64,000 bases of DNA from an uncultured SAR86 cluster bacterium (GTDB taxonomy: Bacteria; Pseudomonadota; Gammaproteobacteria; Magnimaribacterales; Magnimaribacteraceae), in NCBI GenBank assembly GCA_902542325.1, contig CACBUE010000004.1, forward strand, positions 1 to 64,000, read 5' to 3'. Made by a program: the position numbers and the translations under genes. Shown piece after piece: positions 1 to 64,000 of this stretch. The stretch's first letter is position 1. Each line of letters starts with the position of its first letter. The notes beneath the pieces were generated by a model that searched no databases, had not been told where the DNA came from, and worked only from the letters and a program-made list of their open reading frames with translations.

Positions 1-479
1 TGTGGAGGTATAAAGACTGCAACATCGTTTCTTTTAGGAGGACTCAGATCGGTTAAAAGAACATTGGTGCCGGGAAATTTTAGTCCATAGGCGTGTTTAT
101 TTACTAAAACAAAGTCTCCAACTTGCAATCCTGGAACCATAGACCTGCTTGGTATTTGATAGGGCTCATAAGCAAATGATCTGATGCAAGTTATAGCCAA
201 TAGAATTAAAAAATATGATCTTCCCTCTACTTGTAATTCTTTTAAGGCTATTACTTTTCCAAAAAACCAAGAAACTCCTGCAAATAAAGTTGCAAATGAT
301 AAAACTAACCCAAAATCTAGATTTAATTTAAATACCTGGTAAAGAATCACTAAAGCAAATAAAAACATCATGCCGCTAATGAAATCTTTGGATTTCTTCT
401 TATCTTTCTTAGCAAAAGATACCCATAAAAAGAATAAAACTAATTCAGTCATTATAAGAAGTGATAAAGCTGTATTCAT
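1..479 (-). CDS. lepB: Signal peptidase I (partial, C-terminus outside window)
   Basis: Leader peptidase that removes signal peptides from exported proteins at the outer face of the inner membrane. I translated it by hand from the ATG at 479; it runs off the left edge after about 159 residues. The N-terminal part has three or four hydrophobic segments, then the catalytic serine motif PSRSM followed by GDFVLVNK (box B/C of the S26 family). The region corresponding to RGDVxVF reads RNDVAVF; the catalytic lysine lies just beyond the window. It sits 4 bp downstream of lepA on the same strand, the usual lepA-lepB order. Confidence 0.9.
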   Translation of the reverse strand, partial: MNTALSLLIMTELVLFFLWVSFAKKDKKKSKDFISGMMFLFALVILYQVFKLNLDFGLVLSFATLFAGVSWFFGKVIALKELQVEGRSYFLILLAITCIRSFAYEPYQIPSRSMVPGLQVGDFVLVNKHAYGLKFPGTNVLLTDLSPPKRNDVAVFIPP

Positions 480-483
480 GATA

Positions 484-2268
484 TTAATCTTGTACTTTCA
501 GAACAGATAGAAAAGCATCCTGAGGAACTTCTACCCTTCCAATATTTTTCATCCTCTTTTTTCCTTCTTTTTGTTTTTTTTGCAACTTCATCTTTCTTGT
601 CACATCTCCACCGTAAAGTTTTGCAGTTACATCCTTGCGATAGGCTTTGACAGTCTGTCTAGATACTATTTTTGCTCCTATTGCTGCCTGGATGGCGACA
701 TCAAACTGTTGTCTCGGAATAACTTCTTTCAAAGTCTCAGTAAATTGTTTACCTTTAATATTAGCGACAGTCCTGTGAGCCATATATGCGAGGGCATCTA
801 CTTTATCGCCATTAAGCAATATATCTAACTTAATAACATCAGACTCCTCATATCTATCAAGGCTGTAATCTAGCGAGGCATAACCTCTACTCACGGATTT
901 TAATCTATCAAAAAAATCCACAACAATTTCACTTAAAGGTAGATCATAAACAAGCTCCACTTGACCACCTACATACCTCATATTAATTTGTTTTCCTCGC
1001 CTATCATTACAAAGCTTCATGACAGAGCCAATGTAAGTATCGGGAACAAGGATATTTGCTCTAGCAATAGGTTCTAATATTGTCTTAATTTTTGAAGTCT
1101 CTGGTAATGCACTCGGATTCTCAACACGTCTTACTTGCTGGTCTGTAGTAACTACTTCATAAGCAACGGTTGGTGCTGTAGCTATTAGGTCCATTCCGTA
1201 CTCCCGATTAAGTCTCTCCGAGATAATCTCCATATGTAGAGTTCCCAAAAATCCACATCTAAAGCCAGCGCCTAAAGCTTCAGAATGTTCTGGTTCATAT
1301 TGTAGTGAAGCATCATTTAGACATAACTTTTCCAAGGCCTCTCTAAAAGCTTCAAAATCATCAGAATCTTGCGGGAACAAGGCTGCATAAACTTGAGGAT
1401 TAACTTCCTGAAATCCTTCTAAATTGGCCGTTCCTGAATTAGCTTTTATAATTGTATCGCCAACTGGAGCACCTCTAATCTCTTTGATGCTTGCGCATAT
1501 AAATCCTACTTGACCAGAGTTTAACTCTTGAAGATCAGTTATCTTGGGAGTAAAAACTCCAATTTTGTCTACTGTGTGTGTTTCTTTTCTAGAAAAAATC
1601 TCGATTTTCTCACCCTTTTCTATTCTTCCTTTAACAACTCTCACCAGAGAAACAACTCCTAGATAGTTATCAAACCAAGAATCGATAATTGAGGCCTGTA
1701 ATGGCTCTTCGGTTAGTACCACTGGTGCAGGAACTAACTTGACGACTTGCTCAAGGACGTCTCTAATGCCAGTTCCGTTTTTAGCACTTATTGCTGGTGC
1801 ATCAGATGCATCAACACCAATTATTTCTTCTATTTCCTTTTTTATTTTCTCGGGATCTGCCTGCGCCAAGTCAATTTTATTTAATACAGGAATAATTGTT
1901 AAACCTTCCTCTACCGCGTTATAGCACGTTGAAAGAGTTTGAGCTTCAACTCCTTGTGAGGCATCAACTAGAAGTATTGCACCCTCGCATGCTGATAATG
2001 ATCTTGAAACTTCGTAGGCGAAATCAACATGCCCAGGGGTATCAATGAGGTTGAACTGGTATATCTCACCATCTTCTGCAGTATATTGCAGGTTTACAGT
2101 TTGGGATTTTATGGTGATGCCTCTTTCCTGTTCTAATTCAAGAGTATCAAGAACTTGAGAGGTCATTTCTCTTTGAGATAAACCACCACATAACTCTATG
2201 ATCCTATCTGCTAAAGTGGATTTTCCGTGATCGATATGCGCAATTATTGAGAAATTTCTAATATTCAT
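484..2268 (-). CDS. lepA: Elongation factor 4 (LepA)
   Basis: Translational GTPase acting on stalled or mispositioned ribosomes. 594 residues, the usual family length. The P-loop AHIDHGKST is at about residues 10-18, followed by DTPGH (G3) and NKIDL (G4). The EF-G-like domains and the LepA-specific C-terminal domain, rich in lysine near its end, follow. It lies 34 bp after degP and just before lepB, so it is probably in the rpoE operon. No oddities seen. Confidence 0.97.
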
Positions 2269-2302
2269 CGGTTATAGCTTTGCTGAAATTTAGCTACAGC
2301 TA

Positions 2303-3691
2303 CTATTCTGACAAATTTATGCTGAGAATTCTCTTATTTCCGTTTCTTGCAACACCGATTGTTGTTCTTCGCTCTATGTCAAGATCAGACAAGACGTCTT
2401 TGAATTCGTTAACATTCTTGATTTTTATCCTAGCCAAGGAGTAAATAATATCTCCTTTTCTTATACCGGAAATGTAAGCTACACCCTCAGGATCAACATT
2501 TGTCACCAGAACACCTTCGATAAATGATCTTTGATCTTCGTTGATTTGATTTTCTACTGTTATCCCAAGAACATTTTGTTCAGTTTCATTAAATGCAATC
2601 GATGGATCGTTAGGAAGCTCACCTACAGTGACCTTGATAGTTTTCTTCTTCCCATCTCTTAAGACCATTGCATTTACTTCCGTATCAGGTCTAATTGCAC
2701 CAACTGTTAAAGGTAAATCTGAAGAATAAAATATCTCTTCCCCATCAAAAAATAGTATTACATCCTCTTCTTTTAAACCTGATTTTTCAGCAGGGCTTTC
2801 TTCGATTATTTGCGAAACCAAGGCTCCTTTTGGTACTTCCATATCCAAAGCCTCAGCTAGCTCACTTGTAATCTCTTGAATACTTACTCCCAGCCAACCT
2901 CTTGCGACATAACCTTTCTCTTTTAATTGATCAGCCACATCCATTGCGTAGTCAATTGGTATTGCGAAAGATACCCCCATGTAACCTCCTGACCTGGTAT
3001 AAATTTGAGAGTTTATTCCAACCACTTCTCCTTCTAGATTAAATAGTGGACCTCCAGAATTTCCAGGATTAATTGCAACATCTGTCTGGATAAAAGGGAC
3101 GTATGTGGAATCTGACCCGTTGGGTATACTTCTTCCTTTCGCACTAACAATTCCAGATGTCACTGAAAACCTTAATTGAAAAGGCGAACCTATAGCAACA
3201 ACCCATTCACCTACTTTTAGCTCTTTTGATTTGCCAATCTCTAAAATCGGTAGATTTTCAGCATCTATTTTAAGTAGTGCTACATCTGATCTTTCATCAG
3301 CCCCAATAACCTCTGCCTTATATTCTCTTCTATCTCCGAGACTAACCGTAATTACATCTGCATCTTCAACAACATGATTGTTGGTAAGTAAGTATCCATC
3401 TTCCGATATTATAAATCCCGATCCAGTCGATACTACCGGTCTTGCATTTTGTCTCGGCATAGAAGGTCTAGGTTGCTGACCAAAGAACCGTTCAAAAAAC
3501 TCGTCATATCTCGGATCTCCAAATCCACGTCCATAAGTATTTCTTTCTTTAACCGTCCTCGAGCTTGTGATGTTGACGACGGCAGGGGATGCTTCCTCTG
3601 CCAAATTTGAGAAATTCGGTAATTCTTTTGACTCTAGTACTGCAAAAAAAGATACAAGAATAGATACCAAAAATAATTTGTATTTTGTCAT
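2303..3691 (-). CDS. degP: Periplasmic serine protease DegP/MucD family
   Basis: Trypsin-like protease/chaperone that degrades misfolded envelope proteins. 462 residues. There is an N-terminal signal peptide (about residues 1-21), then a protease domain with the triad His106 (NNHVVED), Asp136 (RSDVALL) and Ser212 (GNSGGPL). Two PDZ domains follow (about 270-360 and 370-460). The Q-linker with repeated prolines and arginines (about 72-85) resembles the LA loop. It starts 6 bp after rseA, the mucD position of Pseudomonas-type operons. The symbol could equally be mucD. Confidence 0.93.
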   Translation of the reverse strand: MTKYKLFLVSILVSFFAVLESKELPNFSNLAEEASPAVVNITSSRTVKERNTYGRGFGDPRYDEFFERFFGQQPRPSMPRQNARPVVSTGSGFIISEDGYLLTNNHVVEDADVITVSLGDRREYKAEVIGADERSDVALLKIDAENLPILEIGKSKELKVGEWVVAIGSPFQLRFSVTSGIVSAKGRSIPNGSDSTYVPFIQTDVAINPGNSGGPLFNLEGEVVGINSQIYTRSGGYMGVSFAIPIDYAMDVADQLKEKGYVARGWLGVSIQEITSELAEALDMEVPKGALVSQIIEESPAEKSGLKEEDVILFFDGEEIFYSSDLPLTVGAIRPDTEVNAMVLRDGKKKTIKVTVGELPNDPSIAFNETEQNVLGITVENQINEDQRSFIEGVLVTNVDPEGVAYISGIRKGDIIYSLARIKIKNVNEFKDVLSDLDIERRTTIGVARNGNKRILSINLSE

Positions 3692-3697
3692 ATTTAA

Positions 3698-4387
3698 TTA
3701 ATTTATTTTCTCAGCAAAAAAATTTGCATTTTGTAGAATTTTATTCTTCTTTTCAGCAGAAATATTCCCACTTACAGAAACTACATAAATTCCATTCTTA
3801 GATTTGATATAAGAGATTCTAGTAGCTTCACCTGCCCCTATTTTATTGACTTCTTTAATTGGATACAAACTTACTTTGAAGGTTTTATTTGAATTAGGAA
3901 CCCTATAATTTGCCAAAGTTCCTCTTTGATTTGACTTAAAGTCTTGCAAAATACCTAACTCAGACACAGAATTATTCAAAACTTCTATTGCTTGAGGGCT
4001 GTCGATTGCATCCACTATTCTTTGTGAAGCTATGTCAGAGAAAGATTCAACAGAGGTTGGGATTAAGGAATATATAATCACTGCACAAAATCCGAAGATT
4101 GACGCGGCAATATAGCTTGCCTGAGGATATTTATGTTTTTTAATTTCTTCTGGGTCTTCAGGTTGAACCTTATCCAATCCAAAAGAAACCCTATTGGAAA
4201 TATCGATATCTAAAAATTCTGATTCTTCGTTCCTTAGAGCTTCTTTGCCTTGATGAATATTTTTCCAAAATTCTCTATATTCAGGATTAGATGATATTTC
4301 AGATAATATTCTTCTTGTTTCGAAATCAGACAGTTCACCATCTGCTAGTGCAGAAATTTTTTCTTTCATAATTTTATTTTCAATCAT
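3698..4387 (-). CDS. rseA: Anti-sigma-E factor, RseA/MucA family
   Basis: Inner-membrane anti-sigma factor expected to hold sigma-E inactive until it is cleaved under envelope stress. 229 residues. The N-terminal part has the RseA signature (KEKISALADGEL and following acidic helices). A single membrane segment is at about residues 91-110 (YIAASIFGFCAVIIYSLI), and the rest would be periplasmic. The start codon overlaps the rpoE stop by 4 bp (ATGA), suggesting translational coupling; a second Met six codons later is an alternative. Identification rests on context plus the N-terminal motif because the family diverges quickly. No rseB/mucB follows. Confidence 0.85.
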   Translation of the reverse strand: MIENKIMKEKISALADGELSDFETRRILSEISSNPEYREFWKNIHQGKEALRNEESEFLDIDISNRVSFGLDKVQPEDPEEIKKHKYPQASYIAASIFGFCAVIIYSLIPTSVESFSDIASQRIVDAIDSPQAIEVLNNSVSELGILQDFKSNQRGTLANYRVPNSNKTFKVSLYPIKEVNKIGAGEATRISYIKSKNGIYVVSVSGNISAEKKNKILQNANFFAEKIN

Positions 4388-4992
4388 GACTCAATCAGCG
4401 CATATGAGGCCTGGTGACCTTTTCTGTATTCTTTAATTGCATCGTCGATAACCTCTCTACCTCTAAAGATTCTAGACCTAACTGTTCCTACAGGACAATT
4501 TACTACTTCAGCAATTTGCTCGTAACTTAAACCATCAAATTCTCTTAAAGTTAGAGCCGTTTTAGTGTCCTCTCCGAGCCCATTAAGGCTTTCAATAATT
4601 ATTTTCTGCAGCTGAAAAGCATGAAATAAATCTTCTGGCGTATCTTTATCTATTGGTTCTATGGCGTAATCTTCTTCTTTTGAAATATCAGTTTGCAAAA
4701 TTTCGTCTTTTCTCTTTTTAGAGAGTAAATAATTTTTTGATGTGTTAACGGTGATCCTATAGATCCAAGTATAAAATGTGCTATCTTCCCTAAAAGAACC
4801 AATGGATTTGAAAGATTTGATGAAAGAATCTTGAACGAGATCTTCAGCAATTTGTAGATCTTTAACGAACTTAAAGGCAGTAGATATTAATCTAGATTGA
4901 TATTTCAAAACCAACAAATCAAAGGCCTGATAATCCCCGGCCTTGGCTCTTTTAACTAAGCCTAAATCTAGATCTTTATTTGAAATTTTCAT
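4384..4992 (-). CDS. rpoE: ECF sigma factor sigma-E (RpoE/AlgU)
   Basis: Extracytoplasmic-function sigma factor for envelope stress. 202 residues. Region 2 (about residues 20-90) contains DLVQDSFIKSFKSI and the segment FYTWIYRITVNTSKNYL. Region 4 (about 130-185) contains LREFDGLSYEQIAEVVNCPVGTVRSRIFRGRE, a helix-turn-helix that reads the -35 element. The gene is followed by its anti-sigma factor with a 4 bp overlap. A sigma-E type promoter lies directly upstream at 5006-5031, so it is probably self-activated. Confidence 0.95.
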   Translation of the reverse strand: MKISNKDLDLGLVKRAKAGDYQAFDLLVLKYQSRLISTAFKFVKDLQIAEDLVQDSFIKSFKSIGSFREDSTFYTWIYRITVNTSKNYLLSKKRKDEILQTDISKEEDYAIEPIDKDTPEDLFHAFQLQKIIIESLNGLGEDTKTALTLREFDGLSYEQIAEVVNCPVGTVRSRIFRGREVIDDAIKEYRKGHQASYALIES

Positions 4993-5005
4993 AGCTATAC
5001 TTAAA

Positions 5006-5031
5006 TAGACTATATCTTAACGTTAAAGTTC
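5006..5031 (-). promoter_or_regulatory. Sigma-E type autoregulatory promoter of rpoE
   Basis: On the minus strand GAACTT (5026-5031) is followed after exactly 16 bp by TCTA (5006-5009). This fits the sigma-E pattern GAACTT-N16-TCTGA with one change in the -10. It lies in the 43 bp gap between glk and rpoE. The predicted RNA start would be only about 7-10 nt before the rpoE ATG, leaving no room for a normal ribosome binding site. Confidence 0.65.
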
Positions 5032-5035
5032 TCAT

Positions 5036-5956
5036 CTATTTCAATTTCTTTGATAATTCTAATCCCCCTACAAAGCCTATATCTTCGAATAAGACTATTG
5101 CTAAGGGTATTTTTCGCATAAAATCTTTCATAGTTTCACTATCTTCAAAAGTATTTCTAAATTCTTGGTAATCTTCTTCTAACAAAAGAGAATTTACGAT
5201 TGATCCTGATAACAAAACTCCTCCATAGGAACCCCAGACTAGGGCCATATATCTCAAATAAGAAGACAACAGATAATTCAATACATCGATAGCTTGAAGA
5301 CTATATTTATCTCCTCTTTCTAATAAAATATCTTCACTCCTAAGCTCCAGGTTTGTTTTTCCCGACAAAGTTTCATAAAAATATGTTATTCCCTTTCCAG
5401 ACAAGAAATCTTCATATGTTGGTGCTCGGTAATTCTCTTTGGTAAACCTATCTATTATTACTTTCAAGTCAGGCCTTAACTCTTTATCAGAGATATTAAT
5501 ATGACCTGCTTCAGTCGCTATGACAGTATCTCCCAAAATTCCAGCCAAGCCCAAACCTGTTCCTGGAGAAACAAGGATCTTTGGTCCTTCTGTTAAATTT
5601 TTTTGTCCTATATAGGATAAATCTCCAGCTTTTAGATTAAAAAGCGCATAAGCCTGCAATTCAAGATCATTCACGACAATCAACCCTCCAGTAAAGATCT
5701 TCTTTCTAAGATTTTTTATACTGAATTCAAGCTTGGTATTAACGAATGAAACCTTGTCTCCAAAAATAGGGGCGGCAGCACCAATAACCGCCTTATTTAT
5801 ATCCTTTAAACCTTTATCTTTAAAATAAGTAAGACAGAGCTCTTCTATGGAATCAAAATTATTGATCTGATAATTAGCTTTATTACTGTATGCAAGACAA
5901 TCCTTGGTCACACAAAACCTAGCATTTGTCGCTCCCAAATCCGCGATAAGAATCAA
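5036..5956 (-). CDS. glk: Glucokinase
   Basis: ATP-dependent phosphorylation of glucose to glucose 6-phosphate. 306 residues, slightly shorter than E. coli Glk (321). The N-terminal phosphate-binding motif DLGATNARF is at residues 6-14. The motif SPGTGLGLAGI (about 130-141) binds substrate/ATP and TEAGHINI (about 150) matches the Glk-family sugar-binding loop. The ATG overlaps the sdhE stop by 4 bp. It precedes rpoE, so read-through from sdhE-glk may add to rpoE expression. Confidence 0.9.
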   Translation of the reverse strand: MILIADLGATNARFCVTKDCLAYSNKANYQINNFDSIEELCLTYFKDKGLKDINKAVIGAAAPIFGDKVSFVNTKLEFSIKNLRKKIFTGGLIVVNDLELQAYALFNLKAGDLSYIGQKNLTEGPKILVSPGTGLGLAGILGDTVIATEAGHINISDKELRPDLKVIIDRFTKENYRAPTYEDFLSGKGITYFYETLSGKTNLELRSEDILLERGDKYSLQAIDVLNYLLSSYLRYMALVWGSYGGVLLSGSIVNSLLLEEDYQEFRNTFEDSETMKDFMRKIPLAIVLFEDIGFVGGLELSKKLK

Positions 5957-6216
5957 GATGAGGTTCCCAGATTAACATCATGAAAACTTAATATTTTTTT
6001 TATGATTGGCTTAAGAGTTGCGTCTTTAAATGACTTCTTATTCACCAAAATATCAAATATTTCAATATCCTCGTATTCTAATAGTCTTTGGAAATTAGAG
6101 ATTTCATCTTCTTCAAGGTACTCAAAATTATTTTCGACAAAAGGTATGAATATCGCATCAAGCTCCCACAGGCCTCGTCTACATTGCCACAAAATTTTTT
6201 TCTTTAATTCATTCAA
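5953..6216 (-). CDS. sdhE: Succinate dehydrogenase flavinylation factor SdhE (CptB)
   Basis: Small cytoplasmic factor that helps attach FAD to SdhA/FrdA. 87 residues. The signature RRGLWELD (about residues 13-20) matches the RGxxELD motif of the family, and the rest is acidic and helical. The only in-frame start giving this N-terminus is TTG at 6216; the nearby ATG is out of frame. It is paired with ygfZ on the opposite strand across 24 bp, and sdhE-ygfZ adjacency is common in gammaproteobacteria. Confidence 0.85.
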   Translation of the reverse strand: MNELKKKILWQCRRGLWELDAIFIPFVENNFEYLEEDEISNFQRLLEYEDIEIFDILVNKKSFKDATLKPIIKKILSFHDVNLGTSS

Positions 6217-6227
6217 AATAATTCCCT

Positions 6228-6233
6228 TATAAT
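6228..6233 (+). promoter_or_regulatory. Candidate -10 element of ygfZ
   Basis: A perfect TATAAT lies 7 bp before the GTG start of ygfZ, inside the 24 bp gap to sdhE. No good -35 is seen at the standard spacing. If this element is used, transcription would begin at or next to the start codon, giving a leaderless mRNA. Confidence 0.4.
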
Positions 6234-6240
6234 AGTTTAT

Positions 6241-7074
6241 GTGAAAGGAAAAGAGCTAATAAAACTTGAGCATTTGAGCATACTTGAAATAAATGGCAAA
6301 GGTTCATTTGAGCTTCTTCAGGGGCAAATAACGTCCGATATGGAAAAAGTCTCTCTTGATAATTGTGTTATGGGATCTATTTGCGACATTAAAGGTAGAG
6401 TTGTGAGCTCTTTTATTACATCCAAAAATGTAAAAGGAAATAATTCTTTCTTTCTGGTAGGTGAAACAAAAGCATTAGAAGCTACTAAAACTATCCTCGA
6501 AAAATATCAACCCTTTTATGACTGTTCACTTAGATTTAGAAAAGATATCAAATTTTATGCAATTGAAGAGGATTGTTTGCTTAGGAATTTTCCAGAGTCA
6601 AAATTAGATATTTCATTTCAAAATTATGATTCTTTTTTTAGATTGCACTATCTCGAAAAAAAATATCATTTGGTAGCATTTACAGAATCAGAAGAATTTT
6701 TAGGCTTTAACATTTCAAATGATAAATTACCTTGGGAGTTAGATGAAATAATTAATCAAAACTTTGAAATTACATCAGAAGTTATAAATAAATTTACTCC
6801 TCATGAGCTGGGATATCACCTTAATACTAGAATTGATTTTGAGAAAGGTTGTTATACCGGTCAAGAAATTGTCGCGCGAATGCACTATAGAGCAAAAAAA
6901 TTGCCTGAGATTATAGTTAGATCCACAAATAAAGAAGTTAAAGACCTAATGAAAGTTTATGACAAAAATAGCAAGGTGGTAGGGTTAATTTTATCTTGTA
7001 CTAAAACTGATAATAACTATCAATGCCTCCTATCTATGAATAAAAACTATTCCGGTCAAGATCTTGATTTTTAA
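6241..7074 (+). CDS. ygfZ: Folate-binding Fe-S cluster repair protein YgfZ
   Basis: Aminomethyltransferase-fold protein that uses tetrahydrofolate to help maintain iron-sulfur enzymes. 277 residues. The diagnostic motif KGCYTGQEIVARMHYR is at about residues 202-217, with the conserved Cys204. The N-terminal segment FELLQGQITSD also fits the family. The start is GTG; an overlapping ATG two bases upstream is immediately out of frame. There is no clear ribosome binding site. It is convergent with ung, with a 5 bp gap. Confidence 0.9.
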   Translation: MKGKELIKLEHLSILEINGKGSFELLQGQITSDMEKVSLDNCVMGSICDIKGRVVSSFITSKNVKGNNSFFLVGETKALEATKTILEKYQPFYDCSLRFRKDIKFYAIEEDCLLRNFPESKLDISFQNYDSFFRLHYLEKKYHLVAFTESEEFLGFNISNDKLPWELDEIINQNFEITSEVINKFTPHELGYHLNTRIDFEKGCYTGQEIVARMHYRAKKLPEIIVRSTNKEVKDLMKVYDKNSKVVGLILSCTKTDNNYQCLLSMNKNYSGQDLDF

Positions 7075-7079
7075 GTAAT

Positions 7080-7766
7080 TTAATTTTCATCTCTCCATTG
7101 AATTGGCAACTTCCCATTCTTTTCTAAGTATGCATTTGCTTGAGAAAAATGCTTACAACCGAAAAATCCTCTGTGAGCAGATAGTGGAGATGGATGAGGA
7201 GCTTTAAGAACTTTGTGAATTTTAGGATCTATGTTTGACCCTTTTTTTTGAGCATAACTGCCCCATAACATAAATACTAAATTTTCCTTACCGTTTAATA
7301 CTTCAATGATTTTATCTGTAAAGATTTCCCACCCTTGCCCTGCATGAGAGCCAGGATTTCCTTTCCCGACAGTAAGAACTGAATTTAGTAGCAGCACACC
7401 TTGGTCAGCCCAAAAGGTCAAATCACCATGATAAGGTGGTTCTAGCCTTAAGTCTGATTTGATTTCTTTATAAATATTAAGAAGTGACGGTGGGACAGTC
7501 ATTCCCTTATCTACGGAGAACGCCAACCCATTTGCCTGCCCTAATCCATGATATGGATCTTGTCCTAAGATAACTAACTTAACTGAATCAAGAGGGGTTC
7601 TCTCGAGACAGTTGAAAATTTTTTTATTGGGCGGATAAATAACTTCATTCTTTGACTTCTTATCAATCAAAAAATTTCTTAAATCTTCCATATATTCTTC
7701 ATTAAACTCTGACTGAAGTGCTTCAAACCATGAAATATGCATAGCTGGTCTTTTCTTTAAGGTCAT
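7080..7766 (-). CDS. ung: Uracil-DNA glycosylase
   Basis: Removes uracil from DNA to start base excision repair. 228 residues, the normal length. The water-activating motif GQDPYHG has Asp70 and the DNA-binding motif HPSPLS has His191; both family-1 UDG motifs are intact. An internal Met at residue 9 is a possible alternative start. Upstream lies the 360 bp AT-rich region with DnaA boxes. Confidence 0.97.
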   Translation of the reverse strand: MTLKKRPAMHISWFEALQSEFNEEYMEDLRNFLIDKKSKNEVIYPPNKKIFNCLERTPLDSVKLVILGQDPYHGLGQANGLAFSVDKGMTVPPSLLNIYKEIKSDLRLEPPYHGDLTFWADQGVLLLNSVLTVGKGNPGSHAGQGWEIFTDKIIEVLNGKENLVFMLWGSYAQKKGSNIDPKIHKVLKAPHPSPLSAHRGFFGCKHFSQANAYLEKNGKLPIQWRDEN

Positions 7767-7826
7767 TGATTTACATTAAGAGTAATAATTAAATTTTCTT
7801 AAATGGTACTATAAATTTAAACTTTT

Positions 7827-7849
7827 TTATCCACAATTTCTGTGGATAA
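7827..7849. promoter_or_regulatory. Two inverted perfect DnaA boxes
   Basis: TTATCCACA (7827-7835) and TGTGGATAA (7841-7849) form a perfect inverted repeat with a 5 nt spacer. Both match the high-affinity E. coli R-box exactly. A degenerate box (TTGGGATAA) begins 3 bp further on, at 7853. Confidence 0.7.
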
Positions 7850-7947
7850 CTCTTGGGATAACTTTATATTTTTTTTTCTAGCTTGATGTTTAATAGATCT
7901 TTCAGCGGATTGTTCAAAATTCAAACAAAAATTAAATAATTTAATAA

Positions 7948-7960
7948 AATCAATATCTTA
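7948..7960 (+). promoter_or_regulatory. IHF-like site
   Basis: AATCAATATCTTA satisfies WATCARNNNNTTR at every fixed position. The consensus is short and AT-rich, so chance matches are expected in this composition. The site matters only because it lies between DnaA boxes, as in the E. coli origin. Confidence 0.3.
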
Positions 7961-8126
7961 GTTGTTAATTCTAAAGATTTTATACTTTTCAAGAATCTAG
8001 TAATTTAAATTAGAAAAGAAAAAATAAAATGATCCAAAACTGTGCGTAATATCAAATTAATGTGTGAGTATTAGATAATTACTTTTGGAATATGTAAATC
8101 ATTATTTAAAACAATAACTTAGGTAT

Positions 8127-9314
8127 TTAAAGTATAAGTCTTACATCTATTACATTTTCTATGCCTTTAAGAGAGGAAATAGATCTTTCATCCACTCCAT
8201 TCTCTATGTCTATCAGGTTGTATGCAATTTCGCCACGACTAACATTGGTCATCTCGGCTATATTTAAATTTAACTCCCCCAGAGCTGTTGCAATCTGCCC
8301 GATCATAGCAGGTACATTTTTATTAATTATGCTAATACGGTGTTCAGTAGTTCGTTTGAGTTGGACGTTGGGAAAATTAACAGAATTTTTAATATTTCCA
8401 GTTTCTAGGAAGTCTATCATTTGGTTTACAGCCATGACTGCACAATTCTCTTCGGCTTGAGCAGTGCTCGCTCCTATATGAGGAAGAAGAATCACATCTT
8501 TTTTTTCATTAGCTCTTTTGATTAATTCTGGGGTCGGGAAATCTGTAATAAAATTTCTTAGATTACCCTTGTCTAGAAATTCCAATACATCCGAAGTATT
8601 TACAACCTCATGCCTGGCGAAATTTAGTAAAGATAATTCTCCAGCATCTTTGAATAAATCCTTATTAATGATTCCTTTTGTGCTCGAAAGAGCAGGAATA
8701 TGAATAGAAATGTAATCACTGATTCTAAATAACTCTTCTATTGAACCTACAGGTTGAATTTGACTTGGGAGTTTCCATGCCGCCTCAACTGAAATAGCTG
8801 GGTCATAGCCAACAACATCCATTTCGAGAGAAACACCAATTCGAGCTACTTTAGAACCGATTGCTCCTAATCCTACTACTCCTAAAGTAGAACCAGCTAG
8901 TTCATTTCCTTTAAATTGTTTCTTGTTACTTTCTAAAAAAGGTTCAAGTTCGGCCATATCATTCATCTCAGTAAGTTTGTTAACAAAGTCTATGCTTGCA
9001 TATACATTTCTGGATGACAGCATTAGACCAGCTAGCACTAACTCCTTGACGGCATTCGCATTAGCCCCGGGGGTGTTAAAAACAACTATCCCCTCTTCAG
9101 TGCATTTTTCAATAGGAATATTATTCACTCCTGCTCCAGCTCTAGATATTGCCTTTAAATTTGAGGTTAGATCATCACTAGTCATTTTTGTGCTCCTAAC
9201 AAGCACTCCATCGGGAGCTTCAGAATTCTCTTCAAGAGAACAGGAAGTCCCCTCTAACTTTTCCAAACCTATCTTGGCAATGTTGCTTAATGGTTTCACT
9301 GAATATTTTTGCAT
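8127..9314 (-). CDS. serA: D-3-phosphoglycerate dehydrogenase
   Basis: First step of serine synthesis: oxidises 3-phosphoglycerate with NAD. I chose the ATG at 9314 (MQKYSVKPLSNI); an upstream ATG at 9353 would add 13 residues. About 395 residues. The NAD-binding motif GLGAIGSKVA is central, with catalytic Arg in NFARHE, and His in PHIGASTAQAEEN. A C-terminal ACT domain (about 320-395) suggests feedback control by serine. It is divergent from argF with a 89 bp gap. Confidence 0.93.
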   Translation of the reverse strand: MQKYSVKPLSNIAKIGLEKLEGTSCSLEENSEAPDGVLVRSTKMTSDDLTSNLKAISRAGAGVNNIPIEKCTEEGIVVFNTPGANANAVKELVLAGLMLSSRNVYASIDFVNKLTEMNDMAELEPFLESNKKQFKGNELAGSTLGVVGLGAIGSKVARIGVSLEMDVVGYDPAISVEAAWKLPSQIQPVGSIEELFRISDYISIHIPALSSTKGIINKDLFKDAGELSLLNFARHEVVNTSDVLEFLDKGNLRNFITDFPTPELIKRANEKKDVILLPHIGASTAQAEENCAVMAVNQMIDFLETGNIKNSVNFPNVQLKRTTEHRISIINKNVPAMIGQIATALGELNLNIAEMTNVSRGEIAYNLIDIENGVDERSISSLKGIENVIDVRLIL

Positions 9315-9356
9315 AATAGTTAGCTTTATTTTTAAGGCCGCGAAGCTTACCATTAA

Positions 9357-9385
9357 TTGCTTAAATGATCGATTATCTATATAGT
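9357..9385 (+). promoter_or_regulatory. Sigma-70 promoter of argF
   Basis: TTGCTT (9357-9362) and TATAGT (9380-9385) are separated by exactly 17 bp, 18 bp before the argF ATG at 9404. An upstream in-frame ATG at 9365 lies inside this promoter, which supports the later start. Confidence 0.6.
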
Positions 9386-9403
9386 CGCGCTCCTTTTAAC
9401 AAT

Positions 9404-10285
9404 ATGAATAAACATTTCCTAGACTTAAATAATTTTTCTAAAGACGATATCGATAGAATCTTAAGCAATTCTCTCGAAATAAAGTCCAAAGGGAAAAGTT
9501 TAAAAATTTTAGAGGGCAAATTTCTAAGTCTCGTATTTGAAAAATCTTCAACTAGAACTAGAGTTTCGTTTGAAGTTGGAATGGCACAACTTGGTGGCAG
9601 AGCATCTTTTCTTTCTGTGAATGATCTGCAAATGGGACGAGGTGAACCTATTGAGGACACATCGAAAGTTTTAAGTTCTATGGTAGATGGCATCGTACTC
9701 AGAACACTGGAACATAAAACGCAGATAAAGTTTGCTGAAAATTCATCTGTTCCAATAATTAATGGCTTGAGTGACAGATCCCATCCATGTCAATTACTGG
9801 CGGATTTACTCACTTTTCGTGAAGAGAAAGGATCAATAGAAGGGAAAAAAGTTACATGGTGTGGGGATTTCAATAATGTTTGCTTTAGTTATGCTCAGGC
9901 CGCTGAGTTATTAAATTTCGAACTTATTATTGCCTGCCCTAAAGAATTTTATCCTGAGGATATGAAAAACTATAAAAATGTGTCCTTTACTCAATCTATA
10001 TCTAAGGCCGTAGAAGCCAGTGACTTGGTCTCTACAGATGTCTGGGTATCAATGGGAGATGAAAGAGAGGCAGATGAAAGACAAAAATTATTTTCTGACT
10101 ACCAAGTTAATCAAGAGATTCTCGATCAGGCCAAATCAGATGTTGTTTTTCTGCATTGCCTTCCTGCTATGAGAGGTCAAGAAATTTCTCATAACTTACT
10201 AGAAGATCCTAGGAGTTATGTGTGGAAGCAAGCAGAAAATAGACTTCATGCTCAAAAGGGTCTTCTGATTGAGCTTTTAAATTAA
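9404..10285 (+). CDS. argF: Ornithine carbamoyltransferase
   Basis: Makes citrulline from ornithine and carbamoyl phosphate in arginine synthesis. About 293 residues from the chosen ATG. The carbamoyl phosphate motif STRTR is near residue 50. SHPCQLLAD and FLHCLPAMRGQE, the last with the ornithine-site Cys, are intact. The HCLP motif distinguishes it from aspartate carbamoyltransferase. Its stop abuts the glpK stop on the other strand, so there is no room for a terminator. Confidence 0.94.
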   Translation: MNKHFLDLNNFSKDDIDRILSNSLEIKSKGKSLKILEGKFLSLVFEKSSTRTRVSFEVGMAQLGGRASFLSVNDLQMGRGEPIEDTSKVLSSMVDGIVLRTLEHKTQIKFAENSSVPIINGLSDRSHPCQLLADLLTFREEKGSIEGKKVTWCGDFNNVCFSYAQAAELLNFELIIACPKEFYPEDMKNYKNVSFTQSISKAVEASDLVSTDVWVSMGDEREADERQKLFSDYQVNQEILDQAKSDVVFLHCLPAMRGQEISHNLLEDPRSYVWKQAENRLHAQKGLLIELLN

Positions 10286-11743
10286 TTACTTAACTAAGAT
10301 CTTTTTAACTGCGTCCTTCCACTCTTGATATCTGTCCTCATCTGCATTGGGTAAAAAGACCTTATCTATAACCTTTCTTTCTTTTAAGGAACTCAAATCT
10401 TCAAATAGTTCTGCTTTTAATCCTGCTAGAAAAGCTGCTCCTAAAGAAGTTGTTTCAATAGTTACTGGGCGAGATACTTCTACCTGAAGAGTATTTGCAA
10501 GTTGCTGACAAAACCAATTATTATTAACCATTCCTCCGTCAATCATTAATTTTTTAAAAGTTGCATTATCTTTTTTCATAGCCTCAACTAAATCTTTTGA
10601 CTGGAAAGCAACTGACTCAAGTGTAGCTTTCGTAATATCTTCTTTACTTGTATCTCTAGTTATTCCGAATATGGCTCCTCTTGCTTCAGCATCCCAATAA
10701 GGAGCGCCTAAACCAGTCAGGGCCGGAATTACGAGTACTTTAGAATCTAAAGAGGCCTTTTTCGACATCGCTTCAGTTTCGATGGAGTCTTCAAAAAAAT
10801 TCAATCCATCTCTCAACCACTGAATTGCTGAACCAGCAACAAATATGCTGCCTTCTAAAGCATATGTTGTTTTGCCATCAATTCGATAACCTATGGTTGA
10901 AAGCAATTTGTTCTCAGAATATAAAATCTCTTCTCCTGAATTTACCATCATGAAACAACCAGTACCGTAAGTGCTTTTAACATCCCCGGGATCGAAACAA
11001 CATTGGCCAATTAATGCGGCTTGTTGATCTCCAGCTACTCCGCCTATGCTCACCTCACCTCCAAGCACTTCAGTCATTCCGTAATCTGACACGTTGTCAC
11101 AAACTTCCGGAAGTATTCGTTTAGGAATCTCAAAGATATCCAATAATTCATCATCCCATTGTAGTTCTGCTATATTGAACAACATAGTTCTTGAGGCATT
11201 AGTGATATCTGTCTTATGACACCTACCTTCCGTCAATTTCCAAATTAAAAAGGTGTCTACTGTTCCAAATAACAAGTCTCCATTTAATGCGAGTTCCTTT
11301 GCACCTTCGACATTATTTAAGAGCCAATGAATTTTCGTTGCCGAGAAATAAGGGTCGATAGTAAGCCCTGTACTTTTTTGAATAATATTCTCGTACAAAC
11401 CTAATTCATGGCAGAATTCTGATGTTCTTCTATCTTGCCAAACAATAGCATTATGAATTGGATTGCCTGTTTTTTTATTCCAAATTAATGTTGTTTCCCT
11501 TTGGTTGGTTATGCCTATGGAAGCTATTTCGGAACTCGTTATTCCGCTTTCCTTTACTAATTTCTGCAAAGTAGATAAAACAGATTGCCAAATGTCTTCA
11601 GGATTGTGTTCTACCCACCCATCTTTAGGAAAGAATTGATTGAATTCTTGTTGGGCAGAACAAATAAAATTTCCCTCCTTATCATACAAAATTGATCTTG
11701 TGCTTGTGGTTCCTTGGTCAATAGAAATAATTTTTTCTTTCAT
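10286..11743 (-). CDS. glpK: Glycerol kinase
   Basis: Phosphorylates glycerol to glycerol 3-phosphate. 485 residues. FGGY-family signatures are present: SIDQGTTSTRSILYD at the N-terminus, NQRETT and WQDRRT in the glycerol site, and TYGTGCFMM for phosphate binding. No glpF or glpD is nearby. The gene is divergent from nrdA and shares a 193 bp control region with it. A glycerophosphodiesterase gene lies about 4 kb away, so glycerol from phospholipid headgroups could feed in here (inference). Confidence 0.95.
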   Translation of the reverse strand: MKEKIISIDQGTTSTRSILYDKEGNFICSAQQEFNQFFPKDGWVEHNPEDIWQSVLSTLQKLVKESGITSSEIASIGITNQRETTLIWNKKTGNPIHNAIVWQDRRTSEFCHELGLYENIIQKSTGLTIDPYFSATKIHWLLNNVEGAKELALNGDLLFGTVDTFLIWKLTEGRCHKTDITNASRTMLFNIAELQWDDELLDIFEIPKRILPEVCDNVSDYGMTEVLGGEVSIGGVAGDQQAALIGQCCFDPGDVKSTYGTGCFMMVNSGEEILYSENKLLSTIGYRIDGKTTYALEGSIFVAGSAIQWLRDGLNFFEDSIETEAMSKKASLDSKVLVIPALTGLGAPYWDAEARGAIFGITRDTSKEDITKATLESVAFQSKDLVEAMKKDNATFKKLMIDGGMVNNNWFCQQLANTLQVEVSRPVTIETTSLGAAFLAGLKAELFEDLSSLKERKVIDKVFLPNADEDRYQEWKDAVKKILVK

Positions 11744-11788
11744 GAAGTCTCCCTAAACGCAGTATACAAAAAATAACTTACTAAATAG

Positions 11789-11797
11789 TTATCCACA
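11789..11797 (+). promoter_or_regulatory. DnaA box upstream of nrdA
   Basis: A perfect TTATCCACA about 140 bp before the nrdA start. DnaA boxes regulate nrdAB in E. coli, so a similar link of dNTP supply to initiation is plausible here. Confidence 0.55.
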
Positions 11798-11847
11798 GCA
11801 AATTAACAGAAAATTTATGTGCTTATAGTATTGTGTTTTTTGTGAAA

Positions 11848-11895
11848 ACACAGTATCTTGTGTCTATAGTCAAAAGTAGACACAATATATAGGGA
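11848..11895 (+). promoter_or_regulatory. Tandem NrdR boxes of nrdAB
   Basis: Box 1 (11848-11863) reads ACAC-AGTATCTT-GTGT, a symmetric match to the NrdR consensus ACACWATATATWGTGT. Box 2 (11880-11895) reads ACACAATATATAGGGA, strong in its left half. The boxes start 32 bp apart, three helical turns, which is the known NrdR arrangement. A weak -35/-10 pair (TTGTGT at 11831, TATCTT at 11854) overlaps box 1, consistent with repression. nrdR itself is not in the window. Confidence 0.75.
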
Positions 11896-11936
11896 TATTA
11901 GGAAAAGAAGAAGAATACATAAATAGAAGGAAAAAG

Positions 11937-14804
11937 ATGGAATCATCTACACAAATTCAAGAGAAAGACAAAAAAAACAAGCAAGAAGTGCAAAAAGAAG
12001 TAAAACCAGCCATTGCACCAGGGCAAATGCGAGTCATAAAAAGAAACGGTTCAGTGGTTTCTTACGATGCAGAAAAGATAGCCATTGCCATTACGAAAGC
12101 CTTTTTGGCTGTTGAGGGAGGAGCCGCAGCGGCCTCGACAAGGATACATAACGAGGTTAATGAACTGGCAAATGCTGTCACTAAAACATTCAATCGGAGA
12201 ATGCCTTCGGGAGGCACTCTGCATATAGAAGAGATTCAAGATCAAGTGGAACTGGAATTAATGAGGTCGGGAGAACAGAAGGTAGCCAGATCCTACGTCC
12301 TATATAGAGAAGAAAGAAAACAGCTCAGACAGAAGGAGGCTCCACAAAAGGAAGAAAAAGAGGGTATAAATTTTACTCTTGAAAATGGAGATGAAGATAC
12401 TCTTGATATAAAGCATCTTGAGATCATGGTTGCAGAAGCTTGTGAAGGACTAGAAGGAACTAATGCTCAGAACATAATAGATGAAGCAAACAAAAATCTA
12501 TATGACGGAGTGACAGAAGAAGATGCAAGAACTTCTTTAGTGATGACTTCACGAACACTGGTAGAACAAGAACCAAACTACACATATGTAACGGCAAGAA
12601 TATTACTCGATAATATTAGAGCCGAGGCGCTAAGCTATCTGGGGATGCAGAAGCAAGCAACGCAAAAAGAAATGAAGAGCCTCTATCCTCAAGCCTTGAG
12701 AAATTTCTTAGCAAAAGGAGTAGAAAACGAAATACTCAATCCAGAATTGCTTGAAATGAATATAGAGAAACTAGGAGAGGCCATCAACGCGACACGAGAT
12801 ACTAACTTCACTTATTTAGGCCTTCAAACACTCTATGATAGATATTTCATTCATGACACTGAGGTAAGGTATGAATTACCTCAGGTATTTTTTATGAGGG
12901 TGTCCATGGGTCTAGCCCTCAGGGAAGAAAAAAGAGAAGAGAGAGCTATAGAATTTTATAATCTTTTATCTAGTTTTGATTATATGAGCTCTACCCCTAC
13001 TCTATTTAATTCAGGTACTAAGCACTCACAACTGTCTTCATGTTATCTAACAACAGTTCCAGATGATCTCCATGGTATTTATGGAGCAATCCAAGATAAC
13101 GCGATGCTTTCAAAGTGGGCAGGAGGACTAGGAAATGACTGGACACCAGTGAGAGGGCTAGGGTCACAAATAAAAGGGACAAATGGAAAATCACAAGGAG
13201 TAGTTCCATTCCTAAAAGTTGTCAACGACACAGCGGTTGCAGTCAATCAAGGAGGCAAGAGGAAAGGAGCTGTTTGTTCTTACTTGGAAACATGGCACGT
13301 TGACATAGAAGAGTTTGTTGAGCTAAGAAAAAATACGGGAGATGATAGAAGAAGAACTCATGATATGAATACTGCTAATTGGGTTCCCGATTTATTCCTC
13401 AAAAGAGTGTCTGAAGACAAAAAGTGGACATTATTTACACCGAGCGATACTCCTGATCTTCATGATCTTTATGGTATGGACTTTGAAAAAAGATACGAAG
13501 AATATGAAGCACAAACACAAACTGGAGAAATTGAGTTCTTCAAAGAAGTAGAAGCAAAAGAACTTTGGAAAAAAATGCTTTCCATGGTGTTTGAAACAGG
13601 ACATCCATGGATAACTTTCAAGGATGTTTGTAACTTAAGATCTCCTCAACAGCATACTGGAGTTGTTCACTCTTCTAATCTCTGCACTGAAATAACTCTT
13701 AACACAAGTCAAGACGAAATAGCTGTGTGCAATTTAGGGTCAGTAAATCTAACTCATCACATAAAAGACGGAAAGATGGATGAGGAGAAGCTAGAAAAAA
13801 CAATCAATACAGCGATAAGAATGTTAGATAATGTCATCGATATCAACTTTTATGCTGTAAAGGCAGCAGAAACTTCCAACATGAAACATAGACCTATCGG
13901 CCTTGGGATAATGGGTTTCCATGATGCTCTCTATATGTTGCAAACACCTTATGCTTCACAAGAGGCAGTTGATTTTGCGGATAGATCTATGGAAATGGTA
14001 AGTTACTACGCCATAAAAGCTTCAAGTGATCTGGCAAAAGAAAGAGGCGCGTATCAGTCATATGAAGGTTCTCTATGGAGCAAAGGCATCCTACCTATAG
14101 ATTCAATAAAGCTTCTTAAAGAAAGTAGAGGTGATGACTATCTAGACATGGACGAGAGCTCAACGATGGACTGGGATAGTCTAAGAGAAACTGTAAAAAA
14201 ACAAGGAATAAGAAATTCTAATGTTATGGCCATAGCCCCAACCGCAACAATTGCTAATATTACCGGGGTTTCACAATCAATAGAGCCCACCTATCAAAAC
14301 TTATATGTTAAATCCAATCTATCCGGGGAATTTACGGTTACCAATATTCCTATGGTTGATAACCTCAAGGAATTGGGTCTTTGGGATTCAGTAATGATAA
14401 ATGATCTCAAGTATTATGATGGTAGCGTAAAAGGAATATCGAGGATCCCCGACAGTGTAAAAGAACTCTATGCTACAGCATTTGATATTGAACCCAGATG
14501 GTTAATTGATGCTGCAAGCAGGAGACAAAAATGGATAGATCAAAGTCAGTCTTTGAATCTATATATTGATGAACCGAATGGTAAGAAATTAGATATCATG
14601 TATCGAATGGCCTGGTTAAGAGGTCTAAAAACAACCTATTATTTGCGTTCTAGGTCAGCAACAACAACAGAAAAATCAACTATATCAACAGGTGAGCTAA
14701 ACGCGGTTTCGGCAACTGCTCAGCCTGAACAACAACTACAAACTAATACGACTGCGCCATCAGCATGTTCAGTGCTTGATCCTGACTGCGATGCATGTCA
14801 ATAA
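11937..14804 (+). CDS. nrdA: Class Ia ribonucleotide reductase, large subunit
   Basis: Reduces ribonucleoside diphosphates to deoxy forms. 955 residues, close to Pseudomonas NrdA. The N-terminus has one clear ATP-cone (about residues 30-120, [16 protein letters not shown]) and a second cone-like segment (about 145-235), giving dATP feedback sites. The catalytic core has SSCYL, NLCTEI and CNLGS, which carry the redox and radical cysteines. The C-terminus ends CDACQ, the shuttle cysteine pair. Start: ATG with an AAGGAAAAAG ribosome site. nrdB follows 16 bp later. Confidence 0.97.
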
Positions 14805-14820
14805 AAATAAGGAGAAAAGA

Positions 14821-16056
14821 ATGTTAAATTGGGACGATTACAAAGCACCTGAAGAAACCAAAAAATCTCAACCTGTGCTTAAAGAAGAACCATCTTTAGA
14901 GCAAACCAATCCTGAAGTAATTCATGAATCTATGGAAGAACATATTCCAGCAGAGCCAGGTATTAGAGCGAAACAAGCTAAAGAATCTCTTGAATTATTA
15001 GATACAAAAGAAGGAGAAGAAGAGTTAGAAGGTCTTGCAGGAAGAGTTCAAGTGGACGACAAGGCTATGATAAATTGCAGGGCTGATTTAAATCAATTGG
15101 TGCCTTTTAAGTATGATTGGGCTTGGCAAAAATATCTTGATGGCAGTGCCAACCACTGGATGCCGCAAGAAGTAAACATGACTGCTGATATAGCTCTTTG
15201 GAAGTCCAATGAAGGGTTAACTGAAGATGAAAGGACTATAGTTATGAGAAACCTTGGGTTCTTTTCTACGGCAGATTCCCTGGTTGCTAATAACTTAGTG
15301 CTCGCGATATATCGTCTAATAACAAATCCTGAGTGTAGACAATATATATTGAGACAAAGCTTTGAAGAGGCCATACATACTCATGCATACCAATATTGTA
15401 TTGAGTCTCTAGGGATGGATGAAGGAGAGATATTCAATATGTATAGAGAAATACCAAGCGTTGCGAAAAAAGCTTCTTGGGGCCTTAAATACACAAAAGA
15501 AATATCTACTCCAGGTTTTGTAACAGGAACAGAGGAAACCGATAAGTTATTATTAAAAAATCTAATTGCATTCTATTGCGTCTTAGAGGGCATATTCTTT
15601 TATTGTGGATTCACGCAAATACTATCAATGGGTAGAAGAAATAAAATGACTGGAACTGCTGAGCAATTCCAATATATCTTAAGAGATGAATCTATGCATT
15701 TGAACTTTGGTATCGATATGATTAACCAAATAAAATTAGAGAATCCTCATTTATGGGATGAGCAGATGCGAAAAGAAGCAGCACAAATGATATTAGAAGG
15801 TGCAGAATTAGAGATACAGTATGCAAGGGATACTATGCCAAGAGGTATTCTTGGTATGAATGCAGGCATGATGGAAGAGTATCTTCAGTTCATAGCTAAT
15901 AGAAGACTTGTACAAATAGGTTTAGAAGAAGAGTTCGAAGGTGCAACTAATCCTTTTCCTTGGATGTCCGAAATCATGGACCTAAGAAAAGAGAAGAACT
16001 TCTTTGAAACAAGAGTAATCGAGTATCAAACTGGTGGCGCTCTAAGCTGGGACTAA
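14821..16056 (+). CDS. nrdB: Class Ia ribonucleotide reductase, small subunit
   Basis: Carries the di-iron centre and tyrosyl radical used by NrdA. The start is the ATG at 14821 after AGGAG; an upstream ATG at 14776 overlaps nrdA and lacks support. 411 residues with about 60 extra acidic residues at the N-terminus. The ligand motifs EEAIHTHAY and DESMHLNF are present. The Tyr in EAIHTHAY aligns with E. coli Tyr122, so a tyrosyl-radical class Ia enzyme is expected. Confidence 0.96.
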
Positions 16057-16790
16057 AGACAAAGATAATTGCTCATAGAGGTGCATCAGAAGATGCACCC
16101 GAAAACTCCATTTCGGCTTTTAAAGAGGCCTTCAAGCAGCAAGCTGATGGAATAGAACTAGATGTAAGACTAACTGCTGATAAGCGCATTGTTTGTTTCC
16201 ATGATAAATCGGCTATGCGCACAACCGGCTTCGATAAAAACATAGATGAAGCTACTTTTATGGAACTTCGGTCCTTAGATTGTTCTTACGGTTTTGAAAA
16301 GGTTTGGAAAACCGAAAAAATACCTGAAATCAAAGAAGTTTTTTCGATCCTTCCTCACAATAAAGATATATTTATAGAAGTAAAAACTAAGGAGGTTATT
16401 GTCCCCTACCTACTTCAAGAAATAGAAAGTCAGAAAGTAGCTTTAGACCAAATAACTGTCATAAGTTTTTATCCTGAGGTTATACGACGCATTAAAGAAC
16501 ATAATGTAAATATTAAATGTAATCTATTAATAGCTTTTGATTACGAAAATATTAAGACGAATAAGATAGAGGAAATTATTAAATCAATCGGAGCGGACGG
16601 TCTTGGAGCTCAAAATCATAAAAGATTTAATAATGAACTTATTCAAATGCTAAGGAATTTTAATAAATCCGTTCATGTCTGGACAGTTAACTCAGCAGAT
16701 GACGCAGAAGATTATTTTAAAAAGGGTGTAGACTCTATCACTACGAATAGACCTTATTTTTTGAGAAATCACTTAAAAAAGATGAAATAA
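16047..16790 (+). CDS. Glycerophosphodiester phosphodiesterase, non-standard start
   Basis: Hydrolyses glycerophosphodiesters to glycerol 3-phosphate and an alcohol. The full catalytic N-terminus is encoded: [24 protein letters not shown] and VCFHD. It lies upstream of the first ATG (16215), which would remove it. Between the in-frame stop at 16005 and the HRG motif there is no ATG, GTG or TTG. I placed the start at CTG 16047, which gives [12 protein letters not shown] and overlaps nrdB by 10 bp; ATA 16065 or ATT 16068 are other options. C-terminal motifs ([14 protein letters not shown]) fit the family. It could be translated by coupling from nrdB. Confidence 0.8.
16080..16099 (+). repeat. 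Perfect inverted repeat at the glycerophosphodiesterase start
   Basis: GGTGCATC-AGAA-GATGCACC has an 8 bp perfect stem and a 4 nt loop. It lies 24 bp after the nrdB stop, inside the codons for the HRG motif of the next gene. There is no U-tract, so it is not a classical terminator. It could stabilise the nrdAB message end or affect initiation of the next gene. Confidence 0.6.
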
Positions 16791-16806
16791 TAAAGATGGA
16801 TATTAT

Positions 16807-17184
16807 ATGAAAGATCATGACTTAAACTTTTTAGAACTTGTGCAATCGTCCCTGAAGAATGTTGAAGAATGCGATATTTATGAGGTTAATGCGATGTTAG
16901 AAGAAAATAGAGAATTCTATTTAATCGATGTAAGAGAGGACAGAGAGTGGGTACAAGGATTCATTACAGGTGCAACACATCTTGGCAAAGGGATCATTGA
17001 AAGAGACATCAGTAGCGTTGTAACGGAAAAAGATGAGCTTATAGTTTTGTATTGCCAGGGAGGGTTTAGATCAGCCTTAGCTGGTGAAAACATAAAGAAA
17101 ATGGGATACAAAAACGTTAAGTCAATGTCAGGTGGCTTTAGCGAATGGGTAAATAATAACTTTGCTATTGATAAGCCTCAGTAA
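16807..17184 (+). CDS. Rhodanese-like domain protein
   Basis: Single-domain sulfurtransferase. 125 residues, cytoplasmic (no signal). It has the rhodanese entry motif LIDVREDREW, then the active-site loop YCQGGFRS with the catalytic Cys, and the closing SMSGGFSEWVN. The physiological sulfur acceptor cannot be told from sequence. It sits 16 bp after the phosphodiesterase gene and 26 bp before the carboxyltransferase-like gene on the same strand. Confidence 0.9.
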   Translation: MKDHDLNFLELVQSSLKNVEECDIYEVNAMLEENREFYLIDVREDREWVQGFITGATHLGKGIIERDISSVVTEKDELIVLYCQGGFRSALAGENIKKMGYKNVKSMSGGFSEWVNNNFAIDKPQ

Positions 17185-17210
17185 AAGATAAAATATAACG
17201 TACGCGCAAT

Positions 17211-18566
17211 ATGGAATCTTCTAAAACGGTAGGTATAACAGAGGTAGTCTTAAGAGATGGTATACAGTCTTTGTTGGCAACTAGGGTACCTTTAAGAGAT
17301 CTAGTTTCAATTCTTCCAACTTTAGATAAGGTGGGTTATTGGTCGCTTGAAACCTGGGGGGGAGCTACTTATGATTCCTGCATCAGATACCTCAATGAAG
17401 ACCCATGGGAAAGATTAAGAACCTTTAACTCTCTATTAAAGAACACACCACAGCAAATGCTAATTCGTGGCCAAAATCTCGTTGGTTACAAACATTACTC
17501 AAACAGAGTAGTATCGAATTTTCTAGAAAAATCGGCAGAAAATGGGATAGAGATTTTCAGAACTTTTGATGCGTTAAATGATTTCGAAAATATTGATTTC
17601 ACAATCAGAGAAGTAAAGAGAATAGGTAAGCATGCACAAGGAACAATAGCTTACACAACAAGTCCTGTTCATGATTTAAATACTTGGTTAGATCTAGCGA
17701 AAAAAATAGAAGATGCGGGAGCAGATTCTCTGGCAATTAAAGATATGGCGGGCCTACTTAGGCCCTTTGATGCTTATGAGCTAGTAAAGAATTTAAAAAA
17801 CACCTTATCCATTCCAATCCATATGCAAACACATGCCACTACCGGTATGTCCACTGCTACAAATATGAAAGCCATAGAAGCAGGAATAGATAATATCGAT
17901 ACTTCTATATCCTCCTTAAGCATGACTTATGGTCATACTGCCACAGAAACTATGTTAGCAATTTTTGAAAATCAAGAAAGGGAAATAAATCTGGATTTAA
18001 GTGCCTTAGAAGAAGTTTCTATATTTTTTAAAGAAATAAGAGATAAATATTCTGAATTTGAGGGAAATCTTAAGGGAGTTGACTCTTCAATGTTGGTAAA
18101 ACAAGTCCCTGGAGGAATGTTGTCAAATCTAGAATCTCAATTAAGAGCTAATAAACAAGAAGATAAGATAGATCTGGTCAAAGACGAAATACCTAAGGTT
18201 AGGAAAGATTTTGGATATCCCCCTCTGGTAACACCAGCATCGCAAATTGTGGGGGCTCAAGCTCTCCTCAATATTATGAGCAGCAGAAGATATGAGAATT
18301 TATCCAATGAGTCTCTAAACTTAATTCTTGGTAAATATGGAAAACTTCCTGGAGAGATAGAACCTGACCTTTTGAGAAGAGCTGAATCAATTGGTGTTGA
18401 TAGCGATAGTTATGATGAAAATGAAATAGACATTATGGCGACTGAATTGAAAGATTTATGCAGTAATAACGGATTACCTGATTTAAGCGAGAAGATCGAA
18501 ATGCTGTTAACTTATATTATGTTTCCTAATATCGCACTTCCCTTTTTCAAAGAGTTGGATATTTGA
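17211..18566 (+). CDS. Carboxyltransferase-domain protein (OadA / pyruvate carboxylase B-like) without biotin domain
   Basis: Homologue of the carboxyltransferase domain of oxaloacetate decarboxylase alpha, pyruvate carboxylase and transcarboxylase 5S. 451 residues; it ends before any biotinyl domain. Family motifs WSLETWGGATYD, NEDPWERLR, RGQNLVGY, FDALND and AIKDMAGLL (with the carbamylated Lys) are clear. Two conserved histidines are altered: RDGHQS reads RDGIQS, and the metal-binding HxHxH strand reads HMQTHATTG, placing Gln where a metal ligand His is expected. No biotin carboxylase or carrier gene is near. Activity may differ from biotin-dependent carboxyl transfer. Confidence 0.8.
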   Translation: MESSKTVGITEVVLRDGIQSLLATRVPLRDLVSILPTLDKVGYWSLETWGGATYDSCIRYLNEDPWERLRTFNSLLKNTPQQMLIRGQNLVGYKHYSNRVVSNFLEKSAENGIEIFRTFDALNDFENIDFTIREVKRIGKHAQGTIAYTTSPVHDLNTWLDLAKKIEDAGADSLAIKDMAGLLRPFDAYELVKNLKNTLSIPIHMQTHATTGMSTATNMKAIEAGIDNIDTSISSLSMTYGHTATETMLAIFENQEREINLDLSALEEVSIFFKEIRDKYSEFEGNLKGVDSSMLVKQVPGGMLSNLESQLRANKQEDKIDLVKDEIPKVRKDFGYPPLVTPASQIVGAQALLNIMSSRRYENLSNESLNLILGKYGKLPGEIEPDLLRRAESIGVDSDSYDENEIDIMATELKDLCSNNGLPDLSEKIEMLLTYIMFPNIALPFFKELDI

Positions 18567-19421
18567 CTAGAGATAGTTTGAGGCAGCTTCTGAGATCGGA
18601 TCTCCCTCAATTCTTGAGTGATACATAATCCTACCCTCATTCAAGTCCCACATACTTGCCTGGTGCATTAAGCACCTATTGTCCCAGATCACAGCATCTC
18701 CTACTTCCCACGAATGATGGTAAACCCAGTTGTCATTGCTACAGGCAAACTCTTCAAGCTCTTTGGCGAGATTCTGTGCCTCTTGATCTGACATACCCGT
18801 AATCTTATTAATGTGTCTGCCTATTGTTAAACATTTTTGACCTGTCTCTGAATGAGTTTTAACTAATGGCCTAAGTGGCTTAGGATCAATATCGAATCCG
18901 TAACTATTGAATTCACTCACTTTAGGATCTTTATGTCCAAATCTTTCCTTTTGACTCCATTCATATGAGTGATAAGCTGATAAATCTTGAATCTTTTCTT
19001 TCATCGATTCGCTGAGTCCTTCATAGGCTGCTCTCATATCAGCCCAACCTGTTTCTCCACCTTTTTTTGGCACTTTATGAGCCGTAAAAACAGCTCCTTT
19101 TGCCTGAATAGGCATATATGTACTGTCGTGATGCCATTCCATATTGCCCTTTAATGACTTAACAATGTCATCATCATTCGCGTCTCTTATGGAGCCGTCA
19201 TTTCGAACATTACTTATTGGAGAAAGGTCAAACTCTAATGCACCAAAATTTTTTGCAAATTCTATCTGCTGAGAATTAGTTAAATTTTGCTTCGGAAAAA
19301 TTAAAAGAGCATATTGAAGCCATAATTTATAAATTTCTTGAACTTGATCTTGATTAAGATCTGGTAATGATAATTCCGAGACTTTTGCGCCAAAAGATCT
19401 ATTTAGTGGTTCGACTTTCAT
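18567..19421 (-). CDS. TauD/TfdA-family 2-oxoglutarate dioxygenase
   Basis: Fe(II)/2-oxoglutarate-dependent oxygenase. 284 residues. The iron ligands are visible as HHDSTY (HxD, about residues 106-108) and LMHQA near residue 255, and a following Arg in MYHSRIEGD would bind 2-oxoglutarate. The family includes taurine and 2,4-D dioxygenases; the substrate cannot be assigned. No sulfonate or phosphonate transport genes are nearby. It is convergent with the carboxyltransferase gene with no gap. Confidence 0.85.
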   Translation of the reverse strand: MKVEPLNRSFGAKVSELSLPDLNQDQVQEIYKLWLQYALLIFPKQNLTNSQQIEFAKNFGALEFDLSPISNVRNDGSIRDANDDDIVKSLKGNMEWHHDSTYMPIQAKGAVFTAHKVPKKGGETGWADMRAAYEGLSESMKEKIQDLSAYHSYEWSQKERFGHKDPKVSEFNSYGFDIDPKPLRPLVKTHSETGQKCLTIGRHINKITGMSDQEAQNLAKELEEFACSNDNWVYHHSWEVGDAVIWDNRCLMHQASMWDLNEGRIMYHSRIEGDPISEAASNYL

Positions 19422-19548
19422 TCAGGTATAACTTTATTTATATAATTCTTAATCTAAAATAGATCACAATAATTATTCTACTAATATATGTAGCCTTCGG
19501 AAAACAAAATAATTGATTTTATGAAACTACTGCTCTGGAATTAAATAT

Positions 19549-20994
19549 ATGAAACTTTCTAATTCTTACATAGGGTTACCAGAGGAATTCTATCAAGTGG
19601 TGAATCCAACTCCAGTAAAAAATCCAAAGACACTTATTTTTAATGAGGATCTGGCAGATTCACTTGGCATAAAATTAGGAAATGAAGAGGTAGTAAATTT
19701 CTTTTCTGGCAATGATTTGCTGGAAGATTCAGTTCCAATAGCATTGAATTATGCAGGGCATCAGTTTGGAAACTTTGTTCCGCAACTGGGGGATGGTCGT
19801 GCTGTCTTGCTTGGTGAAATCAATAACAAAGATGGAACGTATGATTTACAGTTAAAAGGCTCTGGAAAAACTATGTTTTCAAGACAAGGAGATGGCAGAT
19901 CAGCTCTTGGACCAGTCATAAGAGAATATATTCTCAGCGAAGCAATGTACTATCTAGGAGTTCCTACATCGAGAGCTTTAGCGGCTGTCGCAACTGGAGA
20001 ACATGTTGCAAGAGAAACTTTTGAACCCGGAGGTGTGTTAACACGAATTGCGAAAAGTCACTTGAGAGTGGGAACCTTTGAATATTTTGCTTCCAGACAA
20101 CAATTAAATGATGTCAAGATACTGGCTGATTTTGCTATTCAAAGACATTATCCAGAAATAAGAGAAACGGAGAAACACTATCTTGAACTTCTAAAAAGGG
20201 TAGCTTCTAATCAATCAAAACTCGTATCAAAATGGATGAGCATTGGGTTTATACATGGGGTCATGAATACAGATAATTTCACTATCTCTGGAGAGACTAT
20301 TGATTATGGGCCATGTGCTTTTTTAGATGAGTATCATCCTGGGAAAGTATTTAGTTCAATCGATCAAAATGGAAGATATGCATTCGGTAATCAACCAAGC
20401 ATTGCTTCATGGAACCTTGCCTCTCTTGCGGGTTGCCTCATTGCATTCATTGATAAAGATTCAGATAAGGCCAATGAGCTTGCTACAGAGGTCTTAGATA
20501 ATTTTTCGAAAGAAACTAATCAAAAAATTCTTGATCTGATGTGCGAAAAGATTGGATTAAATGGAGGAAAAAAAGAGAATCAAACTTTACTGAGGAAATT
20601 ACTTAAAATAATGATGGACAATGAAGCAGACTATACTATTACTTTCAGAAGCTTATCAAAAGTTCTCTTTGAAGACTCAGATGAATTTTTTAATCAATTT
20701 TCTGAGAAAAAAGAAATTAATGCCTGGTTGAATAATTGGAAGCAAGCTTTAAAAAATGAGTATAAAGATCTCTCCAAATTAACAGATAGGCTCAATCGAA
20801 TTAATCCTGTATACATTCCAAGAAATCATCAGGTCCAACTCGCTATCGATCTAGCTTACGAAAATGACTTTTCAAAAATGTTAGAGATGATAGAAGTATT
20901 TAAAAATCCATTTAAAGAAGTATCAGAATATGTATCTTACTCTCGAGCCCCGCTTGAAAAGGAAAAAATAAGGAGGACCTATTGTGGGACATAA
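19549..20994 (+). CDS. selO: Protein adenylyltransferase SelO (YdiU family)
   Basis: Pseudokinase-fold enzyme that attaches AMP to proteins, linked to redox stress. 481 residues. The ATP-site motifs QLKGSGKTMFSRQGDGR (about residues 105-121) and GVMNTDNF with IDYGPCAFLD are intact. The C-terminal Cys third from the end (TYCGT) takes the place of selenocysteine in eukaryotic SelO. The ATG at 19549 begins at the conserved N-terminus. It is convergent with proteorhodopsin across a shared terminator. Confidence 0.93.
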   Translation: MKLSNSYIGLPEEFYQVVNPTPVKNPKTLIFNEDLADSLGIKLGNEEVVNFFSGNDLLEDSVPIALNYAGHQFGNFVPQLGDGRAVLLGEINNKDGTYDLQLKGSGKTMFSRQGDGRSALGPVIREYILSEAMYYLGVPTSRALAAVATGEHVARETFEPGGVLTRIAKSHLRVGTFEYFASRQQLNDVKILADFAIQRHYPEIRETEKHYLELLKRVASNQSKLVSKWMSIGFIHGVMNTDNFTISGETIDYGPCAFLDEYHPGKVFSSIDQNGRYAFGNQPSIASWNLASLAGCLIAFIDKDSDKANELATEVLDNFSKETNQKILDLMCEKIGLNGGKKENQTLLRKLLKIMMDNEADYTITFRSLSKVLFEDSDEFFNQFSEKKEINAWLNNWKQALKNEYKDLSKLTDRLNRINPVYIPRNHQVQLAIDLAYENDFSKMLEMIEVFKNPFKEVSEYVSYSRAPLEKEKIRRTYCGT

Positions 20995-21016
20995 AATTCT
21001 CTTATTTATACAAATA

Positions 21017-21045
21017 AAAAAGAGGGCCAAAATGGCCCTCTTTCT
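21017..21045. terminator. Bidirectional terminator between selO and proteorhodopsin
   Basis: AGAGGGCC-AAAAT-GGCCCTCT hairpin (21021-21041), flanked by an A-run on the left and T-rich sequence on the right. It therefore works as a rho-independent terminator for both converging genes. Confidence 0.9.
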
Positions 21046-21063
21046 AATTTATAAGAAACTAAT

Positions 21064-21816
21064 CTAGACTGTTTGCGTTTGCTTGTCGTCTATAGCTGCC
21101 TTCCAAATCACAAGACCAAATAAGATTTTGTTGATGAAATCAGCTAGGTTATAAATTAAATTTAACGTATCGGCATCCACTGCACCCATTAGGTATCCAA
21201 AGACATAACCTAAAGGATAGATAGCCCAACCAACTACTATGATTAATAGCATTGAATTGTATGCTGTTTGGACAGAGGCACTGGTAGTGGCTACGACAGT
21301 TTTACCTGCTCCCATGTATAGTACATAGATCATATACAACCATGCTGCCATTCCAATGATGAATGCTGGTAACGCTGCCATGACACCTGCTTCACCCATG
21401 TAACCAAAAATTAACATGACTAGTGAACCAAGTAAAAGTTGCCAGAACAAAGATCCAGCAACAACTGTGACTGCTGCAAGTATCAAGTAGAACTCGACCA
21501 TCTGCAGTGGTACTGTTAATAACCAGTCTATATATCTGAATACTGTAGGTGTTTCTCCAGTATCAATCCAAACACCTCTCATGTATAGGTAGTGCCAAAA
21601 AGCTATACCGCAGATTAAACCTGCAACTGTTAATGAAGTTTTCCATTTGCCTTCTACATTGCTTCTTTCTGCAAAGAAAAAAACCGTAGCAGCCGCCATA
21701 GCAGCTGTAACTAGCCAAAAGGAAACACCAACAAAATCGTCAGAATCTAAATCACCACCTGAAGCGGCAAATAGAGGAGCTGCGATCATGCTTGATAGAA
21801 TCAATAAAGATTTCAT
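21064..21816 (-). CDS. Proteorhodopsin, blue-absorbing type
   Basis: Seven-helix retinal protein that pumps protons out of the cell in light. 250 residues with a signal peptide (about 1-18). Positions match the numbering of the type protein: His75, Arg94, Asp97 (proton acceptor), Glu108 (proton donor) and retinal Lys230. Residue 105 is Gln, which tunes absorption to blue (about 490 nm in known proteins), typical of clear offshore water. The start has a GGGAG ribosome site. No retinal synthesis genes (blh, crt) are in the window. Confidence 0.98.
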   Translation of the reverse strand: MKSLLILSSMIAAPLFAASGGDLDSDDFVGVSFWLVTAAMAAATVFFFAERSNVEGKWKTSLTVAGLICGIAFWHYLYMRGVWIDTGETPTVFRYIDWLLTVPLQMVEFYLILAAVTVVAGSLFWQLLLGSLVMLIFGYMGEAGVMAALPAFIIGMAAWLYMIYVLYMGAGKTVVATTSASVQTAYNSMLLIIVVGWAIYPLGYVFGYLMGAVDADTLNLIYNLADFINKILFGLVIWKAAIDDKQTQTV

Positions 21817-21861
21817 ATTTCTCTCCCGTTATTTATGTATCTCGAGTACAAAAGCTATTAA

Positions 21862-21890
21862 ATCTTAATTAAACAACGTTTAAGGTTCAA
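21862..21890 (-). promoter_or_regulatory. Candidate proteorhodopsin promoter
   Basis: On the minus strand TTGAAC (21885-21890) and TAAGAT (21862-21867) are 17 bp apart, about 46 bp upstream of the ATG. The spacer holds the inverted repeat TTAAAC-AAC-GTTTAA (21869-21883), a possible operator. The -10 is only a 4/6 match. Confidence 0.45.
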
Positions 21891-21994
21891 TTAAGCAAAT
21901 AGACTTTTAAAAATATACTACCTACAGACATTAATTACAACGAGAAAAGTGCAGAAAACGTCTTCAAAGTCAATAAATTAGATTTTATTGATAT

Positions 21995-23197
21995 TTAGGT
22001 CGGTTTTAGGGCTGAATAGATCAAAGATCTTAACTCTCTTCTCACTTGATAAGTTGAAGAAGGAAGTAATTGAGTCAAGAATATTACGAACATATCTTCT
22101 TTGGGATTTATGAAAAATACTGTGCTAGCCGCTCCACCCCAACCAAATTCTCCTATGTCACTCAAAGATTGAGATTTTGCGGGGTCAAGCATGACAGAAA
22201 ATCCTAGTCCAAAACCCACTCCTGCATATGGTGTTTCACTAAAAGCTGACTCACTCATTTCAGTTAAATCTTGATTATTTGGTAAGTGATTTGCAGTCAT
22301 CAACTCTAAAGTTTTTCTTCCTATCAAACGTTTACCTTTAAATTCTCCTTGATTTAGCAACATATAGCAGAAGTTATGATAGTCATTCATAGTAGAAAAT
22401 AATCCCCCTCCTCCAGAAGGCATTTTTGTATTTAGGAATGGTATTTCTAACAAATTTGGGTCGCCTTTTGGGTTGTGTTCATAAAGGGAAGCTAATCTAT
22501 TAAGTTTATCTTCAGGACAAGAGAAACTAGTATCAGGCATTTCTAAAGGCTTAAAAATATACTTTATAAAGTAATCTTCAAGATTCATGCCAGAAAAAAC
22601 TTCTACAAGATGACCTAAAACATCTGTAGCAACAGAGTAATTCCATTTATCACCTGGCGAGAATTCAAGAGGGATTGTAGAAAGCGTATCTACAAATTCT
22701 TGTAGAGTTTCTGATTGTTGCACTTTTGTTTTTCTGTAGGCTGCATCTACATTAGTTCTATACATAAAATCGTAAGTTAATCCCGACATATGACTAAGCA
22801 GGTCTCTTATAGTCATGTGTCTTTTAGGTTTTGTAGTCAAAAAGTTTGGATAAATTCCAGATTGGTAAACTCTAAGGTTCTTCCATGATGGAATATACCA
22901 ATGAACCGGGTCATCTAATCTGAATTTACTCTTCTCAAGTAATTGCATAATTGCGATACTCGTTATCGCCTTACTCATAGAGTAAATTCTAAAGATTGTG
23001 TCCTCTTGCATAGGTCTTTTATTTTCCCTATCCATCATTCCAAGAGAATCTAAATAGGCAACTTCACCCTTTCTTGAAACCAAAGTCATAGTTCCAACGT
23101 ATTTTCCTTGCTTTACGTAAGTTTCGTCTAAGTATTCTCTTATGTTTTGTAAAACTGTGGCATCTAAACCTACTGTTTCAGGCTTGACAACTTTCAT
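21995..23197 (-). CDS. Beta-lactamase-fold serine hydrolase
   Basis: Class C beta-lactamase/esterase (EstB-like) family. 400 residues. The SxxK motif is SMSK in IYSMSKAITSI (about residues 74-84), the second motif is WNYSV, and the third-motif region is GWGGAAST. There is no clear signal peptide, so a cytoplasmic esterase is more likely than an antibiotic-resistance enzyme. The true substrate is unknown. It lies 178 bp upstream of proteorhodopsin on the same strand. Confidence 0.85.
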   Translation of the reverse strand: MKVVKPETVGLDATVLQNIREYLDETYVKQGKYVGTMTLVSRKGEVAYLDSLGMMDRENKRPMQEDTIFRIYSMSKAITSIAIMQLLEKSKFRLDDPVHWYIPSWKNLRVYQSGIYPNFLTTKPKRHMTIRDLLSHMSGLTYDFMYRTNVDAAYRKTKVQQSETLQEFVDTLSTIPLEFSPGDKWNYSVATDVLGHLVEVFSGMNLEDYFIKYIFKPLEMPDTSFSCPEDKLNRLASLYEHNPKGDPNLLEIPFLNTKMPSGGGGLFSTMNDYHNFCYMLLNQGEFKGKRLIGRKTLELMTANHLPNNQDLTEMSESAFSETPYAGVGFGLGFSVMLDPAKSQSLSDIGEFGWGGAASTVFFINPKEDMFVIFLTQLLPSSTYQVRRELRSLIYSALKPT

Positions 23198-23315
23198 AAA
23201 TCCTCCAAATTGATCGGGTTTTAAGTGAATCAGTTAAATTAATATTCACTATTTAATTTGAAGTGTACAAAAAAAATATTAATATGGTTAATAAATTTAT
23301 TGGGGAACAATATAT

Positions 23316-25031
23316 ATGTACGATTTAGTTATTAGAAATGGAAAAATTGTAGATGGAAGCGGAGAAGCTTCTTTTATGGGCGACATTGCCATTAATGGAG
23401 ATCGCATAGCAAAGATTGGTCTTATTGAAGATAAAGGAAATAAAGAAATAGATGCCGAGGGCAATCTTGTGACACCTGGTTGGGTTGACATTCATACACA
23501 TTATGACGGTCAAGTTTGCTGGGACGAATATCTAACACCCTCTTGCTGGCATGGGGTCACTACTGTGGTCATGGGAAATTGTGGTGTAGGATTTGCTCCT
23601 GTTAAACCTGGTACAGAAGAATTTCTAGTTCAACTCATGGAAGGTGTAGAAGATATTCCAGGAGTTGCATTGAATGAGGGAGTCAGCTGGGATTGGGAAA
23701 GCTTTCCTGAATATCTAGATTCCATTGGCAAAAAAAACTATGCAATGGATATTGGGGCGATGATTGGACACGGACCTATTAGGTCATATGTTATGGGAAT
23801 GGACAGATGCCAAGGTAAAGAAGAAGCATCTGATGACGAAATAAATGAAATGGCAAAGATCACAAAAGAAGCAATTGAAGCTGGAGCCCTTGGATTCAGC
23901 ACTTCTAGAACGTATCTTCATAGAGATAAATTTGGGGAGTATGTTCCTGGAACAGAGGCTACTGCCAAAGAAATGAGGAAGATTGCTAATACAATAGCTG
24001 ATCTTGGCCAAGGTACCTTAGAAATCGTGTCTGACTGGATGGATCAAGATATTGAATTAGACTGGGTTAAAGAATTTGTTGAAAAGTCTGATAGAACACT
24101 TACTTATGCCCAGACAGGTGGTAATCCAGTTGAAACATGGAAGTATTGCGAAGAAAATTTTTCTAAGGGTGTAAAAATAAGACCTCAATTTCCTGGTAGA
24201 CCCACTGGTATGCTCTTTAGTCTAGAGTCTACCGTTCATCCTTTTATTGCACATCCTAGTTATGCTGAGATAGCAGAAAAAACTCTAGAGGAAAAAGTTG
24301 CAACTATGAAAGACAAATCTTTCAGACAAAAGATTCTTTCTGAAGAGCCTGCGGTTGATAAAAATCATATGATCTACACTCTGATGATGTCATTTGACAA
24401 ACAGTTTCCTATGAATGAGATACCAGATTATGAACCTTCATATGAAGAAAGTATTGCTGGCATAGCGGAAAGTTCAGGTAAATCAGTAATGGAAGTGATG
24501 TATGATGAGATGCTCAAAAACGAAGGAAAAACTTTTGTTTGGGCACCATTTTCTCCTTATCCTGACCATAACCTAGATACATATAAAATGATGATGGAAT
24601 TTGAAAGTTCTGTAGCAGGTCTTAGCGATGGAGGAGCTCACTGTGGCCTTATATGTGATGCTAGTATGCCAACATGGAATATAGCTCACTACACAAGAGA
24701 TAGGGTAAAAGGAGAAAAAATACCTTTAGAATTTCTCATAAGGAAACAAACTAAAGAGACAGCAGAGACCTTTGGTTTAATGGATAGAGGGCAAATCAAA
24801 GAAGGTTATCTAGCTGATATTAACATCATCGATCATGAAAATTTATGTGTATACAAACCTGAGATGGTTCATGACTTACCTACCGGCAGTAGAAGAATAA
24901 TTCAAAAAGCTGGTGGATACATTGCAACTATCAAGAGTGGAGTTGTGACCTTTAAGAATGATCAAGCTACTGGCGAGCTTCCTGGTACCGTTTTAAGAGG
25001 CGAAAGAACTGCTGAAGCAATAAGCGCATAA
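23316..25031 (+). CDS. N-acyl-D-amino-acid deacylase-family amidohydrolase
   Basis: Amidohydrolase superfamily, D-aminoacylase-like subgroup. 571 residues. The first metal motif is DIHTHYDGQ (about residues 58-66), then NCGVGFAP with a Cys used as metal ligand in D-aminoacylases, and LSDGGAHCG supplies the late Asp. RNGKIVDGSGEAS is the typical N-terminus. No signal peptide, so probably cytoplasmic. The RraA-like gene starts 12 bp downstream, so the two may act together. Confidence 0.88.
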   Translation: MYDLVIRNGKIVDGSGEASFMGDIAINGDRIAKIGLIEDKGNKEIDAEGNLVTPGWVDIHTHYDGQVCWDEYLTPSCWHGVTTVVMGNCGVGFAPVKPGTEEFLVQLMEGVEDIPGVALNEGVSWDWESFPEYLDSIGKKNYAMDIGAMIGHGPIRSYVMGMDRCQGKEEASDDEINEMAKITKEAIEAGALGFSTSRTYLHRDKFGEYVPGTEATAKEMRKIANTIADLGQGTLEIVSDWMDQDIELDWVKEFVEKSDRTLTYAQTGGNPVETWKYCEENFSKGVKIRPQFPGRPTGMLFSLESTVHPFIAHPSYAEIAEKTLEEKVATMKDKSFRQKILSEEPAVDKNHMIYTLMMSFDKQFPMNEIPDYEPSYEESIAGIAESSGKSVMEVMYDEMLKNEGKTFVWAPFSPYPDHNLDTYKMMMEFESSVAGLSDGGAHCGLICDASMPTWNIAHYTRDRVKGEKIPLEFLIRKQTKETAETFGLMDRGQIKEGYLADINIIDHENLCVYKPEMVHDLPTGSRRIIQKAGGYIATIKSGVVTFKNDQATGELPGTVLRGERTAEAISA

Positions 25032-25043
25032 AACTGACTTTGT

Positions 25044-25526
25044 ATGTCATTTAGCACCCCAGACTTGTCTGATGCAAATCCAGAGGTTCAGGCCCTTTTC
25101 CCTATTCTTAAAAACTTAGGAGGTAGGAAAATCTTCTGGGGAAAAATTGAAACGCTTCAATGTCCTAATGATAATTCTTTTGTGAAAGAACTTTTGAATA
25201 GCGAGGGTAATGGAAAAGTTCTGGTGGTTGATGCGAATGGCATATCGACCGTTGCATTGCTTGGAGACATGATAGCAGAAGCAGGCGTAAAAAATAATTG
25301 GAGTGGAGTAGTTATAAACGGTTATGCCCGAGATATAGATATACTCAGCACACTTGATATTGGCGTTCAAGCCTTAGGAACAATGCCAATAAGAAGTGAA
25401 AAGAAAAACCAAGGACAAATAGGAGTGGATATTTCCTTTGGTGGGTTAACTTTTTCAAGCGGTGATTATGTCTATGCAGACAATAATGGACTTTTGCTAA
25501 GTAAAAAAGAGTTAAATCTTTCTTAG
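25044..25526 (+). CDS. RraA-family protein (HMG aldolase / RNase E inhibitor-like)
   Basis: 160 residues, the length of the RraA trimeric fold. The conserved LGDMIAEAGVKNNWSGVVINGYARD block (about residues 73-97) contains the GD and R-D residues used for metal and substrate binding in the aldolase branch. The family holds both oxaloacetate-decarboxylating aldolases and RNase E regulators. The operon with an amidohydrolase favours a metabolic role (inference). The 3' end overlaps the convergent permease gene by 4 bp. Confidence 0.85.
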   Translation: MSFSTPDLSDANPEVQALFPILKNLGGRKIFWGKIETLQCPNDNSFVKELLNSEGNGKVLVVDANGISTVALLGDMIAEAGVKNNWSGVVINGYARDIDILSTLDIGVQALGTMPIRSEKKNQGQIGVDISFGGLTFSSGDYVYADNNGLLLSKKELNLS

Positions 25527-26707
25527 ATTGATCTAAGCGCTTCAGTGATATCTCTCCTGGCGGCATTCCATGCAGGGAATACTCCACCTATGAAACCTAC
25601 AAATAAAGCCAAGGTGAGTCCTTGTTGAATGATCTCTCCCGTAACTGCAAAGGCAAATGCCGTCTGGGAAAAAGAACCGCCTGCGAGCGTAGAAACTGTA
25701 TATCCATTGAATAGTAGATAGGCAATAGCACCTCCTAATAAACCACCTATCGTAGCTAGTAATAAAGCTTCTATCAAAAGCGCAAGAAGAACAGTAGTGC
25801 CCTTAAATCCTAAAGCTCGAAGTGTTCCTATCTCTACCAATCTCGTGGAGACAGCACTATACATAGTATTCAAAGCTGCAAAAACTGCGCCAATTGCCAT
25901 TATGTACCCAACCACTTGTCCAAATACCTTTATCAAATCTGCTCCAGAAGACTGATTTTCATAAAAGTCACTTTCAGATTGAACCTTGAGCTCTAAATTT
26001 GGATAACTTTCTACAAACAATCCAACTTCATCAAATGAATCTGGAGAATTTAATTTTAGTATCATGCTTGATGCAGAGGCTCCTCTTCTAAAAAGGCCTT
26101 GTGCAGCTGCTAGGTCAGCCCAAATTTCAGACTCATGAACATTACCATTACTTGAAAAAATTCCTACTACTGTGGCAAAACTGTCTCGTACCTTAATCTG
26201 ATCTCCGATTTCGAGTCCTTCATATTGATTATTAGCTCCTTTTCCAACTATTATCTCCGCTGTTCCGGTAGTAAAGTTTCTACCTTCTACGATTTCTATT
26301 TCAGGGCGGATTTTAAAACTCGCAGGTTGAACGCCTCTGATTGGCAAGTTAGAGGTTGATTCCGCACCCTTCTTTTTTAGATCTATAATTGCAAATAACT
26401 CACCCGCAATCATTGGCTCACCATCTATAGATTTAATACCGGGAGAACTAGAAACAGTATCAAGCTCAGTCATGGCAACTCCACTGCTCAACTCTGAACT
26501 TGATCCATCTCTTAGAATAATTACTCTATCCTCTTCTCCAGTACTTGAAATTGTTGAACTTAGGCCTTCAGCCATAGCTAGCAAGGAAACCATCACAGCT
26601 ACCGACCCAGCTATCCCTACAATGATCACTAGCGAAGAACCTGATCTCTCTAGAATAGAGCGTAAATTCATATTCGTTACCAATAAAACTTGCCTAATAA
26701 AACTCAT
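25523..26707 (-). CDS. ABC transporter permease, FtsX/MacB type (third permease)
   Basis: 394 residues. One N-terminal membrane helix (about 22-45), a periplasmic MacB-like domain (about 50-260), and three C-terminal helices with the FtsX-like core (IGTLRALGFKGTTVLLALLIEALLLATIGGLLG). Last gene of the transporter operon, 1 bp after the preceding permease. It differs in its N-terminus (MNLRSILERSGSSLVIIVGIAG) from the other two permeases. Probably part of an export or lipoprotein-sorting machine. Confidence 0.87.
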   Translation of the reverse strand: MSFIRQVLLVTNMNLRSILERSGSSLVIIVGIAGSVAVMVSLLAMAEGLSSTISSTGEEDRVIILRDGSSSELSSGVAMTELDTVSSSPGIKSIDGEPMIAGELFAIIDLKKKGAESTSNLPIRGVQPASFKIRPEIEIVEGRNFTTGTAEIIVGKGANNQYEGLEIGDQIKVRDSFATVVGIFSSNGNVHESEIWADLAAAQGLFRRGASASSMILKLNSPDSFDEVGLFVESYPNLELKVQSESDFYENQSSGADLIKVFGQVVGYIMAIGAVFAALNTMYSAVSTRLVEIGTLRALGFKGTTVLLALLIEALLLATIGGLLGGAIAYLLFNGYTVSTLAGGSFSQTAFAFAVTGEIIQQGLTLALFVGFIGGVFPAWNAARRDITEALRSI

Positions 26708-26708
26708 A

Positions 26709-27857
26709 TTAATTTTTCCTCAAAGCGTCAACTACGTTTAATCTCATTGCCGAAAGGGCCGGTAAGACTCCTGATATTAAAGCAGTAATAAAAGCAACTA
26801 AGATTGCACTTATAACAATAGATATAGAAAATTCTATCTCTCCTGAAAAACCTATAGCCACTCCGGAAAACATAGGGAACAAAAGATAAGCTATCAAAAC
26901 TCCTATTAATGCTCCAGCCACACACAACAAGAAAGACTCTGCTAGAACAAAGAGCATTATTAGTCGATCAGGAAAACCGACTGCCTTCAAAGCACCTAGT
27001 TCGGGTGTTCTCTCTCTAACTGCCTGGCTCATAGTATTCCCTGTTAGTAAAAGAATTGTAAAAAAGGAAGCAGCCAAAACTGAATTAATAATTAAACCTA
27101 TATTTCCAATTTGTTCAGCAAACATCCTGCTGAAAGCTTCCTCTGTTGAAGTCTTTGTTTCGTCTAAAGAGTTCTTAAATAGCTCATCTATCTCCTTTGC
27201 AATAGATTCAGCCTGCTCAGGGTTTTTTATTTTCACTATATAGTTACCAGGTCTACCGGTTTCGTAAAGCCTAGCCTCATCAAAGTATTTCCAATTTATA
27301 AATGCTTCATCTTGCTCATTACTAGTCTTATTTGTGTATGTGCCTACGAGGTCAAACTCCCAAACACCTCCACCCTTTTTAGGCCATATGTCAGCAATAA
27401 TAGGAATCCTATCTCCTATTTTCCATCCAAACTGATCAGCCAAATCTTTCCCTACAATCATCCCTGTTATATTTCTTGAAAAAGCTTCTTCTGCTCCTTC
27501 ACTCAATTCCCATTCAGGATAGACATCAAAGTAATTGTCTGGAACAGGCCATTTTGGAAAAAAGTTTTGTCTTTCTTTATAAGTGCCTCCGAACCATTGA
27601 CGCCATACAACAGTATCTACACCTTCTACCGTTTCTATTCTATTTTTATGAGCCATTGGAAGAGATTCAGTAAAAGCGAGGCGAGACACAACTATGAGTC
27701 TATCTTTACCGGCAAAATCTACTTCACTATTAAAAGCTACTGCAACTGATCTTCCCAAAGAAAACAATAAGAAAGCAGTAGCGATTGAAAAGATGGTCAT
27801 GAATGTTCTAATCTTTTTACGATTTATGCCTGATTTAACGATCATCCAATATTTCAT
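26709..27857 (-). CDS. ABC transporter permease, FtsX/MacB type (second permease)
   Basis: 382 residues with the 1+3 membrane helix layout of MacB/LolC. The N-terminus (KSGINRKKIRTFMTIFSIATAFLLF) and the motif RERTPELGALKAVGF are closely like those of the next-upstream permease, so the pair looks like an old tandem duplication. The periplasmic part lies at about 45-255. The start overlaps the stop of the upstream permease by 1 bp (TAATG). Confidence 0.88.
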   Translation of the reverse strand: MKYWMIVKSGINRKKIRTFMTIFSIATAFLLFSLGRSVAVAFNSEVDFAGKDRLIVVSRLAFTESLPMAHKNRIETVEGVDTVVWRQWFGGTYKERQNFFPKWPVPDNYFDVYPEWELSEGAEEAFSRNITGMIVGKDLADQFGWKIGDRIPIIADIWPKKGGGVWEFDLVGTYTNKTSNEQDEAFINWKYFDEARLYETGRPGNYIVKIKNPEQAESIAKEIDELFKNSLDETKTSTEEAFSRMFAEQIGNIGLIINSVLAASFFTILLLTGNTMSQAVRERTPELGALKAVGFPDRLIMLFVLAESFLLCVAGALIGVLIAYLLFPMFSGVAIGFSGEIEFSISIVISAILVAFITALISGVLPALSAMRLNVVDALRKN

Positions 27858-29008
27858 TATCCCTCCCTAAGGGCATCTACAACTCTTAAGCGCAAGGCTT
27901 GATAAGCTGGAACTGCAGCAGACATGAGTGCTATTAATAATCCTATCAGGAAACCACCTAAAACTATTTCTAGCGATATAGAAACTGTATCTTCCAATAT
28001 ACCGCCCGACATTATTTCTATGGCCGGAATCATTAGAGCTGTAACTAATAAACCCAAAAGCACAGCAGAGAAACAAATTGTGACAGCTTCTAAAATGACC
28101 GAAATAAAAATAATATTGTCTTTATAACCTAGACACTTAAGCACTCCTATATCGCTTGTTCTTTCTCTTATAGATTGAGCAAGCGTATTTGAGGAAACCA
28201 ACAATATGGTAAAAAATACAGATAACAGTATTGAATTCACAATTAATTCAACATCTGCAATTTCTCCTGCCATTTCTGCTGCAACCATTGATTCAGGACC
28301 TGATCTGGTTGCATAAGAAGAATTCATGAACTGCTCATCAATTTGTTTGGAAATTTTTTCACCCACTTCAGAGGAAGTAGCTTTGACCATAATCGTACCT
28401 AAAGTTCCCTTTTCACTCATTCTAGCTTCATCGAAAGCAGGCCAATTAATTATCGCTCCTAACTCATCTCCTTTTATTTGTTTTGCTGTGTAAAATCCTA
28501 CAACCTCAAAGGACCAATTGTTAGTTCCATCTATATTTAGCGATGACGATTCTGTGTTTAATCTATCTCCTATTCTTAGACCCTTCTGATCTGCCATCAG
28601 CTGACCAACTATAGTGGCATTTGGATTACTTTTTAAAGCAAGTATGGCTTGTTCCGTTGCTTCAAATCTATCATATACATCGAAAAAATTTGGGCTTACA
28701 GCATAAGCGACTCCTTCCATCATACTTTCTATGCTATCGGATATAAGAAAATCCATGTACATCACTTCCTCAACACCTTCTAGTGTTTCTATGTAATTAA
28801 CGTGAGAATAAGGCAGTTTTCCCAGCATATTATATCTTGGCATAACTATTATATTATCTGCAGAAAGACCCTCTATAGAACCTGTAAAAAGGCCTGAAAG
28901 GGTATTTAAAGAACCATATAATACGAATGCCACGAACATAGACATTATTGTCAAAAAAGTTCGTAGTCTTTTTCTAATTAATCCTATCTTAACTAAGGTC
29001 CAATACAT
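27857..29008 (-). CDS. ABC transporter permease, FtsX/MacB type (first permease)
   Basis: 383 residues. The N-terminal helix follows a basic stretch (KIGLIRKRLRTFLTIMSM), then a periplasmic domain and three C-terminal helices with RERTSDIGVLKCLGYKDNI. Paralogue of the following permease. The start overlaps the ATPase stop by 1 bp. The pair may form a heterodimer in the LolCE manner. Confidence 0.88.
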   Translation of the reverse strand: MYWTLVKIGLIRKRLRTFLTIMSMFVAFVLYGSLNTLSGLFTGSIEGLSADNIIVMPRYNMLGKLPYSHVNYIETLEGVEEVMYMDFLISDSIESMMEGVAYAVSPNFFDVYDRFEATEQAILALKSNPNATIVGQLMADQKGLRIGDRLNTESSSLNIDGTNNWSFEVVGFYTAKQIKGDELGAIINWPAFDEARMSEKGTLGTIMVKATSSEVGEKISKQIDEQFMNSSYATRSGPESMVAAEMAGEIADVELIVNSILLSVFFTILLVSSNTLAQSIRERTSDIGVLKCLGYKDNIIFISVILEAVTICFSAVLLGLLVTALMIPAIEIMSGGILEDTVSISLEIVLGGFLIGLLIALMSAAVPAYQALRLRVVDALREG

Positions 29009-29682
29009 TAAGTCGTGAGTTTTCCTTTATCTAAATGTAAAGTCCTCTTGGCAGACTCAGCAGCTACTGGATCATGAGTCACCATTAAAATGGTTTTACC
29101 ATGGTCGCGGTTCAATATCTGCAAGAGTTCCAATATCTCAGTTGCAGTATCTCTGTCCAGGTCACCTGTTGGCTCGTCACAAACCAATATGCCTGGATCT
29201 GAAACAAGCGCTCTTGCAATTGCAACTCTTTGTTGTTGCCCGCCAGAAAGCTCATTAGGCTTATGTCCTCCTCTATCAGATAGGCCAACGACATTTAGAG
29301 CTGTAGTCACATGTTCTTTTCTTTGAGAGCTAGAAAGATTGGTTAAGAGAAGAGGTATTTCTACATTTTTATTAGCAGTTAAAACTGGAAGAAGATTATA
29401 GAATTGAAAAATAAAACCAATATTAGTTGCTCTCCAGTCACTTAAGCCAGATGGGCCCATTTCTTCTAGGTGCTCTCCATTTACGACAATCTGTCCAGAA
29501 GTGGGTGAATCAAGTCCACCAATAAGGTTTAAAAGGGTTGATTTTCCCGAACCAGAAGGTCCCATCAGAGCAAGAAAATCTCCTTTGGGTACTTCTAAGC
29601 TAAGGTCATCTAACACAATAAGCGTTTCTCTTCCTCTTTCGTATGTTTTGTTTACGGACTGAACTTCAATTAAGTTAGACAT
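29008..29682 (-). CDS. ABC transporter ATP-binding protein, LolD/MacB type
   Basis: 224 residues, a single nucleotide-binding domain. Walker A GPSGSGKST (about residues 41-49), Q-loop FIFQFYNLLP, signature LSGGQQQR, Walker B ILVCDEPTGDLD and the switch His in MVTHDP are all intact. It sits between the membrane-fusion gene and three permeases, so it powers one or more combinations of them. Confidence 0.95.
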   Translation of the reverse strand: MSNLIEVQSVNKTYERGRETLIVLDDLSLEVPKGDFLALMGPSGSGKSTLLNLIGGLDSPTSGQIVVNGEHLEEMGPSGLSDWRATNIGFIFQFYNLLPVLTANKNVEIPLLLTNLSSSQRKEHVTTALNVVGLSDRGGHKPNELSGGQQQRVAIARALVSDPGILVCDEPTGDLDRDTATEILELLQILNRDHGKTILMVTHDPVAAESAKRTLHLDKGKLTT

Positions 29683-29695
29683 AGTTACCTCTTTT

Positions 29696-30841
29696 TTATT
29701 TTACTGTTACTTGTTGATTGTGTTCTAATTCATCATCAAATATTGCTACCACAGTCATTCCTGATTTCAGACCATCTATTACCCTTGCATAATTGGCAGT
29801 TTCTTCAGCAACCTCTACTTTTGTGAACCTAATTTTTGATCCATCGAGCGCTTGAACAACTGACTGATCATCTTTAATAGCCACAGCTGCTAAAGGTATC
29901 ATTACACCCTCTTTAACAATTTCAGGACTTTTATTTTCCACTTTCCTCAAGAAAGACACTCTACTACCCATATCGGGGAGAACCCTTTCATCCCTCTCAA
30001 GAAGAGCTATTCTGACTTTTACGGTAGCCTTGTTTCTGTCAGCCGTAGGGATAATTGCTATAACTTCAGATGGAATATCCCATTTAGGATATGCATTTAA
30101 ATTTGTTATGACTGGTTGGCCCGGTTTTACTCGATTTATGAAGGCTTCATTTACATCTACCTCAACTTCAAGAGAATCCATGTCAACAATTGTACAGATA
30201 CCGGTATTAGTAAATCCGCCTCCAGCTGAGACTGGAGATATCATTTCGCCTGGCTGAGCCGCTTTATATACAACCACTCCACTAAATGGAGCTAATATTT
30301 TCATATCTTGAACAACTTGCTTCCTTACTGCATTTAGGGCCTCCAAACCCTCTACAGAAGCTCTAGCAGCATCTAAAGAAGCCTGGCTAGCTAGCTCGTC
30401 TTTTGCTAATTCCTTAGTTCTATTAAATATTCGTATAGCTTCATTGAGTTGCGACTGTGAGTAATTCAAATCAGCTTTCATTGTACTATCGTCGAGTTGA
30501 GCTAATATTTGACCTTCCTCAACGTACATACCTTCCTCTATAAAGACCTTCATAACCTTTCCGGTCATTTTAGAGGAAACTGTTGCCCTTCTTCTCGCAA
30601 CTACATAACCAGAAGCATCAAGAATACTAGTAGCTGAAGCATCAGACATTTCAAGAGATTTCACTGTGAAAGTAGTGACTTCTTTAAGTTCATCGTCTGA
30701 TAAAAATAACCACCAAAAAAAGCCTACAATCAGAATAGATATGCCAAATAAATATAGTTTATTAGACTGTTGCCCTTCAGATGCAGGAGGAGCAGATCTA
30801 TCTATCTTCAAGCTATTAAGTAAATCTTCTCTATCACTCAT
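29696..30841 (-). CDS. HlyD/MacA-type periplasmic adaptor
   Basis: Membrane-fusion protein of the RND/MacA kind. 381 residues. One N-terminal membrane helix (about residues 28-47), then a biotinyl-lipoyl-like domain (GYVVARRRATVSSKMTGKV ... VEEGQILAQLDD), a coiled-coil hairpin (about 120-170), and beta-barrel domains. First gene of the five-gene operon. A MacA-type adaptor implies contact with an outer-membrane channel such as TolC, which is not in the window. Confidence 0.9.
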   Translation of the reverse strand: MSDREDLLNSLKIDRSAPPASEGQQSNKLYLFGISILIVGFFWWLFLSDDELKEVTTFTVKSLEMSDASATSILDASGYVVARRRATVSSKMTGKVMKVFIEEGMYVEEGQILAQLDDSTMKADLNYSQSQLNEAIRIFNRTKELAKDELASQASLDAARASVEGLEALNAVRKQVVQDMKILAPFSGVVVYKAAQPGEMISPVSAGGGFTNTGICTIVDMDSLEVEVDVNEAFINRVKPGQPVITNLNAYPKWDIPSEVIAIIPTADRNKATVKVRIALLERDERVLPDMGSRVSFLRKVENKSPEIVKEGVMIPLAAVAIKDDQSVVQALDGSKIRFTKVEVAEETANYARVIDGLKSGMTVVAIFDDELEHNQQVTVK

Positions 30842-31116
30842 CTATGTATCCGTATTATCAATCCACTTCTCTATTAACTCAACATCTGCAGAATGAACTA
30901 AAGTTCTTTGAACAGTTGAAACCATTCAAAACAAAGAGTATCAATTCTGAAAATTTTCTAGGTTGAATTGAAATAATTTTTGCATTATCCCCATTTATTT
31001 AAATCATTCGAAACATAATTATAGTAGATTTACTTAAAAGTTATGAGTTATTAAATTCAAAGCACTTTTTTATTTCTATTTTCCTGATAAAGTTTAAATT
31101 GGAAGTATTGGATGAT

Positions 31117-31572
31117 ATGAGCTTTGAAACAATAATAATAATTTTACAGACCATTGGTCCTTTTACAGTCTTAGTTACTGTCTATTTCCTAGTAACTGAA
31201 TTAAAAGAACAAAACAGAGTAGCCAGAGCAAATGCAAGGCAGAATATTGCTGATAGTCATCAAAAACTCACCTTAGCTGGTCTCAATAAAAGGCTGATCG
31301 AAATCAAAGTAAAACTGAAAAAAGGAGAGGAACTTACAGAAGAAGAGGATGCAGCTTACTTAACTCACTTCACGGCTATTCTGAGAGCAAGACAAAGCCA
31401 GCATTATCAATACACAATTGGTATGCTTGATGAGTCAGAATGGTCAGCTATGCTCTCCTCTTTCAGAACTCTTCTAAGAGATAAAAAGAATTTAGAAATC
31501 TGGACATGGGTATCTCCAACCTTCCCGGAAGACTTTGTTGAGTTGGTTGAAAAAGAAAGAAAGAAAATATAG
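31117..31572 (+). CDS. Small membrane-anchored protein of unknown function
   Basis: About 151 residues from the ATG at 31117; a TTG at 31099 would add six. One N-terminal hydrophobic helix (FETIIIILQTIGPFTVLVTVYFLV), then a cytoplasmic helical part with basic and acidic runs (LKKGEELTEEEDAAYLTHF) and a Trp-rich C-terminal end. I do not recognise the family. It starts 12 bp before the EAL gene and may be co-transcribed with the signalling cluster. Confidence 0.7.
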   Translation: MSFETIIIILQTIGPFTVLVTVYFLVTELKEQNRVARANARQNIADSHQKLTLAGLNKRLIEIKVKLKKGEELTEEEDAAYLTHFTAILRARQSQHYQYTIGMLDESEWSAMLSSFRTLLRDKKNLEIWTWVSPTFPEDFVELVEKERKKI

Positions 31573-31584
31573 GTCATCGCGATA

Positions 31585-32670
31585 ATGAAAAATGAACATT
31601 TGGATTACTTATTTAAGTCCTTAAAACATCACCCAAGCCCTTACATAATTTATGATCTCGATGGTTCCATTAGATGGATTAATTTAGCTGCAGAATATAT
31701 TTTTAGAACAGAAGATATTTCAGAAATAGGAATAAAAAAGATTAATCTTGAAGAACATAAGACCAGTAAAGATCTTATTGCTCAATCATATTCAACACCT
31801 GTTGAAGTAATGCTAAGGGATATTGAGTTCTATATGAAAACAAGAGTTCACCTAATACCTTCTGAATCATCTAAAGACTTTATGTTAGTTGAGGTTTTGT
31901 GTAATTCAAGACTAGGTTTAGAAGCCCTTAGACAAACAATTTCTTGTATAGAGTATGACAGAATAGATCTAGCTTATCAGAAGCAATATGACCTAAAAAC
32001 CGGAGAAGTAACTGGCGTGGAGGCTTTACTTCGACTCAGAGATGAAGAAGGTCAAATTATTCCAAACGATGTAATCATTCCTGAAATAGAAGGTGAGAGT
32101 TTATTCTCATTGGTTGTTAAGTCTTCGTTAGAAAAACTCAAAGAAATATTCGCCATCAAATCAGAGATAGGACTTGAAAACGCAACCATTTATCTTAATG
32201 TCTCTGCTCATACAATAATGCATCCTGAATTTAGTTCTATTTTTTCTAATTTTGTTAACGAAATGGGGTTTAAAAAGAATGAATTCGGGCTTGAAGTTAC
32301 TGAGACAGCGGAGTTAAGTAGCACTGAACAAGCAGGGGCAAACCTACAAAAATTGAAGGATAGTGGGATCAAAATAGCTTTAGATGACTTCGGTGCAGGC
32401 TATGCATCTCTAAGATATGTAAAGGACTTACCTCTAGATGTTATAAAATTAGATAAGCACTTTACAAATGGTTTAGATGAAAAGGCGACTGCAAAATTAA
32501 TAGGTTTTGTTGTTGAAGTCTGTAACTCTCTTTCATTGGAAATGATAGGAGAAGGCATCGAAACCGAAGAACAAAAAAAACAAATGCTAGAAATTGGATG
32601 CGCTATCGGACAAGGGTTTTTAATGCATAAACCTGAATTTATTGAAACACTTAAAAATCAGAATGGATAA
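31585..32670 (+). CDS. PAS-like/EAL cyclic-di-GMP phosphodiesterase
   Basis: 361 residues. The N-terminal part (about 8-110) looks like a PAS sensor (YIIYDLDGSIRWINLAAEYIF). The C-terminal EAL domain (about 115-355) has all expected catalytic residues: VEALLRL, LNVSA, LEVTE, LDDFGAGYASL, IKLDK, GEGIE and IGQGF. It is therefore probably an active c-di-GMP hydrolase. No membrane segments. It overlaps the following cyclase gene by 8 bp. Confidence 0.92.
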   Translation: MKNEHLDYLFKSLKHHPSPYIIYDLDGSIRWINLAAEYIFRTEDISEIGIKKINLEEHKTSKDLIAQSYSTPVEVMLRDIEFYMKTRVHLIPSESSKDFMLVEVLCNSRLGLEALRQTISCIEYDRIDLAYQKQYDLKTGEVTGVEALLRLRDEEGQIIPNDVIIPEIEGESLFSLVVKSSLEKLKEIFAIKSEIGLENATIYLNVSAHTIMHPEFSSIFSNFVNEMGFKKNEFGLEVTETAELSSTEQAGANLQKLKDSGIKIALDDFGAGYASLRYVKDLPLDVIKLDKHFTNGLDEKATAKLIGFVVEVCNSLSLEMIGEGIETEEQKKQMLEIGCAIGQGFLMHKPEFIETLKNQNG

Positions 32671-34117
32671 GATATCAAAAAATAAAACCTCTAAAGGTGC
32701 AGAGGAAATTTTACTAGCTCAAATAAAGCAGGAGTTTACAACACCTGCAGATGCAATTTCTGATTATTTAGAACTTGTAGAAAAAACACTCCTTGAAGCT
32801 AAAATCTCCATGGAAGATGAGGTTGAACAAATTAAATCAGGCTGCAAAAGACTGATTGATCAATACGAAGAAGCATTTGTAGAAAATACGGGTCCTAATG
32901 CAACAAGTGTGAAGAAGACTCCCGAAGAATACTCCGAACTTAGACATAATTTAAGGACTCCATTAAATGCGATTATTGGTTACAGCGAAATACTTATAGA
33001 AGATTTAGAAGACGACTTGAATGAAGAATCATTAAAAGATTTACAAAGTATTATAGATTTATCTAGAGAAACGGAGACAGCAATTGAAAATTTTGTTGAT
33101 TATATTCGCGGAGAAGCCACTAAGACTTCTGGAGGAAATTCACAACTTGAGTCTGCTGAATCATTATTCAAGTCTCTAGGAGATATTAATTATTCTCTTG
33201 AACTAGATGAAAGCCTTGAAGGGGCCGATATTTTAATTGTCGATGATAATAAAACAAATTGTGAAGTTCTTGAGAGACGCCTAACAATGCAAGGCTTGCA
33301 TTGTAGGACTACCTATGACGGTACAACAGCAATCAAGGAAGTTGAAGAAAAATTACCAGACTTAATTCTTCTTGATGTCATCCTTCCTGATATAAATGGC
33401 CTTGAGCTTCTTAAGAAATTTAGAAGCGAGAATACTAGCGAGAATCTTCCTATCATAATGGTCTCTGCATTCAATGATGTAGATGGTATCGCAAAATGCA
33501 TACAACTAGGGGCGCAAGACTATCTTCCTAAGCCGCTTAATGGCACTATCTTACTCGCAAAGGTTATTTCGTCTTTAGAGAGGAAATTCTTTAGAGAAAG
33601 AGAGAAAGAGTTAGTAAATAAATTACATATACAGGCTACTACAGATCAATTAACAGGTATTTCAAACAGAAGAGTTGTCTTTGAAGAACTTGAAAGTGCT
33701 TATGCTGATCTTCACACAAACAATAGAGATGATTTCTCCGTCATAATGATTGATATTGATTTCTTCAAATCAGTTAATGACACATACGGACACTCAGGAG
33801 GAGATGAAGTTCTGAAGGCTATGGCGAATGTTTTGAAAAATTATATTAGTGAACCTAATATCGTTGGAAGAATTGGTGGTGAAGAATTCTTAGCAGTAAT
33901 ATTTGATCAAGAGGATATAGGAAGCTACTGTGATAATTTGCGTAGAGAAATTCATGGAATAAAAGTTTCTTATGAAAATCATGAAATCTCCATAACAGCC
34001 AGTGGAGGTGTTGCGATTACTTCCGAGTCTGGAAACGCATCAGATGTTATAAACAAAGCTGATGAAAGATTGTATGATGCTAAGAAATCAGGAAGAGATA
34101 AATTTGTTATTAGTTAA
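32663..34117 (+). CDS. HisKA-like / receiver / GGDEF diguanylate cyclase
   Basis: About 484 residues from the ATG inside ATGGATAA at 32663. Order: an N-terminal helical part, a HisKA-like helix pair with H-N-L-R-T-P (about residue 94) but no ATPase domain, a receiver domain (about 185-305; phospho-Asp near 234 in LLDVILPD), and a GGDEF domain with intact GGEEF near residue 402. There is no RxxD inhibitory site before it. It probably makes c-di-GMP under phosphorelay control. The HisKA-like part may serve as a dimer or docking element. Confidence 0.9.
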   Translation: MDKISKNKTSKGAEEILLAQIKQEFTTPADAISDYLELVEKTLLEAKISMEDEVEQIKSGCKRLIDQYEEAFVENTGPNATSVKKTPEEYSELRHNLRTPLNAIIGYSEILIEDLEDDLNEESLKDLQSIIDLSRETETAIENFVDYIRGEATKTSGGNSQLESAESLFKSLGDINYSLELDESLEGADILIVDDNKTNCEVLERRLTMQGLHCRTTYDGTTAIKEVEEKLPDLILLDVILPDINGLELLKKFRSENTSENLPIIMVSAFNDVDGIAKCIQLGAQDYLPKPLNGTILLAKVISSLERKFFREREKELVNKLHIQATTDQLTGISNRRVVFEELESAYADLHTNNRDDFSVIMIDIDFFKSVNDTYGHSGGDEVLKAMANVLKNYISEPNIVGRIGGEEFLAVIFDQEDIGSYCDNLRREIHGIKVSYENHEISITASGGVAITSESGNASDVINKADERLYDAKKSGRDKFVIS

Positions 34118-34131
34118 TAATGGAGAAATAA

Positions 34132-34494
34132 ATGGCAAAAATTTTGTATGTTGAAGATAACGAAATGAATAGAGATATGTTGTCTAGAAGATTACAGAGA
34201 AGAGAGCACGAGATTTTACTGGCATTTGATGGGCAAGAAGGCCTCGATATGATGAAATCTGAAAAACCTGATCTAGTTCTTATGGATATGGGTCTTCCCG
34301 TGATGGATGGATGGGAAGCAACAACAACAGCCAAAGCAGATCCTGAAATAAAAGATATACCTATAATTGCTTTGACCGCTCACGCCTTAGAATCTGATAG
34401 AGTTAAAGCCCTAGATTGCGGTGCTGATGATTTCGATACAAAACCAGTAGACTTCAAAAGGTTACTAGGAAAAATCGAAGGACTCCTAGGATAA
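34132..34494 (+). CDS. Stand-alone receiver (CheY/DivK-like)
   Basis: 120 residues, one receiver domain. Acidic pocket in YVEDNEMN, phospho-acceptor Asp in LVLMDMGLP, Thr in ALTAHAL and Lys in DTKPVD are present. There is no output domain. It lies 14 bp after the GGDEF gene and is convergent with the hybrid kinase (5 bp gap), which is the likely phosphodonor. Confidence 0.93.
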   Translation: MAKILYVEDNEMNRDMLSRRLQRREHEILLAFDGQEGLDMMKSEKPDLVLMDMGLPVMDGWEATTTAKADPEIKDIPIIALTAHALESDRVKALDCGADDFDTKPVDFKRLLGKIEGLLG

Positions 34495-34499
34495 GATTC

Positions 34500-37481
34500 T
34501 TATTGATTGTAGATATTAGTAACTATGGCTGAGAGTTCTTCCATAGAAACCTCATCTTTCTTGACCATTCCGGCAACATTTTTTTCAAGCATCTCTATTT
34601 GCACTTCCGTAAGATCTTTGCCTGAATATACAAGCACAGGAGCCCTTTCCGTTTCATTAAATTCCTTCATATAATTCTCTAAGAACTCAAATCCATCCAT
34701 TCGTGGCATCTCTAAATCAAGAACAATTAGGTTTGGATTTTTATTTAATTTTTCTAAGCCCTCTTTGCCATCTTTGGCAGTATCAAATTTAAAGCCGGCA
34801 TCACTTAGCATTCGAGAGAGTAAATCACGCACATCGGCATCATCATCAATGATCAAAACGGTTCCATCCTGATCAGCTACAGAAATAAGTCTGGATACCG
34901 TTTCCAGGAATAAATCCCTATTGATTGGTTTTGTTAAATAATCGTCAGCACCTAGTGACTGAGATAAAACATCTTGTGACAATTGACTTACCATGACTAC
35001 AGGCATTTCCTTAAGTTCAGGATCACTTTTACATTCCTTCAATATTGACCATCCGTCTCTTCCAGGCATCAAAACATCCAAAAGAAGTAGCTTTGGTTTC
35101 ATCTCTCTTACAATTTGCATACCCTTTTCACTATCAACAGCACCTACCAGTTTTAAACCTATTTTTGATAAAGTTCTCCTTATTAGGTCGTGCATAGCAA
35201 CATCATCATCAATTAATACCACTATCTTTTCTTCTTCAGTTAATTTATCAATTGAGTTGCCACCTTCAACTTCATCATAATCTTGAGGACATTCCCTTGG
35301 GACATACAGAGTAAAGACCGATCCAACTCCTAGTTCACTAGTAACAATTACGTCACCTCCCATCATCTCAGCTAATTTTTTTGTGATGGGAAGTCCGAGT
35401 CCTGTACCGCCATGTTTTGCAGAAGTTGACCTTTCTGCCTGTTCATATTCTCTAAAAACCTTGCTTAGCCCTTCCTCAGACATACCTTCGCCTGTATCAG
35501 TTACAGCAAATCTAATCATCTCTATGCCTTCTTCTACAAAGGTATCAACATCTAGGGTAACAGTTCCATTCGAGGTGAACTTAAAACCATTACTGAGAAA
35601 ATTTGTTAGGCATTGTCTTATCTTAGTTTCATCTTGTGTCATGGAACCAAGCGCATCTTGCAGATTAACCTTAAATCCATTGTCATTTGATGCTGCTAGT
35701 GGGCCTGTCACATCCTTTATAGTATCAACCATGCCTTCTATCTCGAAACTAGTAAGGTATAGCTCCATTCTTCCGGCTTCTATCTTGGAAATGTCTAAAA
35801 TATTGTTGATAAGGGATAAGAGGTGGCTTCCAGCCGAAGTAATTTTCTTTAGATCAGGCAGTAAATCATCATAACCAAGGTCTTCACAATCCTCTGCTAA
35901 CATCTCTCCATAACCTAAGATTGCATTTAAGGGTGTTCTTAATTCATGGCTCATATTTGCAAAGAATCTAGTTTTCTCAGCATTTGCGTCTCTAGCCTCG
36001 TCTCTAGAAGTTTCCATCTCACTTGTTCGAGCTGAAATTAATGCATTTACCTCATCCGACATTCTCGAGAAAGCTAAAGACATTAATTCTACGGAAGCTT
36101 CTTCATTACCAGCACCATCTCCCTCTTTAGCAAGTTCAGTCATTTTCTTAATATCGTCGAGAATAAGTTTCTGTGCGTTACCTTCTAACTGATCTGCGAG
36201 GAAAGACATTTTTTCAATTATCACTCTATCTCTTTCTTTTCTTCTTTTTGCCTGTTCTTTTCTGATGTCTTCCATCTCCAAGAGATGGCCTCTGTAACTA
36301 TGAAGTGCTGTGGAAAGGTGACCTACTTCATCATTTTTTGAGGCTAAGAGTCCATGGCGTTCAGGCATCTTTTGAGTATGATCTCCTTGCGTCAAACCTT
36401 CTAAAACTGCAATTGCTCGTGTAATTCCTCCAAATGTTCTGTAGGTTATGTAAGCAGTCAAACCAACAATAAATAAAATCATAAGAGCTGATATGAAATA
36501 ACTCCTTGCAAGAACTTCAGAGGCCCTTTCCATTGCAAGCTTCTCATCTTTAAAAATAAATAATTCTGCCTGATCTGAAGATAGATAAGTGCTTAAAGGA
36601 ATTAAAGTGATAGAGGCTCCTAAATCAGTATCCTTTGAGCTATGCCTACTTCCATTTTGGATCATCAATGCATTAGCCTGTTTTACAATTTCTGAATAAT
36701 TTTCGATGCCGAATCTTGATTCAGAGCTGAAATCATCGGAGGAATAATCTTCTTCAAGAGAGATTAGACCTTCCGGAGTTTTGATGCCTGTTCTGACCTC
36801 AAACTCATCTTCAAAAATCTCAATAGCTTTTCTTACATCAACTCCCAAAATTATATTGGCAAAAGTTTCCTGATTTACTTTTATTGGAAAAGAATAAGTT
36901 TGATTCAATGTAGCTGTTTCATTTTCATCAACATCAAGAATCTTTAGTGTTGACTGTCTTGGTCTTTCAGAAATATCCTTAATATGTGAATCTAAATATG
37001 AAAAAAATTCTGGCCTAGCTTTTGGGCTGCATGCATCAATACCCAGTAAATCAAGTGCGCTACCACAATAAAATCTTTGGCCATTTGGAAAATATGCCAT
37101 AACAAAGCTTAACTCTCCATCATCCAACTCCTCTTCAAAAATATATTCAATTAAGTATTGAAGGTCTCCAAGGGACTTGTTTTCAATGGTATTGAAAATT
37201 GGATTTAAATAACTGCCTGAAGAATCGACTTCGTCGATAAAAGTTTCATCATCTGGGTCCCAGATATCGCCTTTTTCACCAAAACCTGGAAGCCAACTTC
37301 CCATGGATTCATAGGTACTATTGAAGGTTTGATACCAAGCTGACTCATAAAGTACTACCAAGGACTCACCAGCAGCATCTTCCTGAATTGAATCTCTACT
37401 ATCTGTAGAAAAATAAAAAACTACCGTTACTAGTAGGTATCCTACTACTACAAACAGCAGAAGTTGCAGTCTAATTGACAT
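34500..37481 (-). CDS. Membrane hybrid histidine kinase with two receivers
   Basis: 993 residues. TM1 (about 5-25), a large periplasmic sensor region (about 26-325), TM2 (about 328-348), HAMP, coiled coil, HisKA with SHELRTPLNAI (His near 513), HATPase (DTGEGMSEEG, GGTGLGLPI), then two receivers with Asp near 800 (LLLDVLMPG) and 920 (LIVLDLEMP). No HPt domain is fused, so an external one, or the lone receiver next door, would complete the relay. The sensor signal is unknown. Confidence 0.93.
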   Translation of the reverse strand: MSIRLQLLLFVVVGYLLVTVVFYFSTDSRDSIQEDAAGESLVVLYESAWYQTFNSTYESMGSWLPGFGEKGDIWDPDDETFIDEVDSSGSYLNPIFNTIENKSLGDLQYLIEYIFEEELDDGELSFVMAYFPNGQRFYCGSALDLLGIDACSPKARPEFFSYLDSHIKDISERPRQSTLKILDVDENETATLNQTYSFPIKVNQETFANIILGVDVRKAIEIFEDEFEVRTGIKTPEGLISLEEDYSSDDFSSESRFGIENYSEIVKQANALMIQNGSRHSSKDTDLGASITLIPLSTYLSSDQAELFIFKDEKLAMERASEVLARSYFISALMILFIVGLTAYITYRTFGGITRAIAVLEGLTQGDHTQKMPERHGLLASKNDEVGHLSTALHSYRGHLLEMEDIRKEQAKRRKERDRVIIEKMSFLADQLEGNAQKLILDDIKKMTELAKEGDGAGNEEASVELMSLAFSRMSDEVNALISARTSEMETSRDEARDANAEKTRFFANMSHELRTPLNAILGYGEMLAEDCEDLGYDDLLPDLKKITSAGSHLLSLINNILDISKIEAGRMELYLTSFEIEGMVDTIKDVTGPLAASNDNGFKVNLQDALGSMTQDETKIRQCLTNFLSNGFKFTSNGTVTLDVDTFVEEGIEMIRFAVTDTGEGMSEEGLSKVFREYEQAERSTSAKHGGTGLGLPITKKLAEMMGGDVIVTSELGVGSVFTLYVPRECPQDYDEVEGGNSIDKLTEEEKIVVLIDDDVAMHDLIRRTLSKIGLKLVGAVDSEKGMQIVREMKPKLLLLDVLMPGRDGWSILKECKSDPELKEMPVVMVSQLSQDVLSQSLGADDYLTKPINRDLFLETVSRLISVADQDGTVLIIDDDADVRDLLSRMLSDAGFKFDTAKDGKEGLEKLNKNPNLIVLDLEMPRMDGFEFLENYMKEFNETERAPVLVYSGKDLTEVQIEMLEKNVAGMVKKDEVSMEELSAIVTNIYNQ

Positions 37482-37510
37482 ATTTGAGAGAAATGCCTAA
37501 AAAAACAACC

Positions 37511-37903
37511 TTACTGCAGATTGAAATTTAATCTAACTTGAACATTGTTAGCTTTGACAGATTGATCGTTGAAGGAAGGCGGCACATATACCCATTTTCT
37601 TACAGCTTTAATTGCCGATCTTTCGAAAACACCCTGAGGTGAAGCTTCTACTACATAAGGATCTAAGACTGCTCCATCTGTATCTACGTCAAACTCAACA
37701 ATTACATATCCTTCTTTGCCAAGCCTCAAGGCTTTTCGCGGGAAAGAAGGAGGCTTTGCATAATTTCTCTCAACAGTAATCTCTGTTTCGTCTTCTCCAA
37801 CATATCCTATGTCTGAAATCGCAGAGACACTTGAAGTAAATATTGCTGCCACAAAAATAGCTATGCTTCTTGATGATATTTTATAAACTTTATTTAAAGA
37901 CAT
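37511..37903 (-). CDS. TonB C-terminal-domain protein
   Basis: 130 residues. An N-terminal signal or anchor (about 12-32) is followed almost directly by a TonB C-terminal domain (YAKPPSFPRKALRLGKEGYVIVEFDVDTDG ... AIKAVRKWVYVP). The proline-rich linker of true TonB is missing, so it cannot span the periplasm in the usual way. No exbB/exbD nearby. It is 29 bp downstream of the kinase gene on the same strand. Confidence 0.83.
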   Translation of the reverse strand: MSLNKVYKISSRSIAIFVAAIFTSSVSAISDIGYVGEDETEITVERNYAKPPSFPRKALRLGKEGYVIVEFDVDTDGAVLDPYVVEASPQGVFERSAIKAVRKWVYVPPSFNDQSVKANNVQVRLNFNLQ

Positions 37904-37961
37904 TATGGTTTACTCCTGTATATATCTATATTATACACTTTTTATAAATCTTAAGATCACA

Positions 37962-38384
37962 ATGAGTAAATCAAAGAAAGTTAAGCACTACTTGGCAGGG
38001 CAACGTTACTGGGAAGTATTTGTCATTGATAAAGAGGAAACGGTAGGACACGCTTGTGAATTGATGGATAAAAATAGAATTGGAGCTTTGATCGTAGTTG
38101 ATAAAAAAACTGATGTTGAACACAGTCATGTCATTGGAATAGTCACAGAGAGAGATATCGTTAAGACCATTTCGCATCATTTAGATAATATTGAAGATAG
38201 AACAGTCGATCAAATAATGACTAATTCTGTTGTCAGCACCACACCTGATGCAACATCTGAAGAAGCAGTAAATTTGATGGTTGAAAATCAAATAAGACAT
38301 TTAGCCGTGATGGAAGAAGATATATTGTTAGGTGTAATTTCAATGCGTGATCTTTTCTATTCATTAAATTACTTGAACAAGTAG
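37962..38384 (+). CDS. CBS-domain pair protein
   Basis: About 140 residues from the ATG at 37962 (MSKSKKVKHYL); an ATG at 37905 would add 19 hydrophobic residues and is less likely. Two CBS motifs (about 15-75 and 80-138) with GIVTERDIVKTI and GVISMRDLFYSL bind adenine nucleotides in related proteins. A sensor or regulatory role is likely; the partner is unknown. Its stop overlaps the GTG of the next gene by 1 bp. Confidence 0.87.
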   Translation: MSKSKKVKHYLAGQRYWEVFVIDKEETVGHACELMDKNRIGALIVVDKKTDVEHSHVIGIVTERDIVKTISHHLDNIEDRTVDQIMTNSVVSTTPDATSEEAVNLMVENQIRHLAVMEEDILLGVISMRDLFYSLNYLNK

Positions 38385-38785
38385 TGAAAATCCTTTTTGC
38401 ATGTGTTGAAAATTCATGCAGAAGCCAGATAGCTGAGGCTTTAGCAAAAAAAATTTCTCCCCATAAATTTGATTTCTATAGTGCTGGATCTAAACCCAGT
38501 GGGATCATAAATCCTATGGCAATAAAATTACTAAATTCTCAAGGAGTTTATTTAACTGATCAGAGATCAAAGGATGTTTCTGAATTTATAAATATCAAGA
38601 TAGATTATTTAGTTTTAATGGGATGTGGAGACGAATGTCCTAATTTAGTTGCCGAGAAAAGAATTGAATGGGATATTCCTGATCCTAAAGATATGGAAGA
38701 GCCCGAATTTCTTAAAGTTATAGAGAATATAAGAGGTAAAGTTAAAAAATTAATTAAAACTATCGATAACGGATATTCTCTCTAG
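38384..38785 (+). CDS. Low-molecular-weight phosphatase / arsenate reductase-like
   Basis: 133 residues, starting with GTG at 38384. The P-loop CVENSCRSQ (Cys7, Arg13) is the CX5R signature of LMW tyrosine phosphatases and thioredoxin-type ArsC, and DIPDPKDM holds the catalytic Asp. The NSCRSQ form is typical of ArsC. The Cys pair of the arsenate relay is not clear, and no arsB or arsR is near. The 3' end overlaps the convergent lldD by 26 bp. Confidence 0.85.
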   Translation: MKILFACVENSCRSQIAEALAKKISPHKFDFYSAGSKPSGIINPMAIKLLNSQGVYLTDQRSKDVSEFINIKIDYLVLMGCGDECPNLVAEKRIEWDIPDPKDMEEPEFLKVIENIRGKVKKLIKTIDNGYSL

Positions 38786-39905
38786 AGAGTTCTTTTAGAG
38801 AGGTGACTCCCATCAATCTCATATCTCGCTCAATTTCTAATTTCATCAACTCTAAGGCTCTCTCAACCCCATCCTGTCCAGCTGCCGCCAAAGCGTATAA
38901 GTAGAATCTTCCTCCACCAACAGCTTTAGCTCCAAGTGAAAGTGCTTTCAACACATGGGTACCCCTTTGTATACCGCTATCCATAATAACATCTATATCA
39001 TCCCCTACTGCATCCACTATTTCTGCTAACTGATCAAAGGGAGACCTACTCCCATCTAACTGTCTTCCGCCATGATTAGATATGACAATACCTGTACATC
39101 CGATTTCAACGGCCTTTCTTGCGTCTTCGACGCTCATGATCCCCTTTAAGCAAAATTGTCCATCCCAATATTCAACCATTCTTGAAACATCATCCCAATT
39201 TAAATTAGGATCAAGCATTTCGGTAAAGTATCTTCCAATGGAGATAGGCCCGTCAGACATGTCTACATGATCATCTAATTGAGGTAGAGAAAACTTCTCG
39301 TGAGTAAGGTAATTGAATGCCCACATTGGCTTAACCGCAAACTGAAAAATTCCATTCAAACTTAGTTTAAATGGTATAGAAAAGCCTGTTTTTAAATCTC
39401 TTTCTCTGTTTCCTCCCGTTATCGTATCAACAGTAAGCATCATGATATCAACATCCGCATTTTTTGCGTTTTCCAACATGACTTTATTGAGTTCTCTGTC
39501 TTTATGAAAGTAAAATTGATAACACTGGGGTCCTGGGTATCTCTTTCTTACATCAGCAAGGCTTACAGTCCCAAGAGAAGAAACACCAAATAAAGTTCCA
39601 TATTTATCTGCTGCTGCAGCTACTGCATTTTCACCTTGATGATGGAATACTCTTTGTAAAGCTGTTGGTGAGCAATAAATTGGCATATCTAATTTCTTAC
39701 CCAAAATTTCAACTGACATGTCAATATCCTGAACACCCCGCAATACATTAGGAACTAAATCGCAGTCATCAAAACTCTTTGTGTTTCTTTCATAAGTGCT
39801 CTCATCATCTGCAGCACCATCAATATAATTGAAAATCGGGCTAGGTAAACGTTTTCGGGCTAACTCTCTAAAGTCAGCAAAACTATGGCAATCTTTCAAA
39901 CGCAT
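38760..39905 (-). CDS. lldD: FMN-dependent L-lactate dehydrogenase family
   Basis: Alpha-hydroxy acid oxidase family. 381 residues. FMN and catalytic motifs are intact: FNYIDGAADDE, YQFYFHKDR, VISNHGGRQLDGSR (catalytic His) and DSGIQRGTHVLKAL. The length and the C-terminal DMRLMGVTSLKEL fit LldD, although glycolate or mandelate oxidases are possible. It is expected to deliver electrons from lactate to the respiratory chain. Confidence 0.88.
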   Translation of the reverse strand: MRLKDCHSFADFRELARKRLPSPIFNYIDGAADDESTYERNTKSFDDCDLVPNVLRGVQDIDMSVEILGKKLDMPIYCSPTALQRVFHHQGENAVAAAADKYGTLFGVSSLGTVSLADVRKRYPGPQCYQFYFHKDRELNKVMLENAKNADVDIMMLTVDTITGGNRERDLKTGFSIPFKLSLNGIFQFAVKPMWAFNYLTHEKFSLPQLDDHVDMSDGPISIGRYFTEMLDPNLNWDDVSRMVEYWDGQFCLKGIMSVEDARKAVEIGCTGIVISNHGGRQLDGSRSPFDQLAEIVDAVGDDIDVIMDSGIQRGTHVLKALSLGAKAVGGGRFYLYALAAAGQDGVERALELMKLEIERDMRLMGVTSLKELSRENIRYR

Positions 39906-39955
39906 AACAATTTGAATGCTAAGAACCTTTAAAAAGCTATTTGATTTCCTGAATA

Positions 39956-40870
39956 TTATTTTTTACTTTCTTGTATGAGAGTAAAAGCCTTCATGGATTG
40001 ATCCCCGCCCTGATAACAAAGAGTTGCATCTGTCATATCAGAAATTTGATCCCAGCCTGATTCAATATTTTCAGCCGTCAATTCATCACCAGTGCCTAAA
40101 TAGATACCTTTTGTTTCATGAATCATAACCCTAGTGAAGACACCAGCTCCTGCAGCAATGATTACACCTGTGGGTGCATCTTCAGAGACCATATAAGTTA
40201 CGGCAGGAGTTACATATTCTGGTTTGATTTGTTCAATAACATCCTCTGGCATTAAACTTTCAGTCATTCTTGTACCGGCTAGAGGTGCAAGAGTATTGCA
40301 TTTAACATTATACTTAGCTCCTTCAAGTTTAAGTGTATTCATAAGGCCAACTACTCCCATCTTTGCAGATCCATAATTAGTTTGACCGAAGTTTCCATAA
40401 AGTCCACTCGATGAAGATGTCATTACTATTCTTCCATAGTTCTGTTCTTTCATAATTTCCCAAACTGCTTTTGTGCAGTTTACACTTCCCATAAGGTGAA
40501 CTTCTAAGACCATTCTAAAATCTTGGTCTTCAACTTTAGAAAAACTTTTATCCCTAAGAATACCTGCATTATTAACCAAGATATCAATACGACCATAGGT
40601 ATCCATGACTTCATCAACCATTGCTTTGACTTGTTCTGCATCAGTTACACTAGCTCCATTAGCTATTGCTTCACCGCCAGCAGCTTTTATTTCCTCAACG
40701 ACCATTTCTGCCGCAGAAGAAGAGCCATCATCTGATCCATCTACATTTCCACCTAAGTCATTAACAACAACTTTTGCACCTCTTCTTGCTAGGTCTAATG
40801 CATGACATTTTCCTAATCCTCCACCTGCACCAGTTACAATTGCAACACGATCATTAAATGTAATTGACAT
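39956..40870 (-). CDS. Short-chain dehydrogenase, MFE-2 / 3-hydroxyacyl-CoA type
   Basis: 304 residues. The NAD motif TGAGGGLGKCHAL and the NDLGG segment with an inserted GSDDGSS loop are typical of the 17-beta-HSD type 4 / MFE-2 group. Catalytic YGSAK follows NFGQTN. It probably acts on acyl-CoA chains or steroid-like substrates. It lies in a lipid/amino-acid degradation neighbourhood. Confidence 0.87.
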   Translation of the reverse strand: MSITFNDRVAIVTGAGGGLGKCHALDLARRGAKVVVNDLGGNVDGSDDGSSSAAEMVVEEIKAAGGEAIANGASVTDAEQVKAMVDEVMDTYGRIDILVNNAGILRDKSFSKVEDQDFRMVLEVHLMGSVNCTKAVWEIMKEQNYGRIVMTSSSSGLYGNFGQTNYGSAKMGVVGLMNTLKLEGAKYNVKCNTLAPLAGTRMTESLMPEDVIEQIKPEYVTPAVTYMVSEDAPTGVIIAAGAGVFTRVMIHETKGIYLGTGDELTAENIESGWDQISDMTDATLCYQGGDQSMKAFTLIQESKK

Positions 40871-40913
40871 AATTTCTCCTCTTTATAAATTTAGGCGCAC
40901 ATATTAACTTAAC

Positions 40914-42062
40914 CTAGTTTCTTTGTGAAAAAGCTTTTTCTATTCTATTTAAAGCTTCTTCTAATATAGACTTAGGACATCCAAAATTTAACCGAACATA
41001 GTTTTTATCACCAAACCAAGCGCCATCGTAAACACCAACGCCTGCTTCTTCTATAAAAAAGTTTGCAGGATTATCTAATCCTGTTTCGCTACAGTCTATC
41101 CATGCCAAAAATCCGGCTTCAGGACCCTTTAGAGACAGACCGTCTATATTATTTAATCTTTCCTGTAATAAATTTCTATTTGATTTTAAATACTGTAATA
41201 ATTCAAAGTACCATTCTTGAGCTGCACTATAAGCTGCTTCTGCAGCTACAAATGCAATATTATCTATATGGGCAACAATGCCTTTCGTATTCCTCTTAAA
41301 ATCTTCTCTCAGCATTTCATTAGGTATGATAGCTGCTGCAATTGGAAATCCCGCAAGATTAAAAGTCTTGCAAGGTCCCATAATAGTAATAGAGTTGTTT
41401 TCATTGTGTTTATTTAGACTTGCATAGGGTATGTGTTTTAAACCTTCCTCTAAAATTAAATCAGCATGTATCTCATCACTACAAACAATAATGTTCCTTT
41501 CTTCACAAACTTTAGAAAGTTCTTTTAACTCATCTTCACTGAAAACTGTTCCACCAGGATTTTGAGGATTACATAGAAAAAATAATTTGGTATCTTCTGT
41601 TAAGAGCGTTTCTATAGCATCCATATCAAATTCAAGCCTTCCTTGAGAATCAAATAGATGTGTTTTGATAAATCCCCTTTCCATATTTTCGGGTGCTTCT
41701 GTAAAAGGAGCATAAATTGGAGAAGGCACCATAGCGAGTTCTCCAGGTGCCAGAACAGTTTTACAAGTTACATTTAGACCCACTACTCCACCTGGAATCC
41801 AGACAACCCAATCCTTCTCTATAGACCATCCAGAATTATTTTTTACATTATTAACAAAAACTTCAGTCAAATTACTAGGAATTTCAGAATAACCAAAAAT
41901 TCCTTGAGCTATTCTTTCAGACATGGCACTAGTTATCTCAGGAGGACAAATAAAATCCATATCTGCTATCCACATTGGTATCACGTCATCGTCAGAGAAC
42001 TTCAACCACTTAGTACTATAAGTTTCTTTTCTCGATATTATTTGGTCAAAATCATATTTCAT
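40914..42062 (-). CDS. PatB/MalY-type PLP C-S lyase
   Basis: Fold-type I PLP enzyme that cleaves cystathionine or related C-S bonds. 382 residues. Starts RKETYSTKWLKF, with DMDFICPPEI, NPQNPGG, SDEIHADLI and the PLP lysine in GPCKTFNLAG. All fit the MalY/PatB family. It could also act on DMSP-type or cysteine S-conjugates, which sequence alone does not show. Divergent from the thiolase-like gene. Confidence 0.9.
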   Translation of the reverse strand: MKYDFDQIISRKETYSTKWLKFSDDDVIPMWIADMDFICPPEITSAMSERIAQGIFGYSEIPSNLTEVFVNNVKNNSGWSIEKDWVVWIPGGVVGLNVTCKTVLAPGELAMVPSPIYAPFTEAPENMERGFIKTHLFDSQGRLEFDMDAIETLLTEDTKLFFLCNPQNPGGTVFSEDELKELSKVCEERNIIVCSDEIHADLILEEGLKHIPYASLNKHNENNSITIMGPCKTFNLAGFPIAAAIIPNEMLREDFKRNTKGIVAHIDNIAFVAAEAAYSAAQEWYFELLQYLKSNRNLLQERLNNIDGLSLKGPEAGFLAWIDCSETGLDNPANFFIEEAGVGVYDGAWFGDKNYVRLNFGCPKSILEEALNRIEKAFSQRN

Positions 42063-42153
42063 GAATAAAAATCATATTACTCTAAATTTTGCTTGATACC
42101 TATTGCTCAGTACTGTTTCAGTGGTTAGACTGCGGGTCCTAATAATCTAAATT

Positions 42154-43713
42154 ATGACAGATATTTCATACACAAACGTCAATGATAATACCCCAGTCTT
42201 AGTTGGGAACAGTCAACTCACTGACAAAAAAGGTATTAATGGTTTTAACTACTTAGAAATTCTGAAAGAAGTTTCTAAAAAAGCTATTCTAGATTGTGAT
42301 GCTTCAATAAAGCTCAATGAACATATCGATACCGTGGCGGTGATCAGATTTGTAGCAGATACTCCTCATAGAGACTCTGCAACTTCTAACTTGTGGGGTT
42401 ATCCAAATATGCCAAGAAGTTTATCTAATGCATTAAACATTCCTAACCAAAATGAAATTTATACAACAACAGGTGGCAACTCTCCTCAATTAATGCTTAA
42501 TGAAGTAGCAAATAGAATTAAAGATAATCAAATTGAATGTGCTTTGTTAGCAGGAGGCGAAGCTCTTGATACTTTTGTAGGTAGATTGAAGGAAGGATTG
42601 GAAGTAAATTGGGCAGATGATTCAGGAGGGAGACCTGAATCAATAGGAAAGTCCTTAGATGGAACAAATGATCATGAGAAACTGCATGGATTACTTGATC
42701 CTTCGTCTGTCTATCCACTTTTTGCTAATTCACTAAGAGGTGTGAATCATCAGACTGTCGATGAACACATGCAAGATACAGGAATGTTGTTTGAAGAATT
42801 TTCACGAGTAGCTTCTAATAATGAATTTGCATGGTTCCCAATTCATAGATCTGCCGAAGAAATTGCTGAAGTTAAACCTGAAAATAGAATGATTGGCCTG
42901 CCATACACCAAGTACATGAATTCTATAATGAGAGTAAATCAATCTTGTGCAATAGTCATGATGTCTGCTAAGAAGGCTAGAGAACTCGGTGTTCCAGAAT
43001 CTAAATGGATATTCATGTATTCAGGAGCATGTTTAAATGATATCTGGAATGTTTCTGATAGAGTTGATTATTATTCCTCACCTGCTATTAAAGCCTGTAC
43101 TGATAGCGTCTTTGATTTAGCAAACATTTCAATTAATCAAGTTGACTTTATTGACCTATATTCTTGCTTTCCCTCTGCAGTACAAATTGCTATGAAAGAA
43201 CTATCCTTAGAGGCTGATGATCCAAGAGGCTTGACGGTTACCGGCGGACTTCCTTACTTTGGAGGTCCAGGAAATGCATATGTGATGCACTCAATTGCAA
43301 CTTTGATGGACAAGTTGAGAGCAGAACCTGGAAAGTTTGGTTTAGCTACAGCAAATGGTTGGTATATAACAAAGCATGGTGCAGGTATATTCTCCTCAAA
43401 ACCCTTTGAAGGCGAATGGAATCAAGTTGCTGAAACGTCTCATATACAAAAGTCTATTGATACAGCAGATAAGCCAAATTTTACAGAGACTCCTCAAGGA
43501 GATTGTTCAATAGAAACTTATACAATTACTCATTCTCGAAATGGTCCAGATAAAGGTATTGTCATAGGTCGTCTTAAAGATGGAAAAAGATTTATTGCAA
43601 ATACTGAAAGGGATACCTCTACTTTAGAATACATGTGTCACGAAGAGATGCTTAATGCTCTCGGTACAGTTTCAAATGATGGAAAAAGAAATATTTTTAA
43701 GCCTAATTTATAA
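42154..43713 (+). CDS. Thiolase-like protein lacking the usual nucleophile Cys
   Basis: 519 residues, annotated in relatives as acetyl-CoA acetyltransferase. The N-terminal segment where thiolases carry the acylated Cys reads TTGGNSPQLMLNE, without Cys. The C-terminal half has FGGPGNAYVMHSIA and NGWYITKHGAGI, as in the SCP2-thiolase-like branch. The C-terminal 100 residues look like an added beta domain. Real activity is uncertain. It is 10 bp upstream of mdh. Confidence 0.8.
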   Translation: MTDISYTNVNDNTPVLVGNSQLTDKKGINGFNYLEILKEVSKKAILDCDASIKLNEHIDTVAVIRFVADTPHRDSATSNLWGYPNMPRSLSNALNIPNQNEIYTTTGGNSPQLMLNEVANRIKDNQIECALLAGGEALDTFVGRLKEGLEVNWADDSGGRPESIGKSLDGTNDHEKLHGLLDPSSVYPLFANSLRGVNHQTVDEHMQDTGMLFEEFSRVASNNEFAWFPIHRSAEEIAEVKPENRMIGLPYTKYMNSIMRVNQSCAIVMMSAKKARELGVPESKWIFMYSGACLNDIWNVSDRVDYYSSPAIKACTDSVFDLANISINQVDFIDLYSCFPSAVQIAMKELSLEADDPRGLTVTGGLPYFGGPGNAYVMHSIATLMDKLRAEPGKFGLATANGWYITKHGAGIFSSKPFEGEWNQVAETSHIQKSIDTADKPNFTETPQGDCSIETYTITHSRNGPDKGIVIGRLKDGKRFIANTERDTSTLEYMCHEEMLNALGTVSNDGKRNIFKPNL

Positions 43714-43723
43714 GGAGAAATAA

Positions 43724-44722
43724 ATGAAAGAAATTAATGTTGCAGTTACAGGCGGAGCAGGACAGATAGCTTATTCACTCTTACCAAGATTGATAAGTGG
43801 AGAAACTTTTGGGTCTGATACAAAAGTAAATTTAAGACTCATCGAAATACCTCAAGTTGTTGATAAGTTACAAGGCACAATTATGGAATTGATAGACTGT
43901 GGTTTTGAGCAAACAGGTGAGCTTATTGCTACCTCCGACATCAAAGAAGGAGTAAAAGATGCTGATTGGATTCTTTTGGTCGGGAGTATTCCAAGAGGGA
44001 TTGTTATTGATGGGAAGAAAATTGAAGAGAGAAGTGATCTTCTAAAAATAAATGGTGGAATCTTTACAGATCAAGGATCAGCCATAGGAGAACTAGCTAA
44101 GTCAGATGCAAAAATATTAGTAGTAGGTAATCCAGCTAACACTAATGCACTTATTGGAATGCACTCAGCGAATAATTCTTCCCAGCAGTGGTTTGCTATG
44201 ACTGCTCTTGATGCAAATAGAGCGAAAGCACAGCTAGCAGAGAAAGCAGCAGTAGAAATTTCATCTATAAAAAATATGATTATATGGGGTAATCATAGTC
44301 CTACCATGTATCCCGATCCTTATAATGCAACTATTAATGGTGTTAGTGCTGCTGAAGTTATTAATGACAACCTATGGCTCGAAGATAGTTATTTACCTTT
44401 GGTTCAACAAAGGGGTAAGGCCGTAATAGACGCAAGAGGAGCATCATCTGCTGCTTCCGCTGCTAATGCTGCGATAGATACGGTTAAAGCGGTAATCAAC
44501 CCTACCAAAGAAGGTGACTGTTATAGCGCGGCTGTTGTAAGTGATGGAAGTTATGGAATTCCAGAGGGATTAATTTTTGGATTCCCTTTAAGTACCAATT
44601 CAAATGGAGAAATCGAGATAATTCAAGGGATAGAGCTGAATGAGTTTGCTCAAACCAAGATAAAAGTTACTACCGAAGAATTAGAGTCTGAAAGAGAAGC
44701 CGTTTCAGATCTAATAGGCTAA
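43724..44722 (+). CDS. mdh: Malate dehydrogenase, cytosolic/plastid-like type
   Basis: NAD(P)-dependent malate/oxaloacetate interconversion. 332 residues. The nucleotide motif VTGGAGQIAYSLL, substrate Arg residues in the segment with IPRG and ERSDLL, and catalytic His in IWGNHSPTMYPD are all present. The form resembles eukaryotic cytosolic MDH rather than E. coli Mdh. A strong AAGGAG ribosome site precedes it. The stop overlaps the lysS stop on the other strand. Confidence 0.93.
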   Translation: MKEINVAVTGGAGQIAYSLLPRLISGETFGSDTKVNLRLIEIPQVVDKLQGTIMELIDCGFEQTGELIATSDIKEGVKDADWILLVGSIPRGIVIDGKKIEERSDLLKINGGIFTDQGSAIGELAKSDAKILVVGNPANTNALIGMHSANNSSQQWFAMTALDANRAKAQLAEKAAVEISSIKNMIIWGNHSPTMYPDPYNATINGVSAAEVINDNLWLEDSYLPLVQQRGKAVIDARGASSAASAANAAIDTVKAVINPTKEGDCYSAAVVSDGSYGIPEGLIFGFPLSTNSNGEIEIIQGIELNEFAQTKIKVTTEELESEREAVSDLIG

Positions 44723-46206
44723 TTTTTTGGCTTCATTTGCGGGAATAGGAGAACATCTCTGATGGATTGAGCACCTGTAAGTAACATCACCAATCTATCA
44801 ATGCCGATACCCACTCCTGCACAGGGAGGTAAGCCATACTCTAAAGCCTCTATGTAGTCAGAATCGAATTCCATGGCCTCTTCGTCACCTGCTGATTTTT
44901 GAGATACCTGATCTTGAAAACGTTCTGCCTGATCATCAGGATCATTCAGTTCCGAGAATCCATTAGCTATTTCCTTACCTCCAATAAATAACTCAAATCT
45001 ATCTACTTCATCAGGGTTTTCATCCGAAGCTCTTGATAGAGGCGATACCTCTTTGGGATATCCAGTAATGAATGTTGGGTTTATTAATTCTGATTCAACA
45101 AGCTCTTCAAATAATCCAAATAAAATTTTTCCATTTGACAGATTTTCTATATCTTCAAACTTATATTTTTTTCCTAAATCCAGAAGGAAACCTCTATCAT
45201 CAAATGAAATAGGATCGATAGAAAGTTTGTTAGAAACTTTTTCTTTCAAACTAATTCTTTGAAATGGTTTAGAAAAATCGTAGCTTATGTTTTCAGTTTC
45301 CAATTTTGATGAGCCTAATACTTCTTCTGAAACAAATTTAAAAAGTCTCTCTAAAAAATCCATTTGATTATTAAAATCAGCGAAAGCGGTATAGTACTCT
45401 AGCATTGTAAATTCAGGATTATGTTTTGTAGATAGCCCTTCATTTCTAAAATTTCTATTTATTTCAAAAACTTTTTCCATTCCTCCTACCACAAGTCTCT
45501 TCAAATATAATTCAGGTGCTATACGCAAATAAAGATCCATATCCAATGCATTGTGATGAGTTGTAAATGGTTTAGCTGCTGCGCCACCTAGAATAGAGTG
45601 CATCATTGGAGTTTCTACCTCCAAATATTCATGACTTATAAAAAACTCCCTTATAGAACTTATTATTTGACTCCTTTTCTTAAAAATTTCTAAGCTTTCT
45701 GAGTTTGTAATCAGATCTAAGTATCTTTTTCTATATCTTTGCTCTGTGTCAACTAATCCCGAATGTTTTTCAGGCAAAGGTCTTAAAGATTTAGTCAACA
45801 TTTGTATTGAATCTGCATGAACAGTCAATTCTCCTGTTTTTGTGAGGAATAATTTGCCTTTTATTCCTACGATATCTCCTAGATCCCATGTTTTAAATTC
45901 ATCATATTGACCTTCAGGAATGTCATTTGATCGGATATAGGCTTGGATTTGTCCTTTCATATCTTGCAAAGTTATGAAACTAGCTTTACCCATAATCCTC
46001 TGCAGCATAATCCTGCCGGCAATAGCAACTTCGTGAGATTGTTCTTCTAACTCTTCTTTAGATGTTCCGTCAAATTGAATTTTCAAATCTTGAGATAAAG
46101 AATCTCTTCTAAAAGAATTTGTATAGGCAGCTCCCCTCTCCCTTAGTGCATCGAGTTTTAATCTTCTTTGTTCAAGAAGCTCATTTTCCGTTAGTTTTTC
46201 TGTCAT
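44719..46206 (-). CDS. lysS: Lysyl-tRNA synthetase, class II
   Basis: 495 residues. The OB-fold anticodon domain lies at about residues 50-150. Class II motifs are YRKRYLDLI (motif 1 region), FRNEGLSTKHNPEFTMLEYY (motif 2) and GVGIGIDRLVMLL (motif 3). It follows prfB by 14 bp, the widespread prfB-lysS order. Last gene of the long rpsP-lysS run. Confidence 0.97.
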   Translation of the reverse strand: MTEKLTENELLEQRRLKLDALRERGAAYTNSFRRDSLSQDLKIQFDGTSKEELEEQSHEVAIAGRIMLQRIMGKASFITLQDMKGQIQAYIRSNDIPEGQYDEFKTWDLGDIVGIKGKLFLTKTGELTVHADSIQMLTKSLRPLPEKHSGLVDTEQRYRKRYLDLITNSESLEIFKKRSQIISSIREFFISHEYLEVETPMMHSILGGAAAKPFTTHHNALDMDLYLRIAPELYLKRLVVGGMEKVFEINRNFRNEGLSTKHNPEFTMLEYYTAFADFNNQMDFLERLFKFVSEEVLGSSKLETENISYDFSKPFQRISLKEKVSNKLSIDPISFDDRGFLLDLGKKYKFEDIENLSNGKILFGLFEELVESELINPTFITGYPKEVSPLSRASDENPDEVDRFELFIGGKEIANGFSELNDPDDQAERFQDQVSQKSAGDEEAMEFDSDYIEALEYGLPPCAGVGIGIDRLVMLLTGAQSIRDVLLFPQMKPKN

Positions 46207-46220
46207 AGTTGATACTTTAA

Positions 46221-47319
46221 CTAAATATTTTCTTTTAAGCTTGCTTCGATGAAATAATCTAGCCCGCCATCAAGTACCGCTGAACAATTTGTAGTTTCTA
46301 CGCCAGTTCTTAAATCTTTAATTCTTGAGGAATCAAGTACGTACGATCGTATTTGACTACCCCAACCAATGTCAGCTTTTGACTCTTCTAGAGATTGTTT
46401 TTCTTCATTAATCTTATTCATTTCTATCTCATATAGTTTAGCTCTTAGCTGGGCCATGGCTTTATCCTTATTCTGATGTTGAGATCTTTGTGACTGACAT
46501 TGTGACACCACACCGGAAGGTTCATGAGTAATTCTTATAGCTGAGTCGGTTTTATTTACATGTTGCCCCCCTGCTCCGCTGGCTCTATAGGTATCAATCC
46601 TTAAATCAGCGGGGTTTATTTCTATCTCAACTGTTTCATCAACCTCTGGTGAAATAAAAATAGATGCAAATGATGTGTGTCTTTTGCTTCCCGAGTCAAA
46701 TGGAGACTTTCTGACTAATCTATGAACTCCCGTCTCTGTTCTCAACCATCCATATGCATAATCGCCATTAAATTTTATTGCCGCACTCTTTATACCGGCC
46801 ACTTCACCAGGAGAAACTTCTATTACTTCTGTTTCAAAACCTTTAGATTCACCCCATTTCAAATACATTCTCATGAGCATCTCTGCCCAGTCCTGTGCTT
46901 CTGTTCCGCCTGAACCTGATTGAATATCTAAATATGCATTATTCGGATCCATTTTATTTGAAAACATTCTCATAAATTCTAAATCACTTAATGCCAATTC
47001 ATTATTGTCTATCTCTTTAGAAATCTCTTCGAGTGCAGATGAATCATCTTCTTCAATAGCGATTTCCGCTAACTCTATAGAATCTTTAATAGCAACATCT
47101 AGATTGTTGAACTTCACAAGTTCCTTTTCTAAATAGACCTTCTCCTTATTAATTTCTTGAGCTTTTTGAGGATCGTCCCATATTTTTGTATCACTCAATT
47201 TAAGAATTAATTCTTCAAGTTTTAAGGTCTTATTTTCAACGTCAAAGATACCCCCTTAGATCTTCTATTCTTTGAGAGTGATCTTTTAGCTCTTCATTAA
47301 GTGATGTAATTTCTGTCAT
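46221..47319 (-). CDS. prfB: Peptide chain release factor 2 with programmed +1 frameshift
   Basis: Reads UGA and UAA stop codons. The gene starts at ATG 47319, reaches an in-frame TGA at codon 26 (47242-47244), and continues in the +1 frame to 46221. The SPF anticodon-like motif (KSPFDSG) and GGQ ([10 protein letters not shown]) are intact. The downstream frame alone opens with TTG AGT GAT at 47198, which is not the true start. Frameshifting allows RF2 to control its own synthesis. Confidence 0.97.
47241..47256 (-). promoter_or_regulatory. RF2 programmed frameshift site
   Basis: On the minus strand AGG GGG TAT CTT TGA C: a Shine-Dalgarno-like AGGGGG, 3 nt spacer, slippery CTT and the poor-context stop TGA-C. 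It is identical to the E. coli site, and the stop falls at codon 26 as in E. coli. Confidence 0.97.
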
Positions 47320-47322
47320 GTA

Positions 47323-48711
47323 TTAAAGTGCTTTAGAGAGAACAAAACTTTTAATCTCTTCGTAATTTTCTTCCAAAATATTGAATTGCTCTTCCTGTTG
47401 AAATATTTTTTCAACTTTCTTAGGAAGAGATGAATGATAGTCTGGAATGGCTTGCTCAATAGCCTCTGAAAATTTAGCAGGATGAGCAGTTCCCATTGTT
47501 ATGACGGGTTCATTTGAAGGTGATATTTCATTACTCGCCCTAACCCCAGTGGCTGTATGTGGATCAATTAAGTAACCGATCTTTTGATGTGTATTGATAA
47601 TTTGCTTGATTATCTCTTGATCATTGCTGCAATAACTTTTAAAAAAATTAGAAACTACACCTATCTTACTATCAGGAATATCAATACTTTTTTCCGGAAA
47701 GGCGCGCATATTTTTTGCAAGTAATGACGAATCATTATCATATAAATTATAGAGCAGTCTTTCAAAATTACTGGCAACTGAAATATCCATACTAGGAGCA
47801 AGGGTCTGAACAACATTTGTTTTGGCATAGAGGTTGTTAGAAAAAGTTTGATGTAAAACATCGTTTTCATTGGTTGCTATGATAAGCCTTTTTATTGGCA
47901 ATCCCATTTCTTTTGCAGTCCAGCCAGCATATGCATGACCAAAATTACCCGAAGGTATAGAAAAGGTCAGGTCTCCTTTTCCTTTTAGTCTTAAGTAAGA
48001 CCAAAAGAAATATACTGATTGAGTCATACACCTTGCCCAATTTATAGAATTTGCAGCAATAAACCTTACTTTAGTATGTTTGAAATCCTCATCAAGAAAC
48101 ATTTTTTTGACTATGTTTTGGCAGCCATCGAAATCAGTTTCTATCGCTAGTGGGTAAACATTTTTAGATTGAGTTGTTGTCATTTGTTTCCTTTGAAACT
48201 CAGTTACCTTTTTATGCGGATAAAGAATATAAACTTCAACATTTTCATGTCGCGCACAAGCAGAAATTGCTGCTGCTCCGGTATCTCCAGATGTAGCTCC
48301 AAGAACAACTATTTTTTCACCCTTCTCTTTTGCAAAGTGATTAAGTAAAGCTCCCAATAGCTGCATAGCAACATCCTTGAAAGCTAGTGTAGGACCATGA
48401 AATAATTCTAAGACCCAGTGATTCTCTTCAATCTCCTTTAACTTAACAACATCTTCTTCATCAAAAGACGAGTATGCCTCCTCCAATAGTTTTAAAAAAA
48501 TACTCTCGTCTATTTCACTTTCTACATAGGTATAAAGAATTTTTGAAGCTAATTGGTGGAAAGGAAGATTTGACCAACTTTCAATTTCTTCGATGGAGAA
48601 TTTAGGGAATGTTTGAGGCATATAGAGGCCTCCGTCTGGGGCCAGTCCTCCCAATAGTACCTCTGAAAAAGGAACTATAGGGCTTTCTCCTCTTGTACTG
48701 TTATATAGCAT
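47323..48711 (-). CDS. thrC: Threonine synthase
   Basis: PLP enzyme, last step of threonine synthesis. 462 residues, the longer form of gammaproteobacteria. PLP lysine in GPTLAFKDVAM, and the phosphate-binding segment GATSGDTGAAA. It overlaps hom by 11 bp and precedes prfB by 3 bp. Confidence 0.96.
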   Translation of the reverse strand: MLYNSTRGESPIVPFSEVLLGGLAPDGGLYMPQTFPKFSIEEIESWSNLPFHQLASKILYTYVESEIDESIFLKLLEEAYSSFDEEDVVKLKEIEENHWVLELFHGPTLAFKDVAMQLLGALLNHFAKEKGEKIVVLGATSGDTGAAAISACARHENVEVYILYPHKKVTEFQRKQMTTTQSKNVYPLAIETDFDGCQNIVKKMFLDEDFKHTKVRFIAANSINWARCMTQSVYFFWSYLRLKGKGDLTFSIPSGNFGHAYAGWTAKEMGLPIKRLIIATNENDVLHQTFSNNLYAKTNVVQTLAPSMDISVASNFERLLYNLYDNDSSLLAKNMRAFPEKSIDIPDSKIGVVSNFFKSYCSNDQEIIKQIINTHQKIGYLIDPHTATGVRASNEISPSNEPVITMGTAHPAKFSEAIEQAIPDYHSSLPKKVEKIFQQEEQFNILEENYEEIKSFVLSKAL

Positions 48712-49981
48712 TATAGATTCTGAATTGTTTGACAGAGTCTGATGTCTCTTCCATTAATTCCAAATTGTTCTTTAATTGTATAGCTTCGATCTCTGTTAAG
48801 GGACCTGAAATTATAACTACTGGAACATATATATTTTCTTTATTATTGGTTTTGGTTTCTTTCTGGATAAGAGCCTCAATACTAATTTGGCTATCCGCAA
48901 AAACTGAGGAAAGCTTAGCTATAGCCCCGGCTTGATTAATGACATTTAAATTAAAATACCTTCCAAAGTTTTGATTATCTTCCTTAGCAAAATTATTTTT
49001 ATTTCGCTTTTTATCAGATACAGGCCATCCGCCATTCGAAAGGTCAACTAAATCAGCAATGACTGCAGAAGCGGTAGGCTTAGGACCAGCACCAGGACCA
49101 TAGTAAACAGTGGAGCCGATTTCTTCACAAAAAATCTCCAATGCATTCATTTGTTGTCCTACTTGGGATAGTAACTGACCTTTAGGAACAAAGGTTGGAA
49201 ATGCACTTACATTTACTTCACCATCTACTATAGACCCATAAGCTATATGTTTAACTGAATATTCCAACTGTTCTGCGTAAACAATATCTTCAGGAGACAC
49301 ATTTTCTATTCCTTCGTAAGAAACAGAATTAAAATCATACAAAGTATTGAAAGCTAATGCAGACAGTATAGAAGCCTTTTGAGCTGCATCAGTTCCATCT
49401 ATATCCATTGTTGGATCGGCTTCAGCGAGACCTAAGTCTTGCGCTTCTTTCAAGGCATCCTTAAAAGAAGATTGATTTTCTGACATTTTTGAAAGAATAA
49501 AATTCGTAGTACCATTCAATATACCCGCAAACCAATTTACTTTGTTCGCAACCAAACCTTCTCTTAGGGCTTTTATCACTGGTGTACCACCAGCAACTGA
49601 AGCTTCAAACCCAATCTGTACTTTGTTTTCTTTTGCAAGCTCAAATAGTTCATCTCCATGAGTTGCAATTAAAGCCTTGTTGGCTGTCACTATATGTTTT
49701 CCGTTTTTAATAGCCTCTTCAATCAAGTCTTTCGCTAAATCACATCCCCCTATCAACTCTACCAAAACATCTATCTTAGGGTTTCTAGCTACCTCCATAA
49801 GGTCAGTCACAACATCTAGATCATAAGGAACGACTGATTTACCTTTACGAGCACCAACCTGAATGATTTCTATCCTTACTCCACCATTTTCCTCAACTAT
49901 ATCTGGAGAATTGGCGAGGTTCTCAAGTACTGCTCCACCCACATTTCCGACGCCACAAACGCCAATCTTTAATGTTTTCAT
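48701..49981 (-). CDS. hom: Homoserine dehydrogenase
   Basis: Reduces aspartate semialdehyde to homoserine. 426 residues: NAD(P) motif GVGNVGGAV at the N-terminus, catalytic domain with GILNGTTNFIL and EADPTMDIDGTDAAQK, and a C-terminal ACT domain (about 345-420) for threonine feedback. It is a stand-alone enzyme with no aspartokinase part. The ATG overlaps the aminotransferase stop by 1 bp. Confidence 0.96.
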   Translation of the reverse strand: MKTLKIGVCGVGNVGGAVLENLANSPDIVEENGGVRIEIIQVGARKGKSVVPYDLDVVTDLMEVARNPKIDVLVELIGGCDLAKDLIEEAIKNGKHIVTANKALIATHGDELFELAKENKVQIGFEASVAGGTPVIKALREGLVANKVNWFAGILNGTTNFILSKMSENQSSFKDALKEAQDLGLAEADPTMDIDGTDAAQKASILSALAFNTLYDFNSVSYEGIENVSPEDIVYAEQLEYSVKHIAYGSIVDGEVNVSAFPTFVPKGQLLSQVGQQMNALEIFCEEIGSTVYYGPGAGPKPTASAVIADLVDLSNGGWPVSDKKRNKNNFAKEDNQNFGRYFNLNVINQAGAIAKLSSVFADSQISIEALIQKETKTNNKENIYVPVVIISGPLTEIEAIQLKNNLELMEETSDSVKQFRIYNAI

Positions 49982-51180
49982 TAATTTATTGCTTGTACGT
50001 TAGATGAATTAGATAAAAATTTCTTTATATTTCTTATAGCCTGTCTCGATCTATGCTCATTTTCTATGAGTGAGAAACGTACGTATCCCTCACCATAACT
50101 TCCGAAACCAACTCCTGGTGAAACAGCAACCTTAGCCTGAGCAAGTAACTGTTTACTGAACTCCAAAGAACCGAGATGTTTATGAGTAACTGGTATCTTT
50201 GCCCAAACAAACATGGTTGCCTTTGGACTCTCCACATACCAACCAGCATTATTCAAACCTTTAATCAAAACATCTCTTCTTGATTGATACATAGCTTTTA
50301 TTTCGTTTACATGCTCATCTCCTTGATCTAAAGCTTTTATTGCAGCGACTTGTATAGGAGTAAATAATCCATAATCAAAATAGGACTTTATTCTTGAAAG
50401 AGCAGCTAAGAGTTCTTTGTTTCCACAACAAAAACCAACCCTCCAGCCTGGCATATTGTAACTTTTGGATAGAGTAAAAAACTCTACAGCAACGTCTTTT
50501 GCACCTTTTACCTGTAGTATCGATGGCGCCTTATAATCATCAAAGCATATATCTGCATATGCAAGATCTTGGATTATCCAAATCTTATGTTCTTTGGCAA
50601 ACTCTACTATTTTTTCAAAAAACTCGATATCTACGCATTCTGTGGAAGGATTGCTAGGAAAATTCAAAACTAACATCTTGGGTTTTGGGAAAGAATTGGT
50701 CATTGCTGACTCTAGTTCTGAAAAGAAATCTATATCCTCGCCAATCGGAACATGCCTTATGTCAGCTCCAGCAATCACAAATCCATAAGGATGAATAGGA
50801 TATGAGGGATTTGGCACTAAAACTGCGTCACCTTTATCTAAAGTTGCTAATGCAAGATGCCCAAGACCTTCTTTTGAACCCATAGTCACAACTGCTTCAC
50901 TTTCTGGATCTAGATGAACTTGATATCTCCTTTCATACCAATCACAAATTGATTTTCTAAGTCTTGGTATTCCTTTGGATTGCGAATATCTGTGAGTGCT
51001 TCCATCTAAAGCAGACTCTCTTAACTTATCTACTATTTCTGTTGGTGTTGATTGATCAGGATTGCCCATGCCGAAGTCGATGATATCTTCACCTCTCTTT
51101 CTTGCAGCAGCTTTTAAGTTTTGAATTTCATCAAATACATAAGGTGGCAATTGATTAATTCTAGGAAAATTACTGTCCAT
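49981..51180 (-). CDS. alaC: Alanine-type aminotransferase (AlaC/YfdZ family)
   Basis: Fold-type I PLP transaminase. 399 residues. The N-terminal INQLPPYVF and DFGMGNPDQ match the AlaC/glutamate-pyruvate transaminase subgroup. PLP lysine is in TLSKSYNMPGWR and the C-terminal Arg in YVRFSLIENEHR. Preceding hom and thrC in one operon, it may link alanine or aspartate-family metabolism. Confidence 0.88.
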   Translation of the reverse strand: MDSNFPRINQLPPYVFDEIQNLKAAARKRGEDIIDFGMGNPDQSTPTEIVDKLRESALDGSTHRYSQSKGIPRLRKSICDWYERRYQVHLDPESEAVVTMGSKEGLGHLALATLDKGDAVLVPNPSYPIHPYGFVIAGADIRHVPIGEDIDFFSELESAMTNSFPKPKMLVLNFPSNPSTECVDIEFFEKIVEFAKEHKIWIIQDLAYADICFDDYKAPSILQVKGAKDVAVEFFTLSKSYNMPGWRVGFCCGNKELLAALSRIKSYFDYGLFTPIQVAAIKALDQGDEHVNEIKAMYQSRRDVLIKGLNNAGWYVESPKATMFVWAKIPVTHKHLGSLEFSKQLLAQAKVAVSPGVGFGSYGEGYVRFSLIENEHRSRQAIRNIKKFLSNSSNVQAIN

Positions 51181-51189
51181 AGAGTAATT

Positions 51190-51933
51190 CTAGCTGTTAG
51201 TAGCAAGAATATTAAGTAAATCTTGAGGAGGCAGATAACCAGGAATCATTTTTCCTTCGTCAGTAATAATGGATGGAGTGCCTTGAACTCCGATTGTATT
51301 GCCAAGATTGAAGTGCTTTTCGACTGGATTATCTTCACATAACTTCGTTACTATATCTTGACCCTGCTTTAGTAAAGTTAGTGAATAATTAGGATCTTCA
51401 TTGCACCATGCTGAAGAGATTTTATTAAAAGAGTCTGACCCTATACCAGCTCTTGGATATGCAAGGTAATTAACTCTTATCCCTAATTCTAAATACTCAT
51501 CAATTTGATTATGAAATTGCCTGCAATATCCGCAATCAACATCTGTGAAAACGAATATATTATGATTTATTTGTCTAGGCTCAAAAGTTATAAGCTCACT
51601 TTCATTCAAACCCTTGATTAAAGTTTTTCTTTGGTAGTCTCTTCTTGCTTCAGATTTATTTACTAAACCATCTTTTGTAATAAGATAAATATCTCCAGAT
51701 ACTAGATAATTACCATCAGATGAAACATAGAGAGGTTCTATTCCTTCAAAATTTACTTCAAAAAAGCCATTCAAATCTGTTTCCTGAATTGAAATCAAAT
51801 TAATTTCATTGGGAAGAATCTCCGCGAGCTTTCTTTTTACTGCTTCAATTTCCTTTATGTTATCTGATGAGTTAGCCGAACAGCCAGCTGAAAATATCAA
51901 AATTATAAGAAAAGTAAAAATTTTATATTGCAT
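51190..51933 (-). CDS. dsbC: Thiol:disulfide interchange protein DsbC
   Basis: Periplasmic disulfide isomerase. 247 residues: an N-terminal export signal, dimerisation domain (about 20-100) and thioredoxin-like domain with CGYC in FTDVDCGYCRQFH, followed by the cis-Pro region GTPSII. The signal ends in FSAGCS, a weak lipobox, so the protein may be lipid-anchored rather than soluble. Placed between xerD and hom as in Pseudomonas. Confidence 0.94.
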   Translation of the reverse strand: MQYKIFTFLIILIFSAGCSANSSDNIKEIEAVKRKLAEILPNEINLISIQETDLNGFFEVNFEGIEPLYVSSDGNYLVSGDIYLITKDGLVNKSEARRDYQRKTLIKGLNESELITFEPRQINHNIFVFTDVDCGYCRQFHNQIDEYLELGIRVNYLAYPRAGIGSDSFNKISSAWCNEDPNYSLTLLKQGQDIVTKLCEDNPVEKHFNLGNTIGVQGTPSIITDEGKMIPGYLPPQDLLNILATNS

Positions 51934-51941
51934 TTGCGTAC

Positions 51942-52844
51942 TTAACCTCTTGGGTGATGCTCATTATGTAATTCTTTCATTCTATGTCTAGCAACTTCTG
52001 TATAAATTTGCGTCGTTGAAAGACTTGAGTGGCCCAAAAGAAGTTGAACTGTTCTAAGGTCAGCACCATGATTTATTAAATGTGTAGCAAAAGCGTGTCT
52101 AAGGGTATGTGGTGAAAGGTCTTTTTTTATAGAAGCTTTTAGAGCATAGTCTTTAATTCTGTACCAAAAAGTTTGACGGGTCATGGATTTTCCTCTTTTA
52201 CTTAAAAAAAGTTCGGATATTTTGTTGTTTTCTTTCAGCAAGTTGGGTCGACTTTCGTTAATATACTTCTCTACCCAATAAAGAGCCTCTTCACCCATAG
52301 GAACTAATCTTTCTTTCTCTCCCTTACCAATAACTCTGATAATTCCCTGTCTTATATTTATGTTTAAGATGTCTAAGTTAATTAACTCGGACACCCTCAA
52401 GCCACAGGCATAGATTAATTCCAGCATTGCTCTATCTCTTAAACCAATAACTTCTTCGACGTCGGGAGTATTTATAAGTTTTTCTACTTCATCTTCGGAA
52501 AGTGTCTTAGGAAGTGATTGACCTAGCTTAGGGCTATCCACTTTAGAGGTAGGATTTTGAACTAAATTATGTTTGATAGTTAGGTGTGAGTAGAAAGCTC
52601 TGAGACTTGAGAGAGATCTTGCAGTTGATCTGCCACTATAGCCCTCTTTTAGTCTTGTAGCCAAATAATCTAATAAATCCCCTCTACTGACATCTAACAA
52701 CGATGAACCTTTGTACCAATTAGAAAAAGAAATAATGTCGTGCCTATAAGCCGATAAGGTATTCTTGCTTAAACCTTTTTCAAGCCATGAATCATCGATG
52801 AAAGAATCAATGAGATTTTCTGAATTTATATCTACAGTGCCCAT
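51942..52844 (-). CDS. xerD: Site-specific tyrosine recombinase XerD
   Basis: Resolves chromosome dimers at dif together with XerC. About 300 residues from the ATG at 52844; a TTG at 52859 would add five. The N-terminal SAM-like domain is complete. Catalytic residues: Arg in CGLRVSEL, Lys in GKGEKERLV, His/Arg in HTLRHAFATH, His in LLGHSSL and Tyr in TQIYTEV. The dsbC neighbour supports XerD over XerC. No mobile element features surround it. Confidence 0.94.
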   Translation of the reverse strand: MGTVDINSENLIDSFIDDSWLEKGLSKNTLSAYRHDIISFSNWYKGSSLLDVSRGDLLDYLATRLKEGYSGRSTARSLSSLRAFYSHLTIKHNLVQNPTSKVDSPKLGQSLPKTLSEDEVEKLINTPDVEEVIGLRDRAMLELIYACGLRVSELINLDILNINIRQGIIRVIGKGEKERLVPMGEEALYWVEKYINESRPNLLKENNKISELFLSKRGKSMTRQTFWYRIKDYALKASIKKDLSPHTLRHAFATHLINHGADLRTVQLLLGHSSLSTTQIYTEVARHRMKELHNEHHPRG

Positions 52845-52867
52845 AGCCGAAATGAGCAAGACAGTAA

Positions 52868-53221
52868 TTAACTTAGTTTCTCTTTAATCCTTGCAGATCT
52901 GCCCGTTCTTTCTCGCAGATAAAAAAGTTTAGCCTGTCTCACATCTCCACGTCTTTTAACCTTAATAGAGCTTATAATGGGGCTGTGAGTTTGAAAAGTT
53001 CTTTCTACCCCTACTCCATTAGAGATCTTTCTCACAATAAATGATGACCCTAATCCTCTCTTTTTGATAGACAGGACAACGCCTTCAAATGGTTGAAGTC
53101 TCTCTCTGGTACCTTCAACGACTCTCACATCCACTACAATGGTATCCCCAGGAGAAAAACTTGGAATATCATCTCTTAGTTGAGATGTCTCTACAGTTTG
53201 TATGTATTTATTCTTATTCAC
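52868..53221 (-). CDS. rplS: Ribosomal protein L19
   Basis: 117 residues, standard size. Motifs [32 protein letters not shown] and [33 protein letters not shown] are diagnostic. It is the fourth gene of the rpsP-rimM-trmD-rplS operon, 48 bp after trmD. Confidence 0.98.
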
Positions 53222-53269
53222 TATGAAATAACCTAATTAGGCTGCGCATTCTATCAGATAAATATTCGA

Positions 53270-53992
53270 TTATTCATCTTTAATTTCATTTAATAGTTCA
53301 ATCTCCAAGTCAGAAAGATCTTTACTTTTTATAAGATCGGGTCTGTTTTTAAGTGTTATTCTTAATGACTCTTTGAGTTTCCATCTATTTATCTTTTCAT
53401 GATTTCCACTGATTAATATTTCGGGCACATTCCCATGAGGTGTTTTTTCGGGTCTTGTATATTGAGGATGTTCTAAAAGTCCATCACTGAAAGAGTCATT
53501 TAAAGACTCCTTATTTCCAATGAAATCCTTATGCTGTCTTGCTATAGCTTCCATAAGAACTAAAGCTGCGAGTTCACCACCATTTAATACGTAATCCCCT
53601 ATTGAAATTACTTCATCAATACAAGTTTCTTCAATTCTTTTGTCTATACCCTCATATCTACCACAAACTATTGTTATATTTTCATAAGCTTTTAAGTCAA
53701 TGGCTTTTTTTTGGTTAAAGATAGTACCGTGCGGTGCCACGAATATGACATGAGTTTTATTATGCTTTTTTATCTCATTAACGGTATTGATAATTGGTTC
53801 TGCTTGAAAAAGCATGCCTTGTCCTCCCCCAAAAGGCTTATCATCTATTCTTCCATCTTTATTTCCACTGAATTCTCTAGGATCCCAAGCCTTTACTTCA
53901 ATCAAACTGCTGTTAATAGCCTTAGCGAATAATCCATGTTCAATAAAATTATTAACCAGATCGGGGAAAATAGTAACTAAATTGAATTTCAT
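53270..53992 (-). CDS. trmD: tRNA (guanine-37-N1)-methyltransferase
   Basis: SPOUT methyltransferase that prevents frameshifting by modifying G37. I chose the ATG at 53992 (MKFNLVTIFPDL), 4 bp after rimM; an upstream ATG at 54019 overlaps rimM. About 240 residues. The trefoil-knot SAM site SIGDYVLNGGELAALVLMEA and the motif DSFSDGLLEHPQYTRPE with the catalytic Asp are intact. Confidence 0.97.
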   Translation of the reverse strand: MKFNLVTIFPDLVNNFIEHGLFAKAINSSLIEVKAWDPREFSGNKDGRIDDKPFGGGQGMLFQAEPIINTVNEIKKHNKTHVIFVAPHGTIFNQKKAIDLKAYENITIVCGRYEGIDKRIEETCIDEVISIGDYVLNGGELAALVLMEAIARQHKDFIGNKESLNDSFSDGLLEHPQYTRPEKTPHGNVPEILISGNHEKINRWKLKESLRITLKNRPDLIKSKDLSDLEIELLNEIKDE

Positions 53993-53996
53993 TACT

Positions 53997-54515
53997 TTAA
54001 AAGTTATCTGGCCAATCAACTAACAGCAGGCCTTCTTCTAAAGAAATTTCTTTAACTACTTGAGGTTTTATATAAGGCAAAAGTCTTTCTTTGTCATCTA
54101 TACTTTCTTTCGTACTTTGAACTATTAGAACTTCATTAGATTTTGTACCGAACGATCCCTGAACAATTCCGAGAATTTTATTTTCTAAATTCCTTACTTT
54201 TAACCCTTCTAATTGATAAAGATAATACTCTCCATCTTTTAGTGGAGGTAGATTTTCTTCGTGAATATAAACTTCTTTATTTCTAAGTTTCTCTGCGAAA
54301 TTACGATCATCGCATCCTTCAAGTTTTATAATCAATCTATCTGATTTCTTAAAAGTGTTTTCTAGCTTGAAAGACTTTTCTTGTTCAACAATTAGCTCTT
54401 CATAATTTAAAAGAGTAGATAAATCTTTACCGTAGTAATGAAAGTAAATGTAACCCTTTATTCCATGTGGCTTACCAAGTTTTCCTATAAGTATTTTTCG
54501 GTCTTCGGACCGCAT
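53997..54515 (-). CDS. rimM: 16S rRNA processing protein RimM
   Basis: Assembles the 30S head by binding S19. 172 residues. The N-terminal GKLGKPHGIKGYIYFHYY and the C-terminal PRC-barrel motif (LLPYIKPQVVKEISLEEGLLLVDWPDNF region) fit. It lies 14 bp after rpsP. Confidence 0.95.
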   Translation of the reverse strand: MRSEDRKILIGKLGKPHGIKGYIYFHYYGKDLSTLLNYEELIVEQEKSFKLENTFKKSDRLIIKLEGCDDRNFAEKLRNKEVYIHEENLPPLKDGEYYLYQLEGLKVRNLENKILGIVQGSFGTKSNEVLIVQSTKESIDDKERLLPYIKPQVVKEISLEEGLLLVDWPDNF

Positions 54516-54529
54516 AGATCAGTTGAGGA

Positions 54530-55189
54530 TTATGAATCCTTTTCTTTATCTTCTGTCGCAGCTTCTTCAGGTGCTTCTTCTGCTGGTGCTTCTTCTTCTG
54601 CTGCTGGTGCTTCTTCTTCTGCTGCTGGTGCTTCTTCTGCTGCTGGTGCTTCTTCTGCTGCTGGTGCTTCTTCTGCTGATGCTTCTTCTACCGGAGCTTC
54701 TTCTAACGGAGCTTCTTCTGTTGCAGCTTCAACTGGAGCTTCTGCTGGTGCTTCTTCTGCCGGAGCTTCTTCAGCCGGAGCTTCTTCTATTGCTTCTTCT
54801 GCTGTTGCTTCTTCTGCTGTTGCTTCTTCTGCTGTTGCTTCTTCTGCTGGTTCTTCTTCTAATGGTTCTTTATCAGCTAATTTCTTGGCGAGTTTCTTTT
54901 GTCTTTTGAGATCTTTTGTAGCTAGTCTTTTTTCAGTCTGTTCTGGTGTCTCTTTATTTTGCTTAAGAAGATTCAATACTCTGTCACTGGGCTGAGCACC
55001 TTGTCCTATCCAGTAATCTATTCTTTCTATATCTAACTCTAATCTAACTTCCTGACCAGAGGCTATTGGATTGTAATAACCTACTCTCTCAACAAATCTC
55101 CCGTCCCTAGGCATGCGAGAGTCTGCAACGCTTACATGGAAAAAGGGTCTTTTTTTTGCTCCAGATCGAGCCAATCTAATTGTTAACAT
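54530..55189 (-). CDS. rpsP: Ribosomal protein S16 with long acidic repeat tail
   Basis: The first about 80 residues are a normal S16 ([20 protein letters not shown] ... [12 protein letters not shown]). A basic helix (about 84-108) comes next, then about 110 residues made almost only of Glu, Ala and Pro in short repeats ([16 protein letters not shown]). At 219 residues it is more than twice the usual length. The reading frame is unbroken, so this is not a sequencing frameshift. The tail would be flexible, strongly acidic and probably exposed on the ribosome surface. Confidence 0.95.
54557..54865 (-). repeat. Minisatellite-like repeat in rpsP
   Basis: Coding repeats based on GAAGAAGCA and GCACCAGCAGCA units of 15-18 bp, about 309 bp in all. 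Runs of nearly identical copies (three EEATA, three EEAPAA) suggest growth by slippage. Read on the other strand the region gives spurious Ser/Ala- or Leu-rich ORFs. Confidence 0.9.
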
Positions 55190-55225
55190 TTAATAAAATA
55201 GTTATTTATATTTAAAAAGGCGATC

Positions 55226-55253
55226 ATTCTAGTCCATAAGCTGTCTCTTTCAA
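55226..55253 (-). promoter_or_regulatory. Sigma-70 promoter of the rpsP operon
   Basis: On the minus strand TTGAAA (55248-55253) and TAGAAT (55226-55231) with a 16 bp spacer. Transcription would start about 30 nt before the rpsP ATG. It is the only strong candidate seen for the long downstream gene run. Confidence 0.55.
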
Positions 55254-55377
55254 GAGAAATTTATATGTTTATTTGCTTTCTAATGCCTACAAATGTTTAT
55301 AATGCAGACTTTGAAGCAATATTTATATTTCTTGTACGTACTTTTCACACCTAAAATCCTGATTAGGATATCTTAAA

Positions 55378-56655
55378 TTGAACGAAATTCCCCTATGGAT
55401 TCTTTTAGCATCAATAGCTTTTTTGGTATTGATGTCAGCTTTTTTTTCTGGTTCTGAAACCAGCATGATGGCTATTAATAGATATCGCTTAAAGCACTTG
55501 GTGAAGGAAAAAAATAAGTCTGCTAAGAGAGTTTCAAGATTATTGGAAAAAACAGATAGACTCTTGGGAGTTATTTTAATCGGAAATAATTTTACTCATA
55601 CTTTGTCTACAGCTTTAGCAACTGTAGTTGCCATAAGGATATGGAGCGATAATGCTGTTTTAGCTGTGACTGTGTTTATGACTATCATTATGATCATATT
55701 CGCTGAGGTAATGCCAAAAACAATTGCGGCACTTAAACCGGAAAGTATTGCATTTCCTTCTTCATACTTGCTAAAACCTTTATCTAAAATCTTAAGCCCC
55801 TTAATTACTCTAGTTAGTTTTGTTTCCAATAATGTAACCAAGCTAATAGGGATAGATTTAGATAATGCTAATAAAGACGAATTAAAGCCAGAAGAGTTAA
55901 GAACTTTACTGCAAACTTCAGGTGTGCCAAAGAGACAGGAAGAAATGTTAATGGGCATTTTTGACATGGATAATCTATCTGTTAATGATGTGATGATTCC
56001 CAAAAATGAAATCATTGGTATTGATCTTAATGATGAAATAGAAGACATAGTGAAGCAATTGCAAGAAATTGATTTCACATACATACCATGTTACACAGAT
56101 ACCATAGACAATATTCAAGGTTTTTTGTCTTTAAATAAAAAGGCAGAGTTTCTAGGTAGCGAGGCAAAATCAATTCGAAGTTTAAAAGATGAACTACGTG
56201 AGCCTTTGTTTGTTCCTGAAAATACTCCTTTATATAAACAGCTTGCCAATTTTCAGTCTTCAGGAAGAAGAGTTGGTTTGATTGTAGATGAATATGGAGA
56301 TATCGAAGGAATAATCACCTTGAGATCTATTCTTGAGATAATTGTTGGAGAGATTACAACCGAATCTATAGAAAAGATGGATATTATGCCACAAGCAGAT
56401 GGTAGTTATTTGGTAGATGGAAGCATGATGATTAGAGAACTTAACAGAAGACTTAAATGGGAGTTACCAACCGAAGGCCCAAAAACATTGAGTGGCTTAA
56501 TACTTGAAGAAATTCAAACTATACCTGATACCAATGTTGGCTTGAGCATAGAAAACTATAGAATTGAAACAGTACTTATCAAAGATAACGTTATCAAGCT
56601 AGCTAAAGTTGAAGTAATCGAAGAAATAATTGAACAAAATGAGGAACAAGAATGA
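55378..56655 (+). CDS. CNNM/CorC-family membrane protein with CBS pair
   Basis: 425 residues, TTG start at 55378 (no ATG near the conserved N-terminus). An N-terminal DUF21 membrane domain (about 1-185) includes SAFFSGSETSMMAINRYRL. Two CBS domains (about 200-325) follow, and then a CorC_HlyC domain. Relatives take part in Mg/Co transport or efflux; the ion is unknown. The stop overlaps the MscS gene by 4 bp. Confidence 0.88.
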   Translation: MNEIPLWILLASIAFLVLMSAFFSGSETSMMAINRYRLKHLVKEKNKSAKRVSRLLEKTDRLLGVILIGNNFTHTLSTALATVVAIRIWSDNAVLAVTVFMTIIMIIFAEVMPKTIAALKPESIAFPSSYLLKPLSKILSPLITLVSFVSNNVTKLIGIDLDNANKDELKPEELRTLLQTSGVPKRQEEMLMGIFDMDNLSVNDVMIPKNEIIGIDLNDEIEDIVKQLQEIDFTYIPCYTDTIDNIQGFLSLNKKAEFLGSEAKSIRSLKDELREPLFVPENTPLYKQLANFQSSGRRVGLIVDEYGDIEGIITLRSILEIIVGEITTESIEKMDIMPQADGSYLVDGSMMIRELNRRLKWELPTEGPKTLSGLILEEIQTIPDTNVGLSIENYRIETVLIKDNVIKLAKVEVIEEIIEQNEEQE

Positions 56656-57737
56656 TTAATGAATTTTGGATCCTTGTTTTAGAGACCTGGCAACAAGGGA
56701 TTAGAGGAATAGGTATTGATAATATAATTATCTGTTTGCTAATTATTTTGGGATCTTTAGTGGCAAGAGCCCTTATGAATACTTATCTTCTAGACAAGAT
56801 AGCAAAACTAACTGAGAAATCAGAAACTACATTAGATGATGAAATTATAGAATCATTGAGAGGTCCTTTTGGGTTAATTCCTGTAGCTTTTGGACTTTAT
56901 CTCATTACAGCTTACCTACCATTTAGTGGGTCTTTAGATTTGATAGCAACAAATTTAGTAAAAATGCTTGTCATCTATACTATCTTCAGCGCACTAGCAA
57001 ACCTAACCAAACCTTTATTAAACCTACTCAGTGATAATTCCTGGTTAACACCAGCTATGACAACTTGGCTAAGTCGAGTTGCAAGCGCACTTGTTTGGAT
57101 AGTTGGTATAACAATGATGCTTGACATATGGGGAATTGAAATCGGTCCAATTATCGCAGGACTAGGACTTTTTTCAGTAGCCGTAGCTCTCGGTGCACAA
57201 GATATGTTTAAAAATATCATTGCTGGTATTTTTATTCTAAGCGAAAAAAGGTTTCAACCAGGAGACAGAATAAGGATCGGGGATGGACTGCATGGAATTG
57301 TCGAGTCAATCGGCTTTCGCTCAACTCAAGTAAGGTTACTAGACACTTCTCCAGTATTTGTTCCAAATACAGACCTCTCAGATGCACAGGTTATAAATCA
57401 TCAAAATATGAATTACAGAAGGATATTTTGGACAGTCAATCTTGTATACAGTACCACTGCTCAACAACTCGAAAGTATTTGCAAGGATGTAGAAGAATAT
57501 ATAAATACCAGCAAGAACTTTATTCAGAATCCGGGACAAGAGAACTTTGTAAAAGTTACAGAGCTTGGATCGAGTTCAATAGATTTAACAATTTTGTGTT
57601 ACATGGATGTAATTGACTACACACAATTCTCGCAAGTGAAACAAGAGCTAATCTTCAAGATCATGGAAGTAGTAGGTACTTATGAATCAGATTTCGCTTT
57701 CCCAAGCAGGTCACTATATATAGAACAACAAGACTAG
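56652..57737 (+). CDS. MscS-family mechanosensitive channel
   Basis: 361 residues. Several N-terminal helices, then the pore helix and beta domain: AGLGLFSVAVALGAQDMFKNIIAGIFILSEKRF and PGDRIRIGDGLHGIVESIGFRSTQVR, ending in NTDLSDAQVINH. It protects against osmotic shock. Co-translated with the CNNM gene (ATGA overlap), so an ion-homeostasis pair is plausible. Confidence 0.92.
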   Translation: MINEFWILVLETWQQGIRGIGIDNIIICLLIILGSLVARALMNTYLLDKIAKLTEKSETTLDDEIIESLRGPFGLIPVAFGLYLITAYLPFSGSLDLIATNLVKMLVIYTIFSALANLTKPLLNLLSDNSWLTPAMTTWLSRVASALVWIVGITMMLDIWGIEIGPIIAGLGLFSVAVALGAQDMFKNIIAGIFILSEKRFQPGDRIRIGDGLHGIVESIGFRSTQVRLLDTSPVFVPNTDLSDAQVINHQNMNYRRIFWTVNLVYSTTAQQLESICKDVEEYINTSKNFIQNPGQENFVKVTELGSSSIDLTILCYMDVIDYTQFSQVKQELIFKIMEVVGTYESDFAFPSRSLYIEQQD

Positions 57738-57741
57738 CCTC

Positions 57742-58221
57742 CTATAAAGGAAATCTCAGCATACTAGTAATAGGTTTTATAGAATCGTTTTTATCTAAAA
57801 TAAAGTTTTGGGCTGTTAAAAGCAGTGCACGTTCATGATCTCCCATGAACTTTGAAACGGAACATTCTTCTGCCTCCTCTTCATCAGCTAAGCTCTCCAA
57901 TTCTTCGTAAAGCGGGAGGTAATGGTTCTCTATAGATTTCTCCACGTCTTTCATCAATTCTTTAAAGGGAACTTCTTTTAGAGAAAGTCCAATTTCAATT
58001 CCACGTTCGCGAGATACAATCTCCTCTCCTAAGGGCAAGTCTAGTTTGCGAAGCAAAGGTCTCATAACTGCTTTTGCTTCTGTTTCAAACTGTAACATCG
58101 AGCCGTAGATATATCTCTCTTCTTTGTTTTGTGCATACTTGAGTAAATATTCAAATATCATTTCTCCTGTCTGCTCGCTGTGATAAACCTCCAGTAAACA
58201 TTCTTTAAATTTCTTATTCAT
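57742..58221 (-). CDS. Hypothetical helical protein, possibly ferritin-like
   Basis: 159 residues, highly helical, no signal or membrane segment. Glu/His-rich helices occur at EVYHSEQTGEMIFEYLL, FETEAKAVM, EKSIENHYLPLYEELESLADEEEAEE and FMGDHERALL. Their spacing resembles four-helix di-iron proteins, but no exact ferritin or rubrerythrin motif is certain. The convergent MscS gene ends 4 bp away. I do not assign a function. Confidence 0.65.
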   Translation of the reverse strand: MNKKFKECLLEVYHSEQTGEMIFEYLLKYAQNKEERYIYGSMLQFETEAKAVMRPLLRKLDLPLGEEIVSRERGIEIGLSLKEVPFKELMKDVEKSIENHYLPLYEELESLADEEEAEECSVSKFMGDHERALLLTAQNFILDKNDSIKPITSMLRFPL

Positions 58222-58257
58222 AAATCCTATCTAAATTTATACTTTCAAAAGATAAAA

Positions 58258-58278
58258 AAGGGAGCAAAAAGCTCCCTT
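58258..58278 (-). terminator. Terminator after the PuuD-like gene
   Basis: AAGGGAGC-AAAAA-GCTCCCTT hairpin. On the minus strand it is followed by TTTTTATC, so it ends transcription of the gene at 58294-58929. Confidence 0.88.
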
Positions 58279-58293
58279 CTTTATACTCAAATT

Positions 58294-58929
58294 CTATAAG
58301 TAATAAGCAACGCTAGACAAAGCTATGCATAGAACAAAACTAGACAATATAACACTCCTTACTGAAGTGATAGCTGGTAGCATTTTCCCCCAAATTGCAT
58401 TTGCTTGAATTGCAAAAATAATTGCTAAGCCTACTAGCAGTCCTGTCATTTCTAAATTGGCGCCTAAAATCTGACCTGAGGCTGGATAATGAGCAGAAGC
58501 AACCATGAAATAAAGCATACCAACAGAAAAAAGTGTATTTGTCCTGGAGGCTAAAGCTGCTTTAGGACCAGCTACTGCAGCATCTCCTTCTTTTATACCA
58601 ATTACTATTTTCTGATTAGGCCAAATTATTCCCCAAACATTGAGCATCATTAGTGTACCCATCGTTGCTCCTAGAATAATTTCGAGAGTTATTTTTACAG
58701 AAATATAGTGCAAAAGTGCTAACCCAGTTAAGAAAGTTAGGAATGCTGCCCATCTAAACCACCAAAGCGCTCTTGGTGCCAATTTTGCAACTGCATCCTT
58801 TCTTGCATCATCTTCAGCTTCCTTGAAATATTCTGTTTGTACAAAATTAAAATAGTACAAAAGGCCAATCCAAGCTATACCGACCAGTACGTGACCGAAT
58901 CTGAATAACATATTAAATAGTTCGTCCAT
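58294..58929 (-). CDS. Membrane protein of the urate-oxidase N-terminal (PuuD-like) family
   Basis: 211 residues with about five hydrophobic segments. FRFGHVLVGIAWIGLLYYFNFVQ and APRALWWFRWAAFLTFLTG resemble the membrane part of PuuD, a heme-linked urate hydroxylase. A His in the first helix could bind heme. The cytochrome c domain of true PuuD is absent and the protein is shorter than PuuD, so urate as substrate is not established. It has its own terminator. Confidence 0.6.
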   Translation of the reverse strand: MDELFNMLFRFGHVLVGIAWIGLLYYFNFVQTEYFKEAEDDARKDAVAKLAPRALWWFRWAAFLTFLTGLALLHYISVKITLEIILGATMGTLMMLNVWGIIWPNQKIVIGIKEGDAAVAGPKAALASRTNTLFSVGMLYFMVASAHYPASGQILGANLEMTGLLVGLAIIFAIQANAIWGKMLPAITSVRSVILSSFVLCIALSSVAYYL

Positions 58930-59000
58930 AATCCCTCCCTTATAAAAAGTAAATGATACCTAATTAGCCAAAACTTATAAATTATTTCTTTCAGGCAAGA

Positions 59001-59022
59001 AAAAAGCCCCGAAGGGCTTTTT
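59001..59022 (-). terminator. Terminator after groEL
   Basis: On the minus strand AAAAAGCCC-TTCG-GGGCTTTTT, a stem with a stable UUCG loop and a U-run, only 2 bp beyond the groEL stop. Confidence 0.93.
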
Positions 59023-59024
59023 CT

Positions 59025-60698
<1,674 letters not shown>

Positions 60699-60992
60699 TT
60701 AATTTTCTAAAACACCAAGGATGTCTTGTTCATTAAGAATTACAAGTTCATCCCCATCTACCTTTACCGTATTGCTTCCGGCATACTGACCGAAAACGAC
60801 TAAATCGCCCTCGCTCACTGAAACAGCTTGTGAATCGCCGTTATCCAAAGTTTTTCCAGGCCCTACAGCTATTACTTCACCTTGAGATGGTTTTTCTGCT
60901 GCTGATCCAGGTAGAACAATACCACCCTCAGTAGTTTGCTCTTCATCAGTGCGTCTAACTAGGACACGATCTGCTAGTGGTCTAAATTTCAT
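60699..60992 (-). CDS. groS: Co-chaperonin GroES
   Basis: 97 residues. Starts [14 protein letters not shown]; the mobile loop ([15 protein letters not shown]) and [12 protein letters not shown] are canonical. The ribosome site GGAG precedes the ATG. First gene of the groESL operon. Confidence 0.98.
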
Positions 60993-61117
60993 CTATTTTC
61001 TCCAAAAATTTAATAAAAATTTAAATTGTTATCATGAAAGGCTCGACATTCTAATCAGTTGAAAGCACACGTCAATGCTGAATTTTGAAAGTCCTGACCT
61101 CTCACATTGAATATTTT

Positions 61118-61140
61118 GGGGTTTTAAAGGATTTTTCAAG
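61118..61140 (-). promoter_or_regulatory. Sigma-32 heat-shock promoter of groESL
   Basis: On the minus strand CTTGAAA (61134-61140), 12 bp spacer, then CCCC followed by AAAATATT (CCCC at 61118-61121). This matches the sigma-32 consensus and has the spacing of the E. coli groE promoter. No CIRCE inverted repeat was seen. The leader would be about 115 nt. Confidence 0.8.
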
Positions 61141-61148
61141 TTTTTTTT

Positions 61149-61571
61149 CTATTTATCTTTCCTGTATTCACCTTCTATCCAGTCTCCATTATTTTTATTT
61201 GTGCCAGTTCCTTGCCCAATTGGCCTGAGATAACTGAAGAGAAGGCCTAAAATGAATATACGAGTTATAGGTAAAAGAACCAAAATACCAATAACATCTG
61301 TTATGAAACCCGGAATTAAAAGAAAAAACCCACCTATAGGTGTAAAAATTGTCTTTAGAAAATTATCTGCGGTTGGTTCAAAAAAAGACTTTTTAGATTG
61401 TATATCCAGTAGTGTCTTTAACCCTTGATTACGCAATAAATACAATCCCATTATTCCTGAAAAGAAAATCCAGAGCATGGTGTTAAAAGCACCGATGCTT
61501 CCTCCTATAACTATGAGGGTATATATTTCTATGAAAGGAAATATTATTAAAAATAAAAAAAAGTATCTCAT
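61149..61571 (-). CDS. fxsA: FxsA-family membrane protein
   Basis: 140 residues. FLFLIIFPFIEIYTLIVIGGSIGAFNTMLWI and the segment LLLIPGFITDVIGILVLLP match FxsA (YeeF-like cytoplasmic membrane proteins that in E. coli relieve phage F exclusion). The C-terminal tail is hydrophilic. Its stop is 9 bp upstream of the groES sigma-32 promoter. Start overlaps the VanZ-like gene by 4 bp. Confidence 0.85.
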   Translation of the reverse strand: MRYFFLFLIIFPFIEIYTLIVIGGSIGAFNTMLWIFFSGIMGLYLLRNQGLKTLLDIQSKKSFFEPTADNFLKTIFTPIGGFFLLIPGFITDVIGILVLLPITRIFILGLLFSYLRPIGQGTGTNKNNGDWIEGEYRKDK

Positions 61572-61915
61572 CGCATATGCCTTATATTTATTTTTGGGGC
61601 AAAATATAAATAAACAAGTATTCCTAGTAGATCCGAGAAGAAATCGAAAACCTCTGCTGATCTATAAGGTAAAAAGTATTGTACTAATTCTATAAAGAAC
61701 GCATACAAAATAAGGAAAATCAATGCGGCTTTATTAAAATGTAATGGCTTTTTTATGGAAAGGTCCATAAAAAGAGTCAATATTAAAAATGCAGAGAAAT
61801 GAAGCAGCTTGTCTATATAAGGTACAGATGCACCACCTTCCAAGGGAGTAACTGCGGCATAACTTATAAATAAAACTAAGAACAGAAATACAAATCTATA
61901 TATTCTAATCATCAA
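61568..61915 (-). CDS. VanZ-like small membrane protein
   Basis: 115 residues with four hydrophobic segments. DKLLHFSAFLIL and ELVQYFLPYRSAEVFDFFSDLLGIL match the VanZ-like family. The function is unknown; teicoplanin resistance does not follow from membership. It overlaps ampG by 11 bp. Confidence 0.82.
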   Translation of the reverse strand: MMIRIYRFVFLFLVLFISYAAVTPLEGGASVPYIDKLLHFSAFLILTLFMDLSIKKPLHFNKAALIFLILYAFFIELVQYFLPYRSAEVFDFFSDLLGILVYLYFAPKINIRHMR

Positions 61916-63143
61916 GATTATTACGTTTAATGTAATAAAAAAGCAGCAATAAACTGGGCAGCGTTAAAAAAGATGTGAATATAAAAAAAGCCATCCATCC
62001 ATTTTCTTCACCAAATTCATATTTAAAGAAATTCGCTAACATTCCTGAGAAACCACTAAATAATTTACCAGGTAACATCATGAAGGAAGTCAGAAGAGCA
62101 TATTGAACAGCCGTATATTTTTTTGAAACTAGACTTGTAAGAAAAGTTATATTTGCAGTGCCTACAACTCCAGCCGCCAAACTATCCGCTCCAACGACCC
62201 AGCCAAGAAGATATAAGTCCTTTTCAAGTATGGCTATCAATGAAAAAGATAGATTAGTCATCAACACGAGAAAAGCGCCGATAATGAGAGTAACTTTTAC
62301 TCCTAGCCTTTTAACCAAAAGGCCTCCTAAAAAAAACCCAACTATCGAGGCAATGACAGCAACAACTTTAACAATATAACCAATTTCCTTAAGCGTATAT
62401 CCCTTTTCTAAATAGAATGGACTGGCCATAGGGCCCATGACGATATCGGTTAGCCGATAGGTTGCAATGATCATGAGAAGAAAGGATGCAAAATATAGTC
62501 CAAAGCGTGTAACAAAATCTTTCAAAGGTTCAACTATAGAATTCTGTAGCGTTACTCTTTTTAAATTGACATTTACTTCTTCAGGACAAATCAAAACACC
62601 TATGATGCCGATTAACATCAGAAGAGACATAACTTGGTATGTTAAAGTCCAACCATAGTCTGAAGCAAAAATTAATGCGAAGGAGCTTGAAATTAGAATC
62701 GCCATTCTATAACCAAATTGATAACTAGCTGCTAAGTTGCCTTGCTGATTTAAATCTGCAAGCTCAATTCTAAAAGCATCAATGGCAATATCTTGTATCG
62801 ATCCTAAAAAGGCTACCAGAAAAGCAATTAACGCAAACACCTGCAAACTATCAAGTGGGTTAACAATAGAAAGGAGCAGGAGACAAGTCGCTATAGATAT
62901 TTGAGATAGCAATATCCAACTCTTTCTATAGCCAAGTCTATTAAGTAAAGGTACTGAAAAATTGTCTACTAATGGTGCCCATAGAAACTTTAAGGAATAT
63001 GTTAAGACTATCCATGCAAAAAAGCCTATAAGGGAAAGATCAATACCAATATCCGCTAACCAAACACCCAAAGTTGAAAAAATCAGAATATAAGGCAAGC
63101 CCGACGAGAAGCCTAAGCTACCTATGGTAAAATTCTTTAACAT
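61905..63143 (-). CDS. ampG: AmpG-like muropeptide permease
   Basis: Major facilitator that imports anhydro-muropeptides for cell-wall recycling. 412 residues with about twelve membrane segments. GFSSGLPYILIFSTLGVWLADIG and SIQDIAIDAFRIE are AmpG signatures. The downstream partner gene ampD lies about 600 bp away on the same strand, supporting the function. Confidence 0.88.
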   Translation of the reverse strand: MLKNFTIGSLGFSSGLPYILIFSTLGVWLADIGIDLSLIGFFAWIVLTYSLKFLWAPLVDNFSVPLLNRLGYRKSWILLSQISIATCLLLLSIVNPLDSLQVFALIAFLVAFLGSIQDIAIDAFRIELADLNQQGNLAASYQFGYRMAILISSSFALIFASDYGWTLTYQVMSLLMLIGIIGVLICPEEVNVNLKRVTLQNSIVEPLKDFVTRFGLYFASFLLMIIATYRLTDIVMGPMASPFYLEKGYTLKEIGYIVKVVAVIASIVGFFLGGLLVKRLGVKVTLIIGAFLVLMTNLSFSLIAILEKDLYLLGWVVGADSLAAGVVGTANITFLTSLVSKKYTAVQYALLTSFMMLPGKLFSGFSGMLANFFKYEFGEENGWMAFFIFTSFLTLPSLLLLFYYIKRNNLDD

Positions 63144-63151
63144 TTAGAAAT

Positions 63152-63634
63152 TTAGTCTCTGAAGTTTACAAACTGCAAAGGAATATCATAACTCTGATCT
63201 TTTATAAGCTGAATAATAGCTTGCAGTTCATCTCTTTTTTTTCCAGTAATCCTTATGCTATCTCCCTGAATAGAGGCTTGAGTTTTCGACTTTGATTGCT
63301 TGACCAAAGCAGTTATTTTTTTTGCTAGCTCTTTATCAATCCCTTCTTGCAAGTCTATGGTTTGTTGGGCCGATCCTCCAGACACTTGAATTTCTTGTGG
63401 TTTTAAGCTTTTTAGATCAATTCCTCTTTTGGCAAGAGATTCGTTGAGTAAAGGAGACATTTGATGAATTTGGAATTCTTCATTCGCAGATAAATCTATC
63501 TGTTTTTCACTGATACTAAACTCAGCTCCGGTACCTTTAAAGTCAAATCTATTTTGTAAAATTCTATTAGCCTGATCTACGGCATTAGTAAGCTCATGAT
63601 GATCAAGCTCAGATTTAATATCAAAAGAAGCCAT
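63152..63634 (-). CDS. yajQ: YajQ-family nucleotide-binding protein
   Basis: 160 residues from the ATG at 63634, which has a strong GGAGGT site 9 bp upstream; an in-frame ATG at 63649 is less likely. Signature MASFDIKSELDHHELTNAVDQA and LQNRFDFKGT. Related proteins bind c-di-GMP in Xanthomonas, a possible link to the c-di-GMP genes at 31-34 kb (inference). Confidence 0.93.
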   Translation of the reverse strand: MASFDIKSELDHHELTNAVDQANRILQNRFDFKGTGAEFSISEKQIDLSANEEFQIHQMSPLLNESLAKRGIDLKSLKPQEIQVSGGSAQQTIDLQEGIDKELAKKITALVKQSKSKTQASIQGDSIRITGKKRDELQAIIQLIKDQSYDIPLQFVNFRD

Positions 63635-63738
63635 AATGCTTACCTCCAAATTACTTTTACAAAAAGTCTGCCAATCACATTATGAAAATAATTAGCAAAC
63701 AATCAAAGTGTAACACTCTCATGAGTTACCAAAAAGAT

Positions 63739-64000
63739 TTACACTAGGTTAGATAAGTAATAATGCCAGTTAAATGCCTTTCCAGGATCTGTCTTTCTGC
63801 CAGGTGCAATATCAGAATGCCCAACAATGTTTTCTTTTTTTATATCTTGAAAAACAAGCATTAATTCTTTGGTTATATCTATTAAGGCACGATACTGATC
63901 ATCTGTATATGCATTTTCATCAGTACCCTCAAGCTCAATTCCTATGGAAAATTCATTACAATTTTCGCGACCTTTAAATGATGACACACCTGCATGCCAA
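63739..64000 (-). CDS. ampD: N-acetyl-anhydromuramyl-L-alanine amidase AmpD (partial)
   Basis: The C-terminal 87 residues are inside; the N-terminus lies beyond the right edge. WHAGVSSFKGRENCNEFSIGIELEG and the zinc-binding GHSDIAPGRKTDPG are diagnostic. Cytoplasmic muropeptide amidase, partner of AmpG. The first Met seen in the frame (63987) is not the true start. Confidence 0.95.
   Translation of the reverse strand, partial: WHAGVSSFKGRENCNEFSIGIELEGTDENAYTDDQYRALIDITKELMLVFQDIKKENIVGHSDIAPGRKTDPGKAFNWHYYLSNLV

Follow-up and report, generated by a model that had tools for sequence, protein, structure and literature searches.

A short OadA-type carboxyltransferase of SAR86 bacteria that lacks a biotin domain and may be a biotin-free oxaloacetate decarboxylase

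The closest described systems and the SAR86 protein

Transcarboxylase 5S works with a separate biotin carrier, and in split OadA/OadD systems the biotin carrier is OadD. The oad operon of Enterococcus faecalis contains both oadB and oadD (excerpt of PMC3198936). In the scheme given for oxaloacetate decarboxylase (OAD), the C4 carboxyl of oxaloacetate passes first to an active-site lysine and then to biotin; Lys178 of the Vibrio cholerae enzyme is discussed in the same excerpt (PMC2881705). The excerpt of the review PMC8100219 distinguishes four or more kinds of dedicated oxaloacetate decarboxylase and also mentions an E. faecalis OAD variant active in soluble form. Soluble decarboxylases that use no biotin are covered there too: that of C. 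glutamicum, the PEP mutase/isocitrate lyase enzyme of P. aeruginosa, and malic-enzyme types. An OadA that has shed biotin is not among the types described in that excerpt, and we found no account of a biotin-less SAR86 OadA, or of a glutamine metal ligand, in the open-access literature searched.

The window analyzed here is a 64,000-nucleotide stretch of DNA from an uncultured SAR86 cluster bacterium (GCA_902542325.1, contig CACBUE010000004.1). On its plus strand, it encodes a short OadA-type carboxyltransferase (CT) without a biotin domain (17211-18566, stop codon included), which has an ATG start and a length of 451 aa. Pfam assigns to this protein an HMGL-like domain and the PYC_OADA (funnel) domain (residues 296-448; 18096-18554, plus strand), and detects no biotin domain; the early stop and the missing domain reported in the first-pass annotation are therefore real features of the open reading frame. 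Among the 24 NCBIfam models listed, PRK09282 (pyruvate carboxylase subunit B) is the only one that exceeds its cut-off. The OadA profiles of NCBIfam are 582-595 positions long and are matched by the window protein only to about position 440-452. The solved structures nearest to it by phmmer are those of the V. cholerae OadA CT domain, the two-subunit pyruvate carboxylase of M. flagellatus, and 5S. The AlphaFold model has a mean pLDDT of 82.7 and a pTM of 0.86, with pLDDT below 50 near the active site (residues 15-21, 209-211, and 234-242); among the best eight structural matches listed, 1rqb, 1rqh, 2nx9, and 5ks8 align with TM scores of 0.85-0.91 by query length.

The protein can be compared with several known systems. 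It shares with the V. cholerae OadA CT (2nx9) the barrel and funnel and the metal, substrate, and biotin-pocket positions (model TM 0.91), but unlike OadA it carries no biotin domain, ends at the funnel, has the histidine of RDxHQS replaced, and comes from a genome in which oadB was not found. As a free-standing CT of similar length it resembles Propionibacterium transcarboxylase 5S (1rqb; TM 0.90), yet 5S keeps the RDxHQS histidine that the window form lacks, and no dedicated carrier was found for the latter. In length and CT fold it is also like PRK12331, PRK12581, and PRK14041, models of 465-468 aa for split or two-subunit systems, although it scores below their cut-offs. In contrast to the E. 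faecalis oad system, neither oadB nor oadD was found with the window gene, and, unlike in two-subunit pyruvate carboxylase (PycB), there is no biotin domain borne by the CT and no biotin carboxylase beside the gene. The soluble biotin-free decarboxylases would share with it solubility and the proposed net reaction, but belong to other protein families (excerpt of PMC8100219). The short form has the CT features of OadA and lacks its biotin domain and OadB, and no dedicated carrier was found for it in the genomes searched.

The neighborhood offers no such partner either: no oadB, biotin carboxylase, or carrier gene was found beside the CT gene, as the first-pass annotation had stated for the latter two. 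We take the neighbors, named by eye, to be GDPD-like, rhodanese-like, TauD-like, and MFS genes. The next gene lies on the other strand and begins one base past the CT stop. We rejected a frameshift or nonsense artifact for this reason and because full-length short matches occur in 92 SAR86 genomes; a length class shared this widely means that the length of the window protein does not reflect a local sequencing error. Separately, the frame of the GDPD-like gene (16057-16790 of the window) has its first ATG at 16215, which is preceded by an HRG...EN stretch, and holds no ATG, GTG, or TTG before that stretch; the same is seen at loci L039 and L043. In the window, this gene may use a rare start codon just past the stop of the preceding gene (16056).

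Active-site residues and the metal position

The phmmer alignment of the window protein with 2nx9 is ungapped from query residue 3 to 392, and each 2nx9 residue is numbered one higher than its query counterpart. The motif RDGIQS (residues 15-20; 17253-17270, plus strand) contains R15, the metal residue D16, I18, and Q19, with I18 aligned to the histidine of biotinylated OadA. The motif IKDMAG (17736-17753, plus strand) contains K177, equivalent to the carbamyl lysine Lys178 of V. cholerae OAD. Both D16 and K177 are kept relative to 2nx9 and 5S, and the alignment agrees with the earlier reading that RDGHQS is altered while the carbamyl-lysine motif is conserved. In HMQTHATTG (17820-17846, plus strand), which starts with H204 at 17820, Q206 (17826-17828) stands opposite the first and H208 (17832-17834) opposite the second histidine of the HxH pair of 2nx9 and 5S.

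The pyruvate carboxylase (PC) of L. lactis provides a reference for these positions. Its cation ligands are Asp534, carboxy-Lys703, His732, and His734, while Arg606 contacts the substrate, Thr867 acts in transfer, and Ser870 touches biotin (excerpt of PMC9581989). The spacings of this site match those of D16, K177, Q206, H208, R86, T341, and S344 in the window protein, including an identical 29-residue distance from the lysine to the first histidine; T341 and S344 (18231-18242, plus strand) are the equivalents of Thr867 and Ser870.

The first-pass annotation had placed the glutamine at a metal ligand, which these alignments uphold, and had taken it as one sign of a changed reaction, which they do not. 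We examined 74 non-SAR86 OadA loci, found with a short-form profile and chosen by similarity rather than as a census, in which a biotin domain was recognized by a short motif pattern located past residue 450. Of the 74, 44 have Gln and 30 have His at position 206, and 42 of the 44 Gln206 loci have both the biotin motif and oadB in the flank. A separate class outgroup set has Gln206 in 12 of 28 loci, and oadB flanks 10 of the 12 (24/28 for the set overall); Gln206 also occurs in four of the 12 SAR86 long rows. Nor is the change fixed in the short-form clade, where 36 of 49 rows have Gln and 13 have His. As judged from the alignments, Gln206 is at a true metal-ligand position, yet is ordinary in biotinylated, oadB-linked OadA, and we rejected it as a sign of a new reaction. 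We likewise rejected H204 as a stand-in ligand, because Ala204 and Gln206 coexist in loci with the biotin motif and oadB. Gammaproteobacterial OadA often has a glutamine at this metal position, and its presence should not be taken as lost or changed function.

Distribution, descent, and selection of the short form

A CT match was found in 141 of the 203 genomes of the order, with long frames of 581-599 aa in 43, short frames of about 450-490 aa in 92, and fragments in six. The oadB gene is present in 45 genomes of the order, namely all 43 with the long form and two (G060, G064) with fragments and no CT match; it was found in none of the 92 short-form genomes, the window's own among them. Outside SAR86, the biotin motif is present in 71 of the 74 loci, the other three running off contig ends. 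In a class sample of 369 genomes, full-length short forms occur only in SAR86 genomes among the matches listed; a partial CT match in a frame of 443 aa was seen in one genome (G464). Family f4 has no CT match in its 21 genomes, and in G029 the CT gene is in two pieces split by an in-frame TGA.

A tree that included 28 outgroup rows separates the SAR86 sequences from these (100/98) and unites their short forms in one clade (100/100) with a stem of 0.56, sister to the long SAR86 OadA. It thus gives no support for repeated, independent loss of the biotin domain within SAR86. Families f1 and f3 contain both forms, while nearly every genome with a match has just one; therefore transfer between families, or an old duplication followed by differential loss, is required. 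By eye and among the matches listed, a GDPD-like gene adjoins five long loci (L047, L048, L049, L057, L073) and lies beside or near four short ones (the window, L039, L043, L050); we saw none at the short loci L046, L054, L055, and L056 or at the long locus L058.

The short forms are under purifying selection: dN/dS was 0.069, 0.048, 0.037, 0.068, and 0.046 in the five usable pairs of the eight computed (dS up to 1.85), the other three being saturated. The 40 biotinylated rows share 146 invariant positions; 103 of them are conserved in 90% or more of the 49 short rows. R15, D16, Q19, R86, K177, H208, T341, S344, and Q345 are present in every one of the 49. The histidine of RDxHQS (His18) is replaced in most short rows, by Ile (22 rows), Gln (13), or Asn (10), and remains in only four, all of genus g2. 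By comparison, 39 of the 40 long and outgroup rows and 72 of the 74 non-SAR86 loci retain this histidine. Ser occupies the position in one long form (G156), and Asn or Ser does so in two non-SAR86 loci that have the biotin motif and oadB, which counts against a strict link between His18 and biotin. Seven residues are lost in all 49 short rows (G62, R293, I294, T305, Q314, V352, and E375), and E375 is invariant in the 40 biotinylated rows. The loop 897-900 of L. lactis PC binds the carrier (excerpt of PMC9581989); E375 adjoins its approximate equivalent, residues 371-374, which was extrapolated to just past the end of the L. lactis PC alignment.

Two further observations concern the short forms themselves. 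Those of genus g9 (f2) and of f3 (L029, L054, L055, L056) have a common C-terminal tail of about 15 aa, LQExxGF-like, that is absent from the window form. A single-contig genome of the window's genus (G176) encodes a CT 97% identical to that of the window, and the cultured SAR86 strain HIMB1674 has a closed 1.6-Mb genome (excerpt of PMC11582366).

Biotin carriers and the proposed reaction

We searched 14 chosen genomes, 10 of them short-form, with biotin/lipoyl family profiles. Nine of the 10 short-form genomes have one match in a frame below 250 aa (148-206 aa), which lies beside accC, adjacency being taken from match coordinates that were not all listed for the weaker AccC matches; the tenth (G093, a single contig with a short CT gene) has no match of carrier size. 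All remaining matches fall in frames above 300 aa: a 640-655-aa protein in most genomes, a 1125-1133-aa frame in G151 and G176, and putative biotin or lipoyl proteins in frames of 316-452 aa. From their size and neighborhood, we infer that the 640-655-aa matches are acyl-CoA carboxylase chains. No dedicated biotin carrier was found in the 10 short-form genomes.

In the window's own assembly (completeness 89%), matches of AccA and AccD size are present, but no AccC-type match and no biotin-domain match above cut-off, so that the search for carriers suggested earlier was negative there as well. This is likely an assembly gap, because an AccC-type match is present in 193 of the 203 genomes of the order and AccC is found in relatives with 97-99% identical CT. 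We therefore set aside a loss of all biotin enzymes in this species as less likely than a gap, though it is odd that all are absent.

Our best explanation, to which we give a probability of about 45%, is that the short CT is a soluble core that would convert oxaloacetate to pyruvate without biotin or Na+ pumping. One SAR86 OadA lineage has shed everything past the CT barrel and funnel, the biotin domain included, and no oadB was found in its genomes. Oxaloacetate would bind a metal held by D16, carbamylated K177, Q206, and H208, with R86 on the substrate, and would give up its C4 carboxyl in the manner of the first OadA half-reaction. Because the OAD scheme puts the lysine before biotin, we propose that the carboxyl is then released as CO2, directly or via a K177 carbamate, rather than passed to biotin; the net reaction would split oxaloacetate into pyruvate and CO2 with no coupling to Na+ transport. 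We infer the substrate, the metal, the biotin independence, and the physiological role of the short CT.

This biotin-free decarboxylase is favored by the distribution of oadB (43/43 long, 0/92 short), the single clade, dN/dS of 0.037-0.069, the retained catalytic residues, the loss of His18 in 45 of 49 and of E375 in 49 of 49 short rows, and the failure to find a dedicated carrier. To this extent the changed reaction suggested from the first reading is plausible as a changed mode, given that the biotin-domain loss is clade-wide. Malic enzyme (PF03949) was not found in any of the 203 genomes of the order at E 1e-20, a search in which 12 of 14 controls were positive, and a route from C4 acids to pyruvate would therefore be useful. 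However, ATP-PEPCK is present in 180 of the 203 genomes and f4 has no CT match in its 21 genomes, so that the route is not indispensable, which counts against the decarboxylase. The invariant Thr and Ser of the biotin pocket, needless in a biotin-free enzyme, also count against it, as do the short forms of g2 with their RDxHQS histidine, the Ser of G156, and the two biotinylated loci with Asn or Ser. Isolated CT domains, moreover, decarboxylate oxaloacetate poorly without biotin.

The same Thr and Ser, invariant in 49 of 49 short rows, are the strongest point for the main rival explanation, which we consider unlikely and in which the short CT would depend in trans on the biotin of another carboxylase, such as the 640-655-aa acyl-CoA carboxylase-like alpha chain or AccB. 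Borrowing would fit with the presence among the closest structures of 5S, which works with a separate carrier, and with the 640-655-aa biotin-domain protein that adjoins a carboxyl_trans subunit in G006, G027, G093, and G176. However, 5S keeps its RDxHQS histidine while using a carrier in trans, and the loss of this residue and of E375 argues most strongly against borrowing. The 640-643-aa class is also found in four long-form genomes (G073, G089, G136, G163) and hence is no dedicated partner, and AccB is no universal one, given that G093 has the short gene and no match of carrier size. A related reading, which we hold to be quite improbable, makes the short CT a free-standing transcarboxylase that would move the carboxyl of oxaloacetate to the biotin of an acyl-CoA carboxylase. 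Oxaloacetate, not ATP, would then pay for acyl-CoA carboxylation; in some of these bacteria no accABCD was found.

A switch of substrate to a different 2-oxo acid, with aldolase or lyase activity as elsewhere in the HMGL-like superfamily, was anticipated from the first reading and seems to us rather improbable. The long stem branch (0.56) and the 43 of 146 biotinylated-invariant positions that fall below 90% in the short rows would suit such a shift, but R15, D16, Q19, R86, K177, and H208 are all kept, Gln206 is ordinary, and the neighborhood gives no pathway hint; with the substrate residues retained, an aldolase-like activity gains no direct support. Least probable of all is a non-catalytic structural or regulatory leftover in the course of loss from streamlined genomes, as the split gene of G029 and the 21 genomes of f4 without a match might suggest, because dN/dS is low in all five usable pairs and the catalytic residues are fully kept in the 49 short rows.

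If the short CT is indeed a biotin-free decarboxylase, an OadA retained by selection after loss of the pump and the prosthetic group would illustrate how a transferase that relies on biotin can turn into a simple decarboxylase. It would also provide a route from C4 acids to pyruvate in bacteria where no malic enzyme was found. SAR86 bacteria are common in the sea, and the loss of pump and biotin in the short-form lineage hints at a simpler, uncoupled reaction.

Two minor observations were made on the biotin and acyl-CoA carboxylase genes. Four f2 genomes (G006, G015, G022, G027) have an AccB-size frame and a 640-650-aa frame plus at most one weak biotin/lipoyl match (357-367 aa), and no lipoyl-type E2 of 2-oxo acid dehydrogenases was seen in these four. 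In seven other SAR86 genomes (G093, G105, G109, G113, G115, G120, G121), we observed one weak AccC-type match each (E 6e-132 to 2e-159), one carboxyl_trans match of 552-580 aa, and no AccA- or AccD-size match; G094 and G101, which belong to the same genus (g19), differ in this respect. A FabD match remains in each of the seven (below cut-off in three), and acetyl-CoA carboxylase may have been replaced by acyl-CoA carboxylase in these genomes.
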